From: Chromatiales bacterium
GTDB taxonomy: Bacteria > Pseudomonadota > Gammaproteobacteria > Thiohalomonadales > Thiohalomonadaceae
DNA: 41,194 nt
Direction: 5' to 3'
Assembly: GCA_003251535.1 (NCBI GenBank)
Contig: QKFD01000046.1
Span: 1 to 41,194 of the forward strand
The notes under the pieces are model-generated. The model saw only the letters and a list, made by a program, of their open reading frames with translations. It did not search any database and was not told the DNA's origin. Of the stretch, positions 1-41,194 are shown piece by piece. The translations under genes and the position numbers were made by a program. Each line of letters opens with the position of its first letter. The first letter of the stretch is position 1.

Positions 1-1
1 G

Positions 2-403
2 CTGGAGCTGAGCCAAACCTATGAGCTACAGGAGATGCACACCATGCTGGCTGAACGGGTCAAGCGCTGGACTGCCGAGTGGAAGCAGGAGGGGCTGCGC
101 CAAGGGATCCAACAGGGAATCGAGCAAGGAATAGAACAAGGCATCGAGCAGGGGTTGGAGCAGGGGTTGGAGCAAGGGCTCGAACAGGGGCTCGAACGAG
201 GGAGGGAAGAGGGGGAGCGCCAGCTATTGCGCCGCCAGTTGGTACGGCGTTTCGGGCCAGAGCTACCGGCCTGGGTGGATGAGCAGTTGATCAGCTCCTC
301 GTCCCACCAACGGGAGGTATGGGCGGAGAGGATCTTAGAGGTTCAGGATCTGGCGACCCTCTTCGGGGTGAACGCCCAGCTAAATGGCGCCAATGGAGCA
401 TAG
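2..403 (+). CDS. Rpn-family recombination-promoting nuclease/putative transposase, C-terminal part
   Basis: The reading frame is open at the left edge (in frame from base 2), so this is the 3' end of a longer gene that stops with TAG at 401-403. The visible protein has the tail typical of Rpn/PD-(D/E)XK transposase-like proteins: a MLAERV...W...W motif, then a run of four-residue Gly-[Ile/Leu]-[Glu/Gln]-Gln repeats, then an RRQLVRRFG segment and a short helical end of the DUF4351 type. The nuclease domain itself would lie outside the window. Rpn proteins are linked to RecA-independent recombination and to phage defence; that role is family knowledge and is not shown here. The family assignment rests on the tail only. 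Confidence 0.7.
   Translation: MELSQTYELQEMHTMLAERVKRWTAEWKQEGLRQGIQQGIEQGIEQGIEQGLEQGLEQGLEQGLERGREEGERQLLRRQLVRRFGPELPAWVDEQLISSSSHQREVWAERILEVQDLATLFGVNAQLNGANGA
104..199 (+). repeat. Tandem 12-bp coding repeat (Gly-Ile/Leu-Glu/Gln-Gln)x8
   Basis: Eight consecutive 12-nt units encode G-I-Q-Q, three G-I-E-Q, three G-L-E-Q and G-L-E-R. Units differ at wobble positions and at Ile versus Leu, so copies have drifted while keeping the amphipathic pattern. Such tracts are typical of Rpn proteins and could change length by slippage without altering the frame. Confidence 0.85.
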
Positions 404-433
404 TGGAATTGGCGTCCATTTTAAGCGCCGTGT

Positions 434-715
434 TTAGCTTTGAATGCCATGGTAAACCGCATACGCTCCGCCGGTTTGAAGCGCGGCCCATAAAGCGGCC
501 AACAGCACAAATATAGCGGTGTATCGGAGACCACCTTTGAGTCCGCGAGAACGGAAAAAGTAGTAAGGCAATGCCAGAGCACCGAGAGCGACTACTGCGC
601 TATTCAATAGCGCACCACGTTTGTATTTGATTTGTTCTGAGTCCAAGTAATACCACTGAAACGTCAAGACGACGCCAGCCAACATAAACCACATATCAGT
701 TCTGGTAAAAGCCAC
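434..715 (-). CDS. Small hypothetical membrane protein
   Basis: A 93-residue frame beginning with GTG at 715 (ATG at 694 is an alternative) and ending with TAA at 434-436. It shows three hydrophobic segments, at about residues 8-23, 35-52 and 63-86, separated by short charged loops (DSEQIKYKRG and FRSRGLKGG), so it is probably an inner-membrane protein. I do not recognise a family. No strong Shine-Dalgarno sequence is visible before either start. The local base composition is less GC-rich than in the neighbours, as in the preceding Rpn region, which suggests an accessory segment. It converges with the Rpn gene, with 30 bases between the stop codons. Confidence 0.55.
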   Translation of the reverse strand: MAFTRTDMWFMLAGVVLTFQWYYLDSEQIKYKRGALLNSAVVALGALALPYYFFRSRGLKGGLRYTAIFVLLAALWAALQTGGAYAVYHGIQS

Positions 716-909
716 ACCTGGCTCAAAGTATTGGGTCGTCGCGCCATTTATAAAGGCAACAATGGCCCAACGCCAGGAGCACTATATTTTTCTTACTGGC
801 CATGTTCCCCCGCCGGGGGAGGTCCTGGCTCAACTCGGTGAAGGATCTCTCACCCAGCGGCAGTGAAGGTGGGGCAACCGCCCAACCTTCTAACCGTGGT
901 GGGGTGTTC

Positions 910-2439
910 TCAGTTCGGGAGCGGCTGCGGTGCCGGCGGACCCACGTAGCGGGCGCTTGGGCGGATGATCCGGTTATCGGAGGCCTGTTCGAGGATATGG
1001 GCGGACCAGCCGATAATCCGGGAGGAGGCAAACGTGGGGGTGAATAGGTCAGGATGCAGTCCGCAGCGGCTCATGACCACGGCCGCATAGTACTCCACGT
1101 TGGCATATAGCTCGCGGCCCGGTTTGAGCTCAGAGAGGACCTCTTCGATGGCCTTCTCCACATTGGTGGCCAGCTCCATTAGTTCACCACCGAGCCCGAT
1201 GGCGATCTCACGCAGCAGCAAGGAGCGGGGATCGTGCGTCTTATAGACCCGGTGGCCAAAGCCCATGATGCGCTTGCCGTTCTCAACCATATTGCGCGCC
1301 CATGGCCGGGCGCTTTCAGGCTGACCGATGGCATGGAGCATCTCTAGCACCCGGCTCGGTGCGCCGCCATGCAGCGGACCTGAGAGGGCGCCGATGGCAC
1401 CTGCCATGGCCGCGCCGATATCGGCACCGGTTGAGATGATGACTCGCGCTGCGAACGTAGAGGCATTGAAGCCGTGATCAATGGTGAGGATCTGATACTG
1501 CTCAATGGCACGGGCAAACTGCGGATCGGGGATTTCGCCAGTGATCATGTAAAGATAGTTGGCGGTATAGCCCAGCTCCGGATGGGGCTCCACGATATCA
1601 AGACCATGGCGGATCCGGTACAACGCAGCGATGAGGCTCGGGACGACGGCACAGATCCGAATCCCATTGGCCATCAGCTCCGCACGATCGATATCGAGCG
1701 ATGGCTTGAAGTCGAAGGCCTGCGCGGCAAAGGAGACCGCGGTGCGCAGGTTATTGAGCAGCTCGGTATCTTCGGCCCGCCCCGAGATCTGGCTGAGCAT
1801 CGAGCGGACGTTTGCAGGAATGACGCTCAGTGAGCGGATCTCTGCAAGAAATGCCGAGCGCTCTACCGCCGTTGGCAAGGTGCCATTGAGAAGGAAATAC
1901 CACACCTCTTCGATGCTGAGGTGTTTGGCCAGATCGATGGCCGAATATTGGCGATAGTGGTAGAAGCCCTCTTGCCCGCGCACATCGCCAAGCTCAGTCT
2001 CTGCCACTACGACGCCCGAGAGCCCTTTAGGGGCGGCATTTGATTCGGGCGATTCGACCTGACTTATCGAGGCAAACTCCAGCAGGTCACTTTTTGACAC
2101 GACACCGACGATCTTCCCATCCTCGACCACCGGTACGCAGCGGTGAGGGGCATTGCGCACTTTGGCGTAGGCCGCCTCGATCTCCTCATGGCTATCGAGC
2201 ACGGCTGGATTTTTGATGGCCATCCAGTCGGCGATCTTCGCCGTATCCGGGGCAACCTGTTGGGAGGAGAAGAGGAGAAAATCCCGTTCGGTCCAGATGC
2301 CGATGGGGCGGGATTGATCGTCCAGTACGATGAGCGAGCCGATGTTCTTGTCCGCCATGCGGGCTGTGACCGCCGCAACAGACTCGCCAGCGGTGGTCGT
2401 GACAGCGGGGGCAGACATGATTTCGCGGACTGTACGCAT
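910..2439 (-). CDS. Citrate synthase-family protein with N-terminal tandem CBS domains
   Basis: A 509-residue protein. Residues 1-125 form two CBS motifs (VREIMSAPAVTTTAG...IGIWTERD and IADWMAIKNPAVLD...GVVSKSDL), normally adenine-nucleotide sensors. From about residue 140 onward it is a citrate/2-methylcitrate synthase: TIDHGFNAST, SGPLHGGAP and GFGHRVYK carry the His residues that bind oxaloacetate and drive condensation with acetyl-CoA. The third catalytic residue, usually Asp in a NVDF/Y motif, appears as Glu in ANVEYYAAV, a change seen in some subfamilies. The fusion suggests allosteric control by adenylate charge. It stands alone, with no TCA gene next to it. It could act as a citrate or methylcitrate synthase; sequence alone does not decide. 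The start ATG at 2439 has only a weak AGAAG upstream. Confidence 0.9.
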   Translation of the reverse strand: MRTVREIMSAPAVTTTAGESVAAVTARMADKNIGSLIVLDDQSRPIGIWTERDFLLFSSQQVAPDTAKIADWMAIKNPAVLDSHEEIEAAYAKVRNAPHRCVPVVEDGKIVGVVSKSDLLEFASISQVESPESNAAPKGLSGVVVAETELGDVRGQEGFYHYRQYSAIDLAKHLSIEEVWYFLLNGTLPTAVERSAFLAEIRSLSVIPANVRSMLSQISGRAEDTELLNNLRTAVSFAAQAFDFKPSLDIDRAELMANGIRICAVVPSLIAALYRIRHGLDIVEPHPELGYTANYLYMITGEIPDPQFARAIEQYQILTIDHGFNASTFAARVIISTGADIGAAMAGAIGALSGPLHGGAPSRVLEMLHAIGQPESARPWARNMVENGKRIMGFGHRVYKTHDPRSLLLREIAIGLGGELMELATNVEKAIEEVLSELKPGRELYANVEYYAAVVMSRCGLHPDLFTPTFASSRIIGWSAHILEQASDNRIIRPSARYVGPPAPQPLPN

Positions 2440-3428
2440 AGCTTAATTCTTCTAACCCGGAAACAGTGAGAACGCTCGCATCCGAACCGGGGCGCTTCAG
2501 CCGCGGGATGCGAAGACAGGGCCGGACGCACCCCGAACGAATAAATTAGGTTGCCTGACGACGGTGGCTTCGTTGTATGCGACGAACGCACGATACGCGC
2601 CCCATATCGCCACTCTATGGCGCAGGCCATAATACCAAACCCCTAGCAGGGGTCAAGGAATGCAATATTTTTTGGCACACATCGAGACCCCGCTTAGGGG
2701 CCAAACAGGCCCATGCCACAAAACTTAGTATATGGGGCCCTGGCCGCTTGAGGCCGCCTGCCCCCCCTAGCCTATCGGGCCGGCGATTGCCCGAGAGGGC
2801 CGTGGGTGAGACCCCAACTATCGGGGCCGCTGTGGGGCCTGGTGGGACGGCGTAGGCCAGGGAATGACCTGACCCCACACCGGGCGATAGGCCTTGATCT
2901 CCGTAAAGTTTTTATAGGGGTTACGGCGCCTGATGGGGAAACCGTTGGACGCCCGAGCGGACGGCCGTCAGGCGAGAAAGATCCACAATGAAATTTCTTT
3001 TTTATTAGGATTTATCGGTACGCTCAAGGCCGTGTGGCGGGGGCGGGATGATGGGATGGCTGGGATGTTCTATAGGCTTTTGTTGAGTGCGCTATATTAC
3101 TTTTTTTGTGCCGGTTGGCATGAATCTGAGCGGCGCGGTTAGGGGCCTGATAGTCGATGTGGGGAGGGCTGGCTGGAAAGTAAATATGACCGTCCTATCC
3201 GGCCGGGTTGGGCCGGACTCTCACGCCGCCGCCGCCCTCATGGACCCACCCCCCCTTGGACTGGGGGCCTTCATGCGCTGGGTTGGGGCTTGGCGGGTGG
3301 GGCCGGGGGATGTGAGTCGGGGGTGAGGTTGGATGGCCACACGTGGTGAGCGCAAAAAACAGCGGGGGATACGCACGATATCGCTTGGAGTGCGCAGCGT
3401 GAGTGGGAGAGGGGAGGGCACAGAGCAC
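2440..3428 (+). other. About 1 kb without a convincing gene
   Basis: Short open frames exist on both strands but none has a recognisable protein, a good ribosome-binding site or consistent codon use. The stretch mixes GC-rich inverted repeats (for example CCCCTAGCAGGGG near 2639-2651) with AT-rich patches around 2905-3010 and 3090-3110. It contains similar short motifs, CTATCGGGCCGG near 2771 and CTATCGGGGCCG near 2818. It must hold the promoter of the citrate synthase gene at its left end and the 3' end of the copper ATPase transcript at its right. It may be remains of decayed genes; I see no tRNA or clear RNA gene. Confidence 0.5.
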
Positions 3429-5660
3429 TCAATGAGGCTCGGTTTTGAACAGTCGCAGTCGGTTGGCATTGCTCACTACCGTCACCGATGACAGGGCCAT
3501 GGCCGCCCCGGCGATCATCGGATTGAGCAGTATCCCGGCAATGGGCCAGAGCAGGCCCGCCGCGATGGGCAGTCCCAAGGTGTTGTAGATAAAGGCGCCC
3601 AATAGATTTTGCCGAATATTCCGTACCGTGGCGCGGGAGATAGCAATGGCGTCGGCCACTCCATGCAATGAGCCGCGCATGAGGGTGATGTCACTACTCT
3701 CAATGGCCACATCGGTACCCGAGCCGATAGCAAAACCGACATCTGCGGTGGCCAACGCCGGGGCATCATTAATCCCATCGCCCACCATACCTACCACTTT
3801 TCCTTGGGCCTGGAGCTGGCTCACCTGCTGTGATTTATCCTCCGGTAGCAGCTCGGCGATGAACCGATCCACCCCCACGGCACGGGCCACGGCCTCGGCC
3901 GTGGGGCGTTGGTCACCGGTGAGCATTACCACCTCAATCCCCTCCGCCTGGAGGCGGGCCACGGCGGCCCGGGAGTCGGGCTTGACGGGATCGGCAATGG
4001 CCAGCAGCCCCAGCAGGCGGTCGCCTTGGGCGAGATAGATGGGGGTGCCCCCCGCCGCCGCCAGCTCGGCGGCACGTGCCGCTAATGGCGCGAGATCTAC
4101 CCCCTGCTCGACCATCAGCCGCTGGTTGCCGCACACCACCATCGACTCGGCCACCCGGGCCTGGGCGCCACGCCCCACCAGCGCCTCAAAGTCGCTGGTG
4201 GAGGGGGGGCTAATGCCGTCGCTCCGGGCCCGCTCCATCACCGCTTGGGCCAATGGGTGTTCTGAGTGTTGCTCCACCGCGGCGGCTAGGCTGAGTAGCT
4301 CGGTGTCGGTCACCCCAGGTAGTGCCACCAATTCGGTGACACTGGGGTGGCCGGCGGTGATGGTGCCGGTCTTGTCCAGCACCACCGTGGTCAACCGACC
4401 TGCCTGCTGTAGTGCATCGCCGTTGCGGATCAGCACCCCATACTCGGCCGCCTTACCTACCCCCACCATGATGGAGATGGGGGTGGCCAACCCTAGGGCG
4501 CAGGGGCAGGCGATCACCAGCAGGGTCATGGCGGTGACGATGGCGTAGGAGAGGACCGGCTCAGGGCCGAAGTTGTACCAGATCAAGAAGGTGACTACGG
4601 CTAGGATCAACACCGTAGGGACAAAGATCGCCGCCACCTGGTCCACCAGCCGGCCGATGGCCGGTTTACTGGCCTGGGCGCGGCGTACCAGCTCGATAAT
4701 ACGGGCCAGTACTGTTTCTCCCCCGATCCGTTTGGCCTGGTAGAGGAAGCTGCCGCTCCTGTTGATGGTACCCCCCACCACCTCATCACCCACCCCCTTG
4801 CTCACCGGCAGTGGTTCGCCGGTGAGCATCGACTCATCGAGGGTAGAGTGGCCCTCGATGATCACCCCATCCACCGGTACCCTCTCCCCGGGCCGGAGCC
4901 GCAGGGTGTCGTCCAACCCCACCTGGGCGATGGGCAGATCCCGCTCCTCGCCGTTGCGTACCACCCGGGCCGTCTTTGGTTGCAGGCCGATGAGGCGGCG
5001 GATCGCCTGGGAGGTGCGGGTGCGGGCGCGCATCTCCAGCGCCTGGCCGAGGTTGATGAGGGCGATGATCACCGCTGCCGCCTCAAAATAGGCGTGGCGG
5101 GCGATGGAGGGGACCGCATCGGGAAAGAGCACAATGGCCATGGAGTAGCTCCAGGCGGCCCCGGTACCCATGGCAATCAGGGTATCCATGTTGGCGTTGT
5201 GTAGGCGAAACTGTTTGACCGCCCCGCTGAAGAAGTGGCCACCGGAGTAGACCATGGCCGCCAGGGTAAGCAGCCCCAGCAGAAGCCAGAGGCCACGGGC
5301 CTGGGCCAGCGGTGGGAGGAGATCGGTCATCCCCAGTAGCATCAGCGGTAGCCCCACTGCGGCGGCCACTACGGTCTTGCGCACCCGGCCCTGGAAGTGG
5401 CGCTGTTCGGCCGCCTCCCGCTCCTCCTGCTCCCGCTCCAGGTCTTTGAGTTCGGTCGCCTCATAGCCGGCCGCCTGGACAATGGCCACCAGCTCGGTGG
5501 CGGGCAGGGTGCCGTAGACCTCGGCGGTGTGCTCGACAAAATTGACCGTTGCCGCCTCCACTCCCGGGGCCGCCTTGAGGGCATTTTCCACTGCGGCGAC
5601 GCAGCCGGCGCAGCTCATTCCGCCTACGGAGAGGCGGATCGGATCGCGGGTCTGGGCCAT
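3429..5660 (-). CDS. copA: Copper-translocating P1B-type ATPase
   Basis: A 743-residue Cu(+) efflux pump of the inner membrane. In order: one N-terminal heavy-metal-associated domain with the GMSCAGC metal site (Cys17, Cys20), a Glu/Arg-rich linker near residue 90, paired membrane helices, the actuator loop (LTGEPLPV), the intramembrane CPC metal site in IACPCALG (about residue 385), the phosphorylation motif DKTGT (about 429), the HP motif in [18 protein letters not shown] (about 628) and two last helices. This matches CopA in motif order and length. I chose ATG at 5660 because AGGGGGA lies five bases upstream; an in-frame ATG nine codons earlier has no such site. It is divergent from ubiT. 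No CueR-type operator is evident in the shared region. Confidence 0.95.
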
Positions 5661-5785
5661 GAGTCCCCCTATTGGGTATCTGGACATGCTTGGACTGCCC
5701 CACCATTATGGCCGTCGGCCACCCCATTGGACCGACGCGGGTGGGATCAATGTTGATGAGTTAATCAAGGGGAGGATAGTTCCTA

Positions 5786-6280
5786 ATGAAGCCGCAGCTG
5801 TTCCCGCTCTCCGTGCTCCTGCGTACCCTACCCGATGCCGTCCATGCCGAACTCCTCTCCCGCGCCTTCAACCACCTGCTACAGGGGCAGGAGGCGGCCG
5901 AGCAGCTGTTGGAGCTGGAGGGTAAGCGGCTGGGGATCGCCATCCTCGATACCGGTAACCAACTGGTGTTTGAGGTGGTGGGAGGGGCGTTTCGGCGGGT
6001 GGCACTAGGGGGCTGGGATGTCCGCATCAGTGGTAGCCTGGAGGGCTTCTGGCGCCTGGCAACCCGTAGCGAAGACCCCGATACCCTCTTTTTCAACCGC
6101 CAGCTGGCACTGGAGGGGGAGACCGCTACCGGCCTCTATCTCAAAAACCTGCTCGATGGCATGGAGTTTGACCGCCAGGCCCACTTGACGGCAGTCTTGG
6201 GCCCCAGCCTAGGCGCCGTAGTGGGGCGCGCCCTCACCCGTAGCGGGCTGGAGAGCAGGCTGCGGCGTTGGGTGGTATAG
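5786..6280 (+). CDS. ubiT: SCP2 domain protein, UbiT-like ubiquinone biosynthesis accessory factor
   Basis: A 164-residue protein. An N-terminal helical part (LPDAVHAELLSRAFNHLLQGQ) leads into an SCP2 lipid-binding fold whose signature is DVRISGSLEGFWRLATRSEDPDTLFFNRQLALEGE followed by a helical end. This is the arrangement of UbiT (formerly YhbT), which works with UbiU and UbiV in oxygen-independent ubiquinone synthesis and binds isoprenoid intermediates. UbiU and UbiV are not nearby in this window, so the pathway assignment is by family resemblance. AAGGGGAGGA lies about nine bases before the ATG. It is followed closely by rsmA and is probably co-transcribed with it. If UbiT is right, the organism probably makes quinone under low oxygen. 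Confidence 0.8.
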   Translation: MKPQLFPLSVLLRTLPDAVHAELLSRAFNHLLQGQEAAEQLLELEGKRLGIAILDTGNQLVFEVVGGAFRRVALGGWDVRISGSLEGFWRLATRSEDPDTLFFNRQLALEGETATGLYLKNLLDGMEFDRQAHLTAVLGPSLGAVVGRALTRSGLESRLRRWVV

Positions 6281-6318
6281 CCCCGTCTTCCCATCTATTC
6301 CGCCCCACAAGCACTGCT

Positions 6319-7086
6319 ATGCACGCACCCCGTAAACGCTTCGGCCAAAACTTCCTCCGCGATGGCAATGTGGTGACCCGCATTGTGCGCGCCATCAATC
6401 CGCAGCCAGGCCAGCACCTGGTGGAGATCGGCCCCGGTCAGGCGGCCCTCACCCGGCCGCTGCTGGAGACGGGGTGCCACCTGGAGGTGGTGGAGCTAGA
6501 TCGCGATCTGGTGCCCGCCCTCCAGGCACTGCCAGGGCTCACCGTCCATGAGGCGGATGCCCTCAAGTTTGATTTCTGCTCCCTGGCCCAAGCGGGCGAA
6601 CAGCTGCGGGTGGTGGGTAACCTGCCCTATAACATCTCCACCCCACTGCTGTTTCACCTCATCGAACAGGCCGCTTGCATCCAAGATATGACCTTCATGT
6701 TGCAGCGGGAGGTGGTGGATCGGATGACCGCCGCCCCCGCCAGTGAGGCCTACGGCCGGCTCAGTGTGATGGTGCAGTTCCACTGCCAGGCGGAGCGGCT
6801 ATTTACCGTTCCTCCCGGCGCCTTCTTCCCGCCCCCCAAAGTGGAGTCGGCCATCGTCCATCTGGTGCCTCACCCGCAGCCTCCGGTGGTGGTGGCTGAC
6901 GAGGCGCTATTCGCCCGGCTGGTGGCCCAGGCCTTCTCCCAACGCCGCAAGACCCTACGCAACACCCTCAAGGGGTGGGTGGCGGCGGAGGCGATGGCCT
7001 CTGTCGAGATCGATCCGCAGCGGCGGGCCGAGACGCTGACCTTGGCGGAGTTTGCCCGTCTGGCCGCGCTGGTGGAGCCGCAGTAG
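6319..7086 (+). CDS. rsmA: 16S rRNA (adenine(1518)-N(6)/adenine(1519)-N(6))-dimethyltransferase
   Basis: A 255-residue SAM-dependent methyltransferase that dimethylates two adjacent adenines at the 3' end of 16S rRNA during small-subunit assembly. Family motifs are clear: KRFGQNFL at the N terminus, the SAM-binding VEIGPGQAALT, the catalytic NLPYNIS and the C-terminal FPPPKVES. The ATG at 6319 places KRFGQNFL at residues 6-13, as usual for the family; upstream in-frame starts overlap ubiT and add unconserved sequence. It lies 38 bases after ubiT and converges with the anti-sigma gene, with 50 bases in between. Confidence 0.96.
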   Translation: MHAPRKRFGQNFLRDGNVVTRIVRAINPQPGQHLVEIGPGQAALTRPLLETGCHLEVVELDRDLVPALQALPGLTVHEADALKFDFCSLAQAGEQLRVVGNLPYNISTPLLFHLIEQAACIQDMTFMLQREVVDRMTAAPASEAYGRLSVMVQFHCQAERLFTVPPGAFFPPPKVESAIVHLVPHPQPPVVVADEALFARLVAQAFSQRRKTLRNTLKGWVAAEAMASVEIDPQRRAETLTLAEFARLAALVEPQ

Positions 7087-7136
7087 GCGGGGGGGCTGGT
7101 CAGGCAGGGGGTGGCCAGGTTGCCCAGCAACCCCCT

Positions 7137-7937
7137 TTAATGGCTGCCCACTGGCAGCGCCGCCGCGGCCGCCGGTTCCCCTCGTAGCTGCTGGAATACC
7201 GCCTCCGCCAGTGCCAACAGATCCCCCTGCGCCAGGGGGCCGGTGACGGCGTAGCCCAAGCCCCCCTCCACCCAATAGAAGACCCCCAACCCCTGGCTGT
7301 GCTCAAAGTGGAATAGGGTCGTCGCCTCCTGCCACGGCCCGCGCCGCAGGTAGAGGGTGATGCGGGTGGCATCGGCCCGCTCATACATAAACTGGGCCGC
7401 CATGCGGTCGGTGGCCGGTAGTAACCGCCCACCCACCAGATGGTAGCCGAGCGTGGTGAGGTCGGGGGCCCGCAGATCGGCGTGGAGCCGCAGCGAGAGC
7501 CAGCTCACTAAGTGGTGTTCATCGGCCGCGCTCACCTCCACCGGGTGGCGCGGATCGGTGGTGTAGACGGTGTGGGCAAAGGCCGCCGGCTGCACCAGCT
7601 GCTCGCTCAGCGGCTGCTCCGCCAATAGAGGTGCCCTCGCGGTGGGGTGGAGGCCCCAGCCGAGGCTACCCCCCAGCAGCAACCAGCCGGCGGCGGCCGC
7701 CGCTGCCCGCCAGGGGCTACGCCGAGAGGGGCGCAGTTGGGGAGGGATCGGCTCCGCCAGCACCGGATCAAATAGCTGATGGAGTGCCCGGTCAACCCGC
7801 CGGTATTCAGCCAACTCCGCCTCCGCCTCGGGGTGGGTGGCCAGATAGTGGGCCACCTCTGCTCGCCGCTCGGGAGAAAGCTCATCGTCGAGGTAGGCGT
7901 TGAGGTCACCTCGGGTGATGGGGGCACGGTGTCTCAT
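7137..7937 (-). CDS. Transmembrane anti-sigma factor
   Basis: A 266-residue protein that starts with an anti-sigma N-terminal segment (DLNAYLDDELSPERRAEVAHYLATHPEAEAEL, about residues 9-42). A positively charged linker and a single membrane helix (about 76-97) follow, then a periplasmic domain of about 165 residues. This is the layout of membrane anti-sigma factors that hold an ECF sigma factor inactive until a periplasmic signal. The N-terminal segment lacks the HxxxCxxC zinc motif found in ZAS-type anti-sigma factors. Its start overlaps the sigma gene stop by four bases, so the two are translationally coupled. The periplasmic domain is not one I can name. Confidence 0.8.
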   Translation of the reverse strand: MRHRAPITRGDLNAYLDDELSPERRAEVAHYLATHPEAEAELAEYRRVDRALHQLFDPVLAEPIPPQLRPSRRSPWRAAAAAAGWLLLGGSLGWGLHPTARAPLLAEQPLSEQLVQPAAFAHTVYTTDPRHPVEVSAADEHHLVSWLSLRLHADLRAPDLTTLGYHLVGGRLLPATDRMAAQFMYERADATRITLYLRRGPWQEATTLFHFEHSQGLGVFYWVEGGLGYAVTGPLAQGDLLALAEAVFQQLRGEPAAAAALPVGSH

Positions 7938-8443
7938 TTCACCCTCCGCAGCGGGCCATCCCGCTCCTGGGCCAGTTGTTGGCGCAGCTGTTGCCGCGCC
8001 CGGGCGAGGCGTGACATGACGGTCCCCACCGGGATCCCGAGTATGGTCGCCGCCTCTTGATAACGCAGCCCCTCCAGTGCCACCAGTAGCAGCACCTCGC
8101 GCTGCTCCGCTGGCAACCCATCTAGTGCCCGCTGTAGCTCCCGCAGGGTGGTGGCCGACTCGGCGCCGCCAGGGGCGGCGACGGTCGACTCCTCTTCCAG
8201 TAGCTCAACGAACTGTGGGCCGGAGTGGTTGCGCCGTAGTTGGTTGACGTAGAGATTGTGCATGATGGTGAAGAGCCAGGCGCGCAGATCGCTGCCGCTG
8301 CGCCAGAAGTGCAGCCGGCCGAGGGCCCGCTCCAGGCAGTCCTGCACCAGGTCATCTGCCGCCGGGGTGTTGCCGCGCAGCAGGGCGCGGGCATAACGGC
8401 GCAGCCGCGGGATCTGTTCAACGACGCGATCTGGCAGTTCCAT
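7934..8443 (-). CDS. ECF-type RNA polymerase sigma factor
   Basis: A 169-residue sigma-70 family protein. Region 2 is visible as LRRYARALLRGNTPAADDLVQDCLERALGRLHFWRSGSDLRAWLFTIMHNLYVNQLRR, and region 4 as ALDGLPAEQREVLLLVALEGLRYQEAATILGIPVGTVMSRLARARQQLRQ, the helix-turn-helix for the -35 element. Length and the lack of regions 1 and 3 fit the ECF group. It lies 14 bases downstream of the cytochrome P460 gene and is coupled to the anti-sigma gene, so the three form one minus-strand transcript. The sigma factor probably drives its own operon and may respond to redox or nitrogen-oxide stress, inferred only from the P460 neighbour. Confidence 0.92.
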   Translation of the reverse strand: MELPDRVVEQIPRLRRYARALLRGNTPAADDLVQDCLERALGRLHFWRSGSDLRAWLFTIMHNLYVNQLRRNHSGPQFVELLEEESTVAAPGGAESATTLRELQRALDGLPAEQREVLLLVALEGLRYQEAATILGIPVGTVMSRLARARQQLRQQLAQERDGPLRRVK

Positions 8444-8457
8444 CGCCTAGGGTCTCG

Positions 8458-8982
8458 TCAGTGGCCTGCCGGTAGCGGCGGGAAGGTGGCCGGGGTGGTG
8501 AAGACCCAATCACGCCCCTTCACCGGGGTGTGGCAGCCAACGCACTCTAGGGCAAAGTTGGTATCGTTGCCGTAGGGTTTGAGGTCGCTGCCCACCCAAC
8601 GGGCATAGCCCCAGCCGCCGGTCTCCGCCCACTTTTTACTGTCCTTCTCCATAAATTCGACATGGATGAAGGCCTGGGGGGCGATGGCGGGGGCCCAATC
8701 GGGCTCTGCACCCTCTTTCCATACCACCTTGCCGAGGATGGTGCCATCGGGCCACGGTAGGGTCTCGCCGCGCCGGGCGGCGGCGATGGCGATCTCGTTA
8801 CCGAGGATCACCCGCATCGAGTGGTGGTCCGTGCGATGGGAGACCGAGATGACCTTCCAGTCGCGGTAGTCAGCCGGAAACTCGATGCCATTGGGGGCCG
8901 GGGCCACGGCGGTCTCGGCGCTGACCAGCAGGGGGGTGCTCAGCAGGGCGGCACCCGCGAGGAGGGGGGAGAAACGGTTCAT
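8458..8982 (-). CDS. Cytochrome P460 family c-type haem protein
   Basis: A 174-residue exported protein. A signal peptide ([22 protein letters not shown]) is followed by the cytochrome P460 fold: [28 protein letters not shown], then [14 protein letters not shown], then a single c-type haem site CVGCH at about residue 148. P460 proteins act in the periplasm; characterised members oxidise hydroxylamine or bind nitric oxide, others (cytochrome c'-beta) are carriers or sensors. The Lys that crosslinks to haem in true P460 cannot be assigned by eye here. I chose the ATG at 8982 for its AAGGAG eight bases upstream and for the immediate signal peptide; an ATG seven codons earlier overlaps that site. 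It is the first gene of the P460-sigma-anti-sigma unit. Confidence 0.87.
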
Positions 8983-9223
8983 CGATGGGCTCCTTGGAGT
9001 CATGGCACGGGAGTGTGCAATGGGGCTAACAGTGGGCGCGCTGTTTTATTCCCTGCCCTGTGGTTTTATTCCCTGCCGCACTGCCGATGGGTCGGTCGTG
9101 GGGGGCTGGCGGCTGATTATCGGTCGCTGGCGGCTCACTTTTGGCCCGCTGCTTCCGGTAGAGTCAGCCATTGCGCCCGCACCCCAGGTAGGCGCTAACC
9201 CCATCGCCAGTGAGCGCCGAGCC

Positions 9224-9904
9224 ATGTCCGCCAACCCCACCCAGCCCCTGGAGAGCCGCTTTGAGCGGCTGCGCCGTGCCCTCGATCAGCACGCCATCGT
9301 CAGCGAGACCGACGCCCGCGGCGCCATTGTCGAGGTGAATGATAAATTTTGTGAGATCAGCGGCTACCAGCGGGCCGAGCTGATCGGTACCAACCACCGC
9401 CTGGTCAAGTCGGGGCTACACCCACCGGAGGTCTACCGCCAACTCTGGTCCACCATCGCCCGCGGCGAGGTGTGGCAGGGGGAGCTGTGTAATCGGCGTA
9501 GAGATGGTGGGCTCTACTGGGTGGAGGCGACCATCGTCCCCTTCCTCGGTCCCGATGGTCGCCCCGAGCGTTACGTCTCCATCCGTACCGATATCACCGC
9601 CCTCAAGGAGAGTGAGACCATGGCGCTGGCCGCCAAGGCGGCAGCGGAGGCCGGGATCCGCGCCAAGACTGCCTTTCTCGAACGGATGTCCCATGAGCTA
9701 CACACCCCCCTCAACGCCATCCTCGGTTTCGGCCAGCTACTGGAGGCGGATGTCACCCTGGATGCAGAACAGCGCGATTCGGTGGTGGAGGTGGTGCGCG
9801 CGGCCCGCCATCTAGCGAGCCTGATCGACCAGCTGCTGGCGGCCGATGGCCCCGCCGCGCTGGATAACATCGGCCAGCCATTGGTGGGGGGATCCCATGG
9901 TTGA
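9224..9904 (+). CDS. PAS-HisKA protein lacking an ATPase domain (truncated histidine kinase)
   Basis: A 226-residue cytoplasmic protein. It has one PAS domain (about residues 20-130; [32 protein letters not shown], ending with the PAC-like [14 protein letters not shown]) and a HisKA dimerisation segment ([26 protein letters not shown]; phospho-accepting His near 158). The protein ends 60 residues later, with none of the N, G1 or G2 boxes of a HATPase domain. The H-box reads HELHTP instead of the usual HELRTP. It could be phosphorylated in trans by a neighbouring kinase or act as a dimerisation partner. I placed the start at ATG 9224; upstream in-frame sequence has no domain. It overlaps the next kinase gene by eight bases. 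Confidence 0.75.
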
Positions 9905-12800
9905 GCGCCCATCGCTGGCGGCCAATGAGATCGGCCTGGGGCCGGCCCTGACCGCGGAGCGGGTGCGCGAGCTTTACGCCGGCCTGCCCTATTCACTCAT
10001 CGTCAGCTCGCTGATGGCCATCCTCTTGGCGGCGCTCCAGTGGCCGCTGGTGGGTGGGGGCGTCGCCTTCGGCTGGTTGGGGCTACTGGGGGTGGTACAG
10101 CTGGCGCGGGTGGGGTTGGCACTCCATCAACGGCGCCGCGGTGCCCACGCCCCGTTTCGCGCCCTCTGGCACTTTCGCATCGGGGCGACCGCCTCCGGGA
10201 TCGCCTGGGGGATCGGGGGCTACCTACTCTTTCCGCTCACCGACCCGGCCCACCAGGCGTTTGTTGCCTTCGCCCTGGGGGGGATCGGGGCCGGTGCCAG
10301 CATCTCCCTGGCCTGTGATCGGGTCTCGGTCATCGCCTTTGTGGTGACGGCACTGCTGCCGGTGGCGCTGCGCTATGCCAGTCTGGCCGAGTCGATGGGG
10401 TGGGCGATGACGGCGCTGGTGCTGCTCTATCTCAGTTACCTCGGGACCAATGCCGTGCGCACCCAGCGGCGCATGGATGAGCACACAACGCTGCGGCTGC
10501 TCAGCACCCTCCAGCAGCAGCGCTTGGATGAGAGCGAGGCGAAGCTGCGCCACCTGTTTGAGTTGTCGCCGGTGGGGATCACCCTCAATCGGCTGGACGA
10601 TGGCCGTTTCCTCGAATTCAACGACGCCCTGCTCCTCGCCACCGGTTACCAGCGCAACGAGCTGATGCAGCGCAGCTACTGGGATCTCACCCCCAGCGAG
10701 TTTGTCGCCGAGGAGCGGCAGGCGCTGGCCGACCTGCGGCGCAATGGTCGCTACGGCCCCTATGAGAAGTTCTACCTACGCAAGGATGGCAGCCGCTTTC
10801 CCGTGCTGCTGCATGGGGTGCTGGTACATGACCGGCGGGGGCGGGAGCTGATCTGGTCCATCGTCCAGGATATGACCGCGGCGCGCACTGCCCAGGAGGC
10901 GCTACGCCTCAGCGAGGCGCGCTGGCGCTTCGCCATCGAGGGCAATAGCGATGGGCTGTGGGAGTGGGATCTGGTGAGTGGCGAGATCACCTTCTCGGCC
11001 CGCTGGCGGGCGCTGCTCGGCTACGGTGACGAGGTGCTGCATGGTGGTCGGGTGCTGTGTGGTGAGCTGATCCACCCCGATGATCGCGCCGCCACCGAGG
11101 CGGCGCTCATGGGCCACCTGGCGGGGGATAGCCCCCAGTATGAGGCGCTCCATCGGCTGCTCTGCCGTGACGGCAGTTACCGCTGGGTGCTGACCCGCGG
11201 CAAGGTGGTGGAGCGGAGTGAAGATGGGCAGCCGCTTCGGCTCATCGCCATCACCATCGACTTCACCGAACGCAAGCAGTTGGAGGAGGAGCTGGATCTG
11301 TTCCGGCGTATCGTCGATAGCGCCGCCCAAGGGATCAGCTGCACCGATGCCGAAGGGCGGGTGCTCTATATCAATCCGGCCCACCAGCGGCTCACCGGCT
11401 TTACGCTGGAGGAGATGCGTGGGCGGCCACTGGCCGAGTTTCTGCCGAGCGCCAATCAGGCCCAATTTGAGAGCGATCTGGCCACCGCCCGGAGCGAAGG
11501 GGGGTGGAGCGGCCAGTTTCCAATGGCGCGGCGCGCTGGTGGCGAGTTTGTCACCTTGAGCCACCTGGGGGTGGTGCGGGGCCGTGACGGCGAGGTGCGC
11601 AATCTGTTTGATATCTTCACCGACCACACCGCCGAGCTGGAGCGCCAGCAGGCGCTGACCCGCGCCCGCGACGAGGCGTTGCGCGCCAACCTGGCCAAGT
11701 CGGAGTTCCTCTCCCGCATGTCCCACGAGCTGCGTACACCGCTCAACGCCATCCTCGGGTTTGCCCAACTGCTGGAGACCGATCCCGATCTCGGCGAGGC
11801 GAGCCGCGATGATGCCGGTGAGATCCACAAGGCGGGGCAGCATCTGCTGGGGCTCATCAACGAGGTGTTGGACCTGGCCAAGGTGGAGACCGGCCACATC
11901 CACCTCAGCCTGGAGCCGGTGGTGTGCGCCGATGTGGTGGCCTCCTGTCTCGACCTGCTGCGGCCACTGGCGGAGCCGACCCAGATCCGCCTAGAGGCGG
12001 AGGTGGCGAGTGGCGCCGCAGTGCAGGCGGATCGCACCCGGCTCAAACAGGCGCTGCTCAACCTCATCTCCAACGCCATCAAATACAACCGCCCCGGCGG
12101 TGAGGTCCGGGTGGTGGTGACGGTGGCGGAGCGGGTGCGGTTGACGGTGGTCGATAGCGGTATTGGTATCGCTGAGCAACGTTTGGGGGAGCTGTTCGAG
12201 TCGTTCAACCGCCTGGATGCCGAGGGGGGGCCGGTGGAGGGGACCGGTATCGGTCTGGTCATCACCCGCAAGTTGGTGGAGCTGATGGGGGGGACCATTG
12301 GGGTGGCGAGCGAGCAGGGGGTGGGGAGCCAATTCTGGATCGAGCTGCCGCTAGCGGAGTCGGTGCAGCTGCTGGAGACGGCGGTCGGCGAAGAGGTGCC
12401 GGCGCCGGCCGAGCAGCCGTCGCGCACCCTGCTCTACATCGAGGACAACCCCGCCAACTTGAAGTTGGTGGGGCAGATCCTCAAACAGCGGCCGGCACTG
12501 CGGCTCATCACCGCTGCCCAGGGGCGGGACGGCATCGAGCTGGCGCAGCGCCACCAACCGGACCTCATCCTGCTCGATATCCATCTGCCGGACCAGGATG
12601 GTTATACACTGCTGGCACAGCTGCGCCAGCAACCGGCCACGGCCCACACGCCGACCATCGCCGTCACTGCCAACGCCATGGTTGGCGAGGCGCAGTATGC
12701 CAGTGAGCAGGGGTTCGATGGCTACATCAGCAAGCCCCTCGACATGGGCGCCTTTTTGGCGCTTATCGACCGTACCTTGCAAGGAGTGAATCATGGCTGA
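9897..12800 (+). CDS. Membrane-bound hybrid sensor histidine kinase (TM-PAS-PAS-PAS-HisKA-HATPase-REC)
   Basis: A 967-residue protein. An N-terminal block of about six membrane helices (residues ~35-190, MASE-like) is followed by three PAS/PAC units (about 215-335, 340-465 and 470-590). Next come HisKA ([20 protein letters not shown]; His near 611), a HATPase domain ([35 protein letters not shown]) and a C-terminal receiver with acceptor Asp in LILLDIHLP (about 893) and the conserved Lys in GYISKPLD. All kinase boxes are intact. The start ATG at 9897 is preceded by GGGGGGA; it overlaps the upstream PAS-HisKA stop by eight bases and the downstream HD-GYP start by eight bases. It probably relays to the REC proteins that follow. 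Confidence 0.92.
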
Positions 12801-13848
12801 CGGCCTCTACTCGCCCCGCATCCTGGCGGTGGACGATGAGCCGGTAAACCTGAAACTGCTCGACCGCATGTTGCGCGGCGCCGGTTACAGCGATGTGGTG
12901 TTGATCGGCGACCCGCGGGAGGTGGTGTCAACCTACCGGGCTGGGGGCGGCGATCTCATCCTGCTGGACCTCAATATGCCCCACCTGGACGGCTTCGCCG
13001 TATTGGAGCAGCTGCGGGCACTCAACGACCCCCTAGTGCCGCCGGTGGTGGTGCTCACCGCCCAACATGGGGCGGATACCCTGCTGCGGGCCCTCAACAG
13101 CGGCGCCCGCGATTTTATCGGCAAGCCGTTTGATCGCCACGAACTGCTGGCGCGGGTGCGCAATCTACTAGACGCCCAACTGGCCCACCGCTTCATCCAC
13201 GACCAGAAGGCGCTGTTGGAGCAGATCGTCGATGAGCGCACCGCGGCGCTGCGCACCTCCCGGCTGGAGATTGTGCAGTGCCTGGGGCGGGCCGCCGAGT
13301 ACCGTGACATGGAGACTGGCGCCCATATCCTGCGGATGAGCCACTACTGCGCCCTGCTGGCGGAGGCGGTGGGCTGGGAGGCGGCGGCAGTGGAGACCAT
13401 CCTCAACGCCAGCCCGATGCACGATGTGGGCAAGATCGGCATCCCCGATCAAATCTTGCGTAAGCCGGCCCGCCTCACCCCAGAGGAGCGGGTGGTGATG
13501 GAGACCCACACCACCATCGGTGGCGCCATCCTCGCCGGCGGCAGTAATGAGCTGTTGGCGATGGCCCAGGAGATCGCCCTCACCCACCACGAGAAGTGGG
13601 ACGGCAGTGGTTACCCGCAGGGGCTGGCAGGGGAGGCGATCCCACTCAGCGGGCGCATCACCGCAGTGGCCGATGTATTTGATGCCCTCACCTCGGCGCG
13701 CCCCTACAAGCAGGCGTGGAGCCTGGCGGAGGCGGTGAGCTTCCTAGAGGAGAATGCCGGGAGCCACTTTGACCCGCAGCTGGTGCCGCTCTTCATCGCT
13801 CGGCTAGAGCCGGTGATGGCGATCCGCGAGCGCTTTCTCCATGGATGA
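12793..13848 (+). CDS. Response regulator: REC-HD-GYP cyclic-di-GMP phosphodiesterase
   Basis: A 351-residue protein. The N-terminal receiver (RILAVDDEPVNLKLLDRML; acceptor Asp in LILLDLNMP near residue 59; Lys in FIGKPFD) is joined by a coiled segment (about 125-160) to an HD-GYP domain with MHDVGKIGIPD (about 208-218), HHEKWDGSGYPQGL (about 265-278) and DVFDALTSARPYK. These are the metal-binding and GYP signatures of c-di-GMP phosphodiesterases. Phosphorylation of the receiver would be expected to tune hydrolysis. AAGGAG lies seven bases before the ATG, inside the end of the hybrid kinase gene, whose stop it overlaps by eight bases. Confidence 0.94.
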   Translation: MADGLYSPRILAVDDEPVNLKLLDRMLRGAGYSDVVLIGDPREVVSTYRAGGGDLILLDLNMPHLDGFAVLEQLRALNDPLVPPVVVLTAQHGADTLLRALNSGARDFIGKPFDRHELLARVRNLLDAQLAHRFIHDQKALLEQIVDERTAALRTSRLEIVQCLGRAAEYRDMETGAHILRMSHYCALLAEAVGWEAAAVETILNASPMHDVGKIGIPDQILRKPARLTPEERVVMETHTTIGGAILAGGSNELLAMAQEIALTHHEKWDGSGYPQGLAGEAIPLSGRITAVADVFDALTSARPYKQAWSLAEAVSFLEENAGSHFDPQLVPLFIARLEPVMAIRERFLHG

Positions 13849-13869
13849 GGCAGATGGTGGGAGGGGGTG

Positions 13870-14658
13870 ATGACCAACAGCGCGCCGCGACTACTCATCA
13901 TCGACGACCGGCCCGACCCCATCGCCCTGCTGCTCTCGTTTCTCGACGAGCGGGAGCTGGACATCCTGGTGGCGCTGGATGGCGAAGATGGCCTGATCAA
14001 GGCGGTGGAGGGGCGACCCGATCTCATCCTGCTCGATGTGGTGATGCCGGGGCTCGACGGTTTCACCGTCTGTGAGCGGCTGAAGGCCGACCCGCGGGTG
14101 GCGGCAGTGCCGGTGGTATTTCTCACCGCCAGCGCCGAACTGAGCGACAAGCTGCGCGGCTTCGCCGTGGGGGGGGTGGACTACATCACCAAGCCCTTCT
14201 CCGAGCAGGAGGTGTTGGCGCGGATCTCGGTCCAGCTCGACACCCGGCGGCAGGTGCGTTGGTTGGAGGCGCAGGCGGCCGATCGCTTCATGAACCACCT
14301 CAATCCGCCGCCCGATCCGGAGCAGCGCATCTTCGCCGCCGCCGTGGCCCAGCTGGAGCAGCAGCTCCAGCAGCCGCTGGGGTTGGTGGAGTTGGCCCAC
14401 CGGGTGGGGACCAATGAGCGGCGCCTCACCGAGCTGTTTCGCCGCCAGGTGGGGATGACGGTGTTCGACTACCTGGCGGAGCTGCGGCTGGAGAGCGCGC
14501 GGCGCTTGCTGGAGGGGAGCACTACCCAGGTGCAGCTGATTGCCGATCGCGTGGGTTACCGCAATGCCGGTGATCTCAGCCGCGCCTTCCGTCGCCGCTA
14601 TGGGGTGAGTCCGCGGGAGTACCGGCGGGCGCTCGGGACCGAAGAGGGACCGGTGTGA
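13870..14658 (+). CDS. Response regulator: REC plus AraC-type DNA-binding domain
   Basis: A 262-residue transcription regulator. The receiver occupies about residues 5-120 (LLIIDDRPDP; acceptor Asp in LILLDVVMP near 55; KPF motif in YITKPFSEQEVLARI). The C-terminal part (about 150-255) is an AraC/XylS double helix-turn-helix: LVELAHRVGTNERRLTELFRRQVGMTVFDYLAELRLESARRLL and QLIADRVGYRNAGDLSRAFRRRYGVSPREYRR. AraC-type outputs on receivers are less common than OmpR or NarL types. The ATG follows a GGGAGGGGG tract; a GTG one codon earlier is possible. Its final bases overlap the GTG start of the next kinase, so kinase and regulator are coupled. Confidence 0.92.
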   Translation: MTNSAPRLLIIDDRPDPIALLLSFLDERELDILVALDGEDGLIKAVEGRPDLILLDVVMPGLDGFTVCERLKADPRVAAVPVVFLTASAELSDKLRGFAVGGVDYITKPFSEQEVLARISVQLDTRRQVRWLEAQAADRFMNHLNPPPDPEQRIFAAAVAQLEQQLQQPLGLVELAHRVGTNERRLTELFRRQVGMTVFDYLAELRLESARRLLEGSTTQVQLIADRVGYRNAGDLSRAFRRRYGVSPREYRRALGTEEGPV

Positions 14659-17330
14659 GGCGGGGCTGCGGTTGGCGCTGGGGCTGGTTACTACTCCTCT
14701 GTTGGGGGGGATGGGCCAGCGGCGCGCCGCTGGTGGTGGGCGAGCAGCCGCGGCAGTCGCTGGCCGACCACCTGGAGCTGCTACTCGATCCAACGGGTGA
14801 GTTGGATCTGGCCGCAGTGCAGGCGGCGCAGTTCCAGCCTGCCCCCTCTGCCGCGCCGGGGCTCGGTTACCGTACCGGGGCGGTGTGGGCACGGATCCAG
14901 CTGGTCAACGGCAGCCGCCAGCCCCAACCGCGTTGGCTAGTGCTCCAGTGGCCTTTTCAACAATCCTGCACCCTCTGGCTGTTGCGGGCCGACGGACGGC
15001 TAGAGCACTCCGCCTCCGGCGCCCAGTGGCCCGTTGCCGAGCGGCCGCTGCCGTCGCGCCAGATCCTCTTCCCCATCTCCTTAGAGAGCGGCGAACAGGT
15101 CACCCTCTATCTGCGCTTGGCGGGCCGCTCCGCCACCGTGGCCGATTTTGCACTGTGGCGGCCCGCCGCCTACGCCGATGCCCTCCAGCTGGAGGCGGCG
15201 GTGAAGTATCTGCTGCTCGGCTCCACCCTGGTGGTGGTGATCTACAGCGTGCTCGGCTGGCAGGCGCGACAGCGGGTGGCCATGCTCGGTGTGGGGGCGG
15301 CGCAGCTACTACTGGTGGTGGCCACCGCCCAGCTGGACGGTTTTGGTTTTCTCTTTATCCCGGCGGGAGAGGCGGGGTGGCCGGCGCGTCTGCTCAACCT
15401 CTGCATTGTGCCGATCTTCTTTTTCCACCTGGTCTTCATCCGCGAGTTTCTCCATCTACCGCAGACCTTCCCGCGCCTCGCCCGCGTCACCGAGGGGTTG
15501 GCGCTGTTGACGCTGATGTTGATGCCTCTACCGCTGCTGGGGGTGGCACCGGCCCTCATCGCCAAGCTGGGCTTTACCCTCATCTTCTGTCTCAGCGCGG
15601 TCTCCGTGGCGGCGGCGATGGGGCGGGTACCTGGGGCGGGGGGCTATCTACTGGCGTGGGGTGGTTTGTGGGGGGCGGCGCTGGTACGCAGCGCCACGGT
15701 GCTTGGTCTGCTGCCACAGCTCCCCTTCTCCAGTCAGTTGCCGCTGTTTGGGGTGGCGGTGGCCGGGGCTGCCCTCAGCTACTCGCTCCACCAGGATATC
15801 CGGCGGGTGCGGTTGGCGGCGGAGACCGACCGCCTGCGGCTCCAGGACCTGGAGCAGGGGGAGCGCGAGCGGTTGGCGGCGGCGGTGGATCGGCGGACCC
15901 GCGAGCTGGACGAGGCGCTGGCCCGGGCGGAGTCGGCCAATCGGGCCAAGTCGGCCTTCCTCTCCATGGTGAGTCATGAGCTGCGGACACCGCTGCACAC
16001 CATCCTTGGCTACACCCGCCTGCTGCGCAAGCAGAGCGCTGAGGAGGTGGCGGCGCGGCTGGCTATCGTCGAGAACAGCGGTAATCAGCTGCTGCGCTTG
16101 ATCGAGGATGTGCTGGAGTTTAGCCGTGGGGAGATGCGTGCGGTGCAGCTCTCGCCGGAGCCACTGGCGCTGCGTAGTCTGGCGGAACAGCTGGAGGAGG
16201 CGAGCCGACCATTGGCGGCGGAGCGTGGTAATCAGCTGGCCATCGATCTCCAAGCCGGCTTGCCGGTGGCGGTGGAGGTGGACGAGCAGCGCTTGGGACA
16301 GGTGCTACTCAACCTCCTCGCCAACGCCTGCAAATATACCGAGCAGGGGCGCATCTGGCTGCGCATGGAGCGGCTAGATGCGGGGGGGGCAGAGGCGGCG
16401 ACGGCGGTGGTGCGGTTTGCGGTAGAGGATAACGGCATCGGCATTGCCCCCAAGGCGCAGGCGCAGATCTTCGAGCCATTCTTCCGCGTGGTTGGTGAGC
16501 AGCGCCAGAGTGGGGTGGGGCTGGGGCTGGCCATTGCGCGCCAACTGGTGCGGGTGATGGGCGGCGAGATCGAATTGGAGAGTACGCCGGGGCAGGGGAG
16601 CCGGTTCCACTTTAGTCTCACCCTGCCGGTGGCCGAGGAGCCGCTGGCCCAGCCACTGGAGGGGGAGATCATCGGCACCCAGGGATCGGCGGCAACGGTG
16701 CTGGTGGTGGACGACACCCTCGATCACCGCACCTATCTGCACGACCTCTGTAGCAGTTGGGGCTTGACGGTGGAGACCGCGGCCGATGGGGCCGAGGCGC
16801 TGGCCCGCTGCCTGGCGGCCGATCCCCCCATCCAGTTGGCAGTGGTGGATCAGGTGATGCCGGAGATGGATGGCTGGGCGCTGCTGCGGGCGGTGCGTAG
16901 CCATCCGGCGCTCGCCGCTATGCCGCTCATCCTGGTCTCCGCCGCGGCCGCCCGCCCGCCGGCCGATCTCCCGTCAGGCATGAAGTTCGATGCCATCTTG
17001 GCCAAACCCATCGAGCCGCCGGTGCTGGCGGCGTTGTTGCAACGCTATCTCCATCTGGAGTGGCAGCGGCGCCCCGTGGCGGCGGCGGAGGAGACATCCC
17101 TGGTCGCCACCCCCCTGCGGGGTGAACAGCTGGCACAACTGCGCCAGCTGGTGACCTTGGGCCAGGTGACCGCCCTCCCGCGCTGGGCCGATGCCCTGGC
17201 GGCGGCCGAGCCCTGCCACGCCGAACTCGCCCGCCAATTAAAACGGCTCTGTCGTGCGGTGGACCTGGCCGGGCTGCGACGTCTGCTGGATCAGTTGGAG
17301 GCGCAGCAGGCCATCAACTCAACGCCCTGA
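14655..17330 (+). CDS. 7TMR-DISM hybrid sensor histidine kinase
   Basis: An 891-residue membrane kinase. It starts with a signal sequence (about 1-24), then a periplasmic 7TMR-DISMED2 beta-sandwich (about 30-170; VWARIQLVNGS...WLVLQWPF...YLRLAGRS), seven membrane helices (about 180-380) and a coiled coil. HisKA ([20 protein letters not shown]; His near 440), HATPase (NLLANACKYTEQG, DNGIGIAPKAQ, GVGLGLAIARQLVRVMGG) and a receiver (VLVVDDTLDH; acceptor Asp in LAVVDQVMP near 731; AKPIEPP) follow. The last 60 residues form an extra helical tail of unknown role. DISMED2 domains are thought to bind carbohydrates or other small ligands. GTG at 14655 overlaps the preceding stop. The 3' end overlaps the stop of the convergent GGDEF-EAL gene by 17 bases. 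Confidence 0.92.
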   Translation: MRRGCGWRWGWLLLLCWGGWASGAPLVVGEQPRQSLADHLELLLDPTGELDLAAVQAAQFQPAPSAAPGLGYRTGAVWARIQLVNGSRQPQPRWLVLQWPFQQSCTLWLLRADGRLEHSASGAQWPVAERPLPSRQILFPISLESGEQVTLYLRLAGRSATVADFALWRPAAYADALQLEAAVKYLLLGSTLVVVIYSVLGWQARQRVAMLGVGAAQLLLVVATAQLDGFGFLFIPAGEAGWPARLLNLCIVPIFFFHLVFIREFLHLPQTFPRLARVTEGLALLTLMLMPLPLLGVAPALIAKLGFTLIFCLSAVSVAAAMGRVPGAGGYLLAWGGLWGAALVRSATVLGLLPQLPFSSQLPLFGVAVAGAALSYSLHQDIRRVRLAAETDRLRLQDLEQGERERLAAAVDRRTRELDEALARAESANRAKSAFLSMVSHELRTPLHTILGYTRLLRKQSAEEVAARLAIVENSGNQLLRLIEDVLEFSRGEMRAVQLSPEPLALRSLAEQLEEASRPLAAERGNQLAIDLQAGLPVAVEVDEQRLGQVLLNLLANACKYTEQGRIWLRMERLDAGGAEAATAVVRFAVEDNGIGIAPKAQAQIFEPFFRVVGEQRQSGVGLGLAIARQLVRVMGGEIELESTPGQGSRFHFSLTLPVAEEPLAQPLEGEIIGTQGSAATVLVVDDTLDHRTYLHDLCSSWGLTVETAADGAEALARCLAADPPIQLAVVDQVMPEMDGWALLRAVRSHPALAAMPLILVSAAAARPPADLPSGMKFDAILAKPIEPPVLAALLQRYLHLEWQRRPVAAAEETSLVATPLRGEQLAQLRQLVTLGQVTALPRWADALAAAEPCHAELARQLKRLCRAVDLAGLRRLLDQLEAQQAINSTP

Positions 17331-20300
17331 CCAGCTGTAGGCCGCTCAGCAGCTGGTCGCGCAGCTCTAGCAGGCGGGCGAGACGTGGGTCGTCATCGGC
17401 AAGATGGCCATCCTGTTTGGCCAGCACCAGCTCATCGGCGATGCGATGCAGCTCCTGATGGAGCGGTGCCAGGATCGCCTGCTCCTCTGCCAACTCTGGG
17501 TTACTGCCATCCTGGGCCAGCTGGAGCCAGCGGCCGAAGTGGCACTGCTGGAGATCGAGCACCGGCGGCGGCTCCATCTCCGGGGCGTGCAGGTGGGCCA
17601 GCAGCTGATCGACCCAGCGGCGGTGCTCCAACTCGGTCTTCAAGACCGGCAGTGCCTGCTCCGACCAGCGCACCCCACTGCTCAAGGCCCACACCGCCGG
17701 TGGTTTCCACTGGGCCGCCCAGGGGGCGATCTGCGCCGCTGGCATCGGGTTGGCGATGGCGTAGCCCTGCGCGAGATCACAGCCGAGCTGTACCAGCAGC
17801 GCGCCGTGCTCGATGGTGGCCACCCCTTCGGCGGTCACCACGCGATCAAACGCCTTGGCCAGGGCGATGACCCCCTCAGTGACCGCCAGCGCCTCCGACT
17901 CATCCAGCATCGCCTGGACAAACGACTCGTGCAGCTTCAAGGTGCGGGCCGGCAGCCGTTTGAAGAAGGAGAGCGAGGAGAAGCCGGTGCCAAAATCGTC
18001 CAGTGCGAAGCTGACACCGATCGCCTCCGCCGCATCGATGATGCGGGAGGTGTCGGCGATCTCCTCCAGGGCGACCGCCTCGCGGATCTCACACTCCAGC
18101 GCCTGGCGGGGTAGCTCTGGGTGGGCCGCCATCAGCTCCGCCAGCCGCGGCACAAACTCCGCTTGCCGCAGGTGGTGGCCGGCGATGTTGACCGAGACGG
18201 TGAGAGGCAACCCCGCTTGGTGCCAGACCGTCGCCTGCTCGATGGCCCGCTGCAACACCCAATCACCGATGGCATCGATGAGATCGGTCCCCTCCGCCAG
18301 GGGCAGAAAATCGGCCGGTGCCAACAGGCCCCGCTCCGGGTGGCACCAGCGCACCAGTGCCTCTACCCCCACCATCCGGCCCCAGCGTAGATCGACCCGT
18401 GGTTGGTAGTAGAGCACCAGTTCGTCCTGTTGGAGCGCCTGCTGTAGACGGGTGAGCGCCTGGCGATGGCCGTAGGCCTGGCGGTTTTGATCGGCATCGT
18501 AGAGCTGGTAGCGGTTGCGGCCATCCTGCTTGGCCTGGTACATGGCGCGGTCGGCGTGGCGCAGCAGGGCGTCGGTATCGTAGCCGTCATTGGGGTAGAG
18601 GGCGGCGCCGATGCTGGCGGAGATGGCCACCGTCTTACCACCCAAGACAAAGGGTTGACCGAGCTGGGCCAGCAGGCGGTTGAGGGTGTGTTCGCAATCC
18701 TGCACGCCGCTGATGCCAGTGAGCACCAGGGCAAACTCATCGCCCCCCAGCCGAGCAGCGGTATCGCCCGCCCGCAGACAGTGGCGCAGGCGATCCGCCA
18801 CCTCCACCAATAGCCGGTCGCCGGCGGCGTGGCCCAGCAGGTCGTTGACCGGCTTGAAGCCATCCAGATCCAGATAGCAGACCGCCAACACCGTACCGCT
18901 GCGTGAGGCCTGGGCGAGGGCCAGTTGCAGCCGGTCGTTGAGCAGGATGCGGTTGGGGAGCTGGGTCAGCGGGTCGTAGTGGGCCATCCGCTCCAGGCGT
19001 CGCTGCTGCTCTTTGACGTGGGTGATATCGGAGAAGATGCCGACGTAGTGATCCACCTCGCCGTTGCCGTAGCGCACCGCAGAGATGGTGATGTGCTCCA
19101 CGTAGATCTCACCACTCTTGCGCCGATTCCACAGCTCGCCACTCCAGAAGCCCAGCTCGCTGAGCGCCTCCCACATCTGGCTATAGAAGGCGGGCGGATG
19201 GTGGCCGGAGCGCAGGAGTGCCGGTGTCCTGCCGATCACCTCCTCACGCCGGTAGCCGGTCACCTCTTCAAAGCTGCGATTGACATCCAGGATGCGCTGG
19301 CGCCGGTCGGTGATGACGATGCCGTCGTGGGAGTATTCAAAGACGGTGGCGATGAGCCGGAGCCGCTCTTCACTCCGTTTGCGCTCGGTGATATCCACCA
19401 CCTGGGCAACAAAGTAGAGCGGTTGGCCATCTTCGCCGCACGCCTGGGCGGCGCTCACCAGCCCCCACACCACCTCACCATCGGGGCGCAGGTAGCGCTT
19501 CTCTATATGGAAGCGGCTCTGTTCACCACTCACCACCCGCGCCACCTCCAACTGCTCCGTCCCCAAGTCATCGGGGTGGCTCACCTCGGCCACGGTGAGC
19601 CGGATGAGCTGAGCGGCGCTGCGTTGCAGCAGTTGGCAGAACGCCTCATTGACCCGCAGGAAGCGCCCCTCACGCGAGATCAGGGCCATGCCGACGGCGG
19701 TGGAGTCGAAGGCCGACTGCAAGGCGGCGTTGGACTCCGAGAGCGCCCGAGTCCGATCGGCGATGCGCGCCTCCAGGGTCTCGACATGGCTGCGCAGCCG
19801 CTGCTGCATGGTGGCAAAGGCCCAGGCGAGGTCATCGATCTCGGCGATGGGTGCGCGGCTCTTGGGCAGGGTGATCCACTCGCCGCTGGCGAGGCGGTTG
19901 GCCACTCGACTGAGGGCCTGCACCGGCCGGGCGACACGGGTAGTGACCAGCCCGGCGGTGAGCAGCGTGAGGGCGATGGCCGCCAGGGTGAGCCAGATCA
20001 CCCCATCACGGACATAGCTCAGAGAGGCGAGCAGCGGCTGCTCGGGCAGCAGTAGACCCACCTGGAGCGCGGGGCCATCCACCAGCTGGCAGGGGTGGAT
20101 GGTGAGTAGGTAGCGCCCCTGGGGTGGTCCGAGGTCGATGAAGTGGACCCCCACCTCGCTGCGGCAGGAGGAGAGGTGGGCAGCGGCGGCCCGCAGGAGT
20201 GGATTGTCCGTCTCCTCCAGGGTGATGCGTTGGCTCTGCTCACCGCGCACCCGAAATAGCGGATCGTCGTTCGAGAGGGCGACCAGCTCGCCATTGGTCT

Positions 20301-21015
20301 CGGTGACAAAGGCCAAGGCGCCGTCGCTGGCAAACTGGTGGTGTAGGTGTCGCCCCAGCTGCGCCAGCGCCACATCGGCGGTGACCACCCCTAGCAGTGC
20401 CCCCTGCCCATCATAGACCGGGGTGCTGACCCCGACGCCGAGGCTGTTGTAGGCGCGGTAGCGGTAGACCGGGTACCAGCTATGGGTGCCGCTCTGCACC
20501 GCCTGTTGGAACCAACCACGCTGACGGGCATCGAACGGCTCGCCGTGGACCAGCCGTTCGCCGCGGCGCAGATCGGGAGTCACCGCGTAGCTATCGAAGG
20601 TGCCGCCCTCGGCGCTGAGGGCGGTGATGAGTGTGATCTGCTCTGCGGGGGCGCCAGGGGGACGGGTGGCACCGATGTACTGGCCGTCGGCAAGGCCGAT
20701 GGAGACGAAGGTGAGGGAGGGTTCATGGCGCAGTTGTACTACCAGGGCGCGCATCAACGCCTCTTGGTTCACGCCATCGACCCCTGTCCGCAGCCGCTCC
20801 GCCTGGAGGGCCGCCACCCGTGGCGGCACCCGCAGGAGTTGGTCTACCCGCTCTTGTAGATGGGTGCCCATCTCCGTCGCCAGGCGCAGCTCAAACTGCT
20901 CCACCGCCTGTTCGGTGTTGCTGTAGGAGAGCCAGCCAATCACCGCCGCCAATGGCATGAACAGCAGTAGAAACGGCGCGATGAGCAGCAGGGCGAGGGG
21001 GTAGGCGCGGGGCAT
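17314..21015 (-). CDS. Cache-HAMP-PAS-PAS-GGDEF-EAL-CZB cyclic-di-GMP signalling protein
   Basis: A 1233-residue membrane protein. It has a first membrane helix (about 10-30), a periplasmic double-Cache sensor (about 45-330; GWFQQAVQSGTHSW, GVGVSTPVYDGQGALLGVVTADV), a second helix and HAMP (about 335-410), and two PAS domains (about 435-545 and 560-670). GGDEF has the intact signature LGGDEFALV near 758. EAL has VGVEALVRW near 885 and the metal and catalytic segments DDFGTGFSSL and AEGVA. The C-terminal 95 residues resemble a CZB zinc-binding domain (EHRRWVDQLLAHLH, then CHFGRWL with Cys near 1157, then PLHQELH), as in zinc-responsive DgcZ. Both enzyme domains look catalytically competent. 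The start ATG at 21015 has AAAGGA upstream. Confidence 0.93.
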   Translation of the reverse strand: MPRAYPLALLLIAPFLLLFMPLAAVIGWLSYSNTEQAVEQFELRLATEMGTHLQERVDQLLRVPPRVAALQAERLRTGVDGVNQEALMRALVVQLRHEPSLTFVSIGLADGQYIGATRPPGAPAEQITLITALSAEGGTFDSYAVTPDLRRGERLVHGEPFDARQRGWFQQAVQSGTHSWYPVYRYRAYNSLGVGVSTPVYDGQGALLGVVTADVALAQLGRHLHHQFASDGALAFVTETNGELVALSNDDPLFRVRGEQSQRITLEETDNPLLRAAAAHLSSCRSEVGVHFIDLGPPQGRYLLTIHPCQLVDGPALQVGLLLPEQPLLASLSYVRDGVIWLTLAAIALTLLTAGLVTTRVARPVQALSRVANRLASGEWITLPKSRAPIAEIDDLAWAFATMQQRLRSHVETLEARIADRTRALSESNAALQSAFDSTAVGMALISREGRFLRVNEAFCQLLQRSAAQLIRLTVAEVSHPDDLGTEQLEVARVVSGEQSRFHIEKRYLRPDGEVVWGLVSAAQACGEDGQPLYFVAQVVDITERKRSEERLRLIATVFEYSHDGIVITDRRQRILDVNRSFEEVTGYRREEVIGRTPALLRSGHHPPAFYSQMWEALSELGFWSGELWNRRKSGEIYVEHITISAVRYGNGEVDHYVGIFSDITHVKEQQRRLERMAHYDPLTQLPNRILLNDRLQLALAQASRSGTVLAVCYLDLDGFKPVNDLLGHAAGDRLLVEVADRLRHCLRAGDTAARLGGDEFALVLTGISGVQDCEHTLNRLLAQLGQPFVLGGKTVAISASIGAALYPNDGYDTDALLRHADRAMYQAKQDGRNRYQLYDADQNRQAYGHRQALTRLQQALQQDELVLYYQPRVDLRWGRMVGVEALVRWCHPERGLLAPADFLPLAEGTDLIDAIGDWVLQRAIEQATVWHQAGLPLTVSVNIAGHHLRQAEFVPRLAELMAAHPELPRQALECEIREAVALEEIADTSRIIDAAEAIGVSFALDDFGTGFSSLSFFKRLPARTLKLHESFVQAMLDESEALAVTEGVIALAKAFDRVVTAEGVATIEHGALLVQLGCDLAQGYAIANPMPAAQIAPWAAQWKPPAVWALSSGVRWSEQALPVLKTELEHRRWVDQLLAHLHAPEMEPPPVLDLQQCHFGRWLQLAQDGSNPELAEEQAILAPLHQELHRIADELVLAKQDGHLADDDPRLARLLELRDQLLSGLQLVRALS

Positions 21016-21192
21016 GGCGCTATCCTTTGGTCACGGAGCAGTAGAGACCCTTCTCCTGCATCGTAACCAGCCACTCAAATGGGTGGGTGGATGGATGTTA
21101 GCCGCGGGCGACTAATACTAAGCCGAGAGCGACCCATGCTGCCGGGCGGCGTGCATGGTGCCCCACCATGGGCTACCGTAGCCCAACGCCGT

Positions 21193-22113
21193 TCAGCCAC
21201 TACCCAAGAGCTGAAACCAGATGGGTAGCGAGATGAGGGCGATCGCCGTGCTGACGGTGACGGTGACTGCGTAGAGCGGGGCGTCGAGGCGGTAGCGATC
21301 ACACAGCACGATGCCAAGCACCATGCTCGGCATTGCCGCCTCCAGGATCACCCCGGTGAGCACGGCGCCATCGAGCCCCACGGCGCGCGCCACCGGCAGC
21401 ATCAAGAGCGGGGTGATGAGCAGCTGGATGGTGAGTGCCGGCAGGATGAGTGGCAACCGGCGCACAATGCCATCGCGCCAGGTGAGGCCGAGGCCGAGGG
21501 CAAACAGCATCAGCGGTACCACCGCGCCCCCCAACTTCTCCAGCCAGGAGACCAACCCAGCCGGCGGTGTGGTTCCCGCCAGGTTGAGGCCGATGGCGAT
21601 CACCGCTGCCCAGAGCGGCGGCACCCGCGCCAGCGCTAAGAGCGGATGGGACTGGCTAGCGTGGCCACCGTAGCGCTCCGCCAGCAGCACCCCCACCGAG
21701 AGTAGTAGCGGCGTGCAGGCGAAGAGGTCGTACTGGATGGCGATGCTGCGACCCAGTGGACCCAGTGCCGCCTCCAATACCGGCAGGCCGAGGTAGGTGG
21801 CGTTGGGAAAGGCGCTGGCCAGCAGCATCGCCCCCACCACCGTGGGCGCCGCCCGCAGCCCGCGATACCAGAGCCAGGCGATGATCAGGGCACTCACCAC
21901 CGCACTGGCGGCCACGCCGGCGACCCGCACCGCATCTAGTCCCAGCGGGGCGCGCCAGAGCACCACCAACACCAGTGAGGGGAGCATCAAGACATAGACC
22001 ACTCCGGTCAGGTGGCGCCGCACCTCATCGGCATCCAGCCCCAGCGGACGGAAGATGCGCCAGAGGACGCCGCAGACGATGAGACCGGCGGCCTGCAGGA
22101 TCACCTCCTGCAT
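21193..22113 (-). CDS. AEC-family transporter (auxin efflux carrier-like permease)
   Basis: A 306-residue integral membrane protein with about ten hydrophobic helices arranged as two five-helix halves, the AEC/BART arrangement. Recognisable segments are LMLPSLVLVVLWRAPLG, ASAFPNATYLGLPVLEAALG and LEAAMPSMVLGIVLCDRY; the ProAsn and MetPro positions fit the discontinuous helices of this family. Bacterial members export or import organic acids such as malate; the substrate here cannot be read from sequence. The ATG at 22113 has AAGGAG seven bases upstream. It lies downstream of the Sel1 gene on the same strand but behind a strong hairpin, so it is probably transcribed separately. Confidence 0.88.
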   Translation of the reverse strand: MQEVILQAAGLIVCGVLWRIFRPLGLDADEVRRHLTGVVYVLMLPSLVLVVLWRAPLGLDAVRVAGVAASAVVSALIIAWLWYRGLRAAPTVVGAMLLASAFPNATYLGLPVLEAALGPLGRSIAIQYDLFACTPLLLSVGVLLAERYGGHASQSHPLLALARVPPLWAAVIAIGLNLAGTTPPAGLVSWLEKLGGAVVPLMLFALGLGLTWRDGIVRRLPLILPALTIQLLITPLLMLPVARAVGLDGAVLTGVILEAAMPSMVLGIVLCDRYRLDAPLYAVTVTVSTAIALISLPIWFQLLGSG

Positions 22114-22215
22114 AGCAGCTCCTTAAGCGGTGCGAGGGTAGCGGTCAGCAGAGACATGGGGGAGGCCGAGTGGTGACTGTGGGGCGCAAGCATCGCACGG
22201 CGCGGGGTCGGGCAA

Positions 22216-22247
22216 CCAGTCACCACCCTAGCGCGGGTGGTGACTGG
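22216..22247 (-). terminator. 13-bp perfect hairpin after the Sel1 gene
   Basis: CCAGTCACCACCC at 22216-22228 pairs perfectly with GGGTGGTGACTGG at 22235-22247 around a six-base loop. It lies 44 bases past the Sel1 stop and 102 bases before the AEC start. There is no following T run on the minus strand, so it could be a Rho-assisted terminator or an mRNA 3'-end stabiliser. Confidence 0.6.
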
Positions 22248-22290
22248 CGGTGGCCCATTGAGGGCACAAGGTGGGGAGGGCGTGTCGGGG

Positions 22291-22725
22291 TCAGAGATCG
22301 AAACCGGCCAGTCGCCACAGCCGCTTCGCCTCCTCCTCATCCTGGGGTACGCCGCGCCCCTCCTGGTACATAGTGGCCAGGGTGTTGAGGGAGCCGGCTA
22401 GCCCCTGATCGGCGGCGCGGCGAAACCAGTTGGCCGCCTCCGCTTCATCCTTCTCCACCCCCTCTCCCTCCAGATACATGAAGCCCATGCCGTGCTGTGC
22501 CATGGCGTGGCCCTGATCGGCGGCGGCGCGCATCCAGCGGGCGGCCCCGGCGTGATCGGGCGCACCGATGAGACCGTTCTGCTGAATGATGGCGATGCGG
22601 TACTGCGCCTCGGCCTCTCCCGCCTGGGCCAACGGGGTGAGCAGCTGCATGGCGGTGGCGAAGTGTTTGCCTTCAAAGGCTGCAATCCCGCTGGCCAGAT
22701 CCATGCTGTCGTGTTCGAGACCCAT
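22291..22725 (-). CDS. Sel1-like repeat (SLR) protein
   Basis: A 144-residue soluble protein built from Sel1-type helical repeats. Two clear copies are visible: AAADQGHAMAQHGMGFMYLEGEGVEKDEAEAANWFRRAADQGLAG and SLNTLATMYQEGRGVPQDEEEAKRLWRLAG. A more divergent copy precedes them (AEAQYRIAIIQQNGLIGAPDHAGAARWMR). There is no signal peptide, so it is probably cytoplasmic. SLR proteins are adaptors for protein contacts; the partner is unknown. AAGAGGAG lies five bases before the ATG at 22725. Confidence 0.88.
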   Translation of the reverse strand: MGLEHDSMDLASGIAAFEGKHFATAMQLLTPLAQAGEAEAQYRIAIIQQNGLIGAPDHAGAARWMRAAADQGHAMAQHGMGFMYLEGEGVEKDEAEAANWFRRAADQGLAGSLNTLATMYQEGRGVPQDEEEAKRLWRLAGFDL

Positions 22726-22940
22726 TGTTGCTCCTCTTGGTGGCAGTGTGCAGAAAAAAGTTGATTAATTCACTAAGGTATGGCCTGCCGGCCCATCTTC
22801 AACCCCTCTTCGCGGCAGGCATGACCACGTTACACCAAACACCTGAGCGAAACCCTCACCGCCTCTTCACACTGGAGCGTCGGTGCGGCGCCTGTGCCGA
22901 TTGGCAGCGAGTTGCCCTGGTGTCTGGTTGGGCACCCAGG

Positions 22941-23348
22941 TCAACCGCTCAGATGCAGCGCGATGCGGCGTCGATGGCGGCCGCGGCGATGTTCCCAAAG
23001 ATAGATCCCCTGCCAGGTGCCGAGGGTGAGGCGACCCTCTCGCAGTGGTATGGAGAGGGAGACTGCGGTGAGGGCCGCCTTGATGTGGGCCGGCATGTCA
23101 TCCGCCCCCTCCAGGGTGTGGGTATAGAGAGGGTCATGTTCTGGCACCAGGCGGTTGAGCCAGCGCTCTAGATCGGCACGGGCGCTGGGATCGGCATTTT
23201 CCTGCACCAATAGGCTACAGGAGGTGTGCTGGACGAAGAGGGTACACAACCCCTCCTGCACGCCACTGCGATCGATCGCCTGATAGACCTGACGAGTGAT
23301 GGAATGGAGCCCTTGCGAGGGGATCTCCAACTCGATATCGAGCACCAC
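22941..23348 (-). CDS. YjbQ family protein (UPF0047)
   Basis: A 135-residue single-domain protein with the family hallmarks: TRQVYQAIDRSGVQEGLCTLFVQHTSCSLLVQENADP, then DDMPAHIKAAL and LGTWQGIYLWEHR. The His-Thr-Ser-Cys and Glu-His positions cluster in the conserved pocket of the YjbQ trimer. Family members have been described with secondary thiamine-phosphate synthase activity; the native role is unsettled. Translation probably begins at GTG 23348, with AGGAGG seven bases upstream. It is a single gene on the minus strand. Confidence 0.92.
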   Translation of the reverse strand: MVLDIELEIPSQGLHSITRQVYQAIDRSGVQEGLCTLFVQHTSCSLLVQENADPSARADLERWLNRLVPEHDPLYTHTLEGADDMPAHIKAALTAVSLSIPLREGRLTLGTWQGIYLWEHRRGRHRRRIALHLSG

Positions 23349-23556
23349 GGGCGCGCCTCCTGTTTTTGCTTGCCGCCCAAAGTATCACCGCCCGGCGCGA
23401 TGCGCATCACGCCGCTCGGACCGGGGGCGCGCACGAAGGTTGGTTCAGGCCCTTTTTTTTCTTGTTTTTTGCCAGGCCGCTCTTCAAAATTGCGGCGCTG
23501 GCCAGTTTCCATTTTCCGCGTCATAAGCACGCATTTCTAAATTGGGAGATTCCTCG

Positions 23557-24021
23557 ATGGCCGTGAAAAAAGCAGCCCCGGCTAAGAAAGCCGCCGCTCC
23601 GAAGAAAGCGGAGCCGAAGAAGAGCGCCCCTGCCGCTGTTGCCGCAAAGAAGGCTGCGGCTCCGGCCAAGGCGGCCGCCTCTGCCAAACCCGCTTCCGCC
23701 GACAAACCTATTGCCGACAAGCAGACCAAGAGCCAGATCATCGCCGCTATCGCCGAGGAGACCAATCTCTCCAAGAAGCAGGTGAGCGAGGTCTTCGACT
23801 CTTTGGGTGGCCTCATCCGGCGCCATATGGGCAAGAAGGGCTCCGGTGAGTTCACTATCCCCGAGGCGGGCGTGAAGCTCCGTCGGGTGCTGAAGCCGGC
23901 GCGTAAGGCGCGCAAGATGATCTCGCCGTTCAACGGCCAGGAGATCACGGTGCCTGCGCGTAAGGCCAGCAATGCGGTGAAGGTGACCGCGCTGAAGGGG
24001 CTGAAGGAGAGCATCGGCTGA
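23557..24021 (+). CDS. HU-family DNA-binding protein with histone H1-like Lys/Ala tail
   Basis: A 154-residue nucleoid protein. Residues 1-55 are a disordered tail rich in Lys, Ala and Pro (KKAAPAKKAAAPKK and similar), like eukaryotic H1 or mycobacterial HupB tails but at the N terminus. The rest is an HU/IHF fold (TKSQIIAAIAEETNLSKKQVSEVFDSLGGLIRRHM), a DNA-contacting arm around GVKLRRVLKPARKARKMISPFNGQEITVPARK and a final helix (VKVTALKGLKE). It would compact or architecturally shape DNA. The ATG has GGGAGA nine bases upstream. It is monocistronic, followed by a strong terminator, as expected for an abundant protein. Confidence 0.92.
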   Translation: MAVKKAAPAKKAAAPKKAEPKKSAPAAVAAKKAAAPAKAAASAKPASADKPIADKQTKSQIIAAIAEETNLSKKQVSEVFDSLGGLIRRHMGKKGSGEFTIPEAGVKLRRVLKPARKARKMISPFNGQEITVPARKASNAVKVTALKGLKESIG

Positions 24022-24042
24022 TCCGAGCCCCCTTCGCCTCCC

Positions 24043-24072
24043 AAAAAGGCCGGGATATCCCGGCCTTTTTTT
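24043..24072 (+). terminator. Rho-independent terminator, probably bidirectional
   Basis: GGCCGGG at 24048-24054 pairs with CCCGGCC at 24059-24065 around ATAT, flanked by five A on the left and seven T on the right. It ends the HU transcript 22 bases past the stop. It also overlaps the stop codon of the convergent HAD gene (TAA, 24071-24073), so its left-hand A run can serve as the T run for that gene. Confidence 0.93.
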
Positions 24073-24775
24073 ATGCCTTGGGGTGGCCCGCGGCGAGCCG
24101 CTCCAGCAGTGTGGGCAGCTCCTCAATGTGGCCGATCTCATGGCGCACCTGGGCCCGGCGTGCGGCCAGCCGCTCCGACGGGAGGTGGCCGATGTGGCGG
24201 GTGATAAGCACATTGGCGAGCCCCGCCTCCCGCGCCCCGCGATGTTCATCGCTGCCGCCGTCGCCGATGAAGAGCGCCTCTGTCACCCCCACCTGGAGCC
24301 GATCCAGGGCGAGTTGATAGATGGCCGGGTCCGGTTTCTTCAGGCCACACTCGCAGCTGAAGATGACTGTGTCGAACTGCTGCGCCAGCGGCGAGCGCGG
24401 CCAAGCCGCCACCTCGCCGGTGGAGGCGTTGGAGACCAGCGCCAGGCGGTAGCCGCGTCGTCGCAGCTCGGCCAAGGTCTCCAGCACCTCGGGGGCCACC
24501 ACCTCTAGCGTGTGGGCGAAGCGTTGCGACCGCTCCTGTGCCGCCTCTGCAATGAGATCTGCCGGCAGGCTGGGGTCGATGGTGTGGGCGAGGGTGCGCA
24601 CCGTCTCTAGGTGGTCGGTGGGACGACAGATCTCATGCTGAGGACCGAAGCAGGCGTCGGACCAAACTGCACGATCGATGCCGAGGATATCAGCGGTATA
24701 ACGTCCGGCACTGGCAGGGGCGAGCGCGGCGTCGACTAGGGTGTGGAATAGATCGAAGAGTAGGGCGCGGTACAT
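24071..24775 (-). CDS. HAD-superfamily hydrolase
   Basis: A 234-residue haloacid-dehalogenase-like protein with motif I FDLFHTLVD (nucleophile Asp at residue 8), a helical cap (about 18-90), motif II LALVSNAST, motif III KKPDPAIY (Lys) and motif IV FIGDGGSDEHRGAREAGL. The fourth residue of motif I, usually Asp in phosphatases, is His, and Gly is common there in dehalogenase or 2-haloacid-type relatives. Phosphatase specificity cannot be deduced. The ATG at 24775 faces the CBS gene across 120 bases of relatively AT-rich DNA. Confidence 0.88.
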   Translation of the reverse strand: MYRALLFDLFHTLVDAALAPASAGRYTADILGIDRAVWSDACFGPQHEICRPTDHLETVRTLAHTIDPSLPADLIAEAAQERSQRFAHTLEVVAPEVLETLAELRRRGYRLALVSNASTGEVAAWPRSPLAQQFDTVIFSCECGLKKPDPAIYQLALDRLQVGVTEALFIGDGGSDEHRGAREAGLANVLITRHIGHLPSERLAARRAQVRHEIGHIEELPTLLERLAAGHPKA

Positions 24776-24895
24776 GGGGTAATTGAACGGACTGATAAAG
24801 ATAGAAATTTAATTATGGCAGGCGGGCTTTGCAAAAGCGGTGCGGTTGGTTTAAGAAGGAGCTTCGGCCTCACCGAACCCACGGAGGATCCCACA

Positions 24896-25486
24896 ATGAG
24901 CATGACCTACGCCCCCCTGCCGTACTCCAGCCTCAACTCGGGGGTCACCTACCTCCGTCCCCGGCAACAGCTACCGGATGTGGTCAATATGGCCAGCGCC
25001 GCGAGCGAGGTGATGACCGACCTCACCAAGGTCGCCCTGGTCACGGTAGGTCCCTGCGCCACCATCGCCCAGGCAGAGCAGCGCATGATCGCCAGCGGTG
25101 TGCGCCTGCTGCTGGTCACCAATGAGCGCAATGAGATCTTGGGTCTCATCACCACCACCGATCTCTACGGCGAGAAGCCGATGCTCTACTGCCAGGAGAA
25201 GGGCTGCAAGCGCGAGGAGATCTTCGTCCGCGACATCATGACCTCCCAGGACCACCTGGAGGTGCTGCACTATGTCGATGTGGTGGGCGCCCGGGTGGGG
25301 GATGTCGTCGAGACCCTGAAGCGAGTGGGACGCCAGCACGCCCTGGTGGTGGAGCAGAACGAGGGCCGTCAGCAGGTGGTGCGCGGTATCTTCTCCACCA
25401 AGCAGATCGGCGCCCAGCTGGGGATCCCGTTTGAGACCACCGAGGTGGCCAAGACCTTCGCTGAAGTGGAAGCGACGCTCGCCTGA
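24896..25486 (+). CDS. Tandem CBS domain protein
   Basis: A 196-residue cytoplasmic protein consisting of a short N-terminal extension rich in Tyr and Pro and two CBS motifs: VMTDLTKVALVTVGPCATIAQAEQRMIASGVRLLLVTNERNEILGLITTTDL, then IMTSQDHLEV...LKRVGRQHALVVEQ...VVRGIFSTKQI. CBS pairs bind adenine nucleotides and usually control another protein; no fused enzyme is present. A Cys-x-x-x-x-x-Cys segment (YCQEKGCKREE) lies between the two motifs. GGAGGATCCCACA precedes the ATG at 24896. A Rho-independent terminator follows 24 bases past the stop, so the gene appears monocistronic. Confidence 0.88.
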   Translation: MSMTYAPLPYSSLNSGVTYLRPRQQLPDVVNMASAASEVMTDLTKVALVTVGPCATIAQAEQRMIASGVRLLLVTNERNEILGLITTTDLYGEKPMLYCQEKGCKREEIFVRDIMTSQDHLEVLHYVDVVGARVGDVVETLKRVGRQHALVVEQNEGRQQVVRGIFSTKQIGAQLGIPFETTEVAKTFAEVEATLA

Positions 25487-25509
25487 GCCCGCCGCTCTCG
25501 CCACTCACC

Positions 25510-25533
25510 AAGGGGCGCCGCAGGGCGCCCTTT
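25510..25533 (+). terminator. Hairpin terminator after the CBS gene
   Basis: AAGGGGCGCC pairs with GGCGCCCTTT (one G-T wobble) around a short GCAG loop, and the 3' arm ends in TTT. Its position, 24 bases downstream of the stop, fits a terminator with a short T tract. Confidence 0.7.
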
Positions 25534-25694
25534 GCGTCTGGGCGGTCATGGGAACGACTGCACCGCCCGTTATAATCGGTCGGAACCTCTCCACCCGCTG
25601 CGGGTCAGCGGGAGAGGGCCCGCGCCTACCGCGGGCCTCCGTGCCGCCGGAGCGGTGGTGCGGGAGTGCAAGGAGCCCATAGTTGACGCCCGCC

Positions 25695-26834
25695 ATGAAA
25701 CGTACCCTCGCCAGCGTTTTTCTCCTCCTCGCCGCTGCGGCGGCTGCCATCTACTACGTGACGTTGCCCGCCCCCATCGCCGTGACTGTGGCCCAGGTGG
25801 CCACTGGGGCGGTGGAGAAGACGGTGACCAACACCCGCGCGGGGAGCGTCAAGGCGTGCCACCGCGCTCGGCTCACCCCACCCACCGGCGGCCAGGTGGA
25901 GCGACTGTTAGTTGCAGAGGGGGACCCGGTGGTGAAGGGGCAACTGCTGTTGGAGTTGTGGAACCGCGATCTCTCCGCCCAGCTCTCCCTCGCCCATAGC
26001 GAGGCGGTGGCGGCCGATGCCAAGGCGGAGGAGGCGTGCGCCCTGGCCGATGCGGCGCAGCGCGATCAGCGGCGCATTGAACGGCTCTATGCCCAGCAGC
26101 TGGTGGCGGAGGAGCAGCGGGATAGCGCCCGCAGCCAGGCCCGCTCCCGCAATGGCGCCTGCGCCGCCGCCCAGGCCAGTGCGGCGGTGAGCCGGGATCA
26201 GATCGAGGTGGCCGAGGCGGCCCTCGCCCGCACCCGACTCACTGCCCCCTTCGCCGGCACCGTGGCCGAGGTGACCGGCGAACCGGGGGAGGTGGTCACC
26301 CCGTCGCCGCCCGGCATCCCCACCCCGCCCGCCATCGATCTGGTGGATACCACCTGCCTCTATGTCACGGCCCCCATCGATGAGTACGACGCCCCAGAGA
26401 TCGCGGTGGGGATGCCGGTGCGCATCACCCTGGACGCCTTCGCTGATCGCAGTTTCAGCGGTACGGTGCGACGCATCGCCCCTTACGTCCTCGATGTGGA
26501 GAAGCAGGCACGCACCCTAGAGGTGGAGGTGGCGTTTGCCGATCCCCAGGTGATCGCTGGTCTGCTGCCGGGCTATAGCGCCGACGTGGAGATCATCCTA
26601 GAGCGGCGCGACGGGGTGCTGCGCATCCCCGCCGAGGCGCTCATAGAGGGGGATCGGGTGCTGCTGATCGATCCTGAGCAGCGGCTGGTGGAGCGCACCA
26701 TCGAAGTCGGGATCGCCAACTGGCGCTACGCCGAGGTCCGCAGCGGGCTGAACGCCGGGGAGCAGGTGGTCACCTCAGTGGGGCGCGAGGGGGTGAAGGC
26801 GGGGGCGGCCGTGCGCATAGAGGCCGCGCCGTGA
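25695..26834 (+). CDS. Periplasmic adaptor (membrane-fusion) subunit, MacA/HlyD-like
   Basis: A 379-residue protein. An N-terminal membrane anchor (MKRTLASVFLLLAAAAAAIYYVT) is followed by the biotinyl-lipoyl half-motif (GSVKACHRARLTPPTGGQVERLLVAEGDPVVKGQLLLEL), an alpha-helical hairpin (about 95-170), the second lipoyl half (RTRLTAPFAGTVAEVTGEPGEVV) and beta-barrel and membrane-proximal domains. This is the adaptor architecture of tripartite efflux or ABC systems. A Cys pair (KACHR; EEACALAD) is unremarkable. It overlaps the ABC ATPase gene by four bases, so the two work together. ATG at 25695 starts directly at the anchor. Confidence 0.88.
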   Translation: MKRTLASVFLLLAAAAAAIYYVTLPAPIAVTVAQVATGAVEKTVTNTRAGSVKACHRARLTPPTGGQVERLLVAEGDPVVKGQLLLELWNRDLSAQLSLAHSEAVAADAKAEEACALADAAQRDQRRIERLYAQQLVAEEQRDSARSQARSRNGACAAAQASAAVSRDQIEVAEAALARTRLTAPFAGTVAEVTGEPGEVVTPSPPGIPTPPAIDLVDTTCLYVTAPIDEYDAPEIAVGMPVRITLDAFADRSFSGTVRRIAPYVLDVEKQARTLEVEVAFADPQVIAGLLPGYSADVEIILERRDGVLRIPAEALIEGDRVLLIDPEQRLVERTIEVGIANWRYAEVRSGLNAGEQVVTSVGREGVKAGAAVRIEAAP

Positions 26835-27529
26835 GCGCGCCACCGGAGGGACCGCTGATCCAGTTGCAGGCAGTGCAGCGCGAGTTTCACGTCGGCGGCC
26901 AGACGGTACATGCCCTGCGGGGGGTCGATCTGACGGTGGCGCGGGGTGAATACCTCGCCATCATGGGTCCCTCCGGCTCGGGTAAATCGACCCTGCTCAA
27001 CATGATCGGTCTGCTCGATCGCCCGGATGCCGGCCGCTATCTCTTCGAGGGGCGGGAGCTTTCAAAACTGTCGGAGGAGGAGCAGGCGGCGGTGCGCCGG
27101 GAGCGCATCGGCTTTGTCTTCCAGTTCTTCCATCTGGTGCCGCGGCTCACCGCCTTTCAGAACATTGAGCTGCCCCTGGTCTTGGCGGGGATACCCGCTG
27201 CGCAGCGCCAACCGCGGGTGGATGAGCTGCTGGCCGCCTTTGGCCTGGAGCAGCGCGGCCACCATCGGCCAGAGGAGCTATCGGGTGGCCAGCGGCAGCG
27301 GGTCGCCATCGCCCGAGCGATGGCTATGGAGCCGTCGCTGCTGTTGGCGGATGAGCCCACCGGCAATCTCGATCGCGCCTCGGGTGGGGAGGTGGTCAAT
27401 CTCCTGGAGGGGTTGCAGCGGCGCGGTATCACCCTGGTGGTGGTGACCCACGACCCGGAGCTAGGGGGGCGGGCACGACGCCGCATCCACATGGTGGATG
27501 GGGCCATCGCCAGCGACGAGACGGAGTAG
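26831..27529 (+). CDS. ABC transporter ATP-binding protein, MacB/LolD-type
   Basis: A 232-residue nucleotide-binding subunit with Walker [11 protein letters not shown]-loop [12 protein letters not shown], signature [16 protein letters not shown], Walker [13 protein letters not shown] and H-loop VVVTHDPE. The pattern fits the LolD/MacB/FtsE group that powers mechanotransmission-type permeases. It starts with GTG overlapping the adaptor's stop codon. Unlike MacB it has no fused permease, and no FtsX-like permease follows: the next gene is on the opposite strand, its stop two bases away. The transporter must use a permease encoded elsewhere or the set is incomplete. Confidence 0.93.
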
Positions 27530-27531
27530 CC

Positions 27532-28116
27532 TCAGCGGGGCGCCAGCTGCCGGCGACGGAGGGCGAGCAGGGCGATGAGGAGCAGGCAGGCGGCGCCGGT
27601 GGCGGCCGGGAAGAGGATGGTGGTAAGGGAGTGGTGGGCCAGGGCCAGGATGGCGATGGCGTTGCGCAGGGCAAACAGGGAGAAGAAGAGCAGGCTCTCG
27701 GCGAAGGGGTGGGCGTAGGCCTTGCGCAGCGTCGGTCCAAAGCCGAGCAGATCGACCGTGGTGAGGATCACCACCGCCCAGAGTGGGTCCGCTGTGAGGT
27801 ACCAAAGTGGCAAGGCGCTCGCTGCCAGCGCCAAGAGCCGGCGATCACCCGTGGTGATCTGCTCCTTGGGGCAGCGCTGGTGGGCGAGCAGGGCAATATA
27901 GAGCGAGATGAGGCCGGAGAGGCCGATGGGCCACGCCCCAGCGCCGCCGCCGGCAGCGAGCTGGGCGAGGCTGACGGTCAAGGTGCTCCCTCCCCAGATG
28001 AACCAAGAGAAGGGGTGGGGCTGTGCCTGACCGCGCAGGATGGCGCGGATATAGGGGGCGAAACCGATGAGGGTGAGGGCGCTGGCGACAGCGCTCAGGA
28101 GTTGGGCGGCGGACAT
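27532..28116 (-). CDS. Polytopic membrane protein, possibly PQ-loop/SWEET-like
   Basis: A 194-residue protein with about six or seven hydrophobic helices: residues 4-25, 38-56, 62-78, 90-106, 108-125, 138-155 and 160-185. The segments TLIGFAPYIRAILRGQAQPHPFSWFIWG and VDLLGFGPTLRKAYAHPFAESLLFFSLF each show a PxxR...HPFxxxxxW/F pattern, suggesting an internal duplication like that of PQ-loop or SemiSWEET transporters. I do not recognise a characterised family. The gene stops tail to tail with the ABC ATPase gene. Confidence 0.7.
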   Translation of the reverse strand: MSAAQLLSAVASALTLIGFAPYIRAILRGQAQPHPFSWFIWGGSTLTVSLAQLAAGGGAGAWPIGLSGLISLYIALLAHQRCPKEQITTGDRRLLALAASALPLWYLTADPLWAVVILTTVDLLGFGPTLRKAYAHPFAESLLFFSLFALRNAIAILALAHHSLTTILFPAATGAACLLLIALLALRRRQLAPR

Positions 28117-28288
28117 GGGGCTGAGGGGGGCGGCCAGATTGCCCTGCCCATGCCGCGGAACGATCCGGGGTGGCAGAGGGCGATGGGTGAGCGGGTCATC
28201 TTACCCCGCTGGCGGTGATATCGCACGGTCTGCGCCACCCCTGGAGAGGGGCGCGGCGCCGGGGGGGTGGCCTAGATCGGGGATACTC

Positions 28289-28316
28289 ATTCCGGTGCGC
28301 AGCTGCGCACCGGAAT
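28289..28316 (-). terminator. Perfect 28-bp palindrome downstream of the IPTL-tail gene
   Basis: Both halves match perfectly with no spacer: ATTCCGGTGCGCAG is followed immediately by its reverse complement. It lies 12 bases past the minus-strand stop at 28328. There is no T run on the minus strand, so it may end or protect the transcript; a dimeric protein could also bind it as DNA. Confidence 0.55.
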
Positions 28317-28327
28317 AAGAGAGTCGA

Positions 28328-28999
28328 TCAGCTGCGGCGGCGCAGGCGGGCGGCACCGGCGGAGGCCGCGCCACCAAACAGGGCGAGTAGGGCCAGCGGG
28401 GCCAAGGTGGGGATGGCGGGGGCCGTGGTATCGGCGGTGAGGACACCACTGTCTGGGATACAGTCGCTAGGGCTCATGGTGTTGCCTACCACGGCATCGG
28501 CGTCAAAGGGCCCGGAGGAGGCACTGAAGTCGCTGAAGGGGACGCTGAAAGAGATAACGTTGCCGGCCACCGTGATGGGCCAGGTCGCGCTACCCGTATC
28601 CACAGTCATGCTGCCGGTATCCAACCAGAGGACGGCATCGACGCCGCCAGAGACCAACTGAGCAGTGACCGAGCCGCTCTTGCCAACCTGCTTCCCGAAG
28701 CCAGCAGGGGTGGTCAGGCCCCCTCCCCCACAGTAAGTGCCGGTGGCGGGCGTTTCACTACTAGTGGCGGTGTTCTGATCGAGGTCGAGATCGATGCCCG
28801 CTACCACGTCGGTGGCCGTTGCCGCGAAGGTGAGGGAGAAGTTGAGGTTGGTGGCGTCGTAGGTCGCAGACATCGCGGTGACATCGGGGCCGGCCGAGAA
28901 GGTGTCGCCGGTGGGGTCGCTAACGGTGGCGGCCAGGGCCGGTCCAGCTGAGGCGAGCGAGAGGATCAGTGCCAAGGGGCGGGCGATAAGAGACTTCAC
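28328..28999 (-). CDS. Secreted protein with IPTL-type C-terminal sorting signal
   Basis: A 223-residue exported protein. A signal peptide (about 1-23, ending ALA) precedes a beta-rich domain with low complexity in Ala, Thr, Ser and Gly. That domain resembles DOMON or choice-of-anchor beta-sandwiches (VSDPTGDTFSAGPDVTAMSATYDATNLNFSLTF). A tripartite tail ends it: IPTLAPLALLAL motif, a hydrophobic helix and an RLRRRS basic end, the layout recognised by exosortase- or rhombosortase-like systems. A Cys pair (TYCGGGG and SDCIPDSG) could form a disulfide. It is likely displayed on or released from the cell surface; no sortase gene is in the window. Confidence 0.8.
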   Translation of the reverse strand: MKSLIARPLALILSLASAGPALAATVSDPTGDTFSAGPDVTAMSATYDATNLNFSLTFAATATDVVAGIDLDLDQNTATSSETPATGTYCGGGGLTTPAGFGKQVGKSGSVTAQLVSGGVDAVLWLDTGSMTVDTGSATWPITVAGNVISFSVPFSDFSASSGPFDADAVVGNTMSPSDCIPDSGVLTADTTAPAIPTLAPLALLALFGGAASAGAARLRRRS

Positions 29000-29252
29000 T
29001 AGGCGCTCCTATTGAGTTGTTGGTAGTTAAGACGCAGTTTTGTAACCGGCCTTATATTACATGTCACATGTATGATTCACTACCTGTCTACCCCGACTCA
29101 GGTCGGTTCTTCATGGGAAAACGCTAGGACAGTGAGAACCCTTTTCATTGAGGCGCCAGATCGGCCTCAGTAGGTCCTCTGTTTCTCCCCTCTCGCCGGA
29201 GTACCGGCCAGTGGTGCAGCGGCATATAACGCCTCGCTGGGGGTTGCTAGCG

Positions 29253-29276
29253 CTACGGGCCTACGGGCCTACGGGC
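29253..29276 (+). repeat. Three tandem copies of CTACGGGC
   Basis: The 8-mer CTACGGGC occurs three times head to tail with no mismatch. It is non-coding and could vary in copy number. No function is apparent. Confidence 0.85.
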
Positions 29277-29362
29277 AGGTTGACGCCAGACCCGCATTAC
29301 GTCGCTGGCCAGGGGCAGAAGGGGGGTGGTGGGTGGGGCGGGGGAGCGGCTTAAGGCGGGAG

Positions 29363-29384
29363 CCGGTGGCCCGAAGGCCACCGG
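29363..29384 (-). terminator. ilvC terminator hairpin with UUCG loop
   Basis: CCGGTGGCC (29363-29371) and GGCCACCGG (29376-29384) form a perfect 9-bp stem. On the minus strand the loop reads TTCG, a very stable RNA tetraloop. It lies 10 bases after the ilvC stop. A T run is lacking, so efficiency is uncertain. Confidence 0.75.
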
Positions 29385-29394
29385 CCGGCGGGCA

Positions 29395-30510
<1,116 letters not shown>

Positions 30511-30527
30511 CTAGGCGCTGCCGACCT

Positions 30528-31022
30528 TCAGGCCTGCAAGCTCTTCTCGCCCCGGGCGATGCCGGAGACACCAGAGCGGACCGTCTCCAGGATGGGGACT
30601 GGGCCGAGCGCCTCAATGAAGCTATCCAATTTACGGGCGTTGCCGGTCAGCTCCACGATATAGGTCTTTTCGGAGACATCGAGGATCCGGCCGCCGAAGA
30701 TATCGGAGAGCCGTTTCACCTCCTCGCGCGCCTCACCCCCCTCGGCCCGGACCTTGATGAGCATCATCTCGCGCTCGATGTGGAGACCCTCGGTGAGGTC
30801 CATCACCTTAACCACATCGATGAGTTTGTTCAGCTGTTTGTTGATCTGCTCGATGATGTCATCCGACCCGCGGGTGACCAGGGTCATGCGCGAGAGGGAG
30901 GCGTCTTCAGTGGGGGCGACGGTGAGCGACTCAATGTTATAGCCGCGGGCGGAGAAGAGCCCCGCCACGCGGGAGAGCGCACCCGCCTCGTTCTCGATCA
31001 AGATGGAAATGATGTGTCGCAT
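30528..31022 (-). CDS. ilvH: Acetolactate synthase small (regulatory) subunit
   Basis: A 164-residue regulatory subunit. The N-terminal ACT domain (MRHIISILIENEAGALSRVAGLFSARGYNIESLTVAPTED) binds valine for feedback inhibition; the C-terminal domain (about 80-160) contacts and activates the catalytic subunit. The canonical Asn and Gly residues (ENEAGALSRV) that bind valine are present, so feedback control is expected. It begins 20 bases after the ilvB stop. Confidence 0.97.
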   Translation of the reverse strand: MRHIISILIENEAGALSRVAGLFSARGYNIESLTVAPTEDASLSRMTLVTRGSDDIIEQINKQLNKLIDVVKVMDLTEGLHIEREMMLIKVRAEGGEAREEVKRLSDIFGGRILDVSEKTYIVELTGNARKLDSFIEALGPVPILETVRSGVSGIARGEKSLQA

Positions 31023-31042
31023 GGGGGCGTCGTTCTCGTTGT

Positions 31043-32737
31043 TCAGACCAGAATCATCTCATCCAGGCCGGCACCGGCCGGCACCATCGGGTAGACATTT
31101 TCCGACTTGTCGGTGACGAAGTTGAGGAATACAAAGCGCTTCTTCTGCTTGAATGCCTCTTGCAACGCCGCCTCCACATCGCCCGGTTGGTTGATGTGCA
31201 TCCCGATATGGCCATAGGCCTCGGCCAGCTTCACGAAGTCAGGCAGCGACTCCATATATGAGTGGGAGTAGCGGCTCTCGTAGAAGAACTCCTGCCACTG
31301 CCGCACCATGCCGAGGTAGCCGTTGTTGAGGCAGATCACCTTGATCGGCAGCTGGTACTGCATACAGGTGGATAGCTCCTGGATGTTCATCTGGATGGAG
31401 CCTTCACCGGTGACGCAGGCCACCGCCGCCTTGGGGTGGGCCAACTGCACCCCCATGGCCGCCGGCAGGCCGAAGCCCATGGTGCCGAGGCCACCGGAGT
31501 TGACCCAGCGGCGCGGCTTGTCGAACTTGTAGAACTGCGCCGCCCACATCTGGTGCTGGCCGACATCGGAGGTGACGAAGGCGTCGCCTTGGGTCACCTC
31601 ATAGAGCTTCTCGATGACAAACTGCGGCTTGATGAGCGGGCTGCTGCGGTCGTACTTGAGGCACTGTTTGGCACGCCACTCGCTGATCTGATCCCACCAG
31701 TGGCCGAGGGCCGCCGCGTCGGCGCGCTCTTCGGTCGCCTGGATGGCGTTGATCATCTCCTTCAGCACGTGGTCCACGCTGCCGACGATGGGCACATCCA
31801 CCTTCACGTTCTTGGAGATGGAGGCGGGGTCGATATCGACGTGGATGATCTTGGCCCGCGGCGCAAACTTGGCGATGTTGCCGGTCACCCGGTCGTCGAA
31901 GCGGGCCCCAATGGCGATGAGCAGGTCGCAGTGGGAGACCGCCATGTTCGCCTCATAGGTGCCGTGCATCCCCAGCATCCCGAGGAACTGATCATCGGTA
32001 GCTGGGTAGCCACCGAGCCCCATGGAGGTGTTGGTCACCGGCAACCTGAGCAGCTTGGCAAACTCCGTCAGCTGCTTGGCCGAGTCGTTCAGCACCACGC
32101 CACCGCCGGTGTAGAGCACCGGCCGCTTGGCGGCCAGGATGAGACCCAGTGCCTTCTTGATCTGCACCGGGTGGCCCTTGACCACCGGATTGTAGGAGCG
32201 GATGGAGACCCGCTTGGGGTGGCTATAGTGGCAGCGATGGGCCGTCACATCTTTGGGGATATCCACTACCACCGGGCCGGGGCGGCCGGTGGTGGCGATG
32301 AAAAATGCCTTTTTCAGGGTGGTGGCCAGCTCGGCCACATCCTTGACCAGGAAGTTGTGTTTGACGCAGGGGCGGGTGATGCCCACTGAGTCCACCTCTT
32401 GGAAGGCGTCGTTGCCGATCAGGGAGCTATTGACCTGACCGGTCAGCACCACCATCGGGATGGAGTCCATATAGGCGGTGGCGATGCCCGTGACCGCATT
32501 GGTGGCACCGGGCCCGGAGGTGACTAGCACCACCCCCGGCTTGCCGGTGGAGCGGGCATAGCCATCCGCGGCATGGGTGGCGGCCTGTTCATGGCGGACC
32601 AAGACATGCTTGACGCCCTCCTGTTGATAGATAGCGTCATAAATATGCAACACTGCCCCGCCGGGGTAACCGAATACATACTCGACGCCCTCGTCCTGCA
32701 GAAAACGGACGATGATCTCGGCACCGGTCAGTTCCAC
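31043..32737 (-). CDS. ilvB: Acetolactate synthase large (catalytic) subunit
   Basis: A 564-residue ThDP- and FAD-dependent enzyme, first step of branched-chain amino acid synthesis. The activating Glu is in [21 protein letters not shown], the FAD-binding middle domain follows, and the ThDP motif ([14 protein letters not shown]...[12 protein letters not shown]) is complete with GxG-X-N features. Typical length and motif order. The isozyme type (ilvB versus ilvI/ilvG) is not decided by the sequence, but pairing with ilvH suggests an IlvIH-like enzyme. No leader peptide rich in Val/Leu/Ile is obvious in the 179-base upstream region shared with the divergent DUF4124 gene. Confidence 0.96.
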
Positions 32738-32852
32738 TTTTTGGATCTCCAGGAGTTCGGCCGCGAAGAGGGCCGTGGACGGATTGGGGATGTAAAGGAG
32801 GGGAACCTACTGGAGAAGTGCGGTCTAGGTCAAGTTCGGGAGTTGTGGCCCC

Positions 32853-32880
32853 TTGTGCCGACCCGCCAAAGCCGCATAAT
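32853..32880 (+). promoter_or_regulatory. Candidate sigma-70 promoter for the DUF4124 gene
   Basis: TTGTGC at 32853-32858 and CATAAT at 32875-32880 are 16 bases apart, placing a start site about 30 bases before the ATG at 32917. On the opposite strand TATAAT (32889-32894) could serve ilvB, but its -35 is poor. Confidence 0.35.
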
Positions 32881-32916
32881 ACCCGGCAATTATACGTGGA
32901 TACGAGGCCAATCCCC

Positions 32917-33369
32917 ATGAACTCATTGCGCCTATTCTCGGCCCTGCTGCTCTCCTTGGGGATTGCTGCGGGTAGTGTTAGCGCAGCGCCCATGTATAAG
33001 TGGGTCGATGCCGACGGCAATGTCCAGTACACCCAGAGCCCGCCCCCCGCGGGTCAGGAGGCGCAGACCATCAAGCCGCCGCCGCCGCCGCCGCTCACCA
33101 CCGAGGAGGCGCAACAGCGGCTCCAGAACTACCAGGAGTCGCTCTCCCCACCCGACCCGGACAAGGCCAAGAACGATGCCGAGGAGCAGGCGGCGGTGCG
33201 GGAGGAGCAGCGCAACTGCGATGCGGCCAAGCGCAATCTGGAGCGCTATAGCGACTCCGCCAACCGCCGCTTCCGCAAGCCCGATGGCAGTGTGCAGATC
33301 CCCACCGACCAAGAGCGCGAGGCGGAGATCGCCAAGGCCAAGCAGCAGATCAAGGTGTTCTGTAAGTAA
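32917..33369 (+). CDS. DUF4124 domain-containing periplasmic protein
   Basis: A 150-residue exported protein. A signal peptide (MNSLRLFSALLLSLGIAAGSVSA) is followed by the DUF4124 motif MYKWVDADGNVQYTQSPPPAG, a Pro stretch (PPPPPPLTTEEAQQRL) and a charged, helical C terminus with two Cys (RNCDAAKR and the penultimate VFCK). DUF4124 proteins are widespread in Gammaproteobacteria with no assigned reaction. ATG at 32917 starts the signal peptide directly. Confidence 0.87.
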   Translation: MNSLRLFSALLLSLGIAAGSVSAAPMYKWVDADGNVQYTQSPPPAGQEAQTIKPPPPPPLTTEEAQQRLQNYQESLSPPDPDKAKNDAEEQAAVREEQRNCDAAKRNLERYSDSANRRFRKPDGSVQIPTDQEREAEIAKAKQQIKVFCK

Positions 33370-33380
33370 GGGGAGGGGCG

Positions 33381-33722
33381 ATGCCGCTGCTGCTCGTGAG
33401 AACCAACCAGCCCGCCCCGGCTGACCGGGAGCCGCTGTTGGCGCGTCTCTCGGCCGAGGTGGCCGCCCTGCTCGGTAAGCCGGAGCGCTATGTGATGGTC
33501 GCCCTGGAGACAGAGGTGGCGTTGATGTTCTCCGCCTCCAGCGCGCCAGCGGCCTACCTGGAGCTGAAGAGCATCCACCTGCCCACCTCCGCGACGGCGG
33601 AATTTTCGGCCCGCCTGTGCGGTCTGATGCAGGAGTTGTTCGGCATCCCGCCGGCGCGGGTCTACATCGAATTTGCCAACGCCAGTGGCCCCCTGTGGGG
33701 CTTCAACGGCAGTACATTCTAA
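33381..33722 (+). CDS. MIF/phenylpyruvate tautomerase-family protein
   Basis: A 113-residue protein of the macrophage migration inhibitory factor fold. After removal of Met the N-terminal residue is Pro (MPLLLVRTNQP), the catalytic base of this superfamily. Later hallmarks are GKPERYVMVALE, the LELKSIHL strand, and YIEFANASGPLWGFNGSTF, close to the MIF C-terminal pattern. It should be a trimer with keto-enol tautomerase activity; the physiological substrate is unknown. It lies 11 bases after the DUF4124 stop with a purine-rich GGGGAGG upstream. Confidence 0.92.
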   Translation: MPLLLVRTNQPAPADREPLLARLSAEVAALLGKPERYVMVALETEVALMFSASSAPAAYLELKSIHLPTSATAEFSARLCGLMQELFGIPPARVYIEFANASGPLWGFNGSTF

Positions 33723-33807
33723 CTGGCAGCCAGGGCCTGCCCCCCACGGGGCGAATCGGCGGGCCCGGTCTATCTAACTAAATCCTAAATCATCTGAGCG
33801 AGACCCC

Positions 33808-35523
33808 ATGCGCACGTCGCAGTACCTGCTTGCCACCGTTAAAGAGACCCCGGCCGATGCCGAGGTGATCAGCCACCAGCTCCTCATCCGCGCCGGGATG
33901 GTGCGTAAGATGGCCACCGGCCTCTACAACTGGCTGCCCCTCGGGCTGCGGGTGCTGCGCAAAGTGGAGCGTATCGTGCGCGAGGAGATGGATCGCGCCG
34001 GCGCCCTGGAGGTGCTGATGCCGGCGGTGCAGCCGGCGGAGCTGTGGGAGGAGTCGGGTCGCTGGGGCTTCTTCGGCCCGGAGCTGCTGCGCTTCAAGGA
34101 TCGCCACGAGCGGGAGTTCTGCATCGGTCCCACCCATGAGGAGGTGATCACCGATCTGGTCCGCCGCGAGCTGCGCTCCTACAAACAGCTGCCGGCCAAC
34201 TTCTATCAGATCCAGACCAAGTTCCGCGATGAGGTGCGCCCCCGCTTCGGTATCATGCGGGCCCGCGAATTCCTCATGAAGGATGCCTACTCCTTCCACC
34301 TCGACCACGCCTCGCTGGAGGCGACCTACCAGGTGATGCACGCCGCCTACACCCGCATCTTCACCCGTCTGGGATTGGAGTTCCGCGCCGTGTTGGCCGA
34401 TACCGGCGCCATCGGTGGCACCGGCTCCCACGAGTTCCATGTACTGGCCGACTCCGGTGAGGACGCCATCGCCTTCAGCAGCGTGAGTGACTATGCAGCC
34501 AACGTGGAGATGGCCGAGGCGCTCACCCCGGCCGGTGAGCGGCCCGCCCCCTCCCGCCCTATGGAGCTGGTGGAGACCCCCAACGCCAAGACCATCCTGG
34601 AGTTGGTGGAGCAGTTCCAGCAGCCCATCACCTCCACGCTGAAGACCCTGGTAGTACACGCCTCGGAAGAGGCCGGTGGTGGCCTGATCGCCCTGCTGCT
34701 GCGTGGTGATCACGAGCTTAACACCATCAAGGCGGCCAAGCTGCCGGCCGTGGCCAGCCCGCTCACCATGGCCAGCGAGGCGGAGATCCGCGCCACCCTG
34801 CCGGCCGGTCCCGGCTCCTTGGGGCCGGTGAATCTGCCCATCCCGCTGATCGCCGACCGCAGCGTGGCGCAGATGGCCGACTTCTCCGCCGGTGCCAATA
34901 TCGACGGCAAGCACCTGTTTGGCATCAACTGGGGGCGGGATGTGGCGCTGCCAGAGGTGGCCGATCTGCGTAACGTGGTGGAGGGGGATCCGAGCCCCGA
35001 TGGCCAGGGCAGCCTGCTCATCAAGCGCGGTATTGAGGTGGGCCACATCTTCCAGCTCGGCAAGAAGTACTCCGAGGCGATGAAGGCGACGGTGCTGGAC
35101 GAGCAGGGCCAGAACGTGGTGATGACCATGGGCTGCTACGGCATTGGTGTCTCCCGGGTGGTGGCCGCTGCCATCGAGCAGAACCACGACGCCGCCGGCA
35201 TCATCTGGCCTGGCCCCATCGCCCCGTTCCAGGTGGCACTGATCCCCATCAATATGGCCAAGTCGGAGCCGCTGGCCGCCGCCGCCGAGCAGCTCTACCA
35301 GGAGCTGATCGCCGCCGGTATCGAGGTACTGCTAGACGACCGCAAGGAGCGGGCGGGGGTGATGTTTGCCGATATGGAGCTGATCGGCATCCCCCACCGC
35401 ATCGTCCTCTCCGATCGCGGTCTAGCGGCCGGCACCGCCGAGTACAAGGCGCGCAGTGGCGGCGAGGCGGAGCACCTACCGCTTGACCAGGTGATCCCCT
35501 TCCTCCAGGCGCAGCTCGGCTGA
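33808..35523 (+). CDS. proS: Proline--tRNA ligase (bacterial type)
   Basis: A 571-residue class II aminoacyl-tRNA synthetase. Motif 1 lies in the N terminus ([29 protein letters not shown]), motif 2 around [26 protein letters not shown], an editing insertion domain occupies about residues 225-395, motif 3 is [13 protein letters not shown], and the anticodon-binding domain follows (ALIPINMAK...[32 protein letters not shown]). The insertion domain marks the prokaryote-like ProS, which can clear mischarged alanine. Confidence 0.97.
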
Positions 35524-35534
35524 GGGGCCGAGGG

Positions 35535-36119
35535 GTGACGAGTGGGCGACGCAGGGGGTTGAAGGCGATGCTGTTGGTCGCCGGCCTCTGCTGCGCCCCC
35601 TGCACCTGGGCGGAGCCACAAGAGTGGGAGCCGCCCGATCCCGAGCTGAAGTCCCGGCTCATCACCGCCCTGACCGACATCGGCAGCTTCCAGGACCGCT
35701 TCGACGCCGAGGTGTGGCTGGTGGATATGTCGGAGCGGTTGGCGAAGAAGATCCCCGATCCCCAACAGCGACTGGAGCTGCTCCGCTCGGTCCACTTTGA
35801 GGCCTCCCGGGTGGGGCTCGATCCGCAGCTGGTATTGGCGGTGATCCAGGTGGAGAGCAACTTCAACCATCGCGCCGTCTCCCACGCCGGCGCCCGCGGC
35901 CTGATGCAGATTATGCCGTTCTGGCTCGATGAGCTGAGCCGGCCAGAGGACGACCTGTTCCACATCCCCACCAACCTCCGCTTCGGCTGTACCATCCTGC
36001 GCTACTACCTCGACGTCGAGCAGAATAACCTCTCCCGCGCCCTGGCCCGTTACAACGGCAGCCTCGGTAGCTACGTCTACCCCGATCTAGTCTTCCGCGC
36101 CCTTAAGCAGTGGCGCTAA
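35535..36119 (+). CDS. Lytic transglycosylase (SLT domain)
   Basis: A 194-residue exported murein hydrolase. The signal sequence runs about residues 5-27 (MLLVAGLCCAPCTWA) and includes Cys residues but no clean lipobox. The catalytic SLT fold has the acid/base Glu in VIQVESNFNHRAVSHAGARGLMQIMPFWLDEL, then ALARYNGS. It cleaves peptidoglycan with formation of 1,6-anhydro-muramyl ends. The start is GTG at 35535, 11 bases after the proS stop and preceded by GAGGGG, so it may be co-transcribed with proS. Confidence 0.9.
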   Translation: MTSGRRRGLKAMLLVAGLCCAPCTWAEPQEWEPPDPELKSRLITALTDIGSFQDRFDAEVWLVDMSERLAKKIPDPQQRLELLRSVHFEASRVGLDPQLVLAVIQVESNFNHRAVSHAGARGLMQIMPFWLDELSRPEDDLFHIPTNLRFGCTILRYYLDVEQNNLSRALARYNGSLGSYVYPDLVFRALKQWR

Positions 36120-36788
36120 CGGGGATACCCCCAAGCACCGGTCACCCCTGCGCTGCCAACCTGCACGACGGCAGCCCCTCCTCAACGGGGGGCGCGGGCT
36201 GCCCTGTGCCCGCTAGCGTGGGGCCACGGGGGTGAGGCCCAGCCGGTGACCGGAAGGCATGGCGGGGACCCGGGCCGCAAAAATGAGACCCCCTAAAAGA
36301 GGGGAGAGGGGGGACCTTGAATATAAAAATCGGGTCGGGTTCCGGGCGTTGGCGGGCACGCCAGGTTGAGACCATAGCGATAGGCGGAGTGAGTGCGGGG
36401 AGATAATTCAGGGAGGTGAAGTGGGGTTTTTATTTATTTTCTTATTAAACGATGATGACGGGGGCTGTGCTGAGGCCGCCTTCGATTAGAGGCTGAAAAT
36501 ATCAGGGTCAGATGCCATGGTATGGCCATTATCTAGGCGGGCTTATGAGGGAGTTGAAGAGGATAAGGGGGAAGCGGTGAGCGGTGTCGCCGCGGCCAAA
36601 TGAATTTTTTATTTAACCTTGCATTGGGGTTCAATTAAATTATTTTTACCCGTGTTGACATACTTTGTGGCCCTATGCGAGATTGCAGCGCCGAGGGAAC
36701 GCGGCCCCCTTGTCTAGGGCCCCCCTCCGTTTGAACGCGCGGCGCCAGTCATTCAGCGCCCACCCTGATTGGGACATGGAGGTTTGCG
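36120..36788 (+). other. 669-bp structured and AT-rich intergenic region before the candidate RiPP cluster
   Basis: No credible gene is present. The left part is GC-rich and self-complementary: CCGGTCACC (36138-36146) pairs with GGTGACCGG (36245-36253), and inside it GCAGCCC (36171-36177) pairs with GGGCTGC (36196-36202). The centre (36400-36660) is strikingly AT-rich for this genome, with T and A tracts, ending in TTGACA at 36655-36660. That hexamer has no good -10 at standard spacing, so the promoter of the following operon is probably here but not pinpointed. The right part leads into GGAGG ahead of the ATG at 36789. Confidence 0.6.
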
Positions 36789-37814
36789 ATGTACCCATCT
36801 GTGCAACGCCTGCTCCCCGGTTTCTCCACCCTGCTGGCGGGTTGCGGTACCAGTCGAGCGCTGGCCGTCAACGGCACCGAATTCAGCTCCGAGGCGGAGT
36901 TCAAGCGCTGGATGGCCGATGTGCTCGGTAGTGATCAGCAGCGGCGTCTCGCGGGCGAGCACTACCAGCACAACAAGGTGATTGCCGTCTTCCCCGGCCA
37001 TGGGCCTAACCACTTTGCCTTCCGCTTCTACCAGTACGACGCCGCGAGTGGTGCGCTCTATGCCGATCTAGAGTGCGCCAATGTCTCTACGGCAGCGGGG
37101 CTGTTTGCCGTGCTGCAAGGGATCGCCGCCCCCGCCCTCGATGGCTGTCTCACCGCCTCAAACCTCGGTACCGGCCAGCTCCTCGCCCTCTGCCCACAGC
37201 AGCAGGAGCGCTATTGGGACTCGCCCTGGAACGTCTCCTTCCTCTATCCCGAGGGGCTGCGTATCCCCGCCTGGTCCGGGGACGAGCCCCACTGGGTCAC
37301 CACCGCCAGCGGGGTTCGGGTGGCGATCTGGGTGGCCCAACACGGTAACCTCTTCATCCTCGCTGAGGGGGCGCCGGAGTCGCTGAACGATGGCGATCTC
37401 GCTGAACTGAGCCGGATCGGGAGCGAGATCGCCCTGGCGCTGGGTTGCCCTGAATCGCTGGCGGAGAACGCCAAACTGCTGCTGTTTGAACCCCTGGCCA
37501 GCAGCGCGGAGCAGGGGCGGGTACGGACCACCCTCTACTACAAGGGGCAGCGTCACCACTCCATCGCCGGCTCGGCGGCCATGTTCTTGGCAGGCTGCTT
37601 CGCCTCCTCGCTGCCGGAGCCGGAGCGGTTGGCGCTGCTGCAACGCCCCTACTGCGTCACCATCGAGCACCCCTCTGGCACGCTGGCTGTCTCCGTCCAC
37701 GCGATGCTGGATAGCGAGGGCGCCTTTGCCATCCAGGCCACCACCTTTGCCACCCCGGTGCGGCTGTTCCTTGTGGGGCAGGCGGTCACCGCGCCGGTGG
37801 AGGTGGCGGCGTGA
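36789..37814 (+). CDS. PrpF-like isomerase (DapF/PrpF fold), divergent
   Basis: A 341-residue protein. Segments line up with PrpF (2-methylaconitate isomerase): CGTSRAL near residue 19 for GGTSKG, VLGSD, HNKVIAVF with Lys63, ADLECANVSTAAG with Cys96 for the CGN motif, QRHHSIAGSAAMFLAG and IEHPSGTLAVSV near 292. Lys63 and Cys96 correspond to the active-site Lys and Cys of PrpF with nearly the same spacing, so catalysis (proton shift or epimerisation) seems possible. LLAGC near residue 15 mimics a lipobox but coincides with the PrpF motif. It opens a plus-strand set, has GGAGG seven bases upstream, and overlaps the next gene at GTGA. No methylcitrate-cycle genes are near, so a role in peptide modification is inferred, not shown. 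Confidence 0.7.
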   Translation: MYPSVQRLLPGFSTLLAGCGTSRALAVNGTEFSSEAEFKRWMADVLGSDQQRRLAGEHYQHNKVIAVFPGHGPNHFAFRFYQYDAASGALYADLECANVSTAAGLFAVLQGIAAPALDGCLTASNLGTGQLLALCPQQQERYWDSPWNVSFLYPEGLRIPAWSGDEPHWVTTASGVRVAIWVAQHGNLFILAEGAPESLNDGDLAELSRIGSEIALALGCPESLAENAKLLLFEPLASSAEQGRVRTTLYYKGQRHHSIAGSAAMFLAGCFASSLPEPERLALLQRPYCVTIEHPSGTLAVSVHAMLDSEGAFAIQATTFATPVRLFLVGQAVTAPVEVAA

Positions 37815-39013
37815 ATCTATCGGCACTACCGGGTTGGCGGCGCGGTTTTGTCGAGGCCTGCCTGGCGCTGGTGGGGGCGGAGGGGAGCGATTGGTATCAG
37901 GGTTTCTGTAAACGGGTGACGGCGGAGATCGCACCGCAGGCCGCCCATGTGGATGCCAGCGGGAGCTATCCCCGTGATGGGGTGGCGGTGCTGCGCGAGA
38001 GCGGGGTGTTTGGGGCGGCGTTGCCGGTGGCCCAAGGGGGGCTGGGGTTCGGTCCCTCCATCGCCTCGTTGGCGGTGGAGACGGTGGCCGCTGCCTGCCC
38101 CTCCACCGCTGCCGTGCTGATGTTCCATCTCCAGGTGATTCTGCGTTTGGTGCGGTTCGGCTCGCCGCGTCAGCAGGAGGAGACCCTGCCGCGGCTGGTG
38201 AGGGGGGAGTGGATGGGGGCGAGCGCTTGGACCGAGGCCTCCTCTGGCGCCGATAAGTCGCGCCTTACCACCCGCCTGCACCAAGGGCCGCAGGGGTGGC
38301 GGCTGGATGGCGCCAAGACCTACTGCACCGGCCTAGAGGGGGCCCAGGTGGTCCATGCCCTGGTGGCCGTGCCCGACGCCGCCGGCGCCCCTGTCCCCAG
38401 CTTCATCCAGGTGACCACCGACACCCCGGGGGTGGCCATCGAGGAGATCTACCCGCTACTCGGGATGCGCGGTAGCTCCACCGGCACCATCCGCTTTGAC
38501 GATGTGGTGGCGACCCCCGCGGATCTGGTGGGGGAGGTGGGGGGCGGGCGGCGAATGATGGCCAATAGCCACGAGGTGTGCGTCAACCCCGGCCTGTTGG
38601 CGCTGGGGATCGCCGCTGCCTCTTATAGCGAGCTGCTCGCCAGTGTCACTGGCGCCAACGGCAGCATGGTCGATAGCACCGGCTTTCAACACACCCGCCT
38701 CACCCTCGCCGGTCTGGAGATGCAGCTTGGGAGCGCCTATGCCTACGCTGCCCAGGCGGTGCGCTATGCCGCCAGCGATATCACCCAGAAAAACCTGGAG
38801 TGTCTGCGCTCCAAGGTCCAGGCGAGCGAGACCGCCACGGCACTCACCAGTGGTGCCATGCAGCTGGTCGGCTCGCGGGCGTTCCGCAGTGGCCACCCGC
38901 TGGAGCGCCATTTCCGCGATGCCCGGGCCACCTCCCTGATGGGACCCTGCACCGAGGTGGTCAAGGAGCAGGTGGCGGCATCGATTCTCGAACAGGCAAG
39001 GAGAGGAGTGTAG
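37811..39013 (+). CDS. Acyl-CoA dehydrogenase-family flavoprotein
   Basis: A 400-residue protein with ACAD architecture. The helical N domain (about 30-130) contains GVFGAALPVAQGGLG. The beta domain has the FAD-binding GASAWTEASSGADKSRLTT (about 136-154) and LDGAKTYCTG. The C-terminal four-helix domain ends in HPLERHFRDARATSLMGPCTEVV. At the position of the usual catalytic Glu (YEGT motif in medium-chain enzymes) the sequence is Met-Gly-Pro, with Gly378 in its place. Glu255, in SHEVCVNPG, lies close to the alternative base position used by isovaleryl-CoA dehydrogenase. It may therefore be a dehydrogenase with a moved base or a flavin monooxygenase-like relative. GTG at 37811 overlaps the PrpF-like stop; the next ATG is three bases past its own stop. 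Confidence 0.88.
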   Translation: MNLSALPGWRRGFVEACLALVGAEGSDWYQGFCKRVTAEIAPQAAHVDASGSYPRDGVAVLRESGVFGAALPVAQGGLGFGPSIASLAVETVAAACPSTAAVLMFHLQVILRLVRFGSPRQQEETLPRLVRGEWMGASAWTEASSGADKSRLTTRLHQGPQGWRLDGAKTYCTGLEGAQVVHALVAVPDAAGAPVPSFIQVTTDTPGVAIEEIYPLLGMRGSSTGTIRFDDVVATPADLVGEVGGGRRMMANSHEVCVNPGLLALGIAAASYSELLASVTGANGSMVDSTGFQHTRLTLAGLEMQLGSAYAYAAQAVRYAASDITQKNLECLRSKVQASETATALTSGAMQLVGSRAFRSGHPLERHFRDARATSLMGPCTEVVKEQVAASILEQARRGV

Positions 39014-39015
39014 CG

Positions 39016-39915
39016 ATGACAGGTTCGCGGCAGACCGGCCCGGCTACCAAGGCGAAGGAGCTGACTCAACCCTACGGTGTCGGCTATCTCTACCACTACG
39101 ACCCCGGCTATCAGGCGTTCGAGCGCGCCCTGCGGGGGGCGGGTGGCGTGGTGGATATCTATGAAGTACTGGGGGTGCAGTTCAACTCAGAACCGGAGGC
39201 GTTGGAGCGCTTTGCCGCCACCCTGGGCAAGCCCATCACTTTGCACTCCTTCGAGTACTGCCTGGGCAACGTGCAGCGGCCACCGCAGGCGGTGCTGGAG
39301 CGGGTACTGCGGGCCGCCAAGCTCTGCAATGCCGCCTACATCGGTGAGCATATGGCCTTCATGGGGGATAACCGCACCTACGCGGGCGGCTTCATCACCC
39401 CACCGGGTACCGATGAGCAGAACGAGATCTTAGTGCAGCATGTGCAGACGCTGAAGAGCGAATCCCCCTGCCCCATCATCTTGGAGAACCCCTCCAAGCT
39501 CTATCCCCAGATAGGCCCCTACACCATCGGCCAGCAGCTACGCAAAGTGGCCGAGGCCGCCGATGTCGGCATCCTCCTCAGCCTCTCCAACATCAGCATC
39601 AGCGAGCGTTTTGTGCCGCAGGATCGTGAGGAGATCTTGGCGGCCCTGCCACTGGAGCGGGTCAAGCAGCTCCACCTCATCTGCGGTAACGAGGCGGAGG
39701 AGCGGATGCCAGGGATGGAGGGGCAGCGGCAGGAGCAGGCGTGGATGCTGAAGACCATGGAGCAGCTGGCCCGCAATCCTGACTTCAAACCGGTGGCGGT
39801 CATCTACGAACTACAGGCAGGTACCCCCTCGTTGGCCGAACCGGAGCGATTGCGGGATCACATGGAGTTGGCGCGGGAGCTCTTCTTCCGACCGGAGAGG
39901 CGCCAGGCGGCCTAA
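39016..39915 (+). CDS. DUF692/MNIO-family multinuclear iron-dependent oxidase, divergent
   Basis: A 299-residue TIM-barrel protein with the order of DUF692 (MbnB/TglH-like) motifs: GVGYLYHYDPGYQ (21-33), VVDIYEVLGVQFN with Glu50, ITLHSFEYCLGN with His77, YIGEHMAFMG with His112, IILENPSKLY with Glu157/Asn158, ILLSLSNISIS (family usually LLDVNN; Ser189 stands where Asp is expected), QLHLICGN with His220 and VIYELQAGTPSL with Glu265. The family's D-x-H motif after the HLxG strand is replaced by MEGQ. Most metal ligands remain but at least one Asp is lost, so metal stoichiometry may differ. MNIOs oxidise peptide side chains using a partner protein, which is encoded next. ATG 39016 is two bases after the ACAD stop; upstream in-frame sequence is antisense-like filler. 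Confidence 0.78.
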   Translation: MTGSRQTGPATKAKELTQPYGVGYLYHYDPGYQAFERALRGAGGVVDIYEVLGVQFNSEPEALERFAATLGKPITLHSFEYCLGNVQRPPQAVLERVLRAAKLCNAAYIGEHMAFMGDNRTYAGGFITPPGTDEQNEILVQHVQTLKSESPCPIILENPSKLYPQIGPYTIGQQLRKVAEAADVGILLSLSNISISERFVPQDREEILAALPLERVKQLHLICGNEAEERMPGMEGQRQEQAWMLKTMEQLARNPDFKPVAVIYELQAGTPSLAEPERLRDHMELARELFFRPERRQAA

Positions 39916-39945
39916 ACGGGCACCGGCCAACAAGGAGGATCGCAA

Positions 39946-40761
39946 GTGAGTTTAGAGGGAGTTCAGGAGTTCATCACCCGCTACCTGCGCGAACCGGAGT
40001 TCCGCGAGCGCTGTCGGCAGGATATGGCCGCGGCGGCCCGCGAGTGCCGGGTGGAGGAGAGCGAACTGGCGGAGTTGAAGGGGCTTGGCGCCCAGGACTT
40101 CGATAATGCCGCCGAAGAGATGTTCCGCGACCGTATCGGCAAACGCAGCGACGAGTTCCGGCAGTTTGTCGATCACCTGGCGCTCTACTACCCCATAGAG
40201 CAGTTCTACCGCGACTATGATGCCACCCACCCCGGCGGACAGTTGGCGCGGCCGTTGGAGCTGAACCGCTTCCTCGACTTTGGCGTCAAGCAGGTCCTGA
40301 GTCGCCAACTACCGGACTACCTGCTCGATCTGCTCCGCTTCTGCTACGGCTACACCTCCTTGGCCGATGCCCCGCTGGAGTCTTCACCGGCCACGGCCAT
40401 CAAGGTGAGCGCCGACACCGAACTGCGTGCCCACCAACGGGTGGCGCTACGCCGCCCCTACCGCATTGTCGAATTTCGCTACGACATCCTCACCCTCGCC
40501 AGCCACGACCCCGCCCTGGGACCGCCGCAGGTGATCCCCGCGCCCGGCCACTATCTGATGCAGAAGCATTGGGAGCAGGCCAAGACCACCCGCGTCGTGC
40601 CGGTCGATGAGCTACCTCTTCTGGCCCGTCTCCAGGGCGAGACGCCGGTAGCGCTGATTGACCTGGTGGCCTGGGCCCCCAACGCCGAGATCCCTGGCCT
40701 GGTTAGCCACCTCCAGCAGTTGGCGATCAACGGCTATCTGGATCTCTTTGAATCCCCTTAA
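39946..40761 (+). CDS. MNIO partner protein, DUF2063/HvfC-like with C-terminal winged-helix-type domain
   Basis: A 271-residue protein. The N-terminal helical domain (about 1-80; FITRYLREPEFRERCRQDMAAAARECRVEESEL) and a linking helical part (about 80-140) precede a C-terminal domain. That domain runs ADTELRAHQRVALRRPYRIVEFRYDILTLAS, then RVVPVDELPLLARLQGETPVALIDL and VSHLQQLAINGYLDLFE. This follows the pattern of HvfC/BufC-type proteins, whose end resembles a peptide-recognition winged helix (RRE-like). Such partners present the substrate peptide to the MNIO. The match is by eye and moderate. GTG at 39946 has AGGAGG nine bases upstream and the gene is 30 bases after the MNIO. Confidence 0.65.
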   Translation: MSLEGVQEFITRYLREPEFRERCRQDMAAAARECRVEESELAELKGLGAQDFDNAAEEMFRDRIGKRSDEFRQFVDHLALYYPIEQFYRDYDATHPGGQLARPLELNRFLDFGVKQVLSRQLPDYLLDLLRFCYGYTSLADAPLESSPATAIKVSADTELRAHQRVALRRPYRIVEFRYDILTLASHDPALGPPQVIPAPGHYLMQKHWEQAKTTRVVPVDELPLLARLQGETPVALIDLVAWAPNAEIPGLVSHLQQLAINGYLDLFESP

Positions 40762-40770
40762 GCGCCCAGC

Positions 40771-40815
40771 AAGAGGGGTGACCGTGCCGGCCCGTTCCAG
40801 CAGTTCACCCCTCTT
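40771..40815 (+). promoter_or_regulatory. 11-bp hairpin between the MNIO partner and the peptide gene
   Basis: AAGAGGGGTGA at 40771-40781 pairs perfectly with TCACCCCTCTT at 40805-40815 around a 23-base, GC-rich loop. It lies nine bases after the partner stop and 69 bases before the peptide start. No T run follows. It could terminate partially, or mark an RNA-processing site that lets the peptide message accumulate above the enzyme messages, as is common in peptide clusters. Confidence 0.7.
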
Positions 40816-40884
40816 GTGGTGTGGGCAGGTGATGGGGGGCGGGCCGGGAGCAGTGGATGGATCCCAACCTCTTTAAGGAGAGTA

Positions 40885-41194
40885 ATGGCGATGAGTAACT
40901 GGTTTTCTGCGACTAGCTGGGGGCCAGCCCTTCAGGCAATGAAGGCGGCAGCGGGCTGGAGCCCGGCCCTCCAAGCGATGAAGGCGGCGGCGGGCTGGAG
41001 CCCGAATCTTCAGGCGATGAAAGCAGCGGCGGGCTGGAGCCCGAATCTGCAGGCGATGAAAGCGGCGGCGGGCTGGAGCCCGAATCTGCAGGCGATGAAA
41101 GCGGCGGCGGGTTGGAGTCCGAACCTGCAGGCGATGAAGTCGGCGGCGGGTTGGAGCCCGAATCTGCAGGCGATGAAGTCGGCGGCGGGTTGGA
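40885..41194 (+). CDS. Candidate repetitive RiPP precursor peptide (incomplete at the right edge)
   Basis: The gene starts at ATG 40885, with AAGGAG four bases upstream, or more likely at ATG 40891 (ten bases). It is still open at the last base. A short leader (MAMSNWFSATS) is followed by tandem 13-residue units starting at Trp: unit 1 WGPALQAMKAAAG, unit 2 WSPALQAMKAAAG, units 3-5 WSPNLQAMKAAAG, units 6-7 WSPNLQAMKSAAG, with the Trp of unit 8 at the edge. No Cys occurs in the visible part. There is no signal peptide. It is the last visible gene after MNIO and partner, the usual place for a modified peptide. It could instead be a structural repeat protein; the context favours a precursor. Confidence 0.75.
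   Translation, partial: MAMSNWFSATSWGPALQAMKAAAGWSPALQAMKAAAGWSPNLQAMKAAAGWSPNLQAMKAAAGWSPNLQAMKAAAGWSPNLQAMKSAAGWSPNLQAMKSAAGW
40918..41193 (+). repeat. 39-bp tandem coding repeat (at least seven full units)
   Basis: Unit starts (TGG codons) are at 40918, 40957, 40996, 41035, 41074, 41113, 41152 and 41191, exactly 39 bases apart. Substitutions between units are nearly all at third codon positions (CCA/CCG, CTT/CTC/CTG, CAG/CAA, AAG/AAA, GGC/GGT, AGC/AGT, AAT/AAC). Only Ser-to-Gly (unit 1), Asn-to-Ala (units 1 and 2) and Ala-to-Ser (units 6 and 7) change the peptide. This is a protein-level repeat; no spacers separate the units. Confidence 0.95.

Follow-up and report, generated by a model that had tools for sequence, protein, structure and literature searches.

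The substrates of MNIO (DUF692) enzymes and the roles of their individual irons are open questions. A locus at the end of the window, which is the whole analyzed stretch of 41,194 nucleotides, offers a natural test case: an MNIO without the bridging Asp and without the D-x-H motif of the third iron site (Fe3) is encoded together with a Cys-free candidate substrate present in at least 21 copies. Are these repeats modified by the enzymes encoded beside them? The established features that bear on this question are the genes, the operon layout, the purifying selection on the repeats, the altered metal site, and the partner family. Judged from its genes, the locus reads best as a variant of an MNIO-type RiPP cluster.

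The operon and its repeat gene

The preliminary description had placed five tightly packed plus-strand genes at the end of the window. This was confirmed, but they are just one half of the locus. The window spans contig C33 completely and ends within the repeat gene, which is thus cut by the assembly, and a nine-gene operon is split over C33 and a second contig of the same genome, C82:

36789..37814, plus strand: PrpF/DapF-fold isomerase-like protein, 341 aa (Pfam PrpF and NCBIfam matches, both under cut-off)
37811..39013, plus strand: 400-aa flavoprotein of the acyl-CoA-dehydrogenase (ACAD) fold, starting with GTG, without the usual catalytic Glu (all three Pfam ACAD domains, N, M, and C)
39016..39915, plus strand: 299-aa enzyme of the MNIO (DUF692) superfamily with an altered metal site (PF05114, E 1.1e-21)
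39946..40761, plus strand: 271-aa partner protein of the MNIO, starting with GTG (NF038399 below cut-off; homologues after the MNIO gene elsewhere)
40770-40781/40805-40816, plus strand: inverted repeat with 12-bp arms between the partner and repeat genes (from the sequence)
40885..41194, plus strand: 5' portion of the gene for the repeat protein, with MAMSNWFSATSW ahead of 7 complete repeats of 13 residues (truncated where the contig stops)
40921..41193, plus strand: repeat array, unit [SG]P[NA]LQAMK[ASP]AA[GS]W (pN/pS 0.086 over 21 units, both contigs)
C82, 9992-9403, minus strand: remainder of the repeat gene, 14 more repeats, ending GWMTAPMAAVAPGWG-stop

The other end of the repeat gene sits at the terminus of C82, followed by four coupled genes in the order asparagine-synthetase-like, DUF6282, ABM-O-methyltransferase, and nitroreductase, and we infer that C33 and C82 join here. 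The PrpF-like and ACAD-like genes overlap by 4 bases, and gaps of 2 and 30 bases separate the ACAD-like gene from the MNIO gene and the latter from the partner gene, respectively. Apart from the two junctions flanking the repeat gene, neighboring genes of the operon on both contigs either overlap by at most 4 bases or are spaced by 2 or 30 bases. This gene starts with an ATG at position 40885, preceded by AAGGAG. A hairpin described in front of it is present as the inverted repeat, which forms the long hairpin of this gap, but the 130-nt stretch is no more stable than shuffled sequences (z -0.67). Downstream of the repeat gene, a stretch with a 14-bp hairpin and a T-rich tail is more stable than shuffles (101 nt, z -4.46). 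A repeat gene inside the operon with a terminator-like hairpin at its 3' side is a layout that would favor the precursor over the downstream enzyme. No protease or transporter gene is present in the operon. The GC content of the operon genes is 0.63 to 0.69 and their GC3 0.79 to 0.86, with a GC3 of 0.88 in the two upstream genes; a horizontal origin of the operon received no clear signal from the GC/GC3 comparison.

At least 21 complete repeat units were seen, 7 on C33 and 14 on C82, and TRF reported a period of 39 with 6.7 copies and a score of 391 for the window. All 21 DNA units differ, yet they encode six peptide versions, with a pS of 0.59 and a pN of 0.051 (ratio 0.086), indicating that the 13-mers are held by selection. 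The pairwise differences by codon position were 253, 54, and 1107. In the remaining five frames, pN/pS was 3.4, 3.3, 0.93, 11.8, and 0.16, the last value being that of a reverse frame, the third positions of which presumably coincide with those of the real frame. It is very improbable that the repeat is non-coding or a spurious tandem repeat, or that the contig ends come from two separate genes. The assembly does break the array, and two of the five plasmid records weakly matching the repeat peptide were inspected and are tandem-repeat DNA, with a stop inside the match (Aeromonas) or soon after a match open throughout (Cupriavidus, no relative of an operon enzyme nearby); these matches were judged to be chance. 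However, the pN/pS ratio, the third-position bias, the ribosome-binding site at the start, and the terminator-like hairpin after the stop argue for a gene, and within its own genome the repeat DNA matches only C33 and C82, one array each, at the contig end. The 7 forward and 14 reverse motif matches of a genome-wide search equal in number the 7 units of C33 and the 14 of C82.

The Trp of the unit is invariant. Trp, Pro, Asn, Gln, Met, and Lys had been assigned to each 13-mer; the repeat is real, but among the units seen Asn is replaced by Ala in repeats 1 and 2 and in the last one. The absence of Cys described before holds for the 298 residues read, so that the Cys motifs of bufferin/oxazolin precursors are missing. 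The repeat gene shares an operon with the enzymes, as had been described, and is under strong peptide-level selection, which agrees with a RiPP precursor gene beside its modifying enzymes and makes the repeat protein a putative precursor. A leader peptide to be recognized by an RRE is not evident; only MAMSNWFSATSW stands ahead of the first repeat, and an NHLP-like stretch is found on the partner instead. A structure model of the repeats gave, at low confidence (pLDDT 52), a helix-turn pattern, with one short helix and one turn predicted for each unit.

The MNIO, its partner, and the accompanying enzymes

The MNIO scored 77.8 bits with Pfam PF05114 (cut-off 25) and belongs to the superfamily; used as a profile with two Bacillaceae relatives, it found MbnB structures and 8hi7, given as a TglHI entry in the available text of PMC12452194. 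The Fe1/Fe2 ligands of TglH are listed in an excerpt of PMC10880893 as His71, His107, Glu151, Asp184, His216, and Glu258. The MNIO of the operon keeps His77, His112, Glu157, Asn192, His220, and Glu265; five of the six Fe1/Fe2 ligands are retained, and the bridging Asp (Asp184 in TglH) is replaced by Ser189. The Fe3 ligands Asp229 and His231 (D-x-H) are absent here and in three Bacillaceae-type relatives, and ordinary MNIOs possessed the bridging Asp and D-x-H in 27 of 27 aligned proteins each. The initial assignment as an MNIO stands for the superfamily but not for the canonical metal site, and the protein may be classed, by its residues, as a superfamily member with an altered site. The NCBIfam ApyH model aligned with residues 43-289 at 60.6 bits, far under its 400-bit cut-off.

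Alternatively, the MNIO may have degenerated and lost its activity, or be a PesX-like binding subunit, with the flavoenzymes or the synthetase alone modifying the repeats. This is unlikely. The loss of the bridging Asp and of D-x-H would fit, as would PesX, which resembles an MNIO but has no metal-binding residues and showed no activity according to PMC13060819. Nevertheless, five of the six Fe1/Fe2 ligands are present, and PesH and PflD, also without the Fe3 HxD motif, are active and beta-hydroxylate Asp according to the corresponding passages of PMC13060819 and PMC12636437.

The partner had been called HvfC-like, which places it with the DUF2063 partners of PME-type 1 and had to be withdrawn: Pfam found no DUF2063 signature, and hhalign gave a probability of 1.8% against an alignment of six DUF2063 partners, all of which pass DUF2063. 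Its N-terminal stretch resembles an NHLP-clan leader-type domain (NF038399, E 6e-8, 32.6 bits, cut-off 40). In Halobacillus, Cytobacillus, and genome G817, a homologue comes after the MNIO gene; the partner is co-inherited with the MNIO, forming a partner family. PME-type 2 partners are marked by a helical domain at the N terminus and an RRE-like winged helix; the structure model of this partner (pLDDT 35) is too poor to show either. Among its relatives, one gave a weak winged-helix match (E 0.0026) and two others none, and the solved structures (PDB) contained no credible match to the partner.

The names proposed for the PrpF-like and ACAD-like enzymes hold at the fold level. The PrpF-like protein remained under the Pfam cut-off (E 1.9e-4, 20.9 bits versus 27), and its best curated match, the NCBIfam 4-oxalomesaconate tautomerase (E 1.1e-6), is far below its own; the curated scores for PrpF/4-oxalomesaconate tautomerase were 18.4 and 27.9 bits compared to about 440. 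Its ECANVS motif aligns weakly with NCGNL of PrpF, so that the two Cys residues coincide. The ACAD N, M, and C domains of the flavoprotein all exceeded their Pfam cut-offs, but LMGPCTEV aligns with IYEGTSEV of a solved ACAD, and the catalytic Glu of the EGT loop, the mark of acyl-CoA dehydrogenase activity, is missing (MGPCT). The asparagine-synthetase-like protein, starting with MCGIAG and thus with an N-terminal Cys, belongs to its family (TIGR01536, 276.7 bits versus 267.1). That this combination of enzymes is unfamiliar was borne out: it had no counterpart in the literature searched, where no paper named MNIO together with acyl-CoA dehydrogenase or with PrpF.

Relatives and known systems

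The sets searched yielded no other genome with this gene order. Homologous MNIO/partner pairs occurred in three Bacillaceae-type loci only, on Halobacillus plasmid NZ_CP026119, in Cytobacillus firmus, and in G817. They are 19-25% identical to the pair of the window (MNIO 21-24%, partner 19-25%), and a tree with long branches, supportive only, groups the MNIO of the operon with this trio (95/78). Their cluster is a different one with WD40, RibD, and EgtB-like genes: the MNIOs lack Asp and D-x-H as well and, unlike that of the operon, also the Glu258 position (Gln), all genes other than the pair differ, and the 13-mer repeat gene is absent from all three loci. Directly before the MNIO gene stands a WD40 gene in two of them and a small Cys-containing ORF in the third. 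The preliminary description had held that the link would fall if the MNIO usually adjoined a different, Cys-rich precursor or if the repeats regularly occurred without the pair. The nearest pairs do lack the repeat gene, but with 19-25% identity they do not settle the matter; repeats without an MNIO were not seen because the repeat was found nowhere else. A small VCxxH...CxxC peptide at the Bacillaceae-type loci was considered as a candidate MNIO substrate there; on the plus strand of the window from 36000, the small CxxC ORFs listed are two, overlapping the PrpF-like gene out of frame.

In wider searches for the MNIO, 49 of 94 related genomes contained a match at E 0.001, with a top identity of about 30%. 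At E 1e-10, four others matched among 398 genomes drawn from the phylum, with identities of 24-27%. In 10 inspected regions, one from the own genome, the MNIOs in the ORF list stand in other contexts; an ACAD-family ORF (29%) shares a short contig with the MNIO at locus L033 and an AsnB-family ORF (27%) lies about 5 kb from it at L034, the rest of the operon being absent from both. None of 15 pattern matches to close MNIO relatives in genome contigs was confirmed. A fixed-gap motif common with the Halobacillus MNIO occurred at 29 loci in genome contigs, two of which were relatives by tblastn: that of Cytobacillus (L057) is a true one, and that of Elusimicrobia (L054) is an MNIO in which LLDLHN and D-S-H are retained and for which the profile gave no homologue of the partner. 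Viral contigs contained this motif at five loci and the repeat motif at four, none related by tblastn, and no partner by profile (0 of 256). The partner was absent from 368 other genomes of the class; its profile found the centre itself and G817 among 193 genomes around Cytobacillus, and only the centre among 398. The repeat motif was confined to the own genome among 398 genomes; these draws overlap. Plasmids yielded no MNIO at E 1e-5, no PrpF-like protein at E 1e-3, and one match for the partner. A loose limit gave 202 weak MNIO records, three of them inspected; a Streptomyces MNIO (25.8%) with Asp and D-x-H kept and a CxxC peptide nearby was judged to be a different system.

These neighborhoods bear on a rival explanation, that the enzymes use free or carrier-bound substrates to build a small molecule, the repeat protein being an unmodified scaffold, storage, or structural protein. 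The nearest MNIO/partner pairs adjoin RibD, GTP cyclohydrolase II, EgtB-like, WD40, PLP, and reductase genes, with products that look like small molecules. The best curated match of the PrpF-like protein is the tautomerase, the DUF6282 gene nearest to that of the operon among plasmids (Thermus, 41%) adjoins catechol dioxygenase and carboxy-hydroxy-oxoadipate aldolase genes, and one from Pelagibacterium lies near TRAP transporter and fumarylacetoacetate-hydrolase-family genes (two of 29 records inspected); all of these observations suggest small carboxylates. The low-confidence helix-turn pattern would also suit a structural protein. On the other hand, characterized MNIOs in the literature surveyed act on ribosomal peptides, and a structural role, though compatible with it, leaves the Asn-to-Ala change in the end repeats unexplained. 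This explanation is a possible but clearly minority one.

Among known systems, the MNIO-linked Buf_EGKCG/oxazolin precursors resemble the operon by their tandem 17-residue repeats and a partner gene in the cluster; the available text of PMC12452194 describes two EGKCG motifs per repeat, Cys as putative target, and a DUF2063 partner plus DoxX in most clusters, whereas the operon has no Cys, no DUF2063 signature, and six other enzyme genes. The nitrilobacillin pes cluster (PesH/I and PesC) shares an MNIO without Fe3 HxD, a partner, and an asparagine-synthetase-like enzyme, PesC, which amidates and nitrilates the C terminus (PMC13060819, in part). Compared to it, the operon has no alpha-KG HExxH enzyme and no leader, has also lost the bridging Asp, and adds the ACAD fold, the PrpF fold, DUF6282, the methyltransferase, and the nitroreductase. 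In the pfl cluster, an MNIO and a nitroreductase likewise act in one pathway without a protease gene, fused in PflD, the nitroreductase domain of which makes dehydro-Phe (extract of PMC12636437); here, they are separate genes, with a repeat precursor and no HEXXH enzyme. The aminopyruvatide pathway, the ApyH model of which aligns below cut-off as given above, is described as using a P450, and none was seen here.

Proposed use of the repeats

With a probability of roughly 0.55, the locus is a nine-gene RiPP-type operon in which the repeat protein serves as a multi-copy precursor with no Cys and no evident leader, and the altered MNIO as a modifier. For this reading speak the coupled genes, the internal repeat gene, the purifying selection, the MNIO membership, and the co-inherited partner; against it, the lack of a second genome with this gene order, the nearest MNIO/partner relatives without a repeat gene, the missing bridging Asp, leader, protease, and transporter, and the inferred contig join. 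As to the bridging Asp, the D184A variant of TglH is reported as insoluble (PMC10880893). Going by operon structure, the repeats are rather probably the MNIO substrate. If so, the cluster would show a leaderless multi-copy precursor, and ACAD-fold and PrpF-fold enzymes would enter peptide tailoring.

The MNIO and its partner would hydroxylate or otherwise oxidize a non-Cys residue in each unit. The favored target, a tentative choice, is the Asn of SPN, because, among the units seen, its sole replacement is Ala, confined to repeats 1 and 2 and the final one, as if these were unmodified caps. The ACAD-fold flavoprotein and the nitroreductase may carry out a further oxidation or dehydrogenation, for which the invariant Trp is a possible site. 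The peptide or small fragments would next be released, perhaps via the DUF6282 hydrolase. The PrpF-fold isomerase, the glutamine-dependent synthetase, and the O-methyltransferase would complete the putative product, the steps presumably following in this order. The repeat protein probably supplies the starting material of a peptide-derived molecule of a new kind.

A ribosomal scaffold serves as feedstock for a small product in the 3-thiaglutamate (TglHI) and PQQ-type pathways. By analogy, each 13-mer could be a substrate unit delivered by the partner, via its NHLP-type domain in trans, to the metal-depleted MNIO and then excised, yielding a small molecule through the isomerase, flavin, amidation, and methylation enzymes. 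This course of events is rather doubtful; it would mean that one translation event leads to about twenty or more product molecules. Tgl uses a Cys target with one copy per peptide, and the candidate precursor here contains at least 21 units and no Cys.

Probable operon layout across the contig break

The preliminary description had placed five plus-strand genes at the end of the window, and this placement was borne out for all of them. The genes of the window and those on contig C82, a second contig of the same genome, are the following.

Genes of the putative operon
36789-37814, plus strand: PrpF-like gene, four-base overlap with the ACAD-like gene
37811-39013, plus strand: ACAD-like gene, overlapping the PrpF-like gene by four bases
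39016-39915, plus strand: MNIO gene, two bases after the ACAD-like gene
39946-40761, plus strand: partner gene, thirty bases after the MNIO gene
ATG at 40885 to contig end, plus strand: repeat gene, AAGGAG upstream of the start
C82, first after hairpin: asparagine-synthetase-like protein, 583 aa, begins MCGIAG
C82, second after hairpin: DUF6282 protein, 325 aa
C82, third after hairpin: ABM-plus-O-methyltransferase protein, 433 aa
C82, fourth after hairpin: oxygen-insensitive NADPH nitroreductase-like protein, 258 aa, 179.8 bits versus a cut-off of 223

The window is the complete contig C33, so the truncation of the repeat gene is an assembly effect and not a biological one. A same-genome search found repeat DNA elsewhere only at the end of C82, where the repeat gene is directly followed by a G+C-rich hairpin of 14 bp with a T-rich tail (z = −4.46, none of 200 shuffles equally stable). 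The stop codons of the asparagine-synthetase-like, DUF6282, and O-methyltransferase genes each overlap the next start, and the long open reading frame beyond the nitroreductase-like gene has the opposite orientation. Because the repeat array resumes on C82, the genes are coupled, and the next long open reading frame is reversed, we infer the join of C33 and C82 and thus one nine-gene operon with the assembly break inside the array.

The gap upstream of the operon (36400-36700) is A+T-rich, with a GC content of 0.47 versus 0.65 for the window upstream, and is likely the promoter region; no sigma-70 consensus was found in it. At the other end of the window, positions 101-214 contain a short imperfect tandem repeat with periods of 12, 24, and 36 bases, the 24-base consensus of which would read QGIEQGIE.

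The repeat protein

Both contigs together display 21 complete 13-residue units with the consensus [SG]P[NA]LQAMK[ASP]AA[GS]W, a count of what is visible on two contig ends and thus a minimum for the copy number. The C82 part contributes 14 further units and ends with GWMTAPMAAVAPGWG and the stop codon. No two of the 21 units are identical at the DNA level, so that the ends of C33 and C82 share no whole unit, but only six peptide versions exist. Pairwise differences at codon positions 1, 2, and 3 numbered 253, 54, and 1107, respectively, and pN/pS was 0.086. The units are therefore old copies maintained at the peptide level.

Pro, Leu, Gln, Ala6, Met, Lys, Ala10, Ala11, and Trp are invariant among the 21 units. 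The proposed recurrence of Trp, Pro, Gln, Met, and Lys in each unit thus held, but that of Asn did not throughout, since Ala replaces it in the first two units and the last one only. The visible residues contain no Cys, as the preliminary description had noted. The array is preceded by MAMSNWFSATSW alone, and a leader is thus not evident. In a single-sequence AlphaFold2 model, each unit forms one short helix, with low confidence (pLDDT 52). Long tandem DNA repeats on the Cupriavidus necator N-1 plasmid (L118, 8800-9700) read as PNL-containing 13-mers in one frame; the period and PNL match the repeats of the window, but this is probably not a gene.

The MNIO, its partner, and their relatives

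The MNIO assignment was confirmed by Pfam PF05114 (77.8 bits, cut-off 25), and the NCBIfam BufB and ApyH models matched well below their cut-offs. In TglH (PMC10880893), Fe1 and Fe2 are bound by His71, His107, Glu151, Asp184, His216, and Glu258, and Fe3 by Asp184, Asn187, Asp229, and His231. The protein was aligned with 27 ordinary MNIOs: 25 from genome loci (phmmer matches below 1e-4 in open stretches of at least 150 codons in the fetched loci, one being the MNIO on host contig C31), a Streptomyces plasmid MNIO, and that of host contig C38. Five Fe1/Fe2 ligands are kept, Ser189 occupies the position of Asp184, and the Asn187 equivalent is present but D-x-H is absent; all 27 ordinary MNIOs possess both the Asp184 equivalent and D-x-H.

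The host MNIO genes on C31 (101439-102221) and C23 (34623-35408) scored 348.9 and 335.9 bits with PF05114. The C38 gene (L089, 6518-7360, minus strand) encodes a divergent MNIO with ordinary ligands beside MATE-like, TonB-receptor-like, and iron-type ABC transporter open reading frames, named by eye, and this region is possibly a methanobactin-like uptake locus.

The designation of the partner as HvfC-like was weakened, because it showed neither a DUF2063 signature nor a profile match to six DUF2063 partners. Its N-terminal part (residues 4-64) is similar to the NHLP-clan leader-type domain NF038399 of NCBIfam, with an E value of 6e-8 and a score below the curated cut-off; none of the three relatives' partners matched this model. 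A tblastn search of 72,556 plasmids with the partner identified a single related protein, encoded by a Halobacillus litoralis plasmid (22%, E value 1e-7) directly downstream of an MNIO gene. A second relative, in Cytobacillus firmus, came from a motif scan of genome_contigs. Profile searching of 193 genomes of the Cytobacillus family, two of which matched including Cytobacillus itself, yielded the third, in genome G817. In the MNIOs of all three loci, Asp is replaced by Gly, D-x-H is missing, and Gln occupies the Glu258 position. As these relatives also lack Asp and D-x-H, the sequences suggest a clade of MNIO/partner pairs in which the metal site is reduced; a tree agrees (support 95/78), with long branches. 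An Elusimicrobia MNIO (L054, minus strand around 3409-2879) shares a GEH[IM]AF motif with this clade and, judged by eye, keeps both Asp and D-x-H, making it a possible link to the ordinary MNIOs.

The three Bacillaceae-type loci carry WD40, EgtB-like, RibD, GTP cyclohydrolase II, PLP-enzyme, reductase, and MFS transporter genes (GTP cyclohydrolase II as annotated in L043; RibD, EgtB-like, and PLP enzyme as profile-checked in L106 only). They look like a pteridine-type small-molecule cluster containing an MNIO and may resemble azapteridine (toxoflavin-type) clusters; literature searches did not turn up an MNIO within such a cluster. All three loci share a conserved, unannotated small peptide (about 60-75 aa) bearing VCxxH...CxxC, which may be a zinc-binding peptide or an MNIO substrate.

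VCxxH...CxxC peptide in the Bacillaceae-type loci
L043 (Halobacillus litoralis plasmid NZ_CP026119, region 1-27328), 2360-2548, minus strand
L106, 8671-8904, plus strand
L107, 17291-17467, plus strand

No 13-mer repeat gene was seen among the open reading frames of these loci. The pair together with the repeat gene was seen once: no second copy of the operon was found in 94 relatives, in genome draws that comprised 397 and 368 further genomes, or in two genome_contigs scans, and the repeat motif was not found in 397 other genomes. Distant copies may exist, since the draws overlap and sample a small part of the known species and the scans depend on exact short matches. The repeat protein may also be a scaffold or structural protein.

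Precedents and a possible pathway

The proposed oxidation of the array by the MNIO/partner pair can be compared with published pathways. PesH and PflD also lack the Fe3 HxD motif and beta-hydroxylate Asp (PMC13060819; PMC12636437), the asparagine-synthetase-like PesC amidates and nitrilates the peptide C terminus (PMC13060819), the nitroreductase domain of PflD generates dehydro-Phe (PMC12636437), and in the std cluster homocitrulline is made from Lys and then hydroxylated by a partner-MNIO pair (PMC13174530). By analogy, the pair would be expected to oxidize a non-Cys residue in each unit; Asn is the favored target, and Lys and Trp are alternatives. Further oxidation or desaturation could be performed by the flavoproteins, before the hydrolase, the isomerase, the synthetase, and the methyltransferase finish a peptide or small molecule that has been released. 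What is directly supported is the gene set and the selection acting on the repeats, and from there onward we infer the mechanism.

Tandem-repeat MNIO precursors are known with 17-residue, Cys-containing EGKCG repeats (PMC12452194), whereas the units here have 13 residues and are Cys-free; Cys-free MNIO targets are likewise known (PMC13060819; PMC13174530). The locus therefore differs from known systems by its combination and is not a categorically new system. We have not seen described in one operon a leaderless Cys-free 13-mer array, a reduced-site MNIO, a partner that lacks the DUF2063 signature, and proteins of the ACAD-fold, PrpF-fold, DUF6282, and methyltransferase types. In the literature collection searched, no paper contained MNIO together with acyl-CoA dehydrogenase or with PrpF as whole words, and topical searches did not turn up a cluster with this enzyme combination.

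The Glu of the EGT loop is catalytic in acyl-CoA dehydrogenases. The ACAD-like label is correct in that all three ACAD domains are present, but MGPCT occupies the EGT-loop position of the aligned dehydrogenases, so the protein need not be a dehydrogenase. The best curated match of the PrpF-like protein is 4-oxalomesaconate tautomerase, and the best plasmid relative of the DUF6282 protein (41%) is located among catechol-cleavage genes in Thermus; these matches hint at small carboxylates. On the Thermus oshimai plasmid (L120, 6001-6921), the DUF6282 gene stands beside PIG-L and carboxy-hydroxy-oxoadipate aldolase genes in a catechol meta-cleavage neighborhood, and by this context DUF6282 may possibly be a lactonase-type hydrolase.
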